NCBI GenBank assembly: GCA_025058515.1
Contig: JANXDW010000051.1
Coordinates: 1-34,370 of the forward strand
Source: Aigarchaeota archaeon
Lineage (GTDB): Archaea > Thermoproteota > Nitrososphaeria_A > Caldarchaeales > Wolframiiraptoraceae
Direction of reading: 5' to 3'
DNA length: 34,370 bases
Below, in pieces: positions 1-34,370 of this stretch. The translations under genes were made by a program, and so were the position numbers. Every line of letters begins with the position of its first letter. Positions within the stretch are counted from its first letter, which is position 1. Below the pieces are notes generated by a model, which ran no database searches, was not told where the DNA came from, and saw nothing but the letters and a program-made list of their open reading frames with translations.

Positions 1-209
1 TCTTTATATCCATATAGTGTGTGGAGTTTTACTATTTCATCGAATACTTCATAATGTGTTAAGAACATTCTTCTACAGCAATATCTCTTCACACCGAGCG
101 AGTCTAAGACTATTCCAGGGTCTTCTCCATTCTCTACCCTAGCTTGATATTCTTCCCATTTATCAGCTATCAAAGCTCCACACGTAAAACATCTTACAGG
201 TATCAGCAT
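1..209 (-). CDS. rpoN: DNA-directed RNA polymerase subunit N (Rpb10 homologue), cut by window edge
   Basis: This is a small zinc-binding subunit of the archaeal RNA polymerase that helps assemble the RpoD/RpoL platform. The reading frame starts at the ATG whose complement is at 207-209 and begins [11 protein letters not shown]. It carries the family's zinc ligands: C7-x2-C10 near the N-terminus and the paired C44-C45 in RYCCRR. Sixty-nine codons are visible and no stop is reached, so the last residues lie outside the window; the family is usually 55-75 residues, so little is missing. A TATA-like element at 234-245 would place transcription initiation only a few bases before the ATG. In most archaea this gene directly follows S9; here it follows livF on the same strand and appears to have its own promoter. 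Confidence 0.95.
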
Positions 210-233
210 ACCGATGTTTACTCCACGATACCC

Positions 234-245
234 TATATATAAATT
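234..245 (-). promoter_or_regulatory. TATA-box promoter of rpoN
   Basis: On the minus strand this reads AATTTATATATA, an archaeal TATA-like element centred about 30 bases before the rpoN ATG (209). That spacing would give a very short or absent leader. It supports independent transcription of rpoN rather than read-through from livF. A GGAG lies closer to the ATG but would fall at or upstream of the predicted start site. Confidence 0.5.
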
Positions 246-350
246 TGCTGTTACGACATACCGAGAAAACTTCTTAAAATTTTCAATAACTTTAGAATCT
301 TGATCTCTTGAAAGAATAAAAATTTGAGAGAGATCTTTAAGGATAATTTT

Positions 351-1061
351 TTAACCTATGCCTAGGTAAAATTTCTTCAGCATATCTGTCTTAAGTAGTT
401 CTAAACCTTCACCAGACATCACGATCTTACCATTCTCCATAACGTAAGCCCAATCAGCTATGCTTAGAACCTTATCAACGTACTGGTCTACGATCAATAG
501 AGTAGTTCCTCTATTCTTCAGCTCCATAAGTTTTTCAAAGATCAATGAAACCATCTTAGGCGATAATCCTAGACTCGGCTCATCTATGATCAAGATTTTT
601 GGATAAGATATGAGTGCTCTAGCGATAGCAAGCATCTGTGCCTCACCGCCACTTAGACTCTTAGCTGTTTGATTAAGCCTCTCTTTTAATACTGGGAAGA
701 TGCTAAAGATGAACTCCATCTGCTCATTTATAACATGTTTCTCTTTTAAAAAATAGGCGCCCATAGTTAAGTTCTCCTTAACTGTTAGATTTGGGAATAG
801 TCTTCGACCTTCAGGCACCATTGAGATTCCTAACTTTTTAATCATGTGAGGTTTTAGATATGTTAAGTTAATACCATCCAGCTCTATACTTCCAGAATAA
901 GGTTTGAGGAAACCAGTGATGACTTTTAACAAAGTGCTCTTTCCAGCTCCATTAGGTCCAACTAATGCTGTAAGCTTCCCTTGTTTAACTTCTAAGCTTA
1001 CATCCCACAATACTTGGATTCTTCCATATCCTGCTGAAACATTCTTTATAGCTAGCTCCAT
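351..1061 (-). CDS. livF: branched-chain amino acid-type ABC transporter ATP-binding protein LivF
   Basis: This is the second ATPase of a hydrophobic amino acid uptake (HAAT) importer; it powers transport at the inner face of the membrane together with LivG. It has a Walker A motif (GPNGAGKST), a good ABC signature (LSGGEAQ) and a Walker B (ILIIDEPSLGLSP). The phrase MVPEGRRLFPNLTV is characteristic of LivF. An ATG at 1079 is possible, but the ATG at 1061 (MELAIKNVSAGYG) has GGAGATGA just upstream and gives 236 residues, about the size of E. coli LivF. With that start it overlaps the end of livG by 10 bases. It is the last gene of livKHMGF. Confidence 0.93.
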   Translation of the reverse strand: MELAIKNVSAGYGRIQVLWDVSLEVKQGKLTALVGPNGAGKSTLLKVITGFLKPYSGSIELDGINLTYLKPHMIKKLGISMVPEGRRLFPNLTVKENLTMGAYFLKEKHVINEQMEFIFSIFPVLKERLNQTAKSLSGGEAQMLAIARALISYPKILIIDEPSLGLSPKMVSLIFEKLMELKNRGTTLLIVDQYVDKVLSIADWAYVMENGKIVMSGEGLELLKTDMLKKFYLGIG

Positions 1062-1792
1062 TCTCTCATCTCCGCCCATTTAGTACCTAGGTAGGCTTCT
1101 ATAACACGTGGATCCTTACTGATTGATTCTGGAGAGCCTTCAGCTATTTTTTCACCATAATGGAGTACGATAATCCTCTCTGAGAGCCCCATGACAAACT
1201 TCATAACATGTTCTACTACTAGGAGCGTCAACCCCAATCTCTCCTTGATCTCTTTAAGCTTCTTTACCATTTTATCGACCTCGGTAGGAGTAAGACCTGC
1301 TGCTATCTCATCTATTAAAAGTATCTTGGGACGTGTTGCAATACTTCGAGCCAGTTCCACTAATTTTAGCTGAGGGATATTCAGTTCTCTAGATAGCCTA
1401 TCTTTTAGATCAGTTATGCCTACAAGCTTCAATGCTTCAAGTGCAGCCTCATGTGCTTCAGAGGCATCTCTACTCTTAAGATAAGATCCTACAACCACTG
1501 TCTCCCAGACTGTTAGAGATGGAAACGGTTTCACTATCTGGAAACATCTTGAAACACCTAAACTAGCTATTTTATGTGGTCTCCAACTGTTTACATTCCG
1601 TCCAAATATCCAGACCGTTCCCTTATCAGGTTTTAGGAAACCTGTTATAATATTGAATAGAGTTGTCTTTCCAGCTCCATTAGGACCTATTATGCCAACA
1701 GTTTCACCTTCATCTACATTTAGGTTGATTGAGTTGAGAGCTACCAAAGCTCCAAACTTCTTTGTAATATCTCGAACCTCAAGCACCTTCAT
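1052..1792 (-). CDS. livG: branched-chain amino acid-type ABC transporter ATP-binding protein LivG
   Basis: This is the partner ATPase of LivF in the HAAT importer, 246 residues. Walker A is GPNGAGKTT and Walker B is ILLIDEIAAGLTP, the latter typical of LivG. The ABC signature is degenerate: the position of LSGGQ reads LNIPQ before LKLVELARSI. An open frame continues upstream to 2032, but that part reads as low-complexity shadow of livM. The true start is the ATG at 1792 (MKVLEVRDITKKFGA), with GGTGA seven bases upstream and a 4-base overlap with the livM stop. Confidence 0.93.
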   Translation of the reverse strand: MKVLEVRDITKKFGALVALNSINLNVDEGETVGIIGPNGAGKTTLFNIITGFLKPDKGTVWIFGRNVNSWRPHKIASLGVSRCFQIVKPFPSLTVWETVVVGSYLKSRDASEAHEAALEALKLVGITDLKDRLSRELNIPQLKLVELARSIATRPKILLIDEIAAGLTPTEVDKMVKKLKEIKERLGLTLLVVEHVMKFVMGLSERIIVLHYGEKIAEGSPESISKDPRVIEAYLGTKWAEMREWS

Positions 1793-2745
1793 CTCTTTCT
1801 CACCTTCTCTATTAAAGATTCTAGGTAGGGTCCGATCCCAGCTGGCTTGAAGAGTATAGCAGTTATCAGTATAGCTCCAAATATTACTTGGTGGAGACCT
1901 GGTATGGTTCCTCCTAAGTTGATTCTGAGATACTCTGCAATCGAGAGTAGAATCACAGAGGTGAGAGGCGGACCCCAGAAGTGTCCAAGACCTCCGACTA
2001 TCGCTATTGTAGCTGTCTGTATCCCAATCCATCCATCGAATAAGATTGGATGATAGAATCCCACCATGCTGGCGTAGATCCCGCCTGTTACCGCTGTGAT
2101 GAAACTATATGTTAGCAAGGCGACTAGTTTATATCTCCTAGTATCTATCCCCAGCATCTCAGCCGCTTCTTCTTCATCTCTTATACTTACTAGGTAGAGA
2201 CCGAGTTTCCCCCTCTTCGCACGATGTGCAAGATAGAATGTGATAAGCAGTAGTCCGAGGGTTATATAGTAGTAGAACCACTTAGCTCTAGCTCTCATGT
2301 ATAGTGGATCGAATTCTCTGAAAGGAATATATCTCTCGAGAGGACCTGCAACATCTGTCCAGAGAAGAAAGATCTTTTGTAAGATTAGTACGAGACCGAG
2401 TGAAGCTAATGCATACCAGACTTCTTTAAGTCCAAATCTAAAGCTTGGGAACCCTACTATAAAAGCGACCCCCATTGCGGCCAATCCGCCTAAGACTAGC
2501 CCGATCCATCCAGAAACATTATAGTATATCATTAAGTATCCAGTTACGACCGCTCCTAGTCCATGGTACGCTCCTGCACCTAAATCTAGCTGTCCAGCTA
2601 ACCCGCCGATGAAGTACCATGCCATAACGATCACCGTATACAATAGTATTAACGTAGTCAAGAAGATGTAGTAATCATTTAAACCGAGGATGAGTGGGAG
2701 GAGAAGTAGGAAACCTCCAAAGCTGGCGAGTTGCCAGAACCTCAT
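1789..2745 (-). CDS. livM: branched-chain amino acid-type ABC transporter permease LivM
   Basis: This is one of the two membrane permeases of the HAAT importer, 318 residues with about eight to ten hydrophobic segments. Family marks are the GGLAGQLDLGAGAYHGLGA segment near residue 47 (LivM usually has G-x-x-S-L-G-x-A-A-F-x-G-x-G-A here) and IVGGLGHFWGPPLTSVIL near the C-terminus, the permease EAA-like loop region. The start is well fixed: GGAGGT lies six bases before the ATG. The stop overlaps the livG ATG by four bases (ATGA), which implies translational coupling. The substrate cannot be read from the sequence; leucine/isoleucine/valine, amides or urea are all known for the family. Confidence 0.92.
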   Translation of the reverse strand: MRFWQLASFGGFLLLLPLILGLNDYYIFLTTLILLYTVIVMAWYFIGGLAGQLDLGAGAYHGLGAVVTGYLMIYYNVSGWIGLVLGGLAAMGVAFIVGFPSFRFGLKEVWYALASLGLVLILQKIFLLWTDVAGPLERYIPFREFDPLYMRARAKWFYYYITLGLLLITFYLAHRAKRGKLGLYLVSIRDEEEAAEMLGIDTRRYKLVALLTYSFITAVTGGIYASMVGFYHPILFDGWIGIQTATIAIVGGLGHFWGPPLTSVILLSIAEYLRINLGGTIPGLHQVIFGAILITAILFKPAGIGPYLESLIEKVRKR

Positions 2746-2749
2746 AGAG

Positions 2750-3631
2750 CTACCTCCTTCCCCATAATCCTCTTGGTTTTAACCAAAGAATAAGGATGAA
2801 GAGACCGTAGAGTATTATCTCTCTTCCTCTCGGATCCCACATTCCACTGGCTAGAGCATCAGCTAGTCCAAAAATTACAGCAGCTAGATAAATCCCTCTA
2901 ATACTTCCCAATCCTGCAAGTGCTACTATCGCCCAAGAAAGTAATCCGAATAATAGTCCAGAAGTAGGGGTTACTGCTTGATACATCATTATAAGTGACC
3001 CTGAGAGCCCTACAAGCATCATGCTTATACCGAGAGTTAATAAGAAAAGTCTCCCAGTATCAATACCCATCATCGATACTGCATCGACATCGTCTGCCGC
3101 AGCTCTCATAGCGGTTCCAAACTTACTTCTCTCTAAGAAGAGGTATAGTAAGATTAGAGAGGTGATGCTGATTATAGTTGCGAAAAGCTTATCAAGTGGG
3201 ATTGTTATAGGGCCCATCTCATAAGATGCTGAGAATATAGTGAATGGTGGAGCTTTAGGTTCTGCTTGCCAGATCACTAATGCAATATTCCTCAATAAGA
3301 CTACGACGCCGACTGTTACAGCTATCTGAGATAAGGGTGGCGCATTTATAACTCTTTTGAAGAATAGAAAATATGTAACTAGACCTATCAAAAAGAAGAG
3401 TGGGATATTGATTATCGAGCTCACTACTGGGTCTATGACCAGTGTTACACTGAAGAAGTAGGCCATATACATAGCTAGCATAACATATTCTCCATGAGCA
3501 AAATTTATGAGGTTTGCAACGCCGAAGAGCAGCGCCAATCCCATAGCTGCTAAAGCATATACGCTACCCATCATAATTCCTAAGACTACATTTCTCGCTA
3601 AACTTATAGCGAAATCAATTAATAGATCCAT
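2750..3631 (-). CDS. livH: branched-chain amino acid-type ABC transporter permease LivH
   Basis: This is the second HAAT permease, 293 residues and strongly hydrophobic. It shows the LivH hallmark MGSVYALAAMGLALLFGVANLINFAHGEYVML (residues about 20-51 in outline) and AALAGLGSIRG-like sequence (VALAGLGSIRGIYLAAVIFG) late in the protein. LivH pairs with LivM to form the channel. Its stop lies four bases before the livM ATG and it follows livK after 36 bases, so all five liv genes look like one transcript in the order K-H-M-G-F. Confidence 0.93.
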   Translation of the reverse strand: MDLLIDFAISLARNVVLGIMMGSVYALAAMGLALLFGVANLINFAHGEYVMLAMYMAYFFSVTLVIDPVVSSIINIPLFFLIGLVTYFLFFKRVINAPPLSQIAVTVGVVVLLRNIALVIWQAEPKAPPFTIFSASYEMGPITIPLDKLFATIISITSLILLYLFLERSKFGTAMRAAADDVDAVSMMGIDTGRLFLLTLGISMMLVGLSGSLIMMYQAVTPTSGLLFGLLSWAIVALAGLGSIRGIYLAAVIFGLADALASGMWDPRGREIILYGLFILILWLKPRGLWGRR

Positions 3632-3667
3632 GTTGCAATCACTGTATCTCTCTAATCATTTGCTAAC

Positions 3668-4954
3668 CTATGGTCTCGGGTAGATTGCAGATGCTTGAGC
3701 TTTTTCAAATGGATAGACTAAGACAGGTTTACCACCTTGTACTTGTAACACGACTGCACCTGCATACATATTATCTCCATTAGGCAGTAGCTTTATTCTA
3801 CCTGTAGGATAAGTCTCTGCAGCTGGTCCGCTCTTTAAGTCTAGCTCCATGAAGCAAGCCATGAGATTATCACCATTAAGTGGATCTTGCGGATACTTCT
3901 GCCCAGATAATTCTAGGCCTTCCTTCAAAGTCCATAGTGTATAGAAGATTATACCAGCAGCCTCTGTCGGTAGCTTACCATATCTCTTCCTGAAATCTTC
4001 GACAAGCTTCTTATTGTATTCTGTAGGTAGGAAGGGGTCGTAACTGTATGTATTCGTCATCAGCTCTACAGCATCTCCAGCCGCCTTTATAGAGTCGGGG
4101 TCTGCAAGCCCCGTTCCTCCTGCTGCAGCTATGAACTTAACTTTTAGACCTAAAGTCTTTACAGCTTTAGCGAATAAGACAGAGTCTGCAAAATATGGGA
4201 CTACGAAGACTACGTCAGGTTCAGCCGCTTTTATCCTCTCGATGATTGGGGCCATATCAGTTATATCAGTTGGATATTTTATTCTATCAACTAGTTTTAT
4301 ACCGAGATCTCTTAACCTTTGATATACTCCGTCTCCTGTTACCTCGCCGAACAATCCATCGAAGTGGACGAGCACCGGTCTCGTAATCTTTTCACCTTTT
4401 TGTTTCATTAAGCCTACTACGAAATCTACTGCAGTAGCACCATGTACTGATGCTTTCGGAGGTAATCTCACTATGTACTTGAAACCACGTGCAGTCAAGT
4501 AATCGACTAAAGCATCTGCCATTACAATCACCTTATTAGGCTCTGTTACATCTAACATCGTTAACGTATGAGCACTAATGAATGCACCTACTATGACGTT
4601 TACTCTATCAACGCTCACCAACTTCTCTGCCGCTAACCTCGCACCATCAGCCGTGCTTTTACTATCTTCAACTATCAATTTGATTTTAGCTCCTCCTAAA
4701 CTCTTGATACCACCTTGAGCATTAATCTGCTCTACTATTAATTCTGCAGCCATCTTCGCTTCATTACCGAAGACAGCGTAGGTACCCGTAAGTGGCTCGA
4801 CTAAACCAACTCTGATCTCTTCTACTTTAGCTGTAGGTGTAGTAGGTTGGAGAAGGGTAATCGCGAATATACCTCCAACCGCTACTCCTATGACGAGAAC
4901 AATTACAACCACTATTGCTTGTAACTTTGTTAAACCATTACACCTACTATTCAT
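3668..4954 (-). CDS. livK: branched-chain amino acid-type substrate-binding protein (LivK/Peripla_BP_6 family)
   Basis: This is the extracytoplasmic binding protein of the Liv importer, 428 residues. It is membrane-anchored by one hydrophobic segment at residues 13-34. The mature part begins EEIRVGLVEPLTGTYAVFG, the usual opening of type I periplasmic-binding proteins of the HAAT class, followed by GAKIKLIVEDSKST. The N-terminal region NGLTKLQAIVVVIVL resembles the class III (prepilin-type) signals that many crenarchaeal binding proteins carry, though N replaces the usual K/R before the cleavage-site glycine. It is the first gene of livKHMGF; the upstream gap (4955-5128) is shared with the divergent gene at 5129. 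The bound ligand is unknown. Confidence 0.92.
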   Translation of the reverse strand: MNSRCNGLTKLQAIVVVIVLVIGVAVGGIFAITLLQPTTPTAKVEEIRVGLVEPLTGTYAVFGNEAKMAAELIVEQINAQGGIKSLGGAKIKLIVEDSKSTADGARLAAEKLVSVDRVNVIVGAFISAHTLTMLDVTEPNKVIVMADALVDYLTARGFKYIVRLPPKASVHGATAVDFVVGLMKQKGEKITRPVLVHFDGLFGEVTGDGVYQRLRDLGIKLVDRIKYPTDITDMAPIIERIKAAEPDVVFVVPYFADSVLFAKAVKTLGLKVKFIAAAGGTGLADPDSIKAAGDAVELMTNTYSYDPFLPTEYNKKLVEDFRKRYGKLPTEAAGIIFYTLWTLKEGLELSGQKYPQDPLNGDNLMACFMELDLKSGPAAETYPTGRIKLLPNGDNMYAGAVVLQVQGGKPVLVYPFEKAQASAIYPRP

Positions 4955-5100
4955 GACATTTAATAATCATAATCTTTTACTTAAGTCTTTCCACAAGAGC
5001 TTCTTTCTCAACATGTAAGATATTTCCAAGAATAAGATATTCTAAGTTTAACATTTCACAACAATTATTATTACTCAAGATAAAATTAATAAAGAGATTA

Positions 5101-5110
5101 TTTATAGATA
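5101..5110 (+). promoter_or_regulatory. TATA box for the 5129-6612 gene pair
   Basis: TTTATAGATA is centred about 24 bases before the GTG at 5129, the spacing expected for a leaderless archaeal transcript. No ribosome-binding site precedes this GTG, which agrees with a leaderless start. Confidence 0.45.
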
Positions 5111-5128
5111 TGTCGGTGGTCTACTTTT

Positions 5129-5431
5129 GTGTCACCAGTACTTGAGAAGAGAGATCTTCTCAAACCATGGGAAACATTTCTACCTTCTTTAAACGTTCTC
5201 AAGCTATGTGGAAAGGTATCTGAAGAGAGTTTTGTAAGATTACTTAAAGAAGTCTTTGGAGATATAGATTTGAAGAAAAAGTGGAAAGATCATTCGAATA
5301 CAGCTAGAGAGATTGTCATTGAAGAAGATATAAAGGAAAAGATTCTTCTCTCTATGATCGGTGAACACGTATCTGAGCAAGTCAAGGTTCTAGAGACTTA
5401 CCACCCGATATCTAAGTTAATGGAGGGGTGA
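5129..5431 (+). CDS. unrecognised 100-residue protein, translationally coupled to the PLP enzyme
   Basis: I do not recognise this protein. It is 100 residues, soluble and charged, with no signal peptide, membrane segment or metal-binding motif; a lone cysteine sits in LKLCGKVSEESF. The second half looks mostly helical. It starts with GTG at 5129, preceded by a TATA box at leaderless spacing. The frame ends inside the ribosome-binding site of the next gene: its TGA (5429-5431) lies between GGAGGGG and the downstream ATG. The two genes therefore form a coupled pair, which suggests a partner or accessory protein for the PLP enzyme. That role is inference from position only. Confidence 0.7.
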   Translation: MSPVLEKRDLLKPWETFLPSLNVLKLCGKVSEESFVRLLKEVFGDIDLKKKWKDHSNTAREIVIEEDIKEKILLSMIGEHVSEQVKVLETYHPISKLMEG

Positions 5432-5433
5432 TT

Positions 5434-6612
5434 ATGAAGCTAGTAGCTATAGATGAGGTTAGAAGTCTTCCTAGACCTCCTATTGAAGAACTTTTAGAAG
5501 ATATAGGAAAATTGTTAAAGAGTGGTAAGATTGAAGAAACTGTAGAAGTAGATGAAGATCTCAAGGTTAGCTTAACTCACTATAAATTTTTTCATGCATT
5601 AAAGGTCCTAGGAATAAAAAGGATCCCTGTAACTATTAATCGTACAGATAGAGTTGAGTATAGATTAGAAGACCTAGGGTTTGAGGAAGACTTAGAGAAC
5701 AATCCTCTAAGAGTATGTAGAAACATTAGTGAGCTGATTAAGTCTTGCTGGCCTACTCCTTTAATCTACCTCAAATCTCTCTCTAGTGATCTAAGCCAAG
5801 TCTGGGCTAAATTAGAGTACTTAAACCCATTCAGTAATAGTATTAAAGATAGGATTGGATGGTATATGCTCATAGATGCATTAGAGAATGATTCAAGACT
5901 TACCAGTAGTAGGCTAGTATATGAAGCTTCTTCAACTAATACGGGGATAGCTTTAACATGTATTAGCAAGAGCCTCGGACTCAAGACTAGGATATATCTT
6001 CCAAGCTCTGTTCAGAAGTGTAGTGATCTCTACTTGAAGATCCTTGGTTCAGAGGTAGTGAGAGTTCAAGAGCAGATAACGACTCAAGCACTAGAACGGG
6101 TTAAGGAAGATTCAAGAAGAGATAATGCAGTACATATCAACCAGTTTGAGAATGATGCAAACTTTATCTCTCATCTTAGATTTACAGCTAAAGAACTCGA
6201 TATCCAGTTGAAGAGGTCAGGATTGAAACCTAAAAGAATCGTATGTTCTCTCGGAACATCTGGACATGCTAGTGCAATATCTTTCTACTTCAAGAATAGA
6301 TATCATGGAGATTTGGAGATTGTAGGTGTGCAGCCAGCTAAGGGTGAAGTTATTCCCGGTATGAGAAGGGTTGAGACTGGTATGAAGTGGATACACCTTG
6401 TCGAGATAGATAGAATGGTTGAGGTAGATTATGAAGAAGCTCTTAAGGGTATGTTGAAGATCACTATCAATGAAGGCTTGCCAGTAGGGTTAAGTTCTGG
6501 AGCTGTAGTCGGATCTCTAGACAAGATTCCACCTATAGATGGAGTAACTATATTGATTATGCCAGACCACTTCTACAAATATTGTGAAGTCTTTAATTCT
6601 ACGATCTTATGA
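5434..6612 (+). CDS. cysteine synthase/cystathionine beta-synthase family PLP enzyme with ParB/SerK-like N-terminal domain
   Basis: Residues about 105-385 form a fold-type II PLP domain of the CysK/CBS family. The Schiff-base lysine is K138 in NPFSNSIKDR, SSTNTGIAL matches the substrate-binding TSGNTGIAL loop, and LGTSGHASA is at the phosphate-binding loop. Family members make cysteine, cystathionine or related products from (phospho- or acetyl-)serine. The first 70 residues are extra for CysK and resemble a ParB/Srx-like fold as in the ADP-dependent serine kinase SerK (IDEVRSLPRPPIEELLEDI ... ALKVLGIKRIPVTI), but the catalytic DGHHR of SerK reads THYKF, so kinase activity is doubtful. The ATG at 5434 is preferred over GTG 5428 because GGAGGGG lies five bases upstream. 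Confidence 0.85.
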   Translation: MKLVAIDEVRSLPRPPIEELLEDIGKLLKSGKIEETVEVDEDLKVSLTHYKFFHALKVLGIKRIPVTINRTDRVEYRLEDLGFEEDLENNPLRVCRNISELIKSCWPTPLIYLKSLSSDLSQVWAKLEYLNPFSNSIKDRIGWYMLIDALENDSRLTSSRLVYEASSTNTGIALTCISKSLGLKTRIYLPSSVQKCSDLYLKILGSEVVRVQEQITTQALERVKEDSRRDNAVHINQFENDANFISHLRFTAKELDIQLKRSGLKPKRIVCSLGTSGHASAISFYFKNRYHGDLEIVGVQPAKGEVIPGMRRVETGMKWIHLVEIDRMVEVDYEEALKGMLKITINEGLPVGLSSGAVVGSLDKIPPIDGVTILIMPDHFYKYCEVFNSTIL

Positions 6613-6640
6613 GAAGCTTACATAGAATATAGATTAACCA

Positions 6641-6646
6641 TTTTTT
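6641..6646 (+). terminator. T-run terminator after the PLP enzyme
   Basis: TTTTTT lies 29 bases after the stop of the PLP enzyme gene and before the convergent S9 gene. Archaeal RNA polymerase terminates at such T-runs without a hairpin. Confidence 0.35.
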
Positions 6647-6653
6647 AGCTAAC

Positions 6654-7052
6654 CTATCGATAGGATTTCTGTTTGAATCTTCTAGCAGAGTACCTATTCG
6701 GCTTCTTAGGCTCGGTCTGTCTTTGATCTCCTGCTAACAGTATTCTATCATATTCTTTTATCTTCTGTTGTGTTGCTTCACTTCTTGATGCTAATGCTTT
6801 TGCAATAGCAAATGATACAGCATCTGCGATGGCCATTACTCCTCCACCCTCTACCTTGACATAGAAATCATGACTCTTCCAGAACTTCTCATCAAAATAT
6901 AGTGGTGCTAATATCTTGTTTCTTACAATATCATCTCCGAAATATGTTAATGGCTGATTATTAATGTATATATTTCCTTTACCAGGTCTTATGAAGAGCT
7001 TAGCTACAGCCGTCTTCCTCCTACCTACAAATGGTCCGATCAGCTTAGTCAC
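6654..7052 (-). CDS. rps9: 30S ribosomal protein S9 (uS9)
   Basis: This is a small-subunit protein whose C-terminal tail reaches the P-site tRNA. It shows GRRKTAVAKLFIRPGKGNIYIN near the N-terminus in outline, GGGVMAIADAVSFAIAKAL in the middle, and the conserved basic tail ARRFKQKSYR. A GTG at 7067 is possible, but the GTG at 7052 has GGAGGGA six bases upstream and gives 132 residues, a normal archaeal S9 length. It overlaps the end of L13 by 8 bases. It is the last gene of the rpoD-L18e-L13-S9 block; rpoN, its usual next neighbour, lies more than 6 kb away at the window start. Confidence 0.95.
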   Translation of the reverse strand: MTKLIGPFVGRRKTAVAKLFIRPGKGNIYINNQPLTYFGDDIVRNKILAPLYFDEKFWKSHDFYVKVEGGGVMAIADAVSFAIAKALASRSEATQQKIKEYDRILLAGDQRQTEPKKPNRYSARRFKQKSYR

Positions 7053-7524
7053 TAAATCTCCCTCCACTTATAATATTTGATACTTCTTTAATGGTCATAT
7101 ATCTTATTATCTTACCAGACTTGGTTACACCTCTACCAAGTTCTGCATCTTTAAAACTAATCTTCTCAATATTCTCTAATTCTTTAGGGACGCCGACATA
7201 AACTTTTAGTCTTTTAACTGCCTCTCTTCCTCTAGGCTTCTTTCTCGGGAGCATTCTAGCTATCGTATACCAGACGATCCTATCCGGTCTTCTCGGATAC
7301 CATACTTTAACAACTTTATGAGATGTTAACTGTCTCCTCCCCATCAATCTTAAATATCTTTTTAGTACTGCTTTCTTACTTCCAGTTATAATAGCTTTCT
7401 CAGCATTAACAATAATCACTTCAACTCCTGATAATAAGAGTTTTGCTACTTTAGAAGCCATTCTACCTAATCTCTGACCTGTAGCATCTACTACTATCTG
7501 CGTACTAGTTGACTCTTCAAGCAT
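7045..7524 (-). CDS. rpl13: 50S ribosomal protein L13 (uL13)
   Basis: This is a large-subunit assembly protein of 159 residues. Recognisable parts are IVVDATGQRLGRMASKVAKLL near the N-terminus in outline, TGSKKAVLKRYLR, and the archaeal MLPRKKPRGREAVKRLKVYVGVP segment. A GTG at 7536 would add four residues; the ATG at 7524 is chosen because GGTGA (7533-7537) sits eight bases upstream. A TATA-like element at 7555-7565 and a 214-base gap from L18e suggest a separate promoter. Confidence 0.95.
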   Translation of the reverse strand: MLEESTSTQIVVDATGQRLGRMASKVAKLLLSGVEVIIVNAEKAIITGSKKAVLKRYLRLMGRRQLTSHKVVKVWYPRRPDRIVWYTIARMLPRKKPRGREAVKRLKVYVGVPKELENIEKISFKDAELGRGVTKSGKIIRYMTIKEVSNIISGGRFSD

Positions 7525-7554
7525 TCGTTCTTTCACCGATCTTGAATGATCACT

Positions 7555-7565
7555 AATATATAACC
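7555..7565 (-). promoter_or_regulatory. TATA-box promoter for L13-S9
   Basis: The minus strand reads GGTTATATATT here, about 37 bases before the L13 ATG. Initiation about 26 bases downstream would leave a short leader that just includes the GGTGA ribosome-binding site. It explains how L13-S9 could be expressed despite the gap after L18e. Confidence 0.45.
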
Positions 7566-7738
7566 TTACTTAGATAGAGTTCAGCTTCTAAGAATAATCT
7601 AAACTTCGAGTTTTTATCTTGAACATACTCAGAGGACTTTACCTCATCTTAGAACTTTAACAATACATCATTCTAACGCTTCTTATAATAAAGAAGAACA
7701 ATTTTTCTAGATGGAGTAACTTTGATAGGTGTAGATTT

Positions 7739-8110
7739 CTATCCGATGAGCCTTACATTGCTTCCAGTTGGATATCTCTCTGCAAATTCTGCTGTTGTGA
7801 GGATTGTTCCACCTACTCTTCTTATCTTCTCATAAGCTGTCTTACTGAATGAGAAGGCTGAGATGGTTATTGGATGAGTTAGCTCTCCTACTCCGAGAAC
7901 TTTTCCAATTACGTAGACTACGTCTCCACTATTTGTTAATTTATCTAGCTTATAGAGGTTAACCACCCTCTTACTCCTTCTAGACTTCTGAACTTCTTCT
8001 ACAACTCTTCTCCAGAACCTGTTCTTCTTCACACTTCTAGGTATCTGTGATAGTATCATTTGTTTGAATCCAGGTTTTACTATCTTTCTCCTACCAACCA
8101 TATCCATCAT
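7739..8110 (-). CDS. rpl18e: 50S ribosomal protein L18e (eL18)
   Basis: This archaeal/eukaryotic ribosomal protein is related to the L15 fold. It shows NRFWRRVVEEVQKSRRSKRVVNLYKLD (residues about 30-56, in outline), VIGKVLGVGELTHPITISAFSFS and the C-terminal ERYPTGSNVRLIG. The ATG at 8110 overlaps the rpoD stop by four bases; an in-frame ATG at 8101 (MVGRRKIVKPG) is an alternative, with GGATGATGG upstream. The 203-base gap after its stop contains no recognisable gene. Confidence 0.94.
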   Translation of the reverse strand: MMDMVGRRKIVKPGFKQMILSQIPRSVKKNRFWRRVVEEVQKSRRSKRVVNLYKLDKLTNSGDVVYVIGKVLGVGELTHPITISAFSFSKTAYEKIRRVGGTILTTAEFAERYPTGSNVRLIG

Positions 8111-8754
8111 CCTTCTAGTTCTCTCTTGATCTTCTCATCAAGTTCTTGAACCTTCTTCTTAAAGATGTTAACAGCTTCTTTTAATATTCTTCTAGGAGGT
8201 AAGAAGCCTATAGATTCTATGTAGAGTATTCTCTTCCCCGGTTCACCATCTTTTTCATACAGTGAAGATATAGCTGCTTGCCATTTTGCATTTTTCCTAC
8301 CTCTACCAACTCTTACATAAAGCTCCATCTCTAATCTTTGACCTGGGGCTAGTTTTACTATCGGGATCTTAGGGCTTACTGGTTTAACGGTGGTATTAGC
8401 ATCTTCTGGAATAATGTCTCTTGAATAGACTGTTACAGGTTCATCCCTTGCTTCAGCTCTTAGCACATATCTTACGACACATCTTTCACAGCCTAATCTG
8501 CTTCCACATGTACATTCTTCTTGTGCTACATATCTATCTATATCAGAGATGAATGGTATTAGAGAGATTCTATGAGCTAAGACCTCGTTATGCATAGCAG
8601 ATGTATTCTCTATTATAAGTATCTCTTCAACAGCCATTACGGGAACCTCGTTCATAGTAAATCTCCTTATACCGTTTGCGATAGATAGCGGGATACCATC
8701 AAGCTCTGCTTTAATGTACTTCTCATCTTCTTCAACTATGCTTACGTCAACCAT
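8107..8754 (-). CDS. rpoD: DNA-directed RNA polymerase subunit D (Rpb3/AC40 homologue), short form
   Basis: This alpha-like subunit nucleates RNA polymerase assembly by dimerising with RpoL. The alpha-motif region is clear: GIPLSIANGIRRFTMNEVPVMAVEEILI. The middle holds four cysteines, C81-x-C83-x5-C89-x2-C92, like the zinc loop of Rpb3. At 215 residues it is shorter than RpoD of Sulfolobus: the chain runs from NAKWQA straight to ILYIESIG with no ferredoxin-like Fe-S domain between. GTG starts at 8766/8763 are possible, but the ATG at 8754 follows GGTGG with five-base spacing. It overlaps L18e by four bases; the usual upstream S11 and S4 are absent, with nth in their place. Confidence 0.94.
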   Translation of the reverse strand: MVDVSIVEEDEKYIKAELDGIPLSIANGIRRFTMNEVPVMAVEEILIIENTSAMHNEVLAHRISLIPFISDIDRYVAQEECTCGSRLGCERCVVRYVLRAEARDEPVTVYSRDIIPEDANTTVKPVSPKIPIVKLAPGQRLEMELYVRVGRGRKNAKWQAAISSLYEKDGEPGKRILYIESIGFLPPRRILKEAVNIFKKKVQELDEKIKRELEG

Positions 8755-8934
8755 CTCATCCACCACTTAATCAAAGTATCTTGAAGCCATTATCTCTAAA
8801 CATTCAAGCTCAAGGGATTACATATATTTATCTTTAAACATATAAAATTGGTCTCACCTATTCTCACAACATACCGTCTTGAGAGGCTTTAGAAGTATCT
8901 TTAATCTCCCAGTAATAAAGAGCCTTAGAACATT

Positions 8935-9594
8935 TTAATATCTTGTAACTTTACTCTGTGTTATGGATCTATAATATTTACAGAAGTTCTTGATTTGGCA
9001 GACACTACATCTAGGTCTTGGTTTTCTACAGATCTCTTTTCCAAACATTACGAAGAGACTGTTTATCATTGACCGTTTATGAAGTGGCGTTAAATCTTCA
9101 AGTTTCCTCTTTATCTGTACATATTTATCTTCTTCATCCGCTATCCCGAGCCTCTTTGCTACTGTCTCAACATGGGTATCCACCGCGATCTCAGGTAGAC
9201 CATAACCAAAAGATAATACTATATCTGCAGTCTTATCTCCTACTCCCGGAAGCTTTAATAGCTCATCTCTATCTTTAGGAACTATCCCAGAGTATTTTTC
9301 TAAAATTATTCTTGCAACCTCTTTTATCCGCTTAGCCTTGACTTTGTAGAATCCAACTGGTCTTATCAACTTCTCAATCTCTTTTATAGATGCTTTTGCT
9401 AGAGACTCGATTGTAGGAAATCTATCGAATAAGGTTTCATATGCTTTATCCGTTATCTCATCTCTCGTTCTCTGGGATAGTATTGTCCCAATTAGGATCT
9501 TGAAAGGATCTTCTGAAATATGTTGTGGAAATTCGATTGAGTATCTTTTCTCTAGTATATCTAGTATCTTTGAGAATTCTTCTACTGATATCAT
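8935..9594 (-). CDS. nth: endonuclease III, DNA glycosylase/AP lyase
   Basis: This base-excision repair enzyme removes oxidised pyrimidines and nicks abasic sites. The helix-hairpin-helix is LPGVGDKTADIV and contains the catalytic lysine K121; the catalytic aspartate is D139 in VDTHV. The C-terminal [4Fe-4S] motif is complete as C189-x6-C196-x2-C199-x5-C205. It has 219 residues from the ATG at 9594, chosen over GTG 9603 because GTGGT lies before it. It follows fixX by 28 bases on the same strand and may be read from the acd-fix transcript, with no evident functional link. The 180 bases to rpoD hold only AT-rich, promoter-like sequence. Confidence 0.93.
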   Translation of the reverse strand: MISVEEFSKILDILEKRYSIEFPQHISEDPFKILIGTILSQRTRDEITDKAYETLFDRFPTIESLAKASIKEIEKLIRPVGFYKVKAKRIKEVARIILEKYSGIVPKDRDELLKLPGVGDKTADIVLSFGYGLPEIAVDTHVETVAKRLGIADEEDKYVQIKRKLEDLTPLHKRSMINSLFVMFGKEICRKPRPRCSVCQIKNFCKYYRSITQSKVTRY

Positions 9595-9622
9595 GTAGAC
9601 CACTTATGACTTGAATTGGTGG

Positions 9623-9904
9623 TTATCCAAATTTGTACTGGACTCCGAACCCTCCTATAGGGTAGCTCCAGCTTATAGATCCTTCTGGACAGATTATCCT
9701 ACATGCTCCACATTCTAAACATCCTTCATATGTAAATTTGACTTCTCCAGATTCATCTAAAGTGTATAATCCAGCAGGGCATGAAGATATACATAATTTG
9801 AGATCACATCTTCTACACTTCTGAAGGTCTAGGGTTATATGTGGTTTACTATGTACTTCGAATTTCGTTAAGGTTAACCTTTCTTCAACAGTCATCTTCT
9901 TCAT
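9623..9904 (-). CDS. fixX: FixX-type ferredoxin-like protein of the EtfABCX complex
   Basis: This 93-residue iron-sulfur protein passes electrons between the ETF and FixC in the FixABCX/EtfABCX complex. It has two four-cysteine motifs: C30-x2-C33-x4-C38-x3-C42 and C62-x2-C65-x2-C68-x3-C72 (CLECGACRIICPEG). The second is a standard [4Fe-4S] motif; the first has widened spacing and may or may not bind a cluster. The conserved GCLECGACR and the length match FixX. It overlaps fixC by four bases. Confidence 0.92.
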   Translation of the reverse strand: MKKMTVEERLTLTKFEVHSKPHITLDLQKCRRCDLKLCISSCPAGLYTLDESGEVKFTYEGCLECGACRIICPEGSISWSYPIGGFGVQYKFG

Positions 9905-11154
9905 AAATTCTTCACCATAAAGAGGAGCTCAAGTATAAACTTTATCATTGAAAATCTACTTCCTGTAGCTTCTCTAATAGATTCGCGGAGAGTTATTGGA
10001 GACTCATCAACAGAGTACATATTCTTCAATATTCTACAAGCTATCTCTGGGTAGACTGTATAGATCTTGTGGTTAGAGAGTACTTCTGGAACTCCTCTAA
10101 ACTTCTTCAACATCTGTATTATCTCACTCTCTCTCAACAACTTTACATAGATAGATGGATCTTCTCCTTTTGAGATCCTATCTATTGCTTCTCCAGCTAA
10201 TCTTCCAGATTCTATCGCTAAGTCTACCCCTCTTATAGTGAAACCTGTATTCAATAGTAGTCCTGCTGCATCACCTACTACTAAATATCTATCTCCATAA
10301 GGTTTACTCATCAAGTCTCTATATCCAGCCTCTCTAATTATATGGGCTGAATACTCTATGGGTATACCATCTCCGATAAGTTTTGAGATAGATGGATGAA
10401 GTCTAAGCTCTTCTATTACATCTTTTGCTTCAACTTGATCTTTAATTAAGGGTCTGTAGACAACCCCTATGCTCACGTAATCTTTCATAGTGTATATGAA
10501 GCCGCCTCCAAATAGAGGGCTTAATAGAAATTGGGCTAAACCTTCCTCACCAATTAATCCAAATCTTTCCTCTATCTTCTCTCTACCTAGTTTTATAACT
10601 TCCTTAATTCCTATAGTTATATCTTTAGGAGAGATCTTATCTCTTAAACTATGTTTTTCGAGAAGAAGAGTGTTCGCACCCTCAGCTATTACAGTGTATT
10701 CCGCTTCTAGTTTATCTTCCCCAACTCTAACACCACGAGCTTTACCATCATCGAATAAGACTTCATCAACCCTTACACTTGTAGCAACTATAGCACCTTC
10801 CTGCTCAACTCTTAAAGCCATCCACTTTAAGAATCTGCTCAAGAAAGTTGTAAAACTATCATATCCATCTATCTCTCTTCCAATCTCGTATTCTAAGCTC
10901 ACCACATCGTTCTTGCATAGTAAAGATAACTTCTCTCTTCTAACCCATCTCTCTACTGGCGCCTCACTCCTCCATCCAGAGAAATACTTATCTAAGACGT
11001 AGCTGTAGATTCTTCCACCGAAGACATTCTTCGATCCAGGTTCCGAGCCTCTTTCAAGAACGATTACCTTAAAACCCTTTTTTACGAGGAAGTATGCTGT
11101 AGCTAATCCTGCTGGTCCAGCTCCTACGATTATTACATCGTATCTCTCACTCAT
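9901..11154 (-). CDS. fixC: FixC/ETF:quinone oxidoreductase-like flavoprotein
   Basis: This 417-residue FAD protein belongs to the FixC/GGR family and transfers electrons from the ETF towards quinone at the membrane face. It has an N-terminal Rossmann FAD motif, VIIVGAGPAGLATAYFL, the ARTHR-like GGRIYSYVL segment, and the late FAD motif YLVVGDAAGLLLNTGFTIRG. FixC tail features include the hydrophobic KFILELLFMVKNL end. GGR-type archaeal lipid reductases are related, but the neighbours etfB-etfA-fixX identify this copy as FixC. A 93-base gap separates it from etfA. Confidence 0.92.
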   Translation of the reverse strand: MSERYDVIIVGAGPAGLATAYFLVKKGFKVIVLERGSEPGSKNVFGGRIYSYVLDKYFSGWRSEAPVERWVRREKLSLLCKNDVVSLEYEIGREIDGYDSFTTFLSRFLKWMALRVEQEGAIVATSVRVDEVLFDDGKARGVRVGEDKLEAEYTVIAEGANTLLLEKHSLRDKISPKDITIGIKEVIKLGREKIEERFGLIGEEGLAQFLLSPLFGGGFIYTMKDYVSIGVVYRPLIKDQVEAKDVIEELRLHPSISKLIGDGIPIEYSAHIIREAGYRDLMSKPYGDRYLVVGDAAGLLLNTGFTIRGVDLAIESGRLAGEAIDRISKGEDPSIYVKLLRESEIIQMLKKFRGVPEVLSNHKIYTVYPEIACRILKNMYSVDESPITLRESIREATGSRFSMIKFILELLFMVKNL

Positions 11155-11247
11155 TATTCATTTAACACCTTTTATCTATTCGAAAATCTGAAACATATCC
11201 TTCATCTTTCTACTCATTAACAATAGAGGTCTCTACAACTTTAATAG

Positions 11248-12150
11248 TTACGTCTTTTTCTTAATCTTTTCCAGCAATCTTGGAATTACTTGGTATAGAT
11301 CTCCTATGATTCCATAATCTACTTCTTCGAATATAGGTGCACTTGGATCTTTATTTACCGCAATTATTGTCTTCGAGTTTCTGGCAGCGATCATGTGTAG
11401 TGGTTGACCTGAGACTCCTATCGCTATGTACAGTCTTGGGCTCACTATTGCTCCAGATATACCTATCCATGTATCAGCCCATCCATAATCTGCAGCTAGA
11501 GGTCTAGTTACACTCCAAGCACCGTCAAGTCTAGATGAAAGCTCTTTAACCATCTCTAGATCTTCTCTCTTCTTAAAACCTCTACCAGCTACTACAACTA
11601 CTTCTGCTCTTTCTAACGGTATCCCGAGATACTCTCTAGGCTTGAAAATAGTCTGAACCCGTTCCTCGTCTACTCTACTAAAGTACTCTATCTTTCCATT
11701 CTCTCCTTTTTCTGAAGGTTTGAACGCACCTTGAGAGATACATATAGTTAGTGGAGTTGAAGCTCTCAGTACTGCTACACAAGCTCCACCATAAACTAAT
11801 CTCTTCACCTCTAAGAATCTACCTACATATCTTAGATCTACCACATCTGTTATTACTGGTTCATCTCTCGAGCCAGCGTATAGTCCTGCTAAGGTTCTAC
11901 CTTTAATGGTTGATGGGAATATTGAGAGATCCGGCTTAACTTCTTCCGCGATCTTGTATATAGTCTTGTAGTAAGAGTTAGGCTCATAGTGAATAGAATC
12001 GAAGACATATACTTTGTTAAGTATCTTTACAGCTTCATTACCTAATTCTCTTGAAGGGGTTACTCCAATTGTTTCTCCATCCAGTATATCGGCAACTGTT
12101 CTAGCTTGTTTAATCCACTCAATGCTCTCTCCATAGAGCATTATCTTCAT
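11248..12150 (-). CDS. fixB: electron transfer flavoprotein alpha subunit (FixB/EtfA)
   Basis: This is the FAD-binding large subunit of the ETF, 300 residues. The ETF alpha signature at the C-terminus is clear: GAIVSPRLYIAIGVSGQPLHM, then TIIAVNKDPSAPIFEEVDYGIIGDL. SVTRPLAADYGWADTWIGISG is the FAD-binding approach segment, with W/A/D changes from the common VDAGYVPNDLQVGQTG. It overlaps etfB by four bases (ATGA). With fixC and fixX next in line this is the FixABCX type, not a simple acyl-CoA dehydrogenase ETF. Confidence 0.94.
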   Translation of the reverse strand: MKIMLYGESIEWIKQARTVADILDGETIGVTPSRELGNEAVKILNKVYVFDSIHYEPNSYYKTIYKIAEEVKPDLSIFPSTIKGRTLAGLYAGSRDEPVITDVVDLRYVGRFLEVKRLVYGGACVAVLRASTPLTICISQGAFKPSEKGENGKIEYFSRVDEERVQTIFKPREYLGIPLERAEVVVVAGRGFKKREDLEMVKELSSRLDGAWSVTRPLAADYGWADTWIGISGAIVSPRLYIAIGVSGQPLHMIAARNSKTIIAVNKDPSAPIFEEVDYGIIGDLYQVIPRLLEKIKKKT

Positions 12151-12920
12151 TGAGCCACTCCCTCACTTACTAACACTTCTATAAATTTGTCAACAGCTTT
12201 CTCTAAATCTTCACTTGCATCCCACAATATCTTCCTCCTATTGACCACATACCTCTTAACATCTAATAGATCTACTTTTACAACATCATCTACTCCTAGA
12301 TCATGGATGGTCAGAGTCTTCACCTCCATCTTCTTCGACCTCAATATTGTTTTTAATGTTGGTATTCTAGGTTCATTAGCCTCTGTCGTCACCGTTACTA
12401 CTAGTGGAGCTTTCGCTCTAAAAGTGTATGCTCCATCCTCCATGATGCATAATGCTTCAAAGAACCCATCAACGTATTGTAATGAGTCTACTCCAGCTAT
12501 TATTGGAATATTGAGCTTAGAAGCAATTATCGAGCCAAGAGTGTAGGAGTGTGTATCGAGTGATCCTGCGCCTAGTATTATCAAGTCGTAGGGTCCAGTC
12601 TTTTCAACTAGGGAAGATACTATCTTTCCAATTGATGTAGCTTGGAGAATTTCGGGATCTTCTACTTTAACTATGTATCCTTCATCTATACCCATAGCGT
12701 AAGCATCTCTAATTATTCTCTCATTCTCTGATGTTGAACCTATCGTAGCTACTACAGTGTAAGCTCCAAGCTTCTCCTTCAATCTTACTGCTTCTTCAAC
12801 TGCACATTTATCTGAGTCTCCCATCTTCTTGGGAGCAATCTCAGTTAACGGTTCTCCAGTAGACTCATACTTTAACTGACTTATATCTAGGGTTAATTTT
12901 ATCAAAGTTAATATCTTCAA
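12147..12920 (-). CDS. fixA: electron transfer flavoprotein beta subunit (FixA/EtfB)
   Basis: This is the small ETF subunit, 257 residues, opening MKILTLIKLTLDISQL and containing the ETF beta core (DKCAVEEAVRLKEKLGAYTVVATIGS). The start is TTG at 12920, fixed by GGAGAAGGAA directly upstream. The segment that in bifurcating EtfB proteins usually reads D-G-D-T-x-Q-V-G-P reads LDTHSYTLGS here (residues 121-130). Whether this ETF bifurcates electrons is therefore open. It lies 27 bases after acd. Confidence 0.93.
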   Translation of the reverse strand: MKILTLIKLTLDISQLKYESTGEPLTEIAPKKMGDSDKCAVEEAVRLKEKLGAYTVVATIGSTSENERIIRDAYAMGIDEGYIVKVEDPEILQATSIGKIVSSLVEKTGPYDLIILGAGSLDTHSYTLGSIIASKLNIPIIAGVDSLQYVDGFFEALCIMEDGAYTFRAKAPLVVTVTTEANEPRIPTLKTILRSKKMEVKTLTIHDLGVDDVVKVDLLDVKRYVVNRRKILWDASEDLEKAVDKFIEVLVSEGVAQ

Positions 12921-12947
12921 TTTCCTTCTCCTAAGATCGTCTCTGAT

Positions 12948-14177
12948 CTATCCTTTAACATATTCTCTTCCTATGATATCTCTAGCTATTATTATCCTCA
13001 TGATATTCTGTGCACCTTCAGCTCCTACTAAGTAGGATAGTGTCCCTATCCATCCTCTGAAAGCATTACAGTCTTTTGTATAAGCATATGCTCCATACCA
13101 CTTCATTAATTCTTCATAGATCTTTCCAGTAGCTTCTGGAGCCTTCATCTTGCATAGAGCTACTGGTACGTTTAGGTCTTGCTCTCTCCACTTCCTATCT
13201 CTCTCTATATAGATCTTATCTGCTAGCCATGCTGCCCTGTATGTTAAGAGTTTTGCAGCTTCAAGTTCACCATACAGTTCTGAGAATCTAAAGCTAACTC
13301 CTTGGAATGAAGAGATAGGTCTACCTTCGAATAATCTTCTATTTCTTATCCATTCGATTGCTTGGTCTATCGCCCATCTACCGCTACCTATCGTTGCAGC
13401 TGCAACAAGTATTCTCGCAACGTTGAATCCTTCCATTAAGTAGTAGAATCCTTTATTCTCTTCACCTATTCTATACTTATCTTCTAGCTCAAAGTCTTCT
13501 AATGTAAATGCTCCTGTGCTTATTCCTCTTCTACCTATCTCTTCAAATAGAGTCGGCTTCCACCCTTCTCTTACTTTACCATCCCACTTCAAGATTAGGT
13601 TGAATGCTGTTATGTTCCTATGTCCATACTCTACTTTCCCTGTCTTAGCTACGAGGAAGTATCCTCCACCTTGAGGTAGTTCTTGTATCTCTCTTACACC
13701 GCTTATATACGTTTTTTCACCGTTGATTATCCATTTATCTCCTTTTTTTATTGCTAAGGTCTTTATTCCAGCGACATCTGATCCTCCCTGAGATTCAGTT
13801 GAGGCTATTCCGTAGAATGCTTCTCCTCTAGCAACTTTAGGTAAGATCTCTCTCTTAACATCTTCTAAACTATATTTCTCCATTATAAATGGCCATCCAT
13901 TATTTAGTAAAGCGTAGACAGCTACAGCTACAGAAGGATCATGGTATGCTATCTCTTCTATAGCAATAGCTGCCATAGTTATGGTTCCACCCATTCCTCC
14001 ATACTCTTCTGATACAGGTATCATGAATAGACCTTGCTCACCCATCTTCTTAATGAGTTCTAATGGGATCTTACCACCTTCATCTATCTCAACCCATCTA
14101 GGCTCGATATACCTTTTACAAAATTCTTGAACGCTCTCTCTAAATCTTACTTCTTCTTCAGAGAACTCAAAATCCAT
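12948..14177 (-). CDS. acyl-CoA dehydrogenase family flavoenzyme
   Basis: This FAD enzyme oxidises the alpha-beta bond of an acyl-CoA and hands the electrons to an ETF; 409 residues. The three-domain ACAD layout is visible: N-terminal helical part (FSEEEVRFRESVQEFCKRYI), the flavin signature YGIASTESQGGSDVAGIKT with WIINGEKTYISG, and the helical C-terminus. The catalytic glutamate of the C-terminal Y-E-G-T type motif appears to be retained in GAEGAQNIMR. The chain length of the substrate cannot be read; its position before FixABCX suggests a short or branched acyl-CoA from amino acid breakdown. It is the first gene of acd-fixABCX, with a leaderless-type promoter embedded in an inverted repeat. 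Confidence 0.94.
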   Translation of the reverse strand: MDFEFSEEEVRFRESVQEFCKRYIEPRWVEIDEGGKIPLELIKKMGEQGLFMIPVSEEYGGMGGTITMAAIAIEEIAYHDPSVAVAVYALLNNGWPFIMEKYSLEDVKREILPKVARGEAFYGIASTESQGGSDVAGIKTLAIKKGDKWIINGEKTYISGVREIQELPQGGGYFLVAKTGKVEYGHRNITAFNLILKWDGKVREGWKPTLFEEIGRRGISTGAFTLEDFELEDKYRIGEENKGFYYLMEGFNVARILVAAATIGSGRWAIDQAIEWIRNRRLFEGRPISSFQGVSFRFSELYGELEAAKLLTYRAAWLADKIYIERDRKWREQDLNVPVALCKMKAPEATGKIYEELMKWYGAYAYTKDCNAFRGWIGTLSYLVGAEGAQNIMRIIIARDIIGREYVKG

Positions 14178-14183
14178 ACATTA

Positions 14184-14216
14184 TTGTTATTCATTCTTAT
14201 TTTTAAAGAATAACAA
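14184..14216. promoter_or_regulatory. inverted repeat bracketing the TATA box of acd-fixABCX (candidate operator)
   Basis: TTGTTATTC (14184-14192) and GAATAACAA (14208-14216) are perfect 9-base inverted arms separated by 15 bases. On the minus strand the spacer holds TTTAAAAATAAG (14196-14207), a TATA-like element centred 25 bases before the acd ATG (14177), the spacing of a leaderless promoter. One arm lies between TATA box and start, the other over the upstream BRE position. A dimeric repressor here would exclude TBP/TFB. Its identity is unknown. Confidence 0.5.
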
Positions 14217-14335
14217 AAAAGTAGAACCTCTATCTATATATTGCTTAAGACTTAGAACTCTATTGTAAACTATATATATTGTATACTTTGAGGTTTAGAA
14301 ATCTTTAATCTTGGAGTGTATTTTCTTATAACGGT

Positions 14336-14887
14336 ATGTTGAAGATTGGTGAAACGGTTATAGAGCTTGTTAAAGGCGATATTACAGATCTAGAAGTAGA
14401 TGTGATTGTTAATGCTGCAAACTCTAGTTTGAAGATGGGTGGTGGTGTAGCTGGTGCAATACTGAGGAAAGGTGGAAGGATTATTCAAGAAGAATGTGAT
14501 AAGATAGGGTACTGCCCAGTTGGTGAAGCTGTAATAACTAGTGCGGGAAGATTAAAAGCTAAATATATCATTCATGCTGTGGGTCCAAGGATGGGTGAAG
14601 GAGATGAAGATGATAAACTTCGAAGAGCTACTTTAAACTCTCTTAAACTTGCCGAGAAGTATAGTGTTGAATCTATTGCTTTCCCAGCAATCTCTACAGG
14701 AGTATTTGGATACCCTAAAGATAAGTGTGCAAAGATTATGCTATCAACTACTATCGAATATCTTTTAAGAGAGAATAAGAAGTTGAAGAAGGTTATCTTC
14801 TGTCTTTACGATGATGAAACATACAATATCTTTAGAGAGACATTAGATAAGTTCTTTGGAGAAGGTTTATTAAAGAAGATGGATTAG
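14336..14887 (+). CDS. macro-domain (ADP-ribose-binding/hydrolase) protein
   Basis: This 183-residue protein is one complete macro domain. The ligand-binding motifs are all present: GDITDLEVDVIVNAANSS (residues 14-31, with the adenine-contacting D15 and the NAAN loop), the glycine-rich GGGVAGAI, and the diphosphate loop ISTGVFGYP. Such proteins bind or hydrolyse ADP-ribose derivatives, including O-acetyl-ADP-ribose and ADP-ribosylated protein. It reads as a single gene between the divergent acd operon and the Nramp-like gene, 116 bases before the latter. No ADP-ribosyltransferase or sirtuin is adjacent, so the physiological substrate is open. Confidence 0.93.
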   Translation: MLKIGETVIELVKGDITDLEVDVIVNAANSSLKMGGGVAGAILRKGGRIIQEECDKIGYCPVGEAVITSAGRLKAKYIIHAVGPRMGEGDEDDKLRRATLNSLKLAEKYSVESIAFPAISTGVFGYPKDKCAKIMLSTTIEYLLRENKKLKKVIFCLYDDETYNIFRETLDKFFGEGLLKKMD

Positions 14888-14899
14888 GTTTACGCTATT

Positions 14900-14918
14900 T
14901 ATATAACGATGTTATATA
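14900..14918. repeat. perfect inverted repeat before the Nramp-like gene
   Basis: TATATAAC-GAT-GTTATATA: two perfect 8-base arms and a 3-base centre. The left arm overlaps a possible TATA box (TTTATATAAC). It directly abuts a second inverted repeat at 14918-14947. Position 86-104 bases before the transporter ATG suggests an operator, but the sequence is AT-rich and chance cannot be excluded. Confidence 0.4.
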
Positions 14919-14947
14919 TTCTTTAAGAAGAAAAGCCTTTAAAGAAT
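14918..14947. repeat. second inverted repeat before the Nramp-like gene
   Basis: ATTCTTTAA (14918-14926) and TTAAAGAAT (14939-14947) are perfect 9-base arms with a 12-base spacer. It shares its first base with the end of the preceding inverted repeat. A separate TATA-like CATATACC at 14971-14978 sits near leaderless spacing from the ATG at 15004, so this repeat could be an upstream regulator site. Confidence 0.4.
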
Positions 14948-15003
14948 CTAGTCATTAGAACAATAATCTTCATATACCGATCACTACGCAAGTAAGTACA
15001 ATC

Positions 15004-16488
15004 ATGAGCGAAAGTGTTCAAGCTGTTCAAGTTAAAGACCTTCCTCCACCACCTCCACCCAATCTCAGAGCATACTTTAAAGCACTAGGTCCAGGAGTTA
15101 TAATGGCTTCTCTAGCTATAGGTTCAGGGGAATGGATTACCTTTCCAGCTGTAATCGCTACGTTCGGTCCTCAACTACTCTGGACAGCTGCTCTCTCATG
15201 TCTTCTACAAGCAGTTCTTGCAGTAGAATCTATGAAGTACCCTGTATTCTGCGGTCAACCAATTCATAGAGCATATCAGAAGCTTCCACCCAGCCCTCTA
15301 GGATGGGCATGGATCTGGACACTACTATTGTTTATCCCTGTAATGTGGCCTTCATGGGCCATAGCTTCAGCTACTGCAGCCTTAGCTCTACAGCTTGGAA
15401 GACTCCCAGGACCTCAAGACTCTATGATGTTACTAGCGTGGAGTATACTTGCATTAACTATAGGTCTATTAGTACTCCACATCGGCTGGAAGATTCAGAG
15501 AACTCTTGAACTGTTAAGCTGGCCACTAATAATCTTACTCTTTGTAACAGTCTTGACCGCTGTTATAATAGCTGCTCACCCAGATGATTGGATCGCTGTC
15601 ATAAGCGGTCTAGGAGGATTTCTAAATGAGAGAGGCGGTCTACCTCCTCCAAATAAGATCGATTGGATAGCCATCTCAGGAGCTATAGCATATATCCCAG
15701 CAGGCTTTGGTTTCAACTTAATGCTCTCCAGTTATGCTAGAGATAAAGGATGGGGGATGGCTCATAGAGTAGGGTATATCTCTGCTGTAATAGGAGGGAG
15801 GAGAGTTGAGTTGAGTGCAGAAGAGATACCATTTGAGATAAATGGGGATAATCTAAAGAAGTGGAGAGGCTGGCTCAACGTCCTTAGAATAGATAGCTGG
15901 ATTGTATTCTCTCTTCTAACGTTTTTCACTGTTCTCATGACGAGCGTTATGGCATACTCACTTTTAACACCTGAACAAGCAGCAGCTCTAAGAGGGTTCG
16001 GGATCGCTGCAGCACAAGCTCAAGCATTATCCAATATTCTAGGTGGAGTTGCATGGATCATCGTCCTGCTCGGAGGTTTCTGGATATTATTCGATACTCA
16101 ATGGGGTTTGATGGATGCTACTACTAGGACGATAATGGATAACTTCTGGTTTGCAAGTGAGAAGATTAAAAAATGGGCTAAAGGCGATCCGAGAAGATTA
16201 TACTACCTAATACTGTATGTACTATTCAGTATATCTCTCGTGATAATGATAGGTGCATTAACTCTTGGATGGGCTTCACCTTACCAGCTGACCCTCACTG
16301 GTGCAAACCTCGGTCTATTCGCTCTTACAATTGCTTACCCACTCCAGATAATAGTTAACTACAAGTATCTACCAAAAGAGCTTAGACCATCGATAATTAC
16401 AACGATAATATTAGCTGCTGGAACAGTATTCTATGGATTCTTCTTAGTTGGAGTACTCGCACAGACGTTGTTTAATATCAAGCTCTAG
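15004..16488 (+). CDS. Nramp-like (LeuT-fold) membrane transporter lacking the canonical metal-site motifs
   Basis: This 494-residue protein has about eleven to twelve membrane segments after a cytoplasmic N-terminus with six prolines in a row (residues 14-19). TM1 opens KALGPGVIMASLAIGSGEW, which matches Nramp GPG...DPGN in frame, but the metal-binding DPGN reads GSGE. In TM6 (about 223-242) the canonical MPH motif reads IPAGFGF. An inserted charged loop (about 265-290, GGRRVELSAEEIPFEING) is present. The fold assignment is from TM1 and overall layout; the substrate may not be a transition metal. Upstream lie two stacked inverted repeats; a T-run follows the stop. Confidence 0.72.
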   Translation: MSESVQAVQVKDLPPPPPPNLRAYFKALGPGVIMASLAIGSGEWITFPAVIATFGPQLLWTAALSCLLQAVLAVESMKYPVFCGQPIHRAYQKLPPSPLGWAWIWTLLLFIPVMWPSWAIASATAALALQLGRLPGPQDSMMLLAWSILALTIGLLVLHIGWKIQRTLELLSWPLIILLFVTVLTAVIIAAHPDDWIAVISGLGGFLNERGGLPPPNKIDWIAISGAIAYIPAGFGFNLMLSSYARDKGWGMAHRVGYISAVIGGRRVELSAEEIPFEINGDNLKKWRGWLNVLRIDSWIVFSLLTFFTVLMTSVMAYSLLTPEQAAALRGFGIAAAQAQALSNILGGVAWIIVLLGGFWILFDTQWGLMDATTRTIMDNFWFASEKIKKWAKGDPRRLYYLILYVLFSISLVIMIGALTLGWASPYQLTLTGANLGLFALTIAYPLQIIVNYKYLPKELRPSIITTIILAAGTVFYGFFLVGVLAQTLFNIKL

Positions 16489-16501
16489 AAACTTTGTAAG
16501 A

Positions 16502-16521
16502 TTTTTTCTTTAATCTTTTTT
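16502..16521 (+). terminator. T-rich terminator of the Nramp-like gene
   Basis: Two T6 runs (16502-16507 TTTTTT and 16516-16521 TTTTTT) start 14 bases after the transporter stop. Such T-tracts are enough for archaeal termination. They run into the 3' end of the convergent porB. Confidence 0.4.
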
Positions 16522-17466
16522 CTCCTCTAATACTTCAGTTGAGTAGACTTTTCTCCAATACTCTTCTACTTCCCTCTGCATTCTCCCTATTATGTCTTCT
16601 CTTCTTAAAGGGTAGAATAGGTGCTTAAACCTTTCCTGTTCTTTAAGATACTCTTCTAAAGGCTTCAAGCTTCTAGGGATAAATGTATGTCGGACTTCTC
16701 CATGTACTGCTTCTTTAAGAGGCCATACACCTGTCTCAACAGCTAATCTAGCCATTCTAATAGTCTTCATGGTATCGTAACCCCATCCTGGAGGGCATGG
16801 AGATATAGATATGAAGAGTTTAGGTCCTTTGAATCTTTCAGCTTTCTCGATCTTTCTCATCATATCCATAGGATGCGATGGTGAGACCGTTGCTAGGTAT
16901 GGAGGATTATGCGCTCTCCATATCTCGAATAGATCCTTCTTTCTACCTTTGTGTCCTTCGGGGATTAAGGGTGTTGGGAGAGATGTCATGGTTTTAGATC
17001 CGTATGGTGTTGATGGAGAGAACTGGAATCCAGTGTTTCCGAATGCTTCATTATCATAACAGAGATAGTAGAAGTCTAGTCTACGATGTATTGCTCCAGA
17101 AGCACTTTGGAGACCAATATCGTTAGCTGCTCCATCCCCAGTTACTACTACTACTTTTAGATCTTCTTCAGGATCAACCTCTCCCTTCTCTATCAAGATA
17201 TCTAGTGCATCTCTTATTCCTTGAGCTCCAGCAGGTGCGCAGCCCATAGCAGTGTACATCCAAGAAGATTTTAGAGGGGAAAATGGATAAACGATCATTA
17301 ACGTTATGCATCCAGCAGCGTTCACCCATACCACCTTCTTTCCTAAAGCTTTATGAAATAGTCTGAAGGTGAGAAGAGCTCCACATCCAGAGCATAATGG
17401 AGTTCCGGGAACTACGTATTCTTCTCCTAATAGATCTTTTAAAGATCTATAACGTGTTTGAGCCAT
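16510..17466 (-). CDS. porB: pyruvate-type 2-oxoacid:ferredoxin oxidoreductase, beta subunit
   Basis: This 318-residue TPP- and [4Fe-4S]-binding subunit performs the decarboxylation chemistry. Cluster ligands C25 and C28 (LCSGCG), C53 and C224 (SPCPPGWG) are in place. The TPP-Mg motif is GDGAANDIGLQ (110-120), followed by DNEAFGNTGFQFSPSTPYG, the pattern of the pyruvate (Por/Vor) class. Its start ATG shares one base with the porA stop (TAATG). It is the last gene of the gamma-delta/alpha/beta operon. Pyruvate versus branched-chain 2-oxoacid specificity is not decided by the sequence alone. Confidence 0.93.
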   Translation of the reverse strand: MAQTRYRSLKDLLGEEYVVPGTPLCSGCGALLTFRLFHKALGKKVVWVNAAGCITLMIVYPFSPLKSSWMYTAMGCAPAGAQGIRDALDILIEKGEVDPEEDLKVVVVTGDGAANDIGLQSASGAIHRRLDFYYLCYDNEAFGNTGFQFSPSTPYGSKTMTSLPTPLIPEGHKGRKKDLFEIWRAHNPPYLATVSPSHPMDMMRKIEKAERFKGPKLFISISPCPPGWGYDTMKTIRMARLAVETGVWPLKEAVHGEVRHTFIPRSLKPLEEYLKEQERFKHLFYPLRREDIIGRMQREVEEYWRKVYSTEVLEEKKD

Positions 17467-18743
17467 TACTCACCAACCCCTATCCTCAATAGCGATTCTA
17501 CTTCTCTAAGCTCATCTTCTCTTAATAGCAAGATAGGCTCAGGTTCTCCACCATTAGCATATTTCTCTAATAATTCCACAACATATCTAATCTCATCTAA
17601 TGTAATTGTTTTTCCACCTACTCCACCTATTACAGGAAGGATTACTTTGGGTTTATTGTCTGAGTTGTATAGGATAGAGGATATATCAGAGTAGAGTATT
17701 CCACCTAGTCCTGGAGAGATATTCTGATCTATTACTGCTACAGCTTTCTTACCTTCAAGTGCTTTCCTAATATCTTTAGATGGCAGGGGACGGATCATCC
17801 TCAATTTTAGGAGACCTACACTAACGCCTTCTTCTCTTAATATTCTTACCGCCTTCTTACCTATTGAAGCATATGAGCCCATCATGACAATAGCATACTT
17901 AGAATCATCCAACATATACTTCTCGATTACATCGTATCTTCTCGCAAAACATTCTTCAAACTTTTCACATGCCTCTTTAAAGACGTTGATAGCATTTATA
18001 GACGATAGATGCATCTGATATTTGTAGAAACTGTATAGTGGAGGTCTCAAGACAGCTACTCCTTTAGCTGAGGGCTTGCTTGCTCTAAAGGGTAGTTGTT
18101 GAGTATATTTTGGTAGAAATCTTCTAACTTCTTCTATTTCAGGTATCTTGACAGGCTCTCGGGTGAAGGAGGTATGGAATCCATCCATGTTTACCAAAGA
18201 AGGTAATAAGACTCTATTGTCTTCCGAGACTCTATAGGCCAATAATATGAGGTCTAAAACTTCTTGACATGTCTCTGCTTGTAAAAGTATGAATCCTGAA
18301 TCTCTAGTAGAGAGGAAGTCGTTGTGGTCTGGTTCTAAAGATATTGGTGCAGCAACAGCTCTGCTGACATTGACTAAGACTATTGGAGCTCTCCAACCAG
18401 CGATATTGTACAGCATCTCAAACCCATAGAGTAAGCCTTGGCTAGAAGTGGCCGTAAATACTCTTGCACCTGTTAGTGAAGCTGTTCCAGCAGCTGCTAG
18501 CATAGAATGCTCAGAATCCACTATGGTTAGTTTTGCCTTAAACTCTCCGAGAGCAATCCATTCAGAGAGTTTTTCAATAATCTCGGTTTGAGGAGTTATA
18601 GGGAATGCAGGTATATAGTCTACCTCAGCTAATCTTGCAGCCCACGCAGCTGTCACATTTCCAGTCAACATCTTGGATTTAGTGATAGTTGATACTACTT
18701 CTCTTCTAGGTCTAAGTTCTGCGATTAACTTACTTCTCATCAT
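17466..18743 (-). CDS. porA: pyruvate-type 2-oxoacid:ferredoxin oxidoreductase, alpha subunit
   Basis: This 425-residue subunit contains the PYR domain that activates TPP in the partner beta subunit. AFPITPQTEIIEKLSEW is the canonical alpha motif, with VDSEHSMLAAAGTASLTGARVFTATSSQGL following in outline (glutamate E for TPP activation in VDSEHS). VIDQNISPGLGGILYSDI marks domain II/III of the Por class. It overlaps the gamma-delta gene by four bases and porB by one, so the three subunits are translationally coupled. Confidence 0.94.
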   Translation of the reverse strand: MMRSKLIAELRPRREVVSTITKSKMLTGNVTAAWAARLAEVDYIPAFPITPQTEIIEKLSEWIALGEFKAKLTIVDSEHSMLAAAGTASLTGARVFTATSSQGLLYGFEMLYNIAGWRAPIVLVNVSRAVAAPISLEPDHNDFLSTRDSGFILLQAETCQEVLDLILLAYRVSEDNRVLLPSLVNMDGFHTSFTREPVKIPEIEEVRRFLPKYTQQLPFRASKPSAKGVAVLRPPLYSFYKYQMHLSSINAINVFKEACEKFEECFARRYDVIEKYMLDDSKYAIVMMGSYASIGKKAVRILREEGVSVGLLKLRMIRPLPSKDIRKALEGKKAVAVIDQNISPGLGGILYSDISSILYNSDNKPKVILPVIGGVGGKTITLDEIRYVVELLEKYANGGEPEPILLLREDELREVESLLRIGVGE

Positions 18744-19636
18744 GATGTCTCAACCTCTCTCAAATATCCTATCGCTTTAACAGGGCATTCATTAAAACAT
18801 ATCAGACATCCTTTACAATTATCATATTTAATCTCTGGACCTTCTGAATTCATGACGACTACACCTTCTGGACAGTAAACTACACATAATCCACATCTAT
18901 TACACTTCTCTAAATTTATTATTGGTTTGAAGATCCTCCAATTACCTGTCTTTCTAATTTCAGTATTTCCTATATTTCTAACTTCAGGTATGGTTATAGG
19001 AGGGGGAAGCCAGCTGATGGTTACGATCTTAGATGATTTAACGATCTTCGGAATTGGGAGAGGCGATGGGTAAACTCTCTCAAAACATACTTTAGCGAAG
19101 ATTATATTCTTCTCGAGGATCTCTCCTTTAATACCTATCTCTAATAATTCTTCTTTTACTCCTTCTTCTACCGAGCTCCACCTAATTATACCTGTGAGTT
19201 TAGCAGCTATAGACCCTAGACCAGTGCTCAGTATCGTTCTCCCCACATATTTTAAAGATAAGTCTATTAGGTCTTCGGTGACTAATCTTATATCGCATCT
19301 ATCTCTAGTCAACCTATCTATAGATTTACTCGTATTTATGAAGACTGTTCCATTACTCTGTAATCCTGCGAGAGGGTTTACTATCGGGTCATCGAGTAGA
19401 GAATCATCTGCTATCAAGATTAGGTTAGGGTTTAAGATGTATCCTCTATCGAACATTGTTGAAGGTTCATCAGTGATCTTGGTGAATGCAACTATCGGCG
19501 CACCTCTCCTCTCTGCACCATATACAGGGAAGTCTTGAGTAAAGTAGCCTTCGAGGTGAGCAGCGTTTCCGAGGATTCTACTAGCGGTCTTTATTCCCTG
19601 CCCACCTCTACCATGAAATCTTGCATAGATGAGCAA
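18740..19636 (-). CDS. pyruvate-type 2-oxoacid:ferredoxin oxidoreductase, fused gamma-delta subunit
   Basis: Residues 1-195 are the gamma domain (RFHGRGGQGIKTASRIL; VYGAERRGAPIVAFTKI). Residues about 230-290 are a two-cluster ferredoxin delta domain: C245-x2-C248-x2-C251-x3-C255 and C274-x2-C277-x2-C280-x3-C284. The delta part relays electrons from the beta-subunit cluster to ferredoxin. Gamma and delta are separate genes in Pyrococcus but fused here. The start is TTG at 19636: no in-frame ATG is available, and GATATAATAG lies upstream as a possible TATA element. First gene of its operon. Confidence 0.93.
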   Translation of the reverse strand: MLIYARFHGRGGQGIKTASRILGNAAHLEGYFTQDFPVYGAERRGAPIVAFTKITDEPSTMFDRGYILNPNLILIADDSLLDDPIVNPLAGLQSNGTVFINTSKSIDRLTRDRCDIRLVTEDLIDLSLKYVGRTILSTGLGSIAAKLTGIIRWSSVEEGVKEELLEIGIKGEILEKNIIFAKVCFERVYPSPLPIPKIVKSSKIVTISWLPPPITIPEVRNIGNTEIRKTGNWRIFKPIINLEKCNRCGLCVVYCPEGVVVMNSEGPEIKYDNCKGCLICFNECPVKAIGYLREVETS

Positions 19637-19671
19637 ACGGTCTTCCCATATCTATTATATCAACCCTAATT

Positions 19672-19677
19672 AAAAAA
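19672..19677 (-). terminator. T-run terminator after the mevalonate-pathway genes
   Basis: On the minus strand this is TTTTTT, 33 bases after the AcnX small-subunit stop and upstream of the porGD promoter region. It would separate the AcnX/UbiD unit from the por operon. Confidence 0.35.
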
Positions 19678-19709
19678 TCTAGTGTATTTATTGAATAATA
19701 GGTAGATTT

Positions 19710-20114
19710 TTATTTTAATTTCTTCTTTATTAAAACTCTCTCTTCACTTATCTCTACCATGTCTCCATCTTCTATCAAGCTTATGTCTACTTTATCCACT
19801 GTCGGTATATTCGAGATGATTGCGCCTACTGCTACTATCGGTTCACAGAACTCATTAATAATCCCAAGTGGAGCTTTACCGTTCTTCTTAAGTCTATAGA
19901 GTATATATGAGCCTACAGTTGAGCCTTTCCCACATGGAAATACAAGTATCTTTCCAGAAATGCTTCTACCTTCTAACTGATGTCCTTTCTCTACTACTAC
20001 TCCAGTCTCTGGATCTACTCCACCGAAGAAGCTTATAGGCTCGACAGTCTTCAAAGCTTCTCCACATACCTCACCCCTCTTTATTATCCTCCCTCTAACT
20101 TCAATAAGCTTCAA
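19710..20114 (-). CDS. phosphomevalonate dehydratase small subunit (AcnX small subunit)
   Basis: This 134-residue swivelling-domain subunit pairs with the large AcnX subunit. It shows the family marks VEPISFFGGVDPETGVV and ILVFPCGKGSTVGSYILYRL. Archaeal AcnX complexes dehydrate (R)-5-phosphomevalonate to trans-anhydromevalonate 5-phosphate in the archaeal mevalonate pathway; bacterial relatives act on hydroxyproline derivatives. The archaeal context and the UbiD neighbour favour phosphomevalonate. It overlaps the large-subunit stop by four bases. Confidence 0.9.
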   Translation of the reverse strand: MKLIEVRGRIIKRGEVCGEALKTVEPISFFGGVDPETGVVVEKGHQLEGRSISGKILVFPCGKGSTVGSYILYRLKKNGKAPLGIINEFCEPIVAVGAIISNIPTVDKVDISLIEDGDMVEISEERVLIKKKLK

Positions 20115-21295
20115 TCTCTTACAGCCTCCTCCACCAGTTCACTTAACTTAGCAAGCTTGATGCTTAAATTGTTTAGATTCCTAGAGTACCATACACCTTT
20201 CACAGAGTTTGTTGCAATAGATCTTATATTCAGCTCGTTTATCGGTGCTACTATAGGGCATGTATCTGATAATATGGTGACCCCCAATCTTTCAAGCTTC
20301 TGATATACTCCAAGTTTCTTAGCTAAGGCTCCTACAGCTCTCGAGGTACATACCCACATCTTCTTCTTAACTACTCTATTTTCAAGCCTCTCAATCAACA
20401 TTATCAATTCTTCTAGTGAAGCATGAGGGCAGCCTATGAATATTAAATCAGGTTCAACATCATCATTGAGTTCTTCTGATGCATTCTCTAAATCACGGTC
20501 CGATACTTCTATCTCTTCAACTCTATCTTCTGGAGTTAAAGTATACTCTGGAGTTATTCCTTCTACATGAAACATGGGTGTTCCACTTATGCTTCCAAGA
20601 GCTGCTCCCAGAGCCTTTAACTCAGATTGATTAGCAGATCTTATCCCGGTGAATAATGGTATCCTCCCTTTAGATTGCTTTCCTACGACGTAGCCTAGTA
20701 ATGCGAAGTCATACTCATCTTCAAGGTTTGGGGATATTACTTTTATAGAGTATACTCTATTCTCCATTAGGTGGAGTCCATAGAAAGGTGTTCGACCTGT
20801 TAATGCTGCAGCTAATGCACTAGGTCCACCTTCTCTATTAGTTCTAGCACCGATTACAGAGTTTGCGTAGACAACTGCAGAACTCTCACTCCAAGCTATG
20901 TGTTCTGCGAATCTAGGCATGTTTTCAGCTAGGTATGGAGTACAGGTTAATGTAGGCTTAATCCCCATAGCTAGATATGCATCGATTACTCTCTTCTGCA
21001 TCTCTACAAAGTTCTCGCTTACTCCGATCTCTCTCCACTTCTCAAGATCTATCCCAGCAGGGTTTAAAGTTGTTTGAACTCTCACTCTCCCATCTTTAGA
21101 AAGGTCTTCCAACCACTCTAATCCAGCTTCTCCTAGATTCTTGTAGGAGACTCCTGAGACTTGAGCACTGGTTATAGGCACCATCTTCTCCGCTCCATAT
21201 ATTTCTCCAAGTGCTACAAGGATCTCCATGGCTACTTGAACTGCATGACCCATCTCCCCGGCCAGCATCTTCTCTTCTTCTCTAGTTAGATACAT
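20111..21295 (-). CDS. phosphomevalonate dehydratase large subunit (AcnX large subunit)
   Basis: This 394-residue aconitase-X catalytic subunit should hold an iron-sulfur cluster. Recognisable stretches are AQVSGVSYKNLGEAGLEWL, TLTCTPYL, the long conserved SESSAVVYANSVIGARTN with GGPSALAAALTGRTP, FIGCPHASLEEL and LSDTCPIVAPI. Cysteines in CTPYL, GCPH and DTCPI are the likely cluster ligands. GGTGA precedes the ATG by four bases. The upstream 168 bases separate it from the UbiD-type gene on the same strand; they contain no gene, only AT-rich sequence and a GAACTAGTTC palindrome at 21404-21413. Confidence 0.92.
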   Translation of the reverse strand: MYLTREEEKMLAGEMGHAVQVAMEILVALGEIYGAEKMVPITSAQVSGVSYKNLGEAGLEWLEDLSKDGRVRVQTTLNPAGIDLEKWREIGVSENFVEMQKRVIDAYLAMGIKPTLTCTPYLAENMPRFAEHIAWSESSAVVYANSVIGARTNREGGPSALAAALTGRTPFYGLHLMENRVYSIKVISPNLEDEYDFALLGYVVGKQSKGRIPLFTGIRSANQSELKALGAALGSISGTPMFHVEGITPEYTLTPEDRVEEIEVSDRDLENASEELNDDVEPDLIFIGCPHASLEELIMLIERLENRVVKKKMWVCTSRAVGALAKKLGVYQKLERLGVTILSDTCPIVAPINELNIRSIATNSVKGVWYSRNLNNLSIKLAKLSELVEEAVRD

Positions 21296-21463
21296 TCATT
21301 CACCACGCTAGATTCTTCAATTGGTCTTTTACTATCATCTAATCTCTGGATGGATTATATATAGCTTCACGATGAACACTGTGTAAAGTAGGTAGATGGT
21401 GTAGAACTAGTTCATGATGAGGTTTTCTATCTCTTAATAGATCTTTGAATTTTAAAATTCTCT

Positions 21464-22750
21464 CTATATCTCAGGTATTATAGCTTTCTTAAACTTTTCT
21501 TTATTCATGTAGAGTGGGATGGTTGCGTCTATGCCAGCTTTACAAGTAGTTCGAGTTATCTGGTCTGCTGAAGGATCTAGAGAAGACCCCTTCTCCCCAG
21601 GTTTAAGTACTAAATCTTTATCTAGTTGAGTTCTAGTAGATATGGCCCACTCTACGTCTTCCATGTCGTATATGTCTATGTCTTCATCTACTACTACAAC
21701 GTACTTTAAGCTTTCATGTCCTTTGAAAGCTGCTTCAATAGCTTTCTTCCCATCATCTTCATTCTTCTTCCTTATCTTCACAACAGCATTCAACCAACCT
21801 CCACTTCCAGGCGTCAGCCTAACATCTAAACAATCACATACTTTACTTACTTCATAGAATATCGTTATTTCTCTCGGCATCCCCATTAAGTTTTTATGCT
21901 CATATCCAGCTGGTAAAATGTACTGGAATATCGGGTTCCTTCTCATCGTGATACATCTAACCTCTATCACTCTCTCTTTCCTTACTATATCGTATGTTCC
22001 TAGAATATCTATGAAAGGCCCTTCATCAACTAGCTCATCTGTTATATAAGATTCTAATACTATTTCACATTCAGCTGGAACAAGTAGATCATTAGTTATT
22101 GTTTTAGCGTATTTTAATGGTTTTAGTCTTGAAGCTATTGCAAGCTCGCTTATACCAATATCTGTAGATATGGATGAAGATAGCATGAAGGCAGGATGGT
22201 TCCCTATCGTTATAGCTATCTCTCTATTACCTCTCTCAACGTATTTGTGTAGATGTCGTGGAACTATTCTAGCAGCTACCCTCTTCTTATCTAGTAGCAT
22301 AAGCCTATGGTAGCTAGCATTATATCCATACTCTTTATCGTAAGCAATCACTATTCCAGCAGATATATATGGAGCTCTATCGTTCAATCCAGTCCAGATG
22401 AATGGTAGTTTTGTTAAGTCTGGATCTTTGATTACAACTTCTTGACACGGAGGATCCTCTACGACCTCTACCTTTCCAGGATTCTCTATTGCTTCTATTA
22501 TCTTCCACTTTAATCTATCTATAGATGTGCCAATAGATTCTGCTAAGATACTTCTATCTGCACAGAGATTTCCTACTAGCTTAAAATTAGGATGCTCGAT
22601 TATATTGTGGAATAGTACGGGCTTCGGTTCAAGCTTCTTTAGTATAGACGGTATCTCAAATCTAGCCGAGACGGGCTTCTCCACTTCTTCTAACTTGCCT
22701 TCACTTCTCAGCTTACTCAGTATAGACCTTAGAGAAGAATCTGAAACCAT
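21464..22750 (-). CDS. UbiD-family decarboxylase, probable anhydromevalonate phosphate decarboxylase
   Basis: This 428-residue enzyme belongs to the UbiD family, whose members use prenylated FMN. Family sequence includes PVLFHNIIEHPNFKLVGNL, LPFIWTGLNDRAPYISAGI, and the acidic EIVLESYITDELVDEGPFI motif that supplies catalytic glutamates, then MRRNPIFQYILPAGYEHKNLMG. In archaea a UbiD homologue decarboxylates trans-anhydromevalonate 5-phosphate to isopentenyl phosphate. Its position directly before both AcnX subunits makes that the best call. Other UbiD substrates cannot be excluded, and a UbiX flavin prenyltransferase must lie elsewhere. ATG 22750 is used; TTG 22759 would add three residues. 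Confidence 0.88.
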   Translation of the reverse strand: MVSDSSLRSILSKLRSEGKLEEVEKPVSARFEIPSILKKLEPKPVLFHNIIEHPNFKLVGNLCADRSILAESIGTSIDRLKWKIIEAIENPGKVEVVEDPPCQEVVIKDPDLTKLPFIWTGLNDRAPYISAGIVIAYDKEYGYNASYHRLMLLDKKRVAARIVPRHLHKYVERGNREIAITIGNHPAFMLSSSISTDIGISELAIASRLKPLKYAKTITNDLLVPAECEIVLESYITDELVDEGPFIDILGTYDIVRKERVIEVRCITMRRNPIFQYILPAGYEHKNLMGMPREITIFYEVSKVCDCLDVRLTPGSGGWLNAVVKIRKKNEDDGKKAIEAAFKGHESLKYVVVVDEDIDIYDMEDVEWAISTRTQLDKDLVLKPGEKGSSLDPSADQITRTTCKAGIDATIPLYMNKEKFKKAIIPEI

Positions 22751-22863
22751 AATCTCCAAAAAATACCATTATCTCTAATTCTTATCTTTATCCAATCTTC
22801 TTACGGCATCCACCTACTAGTAATCATTATAAACTTCTACTGTGATTTCTACGTTGATTATAG

Positions 22864-23754
22864 ATGTGTCCTAGTAGAGCTCTAAAAAAGATCTATAGAG
22901 ATGTTTACTATATCCCTGGAAGGACTAATGTCGGCATAGTATGTAGAGATGATTGGTGTATAGTTATTGATTCTGGATTGGATGAAGATCAAGGTAGGAG
23001 AATAATAAATATTGTAAAGGAGTCTGGACTAGAATTAAAGTATCTTTTGAATACGCATTCTCATGCAGACCATATTGGAGGGAATAACATTATAATGAAT
23101 AGAACGAGCTCGTTAATAATTGCTCCAACAATTGAATCTTACTTTATCGAGAACCCTATTCTTGAGCCAATCTATCTCTACGGTGCCTATCCTCCAAAAG
23201 GGTTAAGAGATAAGTTCTTCATGGCTCAGCCATCTAGAGTTGATAAAAATTTACAATCTGGTTTAGATAATGAGATAGGCTTAGAGTTCATCCAGCTTCC
23301 AGGTCATTCTTTCAATATGTATGGGGTAATCGTAGATGATGTATTTTTTATCGCTGACCTAGTCTTTCCAGAGAATCTAATAGATAAGTACGGAGTTCTA
23401 TATCATTTCGATGTTAAGGAGAGCGTGAAAACATTAAAGAAGATTAAAGAGACAGCGTATAGGTTTTATGTTCCATCACATTCTGAGCCAACTACGGATA
23501 TCAGTAGATTGATCGATGTAAATCTCCAATCAATAGATAAAGTTAAAAGATTGATTGAAGAATACACTTCAAGACCTTTATCTCTTGAAGATATAGTATC
23601 AAACATTCTCAAAGATCTTAATATTAGCATAACTCCTTCTACATACTTCTTGTACAATTCAGCAGTGAGATCTTATATTTCTTGGATGGCTGATGAAGAG
23701 TTGTTGAGTGAAGTACTAGATAATGGGAGATTAAAATATTTTAGAGTGAGGTGA
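22864..23754 (+). CDS. metallo-beta-lactamase-fold hydrolase with C-terminal winged-helix-like tail
   Basis: This 296-residue protein has the dinuclear-zinc motif H65-x-H67-x-D69-H70 in NTHSHADHIGG, a further ligand histidine in LPGHSFNMYGV, an aspartate in FFIADLVF and a histidine in YVPSHSE. After about residue 215 comes a helical tail (RLIEEYTSRPLSLEDIVSNI ... YISWMADEELL) like the winged-helix region of LACTB2-type proteins. Relatives include glyoxalase II-like thioesterases and RNA-cleaving enzymes, so the substrate is open. Its stop overlaps the ribosome-binding site of the LigD-type gene, so the two are co-translated. Confidence 0.9.
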   Translation: MCPSRALKKIYRDVYYIPGRTNVGIVCRDDWCIVIDSGLDEDQGRRIINIVKESGLELKYLLNTHSHADHIGGNNIIMNRTSSLIIAPTIESYFIENPILEPIYLYGAYPPKGLRDKFFMAQPSRVDKNLQSGLDNEIGLEFIQLPGHSFNMYGVIVDDVFFIADLVFPENLIDKYGVLYHFDVKESVKTLKKIKETAYRFYVPSHSEPTTDISRLIDVNLQSIDKVKRLIEEYTSRPLSLEDIVSNILKDLNISITPSTYFLYNSAVRSYISWMADEELLSEVLDNGRLKYFRVR

Positions 23755-23762
23755 AGAATTCT

Positions 23763-24122
23763 ATGCCGTTGTTCGTGGTTCATGAACATCATGCTAAGAG
23801 GGCTGGATTGCATTACGATTTAAGATTGGAGATGGAAGGTGTATTGAAGTCTTGGGCTATGAGGAAAGAGCCTCCAATAGTCAAGAACGTTAAGAGATTG
23901 TGTATTCCTCAAGCTGATCATGAATTATCTTACTCTAATTTTGAAGGAGAGATAGTTGAAGGTTATGGTGCTGGAGTTGTCAAGATATGGGATAGAGGAG
24001 ATTATACTCTTCAAGAATATGAGCCAGATAAGAAGATAGTAGTATACATGAATGGATCTAAGCTTAAAGGTAGATACATACTTGTAAATACTGAGAGAGG
24101 TTGGCTATTCTTTAAAGGATAG
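23763..24122 (+). CDS. stand-alone LigD-type 3'-phosphoesterase (PE) domain protein
   Basis: This 119-residue protein equals the PE domain of bacterial LigD, which trims 3'-phosphates and 3'-ribonucleotides at DNA ends before ligation. Core motifs are HHAKRAGLHYDLRLEMEG with H17, D19 and R21 of the active site, SWAMRKEPP, DHELSYSNFEGEIVEGYGAG and WDRGDYTLQEY. The site that is E-D-H in Pseudomonas LigD reads A-D-H here (A51-D52-H53), so one metal-site acid may be missing. No Ku, ligase or polymerase domain is present. The ATG at 23763 is preferred over GTG 23751 because GAGGTGA lies eight bases upstream. Confidence 0.92.
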   Translation: MPLFVVHEHHAKRAGLHYDLRLEMEGVLKSWAMRKEPPIVKNVKRLCIPQADHELSYSNFEGEIVEGYGAGVVKIWDRGDYTLQEYEPDKKIVVYMNGSKLKGRYILVNTERGWLFFKG

Positions 24123-24147
24123 TCGAGATAGATAACGGAAACCACAT

Positions 24148-24187
24148 GGATATACTTAAGTTATCCGATAAGCTAAACTAGTTTATC
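24148..24187. repeat. two adjacent palindromes with GATAA/TTATC half-sites before the second oxidoreductase
   Basis: 24148-24166 is GGATA-(T)-ACTTAAGT-TATCC, symmetrical apart from one extra T. 24167-24187 starts GATAA, ends TTATC and contains the perfect 12-base palindrome TAAACTAGTTTA (24174-24185). Both lie in the 146-base gap between the LigD-type gene and the oxidoreductase start. They could form RNA hairpins at the 3' end of the first transcript or be operators of the second. Confidence 0.35.
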
Positions 24188-24268
24188 AATCTCTTGATTA
24201 GAAAGGATTGTATATTCTATTTAGGAATATTTTTGAGAGAGCCTATGTAAATAAATTTAGGGAAGCTT

Positions 24269-25930
24269 TTGAGAGAAGTCTCGATAAGATTTTCTGGATT
24301 GACTGGTCAAGGTATAGAGTTTGCTACAGAGATACTAGCTGAAGCATGTGTTCTAAAAGGTTTGAATATACATACTTATAGATGGTTTCCAACGATCGTT
24401 AGAGGAGGATACACATTCTCTGAGATAAGAATCTCTGAAGACCCTGTTAAGGCACTTGCAGATACGTTAGACATATTGATATTGTTAGATGAGATAGGAT
24501 TGAGAGATCTTGAAGGTTTCCTAAAAAGAGATAGCATAGTAATAGTAGATGAAGATTTTAGAGAAGTCCAGCTAGATGCAAAGATTATCAAGATACCTTT
24601 GAGAAGAGCTTCAATAGAAACTAAATCAAGATCGAATATCATTGCTATAGGATTTATCTCAGGACTTCTTGGTCTAGATATAATGGATATCTCGAAGATC
24701 TTGGAGAAGAAGATTAAGAAGAAAGAGCTTCTTGAATTTAATCTAAAAGGATTAGAATCAGGCTATAGAATATTCTTAGAGAGTGGTCTACCAGATATCA
24801 AGATATCTGGAACAAGTAAGGTCAAGACTATTGTACAAGGGTCTGACCTAGTTGCTCTAGCTGCATTATCTGCTGGCTGTAAATTCTTTGCAGGCTATCC
24901 TATAACTCCTTCAACTGGGATCATGGAGAGGTTGATGAAGTGGATGCCAGAGGTAGGAGGCTTAGCAGTTCAAGTAGAGGATGAGCTAGCTGCGATCAAC
25001 ATGATAATTGGTGCAAGCTATGCTGGGGCGAGAGCTATGACAGTAACTTCAGGACCTGGATTCTCTTTAATGGTTGAGGGGATAGGTTTTGCGGCCATGG
25101 CGGAGGTTCCAATAGTGGTAGTAGATGTTCAGAGGGTTGGTCCAAGCACGGGTCTTCCTACAGCTCATGAACAATCAGATATAGATTTAACCACTCATCC
25201 TTCTCATGGAGATATACCTAGAATAGTTCTCGCACCTTCTATTATAGAAGAATACTATACTATGACTGTTGATGCATTCAAGCTTGCCGATAAGTATAGA
25301 TGCCCCGTAATACTACTCTTAGACCAAGCATATGTAATGAATTATTATAGCATAGATGTTTTAGAGGTGGTTAGAGTTTCTGAACGGAAGACTGTATATA
25401 GACCTAGAGGAGAAATACTCCAAGTATTTCCTAGATATACTGATCTAGAAGATTTACCTTCTCCACCTCTTGAAGGATACCTGATAGTTGCAAGTAGTGT
25501 TGAACATGATGAGAGGGGATTGTCCTCGCAAGATGGGTTAGTACATGTAGAGATGTCTATAAGGAGGATGAAGAAGTTAAGAGAACTTGAAGATAATCCA
25601 ATTAACTGGGAGGTTCTAGGAGAGCTAGATGCTTGTGAAGCCATCGTAAGCGTAGGATCATGTAGACCTGCTGTAGAAGAAGCATTGAGTAAGATTAAAG
25701 ATAAGAAGATAATGCATATTCCTCTAAAGCAGTTGTGGCCTCTTCCAAGAAAGCTTGGAGAAGTTTTAGCAAATATAGAAAAAGTATATGTTGTTGAGCA
25801 GAATGCTTCTGGACAGCTCTTAAATTTGATCTCATCTAAGATTCCTAAAAGCTCTGAAGTGAAGAGTATTAGGAAGTTCGATGGTCACCCATTTAGACCT
25901 AGAGAGATCTACCACGAGATAGTAGAGTGA
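24269..25930 (+). CDS. 2-oxoacid:ferredoxin oxidoreductase, fused gamma-alpha subunit
   Basis: This 553-residue protein joins a gamma domain (residues 1-180: IRFSGLTGQGIEFATEIL; FPTIVRGGYTFSEIRIS) to an alpha domain (about 185-553). The alpha domain carries YPITPST (210-216), the signature of the Sulfolobus-type 2-oxoacid and KorA-like enzymes, and VEDELAAINMIIGASYAGARAMTVTSGPG in outline. Substrate could be 2-oxoglutarate or a range of 2-oxoacids. The start is TTG 24269; no closer ATG or GTG gives a full gamma domain. It is followed after 10 bases by the beta subunit. Confidence 0.93.
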   Translation: MREVSIRFSGLTGQGIEFATEILAEACVLKGLNIHTYRWFPTIVRGGYTFSEIRISEDPVKALADTLDILILLDEIGLRDLEGFLKRDSIVIVDEDFREVQLDAKIIKIPLRRASIETKSRSNIIAIGFISGLLGLDIMDISKILEKKIKKKELLEFNLKGLESGYRIFLESGLPDIKISGTSKVKTIVQGSDLVALAALSAGCKFFAGYPITPSTGIMERLMKWMPEVGGLAVQVEDELAAINMIIGASYAGARAMTVTSGPGFSLMVEGIGFAAMAEVPIVVVDVQRVGPSTGLPTAHEQSDIDLTTHPSHGDIPRIVLAPSIIEEYYTMTVDAFKLADKYRCPVILLLDQAYVMNYYSIDVLEVVRVSERKTVYRPRGEILQVFPRYTDLEDLPSPPLEGYLIVASSVEHDERGLSSQDGLVHVEMSIRRMKKLRELEDNPINWEVLGELDACEAIVSVGSCRPAVEEALSKIKDKKIMHIPLKQLWPLPRKLGEVLANIEKVYVVEQNASGQLLNLISSKIPKSSEVKSIRKFDGHPFRPREIYHEIVE

Positions 25931-25940
25931 GGTGAGAGAT

Positions 25941-26816
25941 GTGGAAAAGGTTCTTGAACGGTCTAAGCCTAGATGGTGTCCAGGCTGTGGAGACTTCTCA
26001 GTCTATGAAGCTTTGAAGAGTGCTTTCATCGAGCTAGGTCTAAAACCTGAAGAGATAGTCATCGTCTGTGGTATAGGTTGTGCGACATTCATCTGGAGCT
26101 ACTTAAACACAAATGCTCTTAAAGGAATACATGGAAGAGTCTTACCAGCGGCTACTGGTGTAAAACTGGTTAATCCAGATCTAAAGGTTATAGCTGTATC
26201 TGGAGATGGAGATGCATATAGTATTGGATGTAATCACCTAATTCACGCAGCTAGAAGAAATGTAGAGATAACCTACATCGTAATAGATAATGGAGTATTC
26301 GGGAATACTAGAGGTCAACCATCGCCTACTACTCCTTTGAATTCTATTACGAAGACTACTCCTAGAGGATGGCCTGAGAGACCTTTGGACCCGCTCTTAC
26401 TAGCAATTGTAAGTGGAGCAACTTATGTTGCACAAGGATTCGTAGGAGATATAAAGAGGTTGAAAGAACAGATTAAAGAAGCTATCAGCCATAGTGGATT
26501 CTCTATAATCAATATACTGAGCGTCTGCCCAACTTTTAATCCTATGAGAAGTCTTAGAGAGATTAAAGATAAGATAGTCTATCTAGATGAGCTGGGCTTT
26601 AAACCGGAGAGTAGAAGTGAAGCTATTAGAATTCTTCTCTCAATTCAACAATCTGGTAAACATCCAGTAGGCATAGTATTGAAGACCCGTGAACCTACGT
26701 ATAATGAGTTATTAAATACTAATGAGAGATTAACTACAAAGATAGATTATTGTAAGATAGGTGAGTTGGCTTTAAGAGAGCTAGCTTTAAAGCTTGTCTT
26801 TAAAGATCTATGTTAG
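25941..26816 (+). CDS. 2-oxoacid:ferredoxin oxidoreductase, beta subunit
   Basis: This TPP/[4Fe-4S] catalytic subunit has 291 residues. Cluster ligands are C13 and C16 (WCPGCGD), C47 (GIGC) and C196 (SVCP). The TPP motif is GDGDAYSIGCNHLIHA (from 88). The loop usually seen as L-T-K-G-Q in this class reads NTRGQPSPTTP, so arginine stands where lysine is common; the loop contacts the 2-oxoacid. GTG 25941 is chosen over GTG 25932 because GAGGTGA overlaps the latter and sits five bases before the former. Its stop overlaps the stop of the convergent gene by four bases. Confidence 0.92.
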   Translation: MEKVLERSKPRWCPGCGDFSVYEALKSAFIELGLKPEEIVIVCGIGCATFIWSYLNTNALKGIHGRVLPAATGVKLVNPDLKVIAVSGDGDAYSIGCNHLIHAARRNVEITYIVIDNGVFGNTRGQPSPTTPLNSITKTTPRGWPERPLDPLLLAIVSGATYVAQGFVGDIKRLKEQIKEAISHSGFSIINILSVCPTFNPMRSLREIKDKIVYLDELGFKPESRSEAIRILLSIQQSGKHPVGIVLKTREPTYNELLNTNERLTTKIDYCKIGELALRELALKLVFKDLC

Positions 26817-27163
26817 ATTATTCCATGAGATTTTACGTGTATCCAGTAGACTTCTTCATACTCTGTTGAGTATCCGCAGAATGGGCAGAAGAGTAGTGGA
26901 GGTTCACTCAACACTCCTCCTCCAGATCCCTCATCTTCAACATAGATTTCATCATCTCTTACATAGATCCTCCTATACTTTATCTTAGCTTCTTCTAACC
27001 CAACTCTAATATGTGGTAACACTTCTTCAATACTTAAAGAATCTTTTACTAAAGAATCATCTAATATTATCTCATTATTCTTTATGATAGGCATTATGTA
27101 TCTAGGTGCTAGTTCTTCAGCTAGCTTAACTGCTAGCTTCACCGTGTTTATCGCTATCTGCAT
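26813..27163 (-). CDS. unrecognised small protein with a C-terminal C2H2 zinc finger
   Basis: I do not recognise the family. The 116-residue protein has a basic, helical N-terminal part (MQIAINTVKLAVKLAEELAP), a charged middle, a GSGGG linker at 79-83 and then one zinc finger: C93-x2-C96-x12-H109-x3-H113, exactly the classical C2H2 spacing, three residues before the end. It starts inside the last 38 bases of priL. The ATG at 27163 is preferred over TTG 27178 because of GGTTGAT upstream. Co-transcription with priL suggests a replication or nucleic-acid role, but that is inference. Confidence 0.75.
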   Translation of the reverse strand: MQIAINTVKLAVKLAEELAPRYIMPIIKNNEIILDDSLVKDSLSIEEVLPHIRVGLEEAKIKYRRIYVRDDEIYVEDEGSGGGVLSEPPLLFCPFCGYSTEYEEVYWIHVKSHGII

Positions 27164-28277
27164 CTTTACTTTTATCAACCTTTTCCAGCTCCCTCAGCTT
27201 CCTCTTATAATATGTCATAGGGTTTTTAATATTTCCACAGAATCTACCATTCTCAATACATAGCCCGTTTGTCTTAATCTTACCACAACTCGGAGTAGTG
27301 TACCTAGTTCTACTACCCTTTAAGCCCGCTATATGCTCAACTTGATATCTAGCTATCTTTTCATCGAAGTCGCTTCTCTGAGAATATATCGAGACTACTT
27401 CATCTACTGATACACCTGTATTGATTAAGAAGGAGGCGACTAGGAAGTTTGCGAAATGGCTTACGCTCTCTCCAGAAGTAAGCTTACTGTAAATAGATCT
27501 TATACATGGTGGCCATGCATCCGGTCTCGAGATAGCTGCTACAGCTAAATCCTCAATCTTTCTAATAGGTATCTGGCTTTTTACGTTATTCACTATCTCT
27601 TCTAAGTTTTCAGGTAGCTTCCCAATCTCTCTCTCAGCTTTCTCAATATTCTCCAAGATATATCTCTCAATTCTATCTCTTAGAAGTCTTACAAGTTCTC
27701 GAGCTTCTAGATACACTCTACCCTTATCCACTACTCTATTAACTAGCTTCCAAGCTTGATCATTAATATTAGAAGCAGATTTTAGGTAATCTACTAGACC
27801 TACCGTATAAGCGTATGGCGGATATTCTACCTTCTCTACATCCATCATGAACACATTTCTAGCTATCTCTTGAATAAACTCTGACCATCTTTTAACTTCT
27901 CCCGAGATGACTTCAGATTCATCTCGAATCATCAACTCATTCATTCTCTTCTGGATTATGGAAGCTTCAGCAAGAGCAAACCTCCTCTGCAAGAACTTAT
28001 CTCCAGTCTTCGCAACAATTATAATTGCTAGTGGGAATGATGCTATCTCAGTTTTATCATCTTCAGCAACATCGGAAGGATCAACGTTCTCTCCATACTT
28101 TAAAGCATTGATAACTCTTTTAAACGCTCTCTCAACTATCGGCTTAGTAGATGGAGACTTGAAGGAATCTAGATCGAACCCTAGAGAAAGATATTCTATC
28201 TTAGCTTCAGGGAGGAAAGGGTATCTTGCTTTTGTAGATAATCTAGCTTCAGTAGATGATCTAGTTGATGAGACCAA
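27126..28277 (-). CDS. priL: DNA primase large subunit (PriL)
   Basis: This is the regulatory subunit of the archaeal/eukaryotic-type primase; it binds an iron-sulfur cluster and supports primer initiation with PriS. The four cluster cysteines C258, C331, C340 and C347 are in their expected surroundings: PPCIRSIYSKL, YTTPSCGKIKTNGLC and CGNIKNPMTYYKRKL. SHFANFLVASFLINTGVSVDEV is also typical. It has 383 residues from TTG 28277; no ATG occurs near the N-terminus. A GATATATATC element at 28309-28318 could serve as TATA box. The catalytic PriS is not in the window. Confidence 0.93.
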   Translation of the reverse strand: MVSSTRSSTEARLSTKARYPFLPEAKIEYLSLGFDLDSFKSPSTKPIVERAFKRVINALKYGENVDPSDVAEDDKTEIASFPLAIIIVAKTGDKFLQRRFALAEASIIQKRMNELMIRDESEVISGEVKRWSEFIQEIARNVFMMDVEKVEYPPYAYTVGLVDYLKSASNINDQAWKLVNRVVDKGRVYLEARELVRLLRDRIERYILENIEKAEREIGKLPENLEEIVNNVKSQIPIRKIEDLAVAAISRPDAWPPCIRSIYSKLTSGESVSHFANFLVASFLINTGVSVDEVVSIYSQRSDFDEKIARYQVEHIAGLKGSRTRYTTPSCGKIKTNGLCIENGRFCGNIKNPMTYYKRKLRELEKVDKSKDADSDKHGEASS

Positions 28278-28318
28278 TCGAGTTACCTATATAATTTTAG
28301 GAGAAGAGATATATATCT

Positions 28319-28882
28319 TCATTGGTTTAACGCTTCTTTTAGAATATTCAAGATCTCTGAATCATTCTCTACAAATTCTAATGCTGAGCGATATATCTCT
28401 AACAACTTCTCATTACCTGTCTTCTTTAAATAGATGACCGCCTGTAACCCCATCTCCAGCTTATCTACCAATCCAACTAGCCTTGCTTCCCTACTTTCAC
28501 CTTCTAGATACCTTCTCCAAGCTTCTAAATACTTCTCACCAATATCCTTAGGCATAAGCTTCACTAAAGATTCTATGAATTCTCTCTCAACCCGTTCATA
28601 CTCCCTAATCTTTTCTCTCTTCTGACTTGGAGTTAGATCTCCTATTACTGCTTCTGCTAGATCATGTAATATGGCCATTCGAACTACTTCTACTACGTTT
28701 AATCCTCTTATCTCTGCGAGGATCATCGATAAAGACAATACAGCGAAAGAATGGTCTGCAACAGATTCTGCATCTTCTATACCTCTTTGAATCCATCCCG
28801 TCCTCTTAATCTCTTTAACCTTTGAAATGACCATATGAAATCTATGGATTATCTTAAAGATGTCTACTGACTGTTTCTCCAA
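28319..28882 (-). CDS. HD-domain phosphohydrolase, HDDC2/YfbR 5'-deoxynucleotidase-like
   Basis: This 187-residue metal-dependent hydrolase has the HD signature in order: H in VADHSFAVLSLS, H-D in AILHDLAEAVIGDLTPSQK and a later D in VGLVDKLEMGLQA. That arrangement and the DLAEAVIGD motif match the HDDC2/YfbR branch, which dephosphorylates deoxynucleoside monophosphates. The start is TTG 28882 just after the asnB-like stop (28892), with GGGGTG upstream. It lies upstream of priL, so a role in dNTP balance fits the location, though the specific nucleotide is unknown. Confidence 0.88.
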   Translation of the reverse strand: MEKQSVDIFKIIHRFHMVISKVKEIKRTGWIQRGIEDAESVADHSFAVLSLSMILAEIRGLNVVEVVRMAILHDLAEAVIGDLTPSQKREKIREYERVEREFIESLVKLMPKDIGEKYLEAWRRYLEGESREARLVGLVDKLEMGLQAVIYLKKTGNEKLLEIYRSALEFVENDSEILNILKEALNQ

Positions 28883-28891
28883 CTCTCTTTC

Positions 28892-30169
28892 TCACACCCC
28901 GACGACCTTCTTAATAGATTTCTGAATATTTGAACTATATTGAGCTGCTTTTTTAGGTCTCTCCACCAACTTCTCAGGGATACCTAACAGCTTCGCAACC
29001 TTCTTCAAGATCAATTTTCTGATAACTCTATCTTCTCCAACCAGTTTTACCTCTACTGGTATTGATATAGCTAGATCGTATACTGACCTATCTAGGTATG
29101 GCATAACAAACCTCTTACCTACGAGCGAGCATGCTGAATAATCTCTCTCAATATTCGTCTTATGAAGCATTAAGAGGTCTCTAAGCATCCTTCCTTCAAC
29201 ATATTTCAACCCTTTCTGATAAGCCATCTCAAAATATTTGTAATATCCTCCGAAGAGTTCGTCTGCACCCTGACCTGAGATAACAACTTCTCGAACACTA
29301 TTCGATGCAACTATATAGAATATTGATGCAAGAGATAGATCCATTATAGTTTTCCGTGGAAGACGTGGAGAGAGAAAACCGACAACCTCTTTAACTAAAT
29401 CATTGCTTAAGATAATCTTCCTCAAGTCTAGACCTAGTGTAGATGCTGCTTCTTCTGCCCACTCTAAATCTACAGCATCTGATGTTCCTACAGTTATACA
29501 AGTAAACTTCTTCTCAATCTTCAGAGCTATATAAGTTAAAAGAAGACTGTCTAATCCTCCAGAGAAAGCAATAGTAGAATCTTCTAAGATATTATTGGAG
29601 ACCGATTGATGTAGTCTATCTGAAAGTTCTCCGATGTAGTCTCCAGAAGACCTCTTACGACTATACCATTTATAGATCTTTAATGAGCTGTTCTTCCACT
29701 CAACTATTCTACCTGGTGGAATATGTTCACCACCTTCTAATATACGTGAGAAAGGTGCAGAAGCTATACTACCATCTTCTATCTTGAAGACTATAGGTAT
29801 TGATCCTACGTGATCTCTAAAGAACAATACTCTCTCTTCATCAACTATGAACCCTGAAAAGAATCCGCCTAGATCATTGAGGGTCTTTAAGAAAGCTTCA
29901 ATCGAGATCAAGGATAATGTCTTATGGAAATACTCTAACAACCTTGTTGGATAACAGTCTAGATATAGAATTCTTTTATTATCTAGTTCGATGAAGCTAT
30001 TTGGTGATAAAGCTAAGTAAACTTTTCTACCATTCTGATATTCTACCTCTATTTCTCTATAATCTTTTAATCCAAGAAATCTTAACTTTTGATAAACTTG
30101 ATCACGTTCTTTCTCTATCTTGATCTCTCTACCTATGGATAAATAGTATATGCTTGGCTCTAAGCTCAT
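28892..30169 (-). CDS. asparagine synthetase B-like ATP-pyrophosphatase with degenerate glutaminase domain
   Basis: This 425-residue protein has the synthetase half intact: PP-loop SGGLDS at 203-208, EWAEEAASTLGLDL, and ISGQGADELFGGYYKYFEM, the typical AsnB C-terminal motif, then VMPYLDRSVYDLA. The N-terminal Ntn half is shortened and lacks the catalytic Cys2: it begins MSLEPSIYYLS instead of MCGI, while FFRDHVGSIPI and PPGRIVEW remain from the fold. It probably uses free ammonia or a separate glutaminase, or makes a different amide. A GATAAAAGC element sits about 30 bases upstream. A short palindrome, AGTTCA-TGG-TGAACT, lies at 30209-30223. Confidence 0.85.
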   Translation of the reverse strand: MSLEPSIYYLSIGREIKIEKERDQVYQKLRFLGLKDYREIEVEYQNGRKVYLALSPNSFIELDNKRILYLDCYPTRLLEYFHKTLSLISIEAFLKTLNDLGGFFSGFIVDEERVLFFRDHVGSIPIVFKIEDGSIASAPFSRILEGGEHIPPGRIVEWKNSSLKIYKWYSRKRSSGDYIGELSDRLHQSVSNNILEDSTIAFSGGLDSLLLTYIALKIEKKFTCITVGTSDAVDLEWAEEAASTLGLDLRKIILSNDLVKEVVGFLSPRLPRKTIMDLSLASIFYIVASNSVREVVISGQGADELFGGYYKYFEMAYQKGLKYVEGRMLRDLLMLHKTNIERDYSACSLVGKRFVMPYLDRSVYDLAISIPVEVKLVGEDRVIRKLILKKVAKLLGIPEKLVERPKKAAQYSSNIQKSIKKVVGV

Positions 30170-30256
30170 CCAATTATCATTCTTGTCCTCAGCTTTTATC
30201 TCTTCTACAGTTCATGGTGAACTAGAATTTCATGATAGTCTTTTCAAACATGAATT

Positions 30257-30739
30257 TTAAACTCCTAGGAATAGATCTCTCTCCTCGATCCCTACCATAT
30301 GGAATACTTCTTCTTCAACTTTAGTTGGTACAACCTCTTGCTTCATCTTCAGATCTCGATATTTTCTATAAAATGCTTGCCTAACTTCTTCAACTTGTTT
30401 GAATAGTTCTTCTCCATTCTTGTATGTAGAGAACCTCTTCTTTACTTTAAATCCTTTATCAGTCTTCACCGTTAAGTAGTATACTATTCTTCCACCATGT
30501 TCCATCCAGTTCTCCACGATCTTTTTCTTAGGCTTAGCCTCAGCGGTTACGAGGATTGAGTATAGAACCTTCGCCCCAGATTCTTCAACCATTACATCTA
30601 CAGCGAACCCACATTTACCATGCCTCATGTATATCGCCTTCTCATGAGGGAGGTGTCTATGTGTTGCCAAGCCAACTACATTATCTCTAGAAATAAGATT
30701 TACGATCTCATTAGTTATATTGGAAACCTTTACTACCAT
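30257..30739 (-). CDS. unrecognised 160-residue protein
   Basis: I do not recognise this protein. It is soluble, lysine-rich and has no membrane segment or cysteine pair. Residues 20-60 (DNVVGLATHRHLPHEKAIYMRHG) contain clustered histidines, then a beta-rich part (GFAVDVMVEESGAKVLYSILV, YYLTVKTDKGFKVKKRFS) and a charged helical C-terminus. The ATG at 30739 is preceded by TTTTTATC at about 30762-30770, fitting a near-leaderless start. It may be co-transcribed with the asnB-like gene 87 bases downstream. Codon use resembles its neighbours, so it looks native. Confidence 0.75.
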   Translation of the reverse strand: MVVKVSNITNEIVNLISRDNVVGLATHRHLPHEKAIYMRHGKCGFAVDVMVEESGAKVLYSILVTAEAKPKKKIVENWMEHGGRIVYYLTVKTDKGFKVKKRFSTYKNGEELFKQVEEVRQAFYRKYRDLKMKQEVVPTKVEEEVFHMVGIEERDLFLGV

Positions 30740-30904
30740 GCATTAGATCGCTTTAAATGAGGATAAAAATGTTTACCTACAATAGTACGTTAAATGAATT
30801 AGCAAATTCTTCTTAGACTTTGGGTTGACTAAGTCTCCGTCCAAATAAAAATTTTATCTCTATAAATAAAGAGAATGTGAAGTTGGAGAAGTGAAGAGTG
30901 GTTT

Positions 30905-31279
30905 TTATACTGGAGGAGGTGGTGGAGGTGGAGGCAATCCAGCAGATCTTATTAATTCATCATATTTGAGATATGCTATAAGTAGGAGTATTCCTATTAT
31001 TATCCCTCCAAGTATGAACCCTATCACCATCCAGGTTAACGTTTTATTCTTTGCTTCTTGATATCTACGTTCATCGACTAACTCTGAAATTGATTTAATA
31101 TTTAGATATATTATAATGTCGACTACTCCGAAGATTATGAAGACTATACCCATTAAGAATATTAGTGTAATCGCTCCTATGATTATATACAGTATACCGA
31201 AAATTAATGCAATTATAGCTGAGATGTTCAATAGAGATTTAATAGTTTCAGCTTCAGGGGGTACACTATAACTACTCAT
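30905..31279 (-). CDS. small integral membrane protein with octaproline C-terminus
   Basis: This 124-residue protein has three or four membrane segments: about 19-36, 38-58 and 82-103. The first two are very rich in isoleucine (IIALIFGILYIIIGAITLIF). A basic/acidic loop (SELVDERRYQEAKNKTL) lies between, and the tail reads GLPPPPPPPPV with eight consecutive prolines. No family beyond general DUF-type four-helix membrane proteins is evident. A clear TATA element at 31307-31316 gives a near-leaderless start. The 165-base gap to the next gene downstream holds only short imperfect repeats. Confidence 0.78.
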   Translation of the reverse strand: MSSYSVPPEAETIKSLLNISAIIALIFGILYIIIGAITLIFLMGIVFIIFGVVDIIIYLNIKSISELVDERRYQEAKNKTLTWMVIGFILGGIIIGILLLIAYLKYDELIRSAGLPPPPPPPPV

Positions 31280-31306
31280 ATAAAGTCGATTGTGTATAGG
31301 GTTCCC

Positions 31307-31316
31307 GATATATAAG
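31307..31316 (-). promoter_or_regulatory. TATA box of the small membrane protein gene
   Basis: The minus strand reads CTTATATATC, centred 33 bases before the ATG at 31279. Initiation about 26 bases downstream leaves a leader of only a few bases. Confidence 0.5.
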
Positions 31317-31515
31317 ATTTCTCATGTATGCAGACGTTATATTCTCTATGGTACCATCTCCACATAATAGCATTCTCATTAGAATTTGTTGAATGAATTT
31401 TTACTCCTATGCGATACTATTTTTGAGAGGGTTGTCTAGAGCAGACACCACGATTACATTATATCGATTGATAAATATTAAGAACTGTCTTTATAGCTAT
31501 CTGAAGATGAGTATT

Positions 31516-31546
31516 CAATTAAATCGATGTCTTTATTAATTAATTG
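31516..31546. promoter_or_regulatory. weak inverted repeat upstream of the Lrp/AsnC gene
   Basis: CAATTAA (31516-31522) and TTAATTG (31540-31546) are 7-base inverted arms 17 bases apart, just downstream of a TATA-like TTTATAGCTA (31490-31499). Lrp-family proteins often bind AT-rich palindromes in their own promoters. The rest of the 264-base gap (31280-31543) shows nothing else I can support. Confidence 0.25.
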
Positions 31547-31579
31547 GATATAATGATAAATGTGGAGAGAATAAAAGCT

Positions 31580-32074
31580 ATGTCTCAAAATCATCCTATG
31601 CTTGATGAGTTAGATTACAAGATACTTATAGAGTTGGTTAAAGATGGGAGAGCGAGTTTTAGAAAGATAGCTGAGAAGATAGGTGTATCCGTCTCAACAA
31701 TAATCTCAAGAGTAGAAGCTTTAAAGAAGGATGGTGTGATTAAAGGATACACAGCTATAATCGACCCATCTAAAATTGGATACAATCTTTCAGCTGTTAT
31801 CCATATTAGAATAAGACATGGAAAATTAATAGAAGTACAGAAAACAATAGCAGCCCATTCTAGTGTATTCGGAGTATACGATGTTACAGGTGAATCTGAT
31901 TCAATAATACTTGCAAGATTTAGGAATAGAGAAGAATTGAGCAAGTTCATTAAGACCCTCCTCTCTAATGAGTATGTTGAACGTACTATTACATACATTG
32001 TCTTAGATACGATTAAAGAAGAGTGGAAACCCGTACAACTACTAGAAACATTGATCCAAGAGATACGTAGATGA
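31580..32074 (+). CDS. Lrp/AsnC family transcriptional regulator
   Basis: This 164-residue protein has the standard two-part layout. An N-terminal winged helix-turn-helix (LDELDYKILIELVKDGRASF ... KIAEKIGVSVSTIISRVEAL) comes first, then the hinge GYTAIIDPSKIGYN and a C-terminal RAM ligand-binding domain (VFGVYDVTGESDSIILARF). Ligands of the family are usually amino acids, which would suit the Liv importer and 2-oxoacid oxidoreductases, but no target is shown. Three in-frame starts exist (TTG 31544, ATG 31553, ATG 31580); the last has GGAGAG upstream and gives the usual family N-terminus. Confidence 0.9.
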   Translation: MSQNHPMLDELDYKILIELVKDGRASFRKIAEKIGVSVSTIISRVEALKKDGVIKGYTAIIDPSKIGYNLSAVIHIRIRHGKLIEVQKTIAAHSSVFGVYDVTGESDSIILARFRNREELSKFIKTLLSNEYVERTITYIVLDTIKEEWKPVQLLETLIQEIRR

Positions 32075-32248
32075 AAACCTTGATTTCTTTAAATAAGCTC
32101 AATCTTATCTAGCCTAGATAATCTTCCACACCTCTTCTAGATACAAGATTAATACTAACCCTTTAGTCTAGATATCTTTCCAATAGCTGTATATCTATTC
32201 TTAGCTTTACTCCAGATACCTTGGTCTCTAAACCTGTAACCCTCATAG

Positions 32249-32260
32249 ATATATTTTTAT
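32249..32260 (+). promoter_or_regulatory. TATA box of the L3-L4-L23 operon
   Basis: ATATATTTTTAT lies about 42 bases before the L3 ATG, so initiation would fall near 32280 and give a leader of about 17 bases. No strong ribosome-binding site precedes L3. The rest of the 222-base gap after the Lrp gene contains no supported feature. Confidence 0.45.
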
Positions 32261-32296
32261 TGTAGGTTTCTTGATGGATGGTTTAGAAGAGAGTTT

Positions 32297-33283
32297 ATGG
32301 GTCATAGAAAACAGTCTGCTCCTAGGAGAGGCTCGCTCGCTTACCTTCCTAAAGGAAGAGCTAGCCGCATCCTTCCACGAGTAAAGTATTGGCCACCTTA
32401 TGATGGTGAGCCGAAGCTTCTAGGATTCATCGGTTACAAAGCTGGGCATACAACGGTCTACTACATCGATACCACACCCAATTCTCCAACTCAAGGTCTT
32501 GAAGTAATGAAGCTCGGCACGGTCGTTGCTACTCCTCCAATAATAGTAGCTGGAATAGTTGGCTATATTGAAGAGAATTCTACATTGAAAGAATATACGA
32601 GAGTATGGAGTGATAATTTACCTGATGAAATTAAGAGGAAGATCCCTACGTGGAGACCTAGTGAGAAAGAAAAGATAGAAGAATTGAAAAAAGCTATTGA
32701 TTATCTAGAAGAAGTTAGAGTTATAGCTTTAGCTAGACCAAAGCTTGCAGGACTGCCGAAGAAGAAGGTAGATTTACTTGAGATCAAGGTAGGTGGACCT
32801 ATCTCTAAAGCTCTCGAGTATGCTATTAGTAAGCTTGGAAAAGAAGTAAACATCTCTGAAGTCTTTGATAGAGGAGAATTCATCGATGTTATAAGCGTCT
32901 CTAGAGGTAAAGGATTTGAAGGAGTTATAAGTAGGTATAAGGTGAAGATCCAGCCTAGAAAGAAGAGGAAGACTAGGAGAGAAGTTGGAGCAATAGGTGG
33001 TAGAAGCCCTGCCTATGTAACCTATACTGTTCCAAGAGCTGGGCAACATGGATACCATCGTAGAACAGAGTATAATAAAAGAATACTAGTAATTGCAGAG
33101 AATGGTTTAGAGTTTACTCCTAAAGGAGGATTTCCACACTACGGTTTAGTCAAGACAGAAGCAATAATAATTGAGGGAAGTATTCCAGGTGTTCCTAAGA
33201 GACCTGTAGTTTTGAGAGCTCCAGCTAGACCTCCAAAGGAAGTTGAACCTCCTAATGTTATAATGGTTGGTGTACCTAAATGA
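32297..33283 (+). CDS. rpl3: 50S ribosomal protein L3 (uL3)
   Basis: This 328-residue protein is one of the first to bind 23S rRNA. The archaeal/eukaryotic opening GHRKQSAPRRGSLAYLPKGR is present, as are FIGYKAGHTTVYYID, DVISVSRGKGFEGVISRYKV and AGQHGYHRRTEYNKRI in the peptidyl-transferase-facing loop. It opens the S10-type operon in the usual archaeal order L3-L4-L23. Its stop overlaps the L4 start by four bases (ATGA). Confidence 0.96.
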   Translation: MGHRKQSAPRRGSLAYLPKGRASRILPRVKYWPPYDGEPKLLGFIGYKAGHTTVYYIDTTPNSPTQGLEVMKLGTVVATPPIIVAGIVGYIEENSTLKEYTRVWSDNLPDEIKRKIPTWRPSEKEKIEELKKAIDYLEEVRVIALARPKLAGLPKKKVDLLEIKVGGPISKALEYAISKLGKEVNISEVFDRGEFIDVISVSRGKGFEGVISRYKVKIQPRKKRKTRREVGAIGGRSPAYVTYTVPRAGQHGYHRRTEYNKRILVIAENGLEFTPKGGFPHYGLVKTEAIIIEGSIPGVPKRPVVLRAPARPPKEVEPPNVIMVGVPK

Positions 33284-34113
33284 ACGTGTACATCAATTTA
33301 TTGAAGTCTTCTGAGAATATAGAGAAGAAAGCTCCAGTAATAGGTATTGATGGTTCTCAGATAAGTGAAGTAGTTCTTCCAAAAGTCTTCTATGCACCTC
33401 TTAGAGAAGACGTTGTTCGACGTGCATACATACATCTTCAAACTCATAAACTACAACCTAAAGGTAGCTTCAAAGGCTCTGGACACAAATACTCTGTAGA
33501 ATCATGGGGTGCAGGGTATGGTATGGCCAGGATCTCGAGGATTAAAGCTTCAGGAACAGGTAAGACCCAGTCAGGTGGAATGGTTCCATCAGCTGTTGGT
33601 GGTAGACCAACTCATCCACCTACAGTTGAGAAGAAGATCTATAAAGAATTGAATAAGAAGGAGAAGAATATTGCGTTGATAGTTGCAGTAGCATACACTA
33701 GTTTAAAAGATGCTGTATTGAAACGAGGTCACAGAATTCCAGAGAACATGGTTCTACCAATAGTCGTAGATAATAAGATTGAAGGAATTGCTAAAACAAG
33801 AGAGCTTAAAGAATTCTTAGATAAGATTGGTTTAAGAGAAGAATTAGAGAGATGTAGAGAGAAGAAGATTAGAGCTGGTAAAGGTAAGAGGAGGGGGAGG
33901 AGGTATAAGAAGAAGATTGGACCACTCATCGTTATCTATGAAGACAGAGGAGTAACCGATGCAGTAAAGAATATTCCAGGGGTAGAGGTTGTAAAATTAA
34001 AAGACTTAAGCGTACTCCACCTAGCTCCTGGAGCTAAACCTGGAAGACTAACTCTTTACACTCTCAATGCATTCGAGAAACTAGATGAAGTACTTCTAGG
34101 TGGTTTAAGATGA
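33280..34113 (+). CDS. rpl4: 50S ribosomal protein L4 (uL4, archaeal L4e type)
   Basis: This 277-residue protein lines the peptide exit tunnel. It shows [20 protein letters not shown], the tunnel-loop region with [15 protein letters not shown] and GGRPTHPP, a basic stretch [20 protein letters not shown] and the C-terminal [16 protein letters not shown]. It is coupled on both sides by 4-base ATGA overlaps with L3 and L23. Confidence 0.96.
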
Positions 34114-34370
34114 AGCCTTCAGAAGTTATTAAAAGAGTTGTAATAACTCAAGATGCTGTCTCACTAATAGAGAAAGAGAATAAGCTTACATTCATAGTAG
34201 ACTCTAGAGCAAGTAAGAAAGATATAAAGAGAGCTATCGAAGAACTATATGACGTCAAGGTCATTAAAGTAAACACTATGATCACACCTTTAGGAGAGAA
34301 GAAAGCATATGTAAAACTATCACCAGAGACACCAGCATCAGAACTAGCAATAAAACTAGGAATATTCTAG
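34110..34370 (+). CDS. rpl23: 50S ribosomal protein L23 (uL23)
   Basis: This 86-residue protein sits at the tunnel exit and is a docking site for the signal recognition particle. [39 protein letters not shown] and [12 protein letters not shown] are the family's core. The stop codon TAG is the last triplet of the window, so the gene is complete. L2 is the expected next gene outside the window. Confidence 0.96.

Follow-up and report, generated by a model that had tools for sequence, protein, structure and literature searches.

The window analysed here is a 34,370-nucleotide stretch of DNA from a metagenome-assembled genome (MAG, 95% complete) of a hot-spring archaeon that most likely belongs to Geocrenenecus, a genus of the Caldarchaeales/Wolframiiraptoraceae described in the available text of PMC9246946. 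It contains two closely spaced plus-strand genes, the first encoding a 100-residue protein and the second a predicted O-phosphoserine sulfhydrylase (OPSS), whose features are collected in Table 1. The 100-aa ORF starts with GTG and ends in a TGA codon (5429–5431) that overlaps a GTG at 5428. A first-pass annotation, made from the sequence alone, had placed this stop codon in the ribosome-binding site of the next gene, and the TGA does lie inside or next to the Shine–Dalgarno stretch of OPSS. The sequence TTAATGGAGG at this site is common to the window and two relatives (L034 and L035), and TTGATGGAGG is found in a third (L036). The OPSS frame gives 392 residues from the ATG at 5434 and 394, two residues more, from the GTG at 5428; the former start is likelier because the relatives begin at its equivalent (MKLV...).

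Table 1. Features of the two-gene locus, in window coordinates.
Feature	Position	Strand	Basis or remark
Remnant of serK, 100 aa	5129..5431	+	SerK ortholog by sequence; in-frame 44-codon deletion, heavy divergence
Start region of the remnant with its ribosome-binding site, GGTGGTCTACTTTTGTGTCA	5115..5134	+	DNA comparison with congeners
Deletion junction, between codons 50 and 51	5278..5279	+	relatives have PLLV...LDGHHR...VEVY here (44 codons)
Shine–Dalgarno stretch GGAGGGG of the OPSS gene	5422..5428	+	sequence; within the 3' end of the serK remnant
Predicted O-phosphoserine sulfhydrylase (OPSS/CysO type), 392 aa	5434..6612	+	phmmer to A. pernix CysO 1wkv, E 1.3e-60
N-terminal pseudo-SerK domain (ParB/Srx fold), residues 1-82	5434..5679	+	AlphaFold2, Foldseek, VIA
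PLP-dependent catalytic domain (PALP, PF00291)	5749..6519	+	E 1.8e-45
Codon of the PLP lysine, aligned with K127 of A. pernix OPSS	5845..5847	+	alignment to A. pernix CysO
Arg codon aligned with R297 of A. pernix OPSS (O-phosphoserine recognition)	6364..6366	+	alignment to A. pernix CysO

The comparison set comprises four other Geocrenenecus genomes, whose homologous contigs are labelled Candidatus Geocrenenecus (three species) or, for one MAG, 'Nitrososphaerales'; these labels are the basis for placing the window in the genus. The pair is followed by convergently oriented genes for ribosomal proteins, which resemble S9 and L13 in their translations, and upstream lies a divergent gene for a transporter-type binding protein. 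Synteny breaks just upstream of the 100-aa ORF (window 4955–5128): three of the four congeners (L004–L006) have a small RpoN-like gene there, and the window has the divergent binding-protein gene on that side instead.

We take the larger gene to be an archaeal OPSS, predicted to act on the O-phosphoserine route. Its closest PDB match is Aeropyrum pernix CysO, aligned by phmmer over window residues 53–389, with CysM and CysK far behind, and the PF00291 match spans residues 108–364 (numbered from GTG 5428). It is 61–67% identical to the OPSS of the four congeners. The two-domain layout is that of A. pernix OPSS (1wkv, 3vsc, 6l0p, 6l0q), and K127 and R297 are common to both proteins; a role of R297 in O-phosphoserine recognition is given in the available text of PMC5120207. 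The cysteine-synthase-type PLP enzyme proposed in the first-pass annotation thus fits the O-phosphoserine route, both of these residues being kept.

The extra N-terminal domain of this OPSS is conserved among its relatives in the alignment. From 36 aligned N-domains (that of the window and 35 of the 56 found in the scan described below), AlphaFold2 gives a model of residues 1–106 with a mean pLDDT of 85.1. Foldseek ranks SbnI and the free serine kinase SerK first (probability 1.00), followed by A. pernix OPSS and then by ParB/Noc and sulfiredoxin. By VIA-align, the domain superimposes on the Thermococcus kodakarensis free serine kinase (TK0378; 5x0b) with Z 11.9 and an rmsd of 1.8 over 81 residues, and on A. 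pernix OPSS with Z 9.4–9.6 (1wkv_A: Z 9.4, 74 residues, rmsd 2.2). Structure prediction of these residues had been set as a test of the earlier suggestion that about 70 extra residues are ParB/SerK-like, and the fold appears in residues 1–82, at a pLDDT of 85 and with the closeness to 5x0b just given.

The homology of this domain with SerK rests on SerK single-query and profile searches together with the VIA structure alignment. A single SerK query retrieves the OPSS N-domains of relatives directly (best E 2.6e-11). A profile of 30 SerKs matches the longer N-domains of related lineages with E down to 2e-20, the entire SerK domain being recognisable in them, including its C-terminal LPxxS/H part; the window N-domain is matched at E 0.001, and none of 500 shuffled sequences in that search did better than 0.48. 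In the reverse direction, a profile of OPSS N-domains matches PDB sequences weakly, the best being SbnI at E 0.005 amid unrelated matches.

The catalytic residues are gone from this domain. It lacks the HE motif with the catalytic E30 (T. kodakarensis SerK numbering) and DGHHR, whose columns read THYKF in an independent alignment, as in the first-pass annotation; none of the 36 aligned N-domains retains DGHHR. Because E30 and DGHHR have been lost, the domain is classed as a pseudokinase, and the suggestion that it is a relic of a SerK/ParB-like domain holds. An active serine kinase in residues 1–75 of OPSS, joined to the synthase, is accordingly very hard to credit: the fold matches SerK, and true kinase–pseudokinase–OPSS fusions occur in other archaea, but the motifs are absent here and DGHHR is absent from every aligned N-domain. 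In a tree of 88 domains (unrooted, 138 columns), kinases, both separate and fused, split from OPSS pseudo-domains with support of 97/98, which is consistent with a single origin of the pseudo-domain and a second, later fusion of a live kinase. The dead SerK domain is probably a docking or stability module, and it would probably dock live SerK. The N-terminal domain of 1wkv, whose crystal structure was released in 2005, finds an explanation as a dead copy of a kinase.

SbnI of Staphylococcus shares the fold of the window N-domain, and SbnA is a PALP enzyme like OPSS. Both SbnI and SbnA work with O-phosphoserine. An SbnA/SbnI-like siderophore-precursor system, or a cystathionine system, had been put forward for this locus; SbnI is indeed the best Foldseek match of the N-domain, and its annotated molecule name is that of an O-phosphoserine-making kinase. 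Such a system, or an SbnA/SbnI-like diaminopropionate one, is nevertheless highly improbable here. OPSS reaches no NCBIfam cut-off among the 25 families listed, with 95.6 bits for the SbnA model of the 2,3-diaminopropionate pathway (TIGR03945; cut-off 349.95) and 110.7 bits for the cystathionine beta-synthase model (TIGR01137; cut-off 510.25), both far under. Moreover, the closest structure is that of A. pernix OPSS, and the adjoining genes are ribosomal-protein-like, unlike the Staphylococcus genes, which belong to a siderophore pathway.

The nature of the 100-aa ORF becomes clear from the same slot in the congeners. In 4/4 of them, OPSS is immediately preceded by the gene for a short and apparently intact SerK (L034–L037), which has about 145–160 residues from a conserved GTG and contains HE and DGHHR. 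Conservation of the neighbour had been set as a test of the pairing, and the slot is kept throughout, there as an intact kinase. The congener gene matches T. kodakarensis SerK at E 3.7e-12, E30 and DGHHR both being present, and a profile of the congener type matches 5x0b at E 1.8e-21. The H, E and D-G-x-H-R residues are invariant across 17 SerKs, and E30 is the residue mutated in the E30A/E30Q SerK structures, according to PDB titles. T. kodakarensis SerK has 242 residues, whereas the SerKs adjacent to OPSS mostly have about 140–170 and lack the insert between its residues ~106 and ~203. This short serine kinase form, found in many Thermoproteota-related archaea and barely detected by Pfam, thereby gains a place and a partner.

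By sequence comparison, the 100-aa ORF is orthologous to SerK but lacks the kinase core, and it is not a separate new family. It aligns with five SerKs (those of the four congeners and L038) at 24–33% identity, the congener kinases being 57–77% identical to one another. Alignment scores are 85–128, compared with means of 36–42 and maxima of 62–77 for shuffled sequences, and 0/1000 shuffles reach the observed score for each of the five. All five alignments show one long gap of 44 residues at the same place, between LK(K/M) and the W of SWRE/SWRN. The 30-SerK profile likewise matches the remnant in two collinear pieces, states 14–57 and 102–132; taken alone, this match is weak, at 7.7 bits compared with 5.0 for the best shuffle. 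The position of HE reads CG, and DGHHR falls within the deleted codons. Since the lost 44 codons held the nucleotide- and serine-handling core, the 100-aa protein cannot be a kinase. The deletion is known from one genome only; the remnant has diverged outside the gap too, which speaks against a simple gap in the assembly.

The first-pass annotation had described this partner as matching nothing known. That description stands for single-sequence tools: Pfam and NCBIfam gave nothing useful, and a six-frame search of 101 genomes with the 100-aa protein matched one, its own. It falls once the protein is aligned to the SerK in the same slot of the congeners, and relaxing the search to E 1 brings up the congener kinases at E 0.0017–0.31. 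A MoaD/ThiS-type sulfur carrier was also considered for the 100-aa ORF and dropped, there being no family match and no terminal Gly-Gly.

The association of serK with OPSS extends well beyond the genus. A scan of species genomes returned 63 loci, of which 56 were classed as archaeal OPSS; five bacterial cysteine synthases (L127, L128, L129, L131, L132) and two partial loci (L123, L130) were left out of the classing. Among the loci, L097 and L099 lie on one contig, and L070–L073 come from the same genomes as G001–G004. A serK gene is directly upstream on the same strand at 16/56 loci and divergent from OPSS at six, while eight encode a fusion of kinase, pseudokinase and OPSS with a complete kinase domain, carrying HE and DGEHR (DGVHR in L103). 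At one further locus (L116), the fused kinase lacks its front half. At 25 of the 56 the fetched stretch contains no serK, an upper bound because some stretches end close upstream (200 bases at L107, 601 at L080, 628 at L094). SerK does not accompany OPSS in every genome, as none was found in G109 (L090). The kinase–synthase fusion proposed earlier for the window protein therefore exists elsewhere, at the eight loci mentioned, but not in the window. These natural fusions of kinase, pseudokinase and synthase make serine-to-cysteine substrate channelling directly testable.

Two of the fused genes have themselves lost kinase sequence. In L115:2929–4296 (+) the fused kinase is almost wholly excised in frame, and in L116:2698–4314 (+) the in-frame loss results from a different deletion. 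Both genomes retain a separate SerK. Counting the window remnant with L115 and L116, in-frame loss of the kinase core has occurred in three lineages or more.

Taken together, the locus is very probably a decayed form of a serK–OPSS unit for converting serine to cysteine in thermophilic archaea, its kinase dead and a stub of it kept, probably as a leader. In the live unit, SerK would make O-phosphoserine, from which OPSS with sulfide would yield cysteine; in the window species, the loss of 44 codons has left a dead kinase. The start of the stub, its open frame and the ribosome-binding site at its end are all kept, most simply because translating the stub feeds ribosomes to OPSS, and the stub is therefore probably retained as a translated leader. 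Its 20-nt start region is identical in L037, with one mismatch in L034 and two in L036, and has diverged in L035.

The stub may be asked whether it still does anything as a protein. Compared with L035, it differs at 42, 42 and 55 of 100 first, second and third codon positions, whereas OPSS compared with L004 shows 0.26, 0.16 and 0.46 differences per site; the divergence of the remnant is thus nearly neutral. The predicted model, built from six sequences, shows no confident fold (pLDDT 37.5). Under neutral decay by substitution alone, without indels, the frame stays open in 1.5–9.5% of runs across twelve simulations, so that its survival here is suggestive only. A working protein that binds OPSS at the pseudo-SerK domain, so as to regulate or stabilise the enzyme, would account for this open frame despite the heavy divergence. 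It would also suit the adjacency of kinase and pseudo-domain in one chain at the eight fusion loci, and the in-frame kinase losses of L115 and L116, though there the fusion itself forces the frame. We consider such a protein improbable, as second codon positions are as diverged as first, unlike those of a constrained protein, the model shows no confident fold, and the SerK kept elsewhere in the L115 and L116 genomes fits dispensability.

Somewhat more plausible, if still unlikely, is a functionless pseudogene in decay whose frame is open by chance. The loss of the entire catalytic core, the near-neutral divergence, the lack of a predicted fold and the restriction of the deletion to one genome all agree with simple decay. 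Against it stand the start-region DNA, 20/20 identical to that of L037, and a frame that runs unbroken to a stop codon overlapping the OPSS ribosome-binding site, both of which the translated leader accommodates. A broader proposal, which we advance tentatively and hold to be doubtful, is that archaeal OPSS is a built-in kinase–pseudokinase channel: the dead SerK would dock a live SerK, whether a neighbour or part of the same chain, which would hand over O-phosphoserine, and dispensable kinase cores would have been excised in frame repeatedly, the shell being kept as a leader or regulatory stub.

With the kinase of the decayed unit dead, O-phosphoserine would have to come from another source. 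No other SerK was found in the window genome by single-sequence search of the 95% complete MAG. A 17-row SerK profile detects the kinase in 4/4 congeners at E 5.5e-63 to 5.7e-59 and gives only one weak match in the window genome, at E 1.4e-4, to a ParB-type protein with DGGTR. A kinase may lie elsewhere in the genome, or the assembly may be at fault at serK. A SerA-like gene adjoins a class V aminotransferase gene in 5/5 genomes of the genus, the SerA-like matches staying below the TIGR01327 cut-off in all eight genomes searched. Given this pair and the lack of another detected SerK, O-phosphoserine plausibly derives from 3-phosphoglycerate. The SerA-like dehydrogenase and the aminotransferase would then be its only source, and cysteine in the window species should depend on this route. 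T. kodakarensis has both O-phosphoserine routes, according to the available text of PMC5120207. The loss of the kinase in one member of the genus thus predicts a switch of cysteine source from serine salvage to 3-phosphoglycerate.

The weakly matching ParB-like protein is a chromosomal one (L163:442–1302, minus strand; contig C5 of G000) with a relative in G004. Its long C-terminal part looks by eye like a helix-turn-helix region.

A SerK with a role in cysteine metabolism and an OPSS with a known structure are both already established. The window OPSS gene has a serK remnant in front of it, and those of its relatives an intact serK. According to the available text of PMC5120207, close homologs of SerK occur in only four genera, and in Desulfurococcales serK lies close to serA and to aminotransferase genes; serK beside OPSS is not among the arrangements reported there. 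Fusions of the ParB-CTPase fold, in which a ParB-type fold is joined to other domains, are surveyed in PMC12704722 (2025); SerK is named in the available text, and the terms pyridoxal, PALP, sulfhydrylase and cysteine synthase are absent from the main text. Its datasets may possibly hold a PF02195–PF00291 row. In the literature covered, including the available text of PMC5120207, PMC12704722, PMC5424206 and PMC9246946, no paper was found on a serK–OPSS operon, a SerK-derived OPSS domain or their fusion; since subscription papers and datasets lay outside this search, such an absence is no proof of novelty.

Other OPSS genes show a different kind of N-terminal partner. L125:1991–3607 (+) is a second OPSS paralog in which a ThiS/MoaD-type sulfur carrier (PF02597, E 5e-17) is joined to a pseudo-SerK domain and OPSS; the same genome also encodes a kinase–pseudokinase–OPSS fusion in a 588-aa frame. 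The ThiS/MoaD–OPSS fusion recalls the CysO–CysM thiocarboxylate route. In L014:1108–3528 (+), the N-terminus of OPSS (...VIFIPAVSGGSQ) still resembles the C-terminal end of a ThiS/MoaD carrier, and a ThiF/MoeB-like gene lies directly downstream.

Elsewhere in the window, adjacent minus-strand genes at 19710–22759 resemble, from their translations, the two subunits of an aconitase-X-type enzyme and a UbiD-type decarboxylase. Read in this way, they would belong to the archaeal mevalonate pathway.
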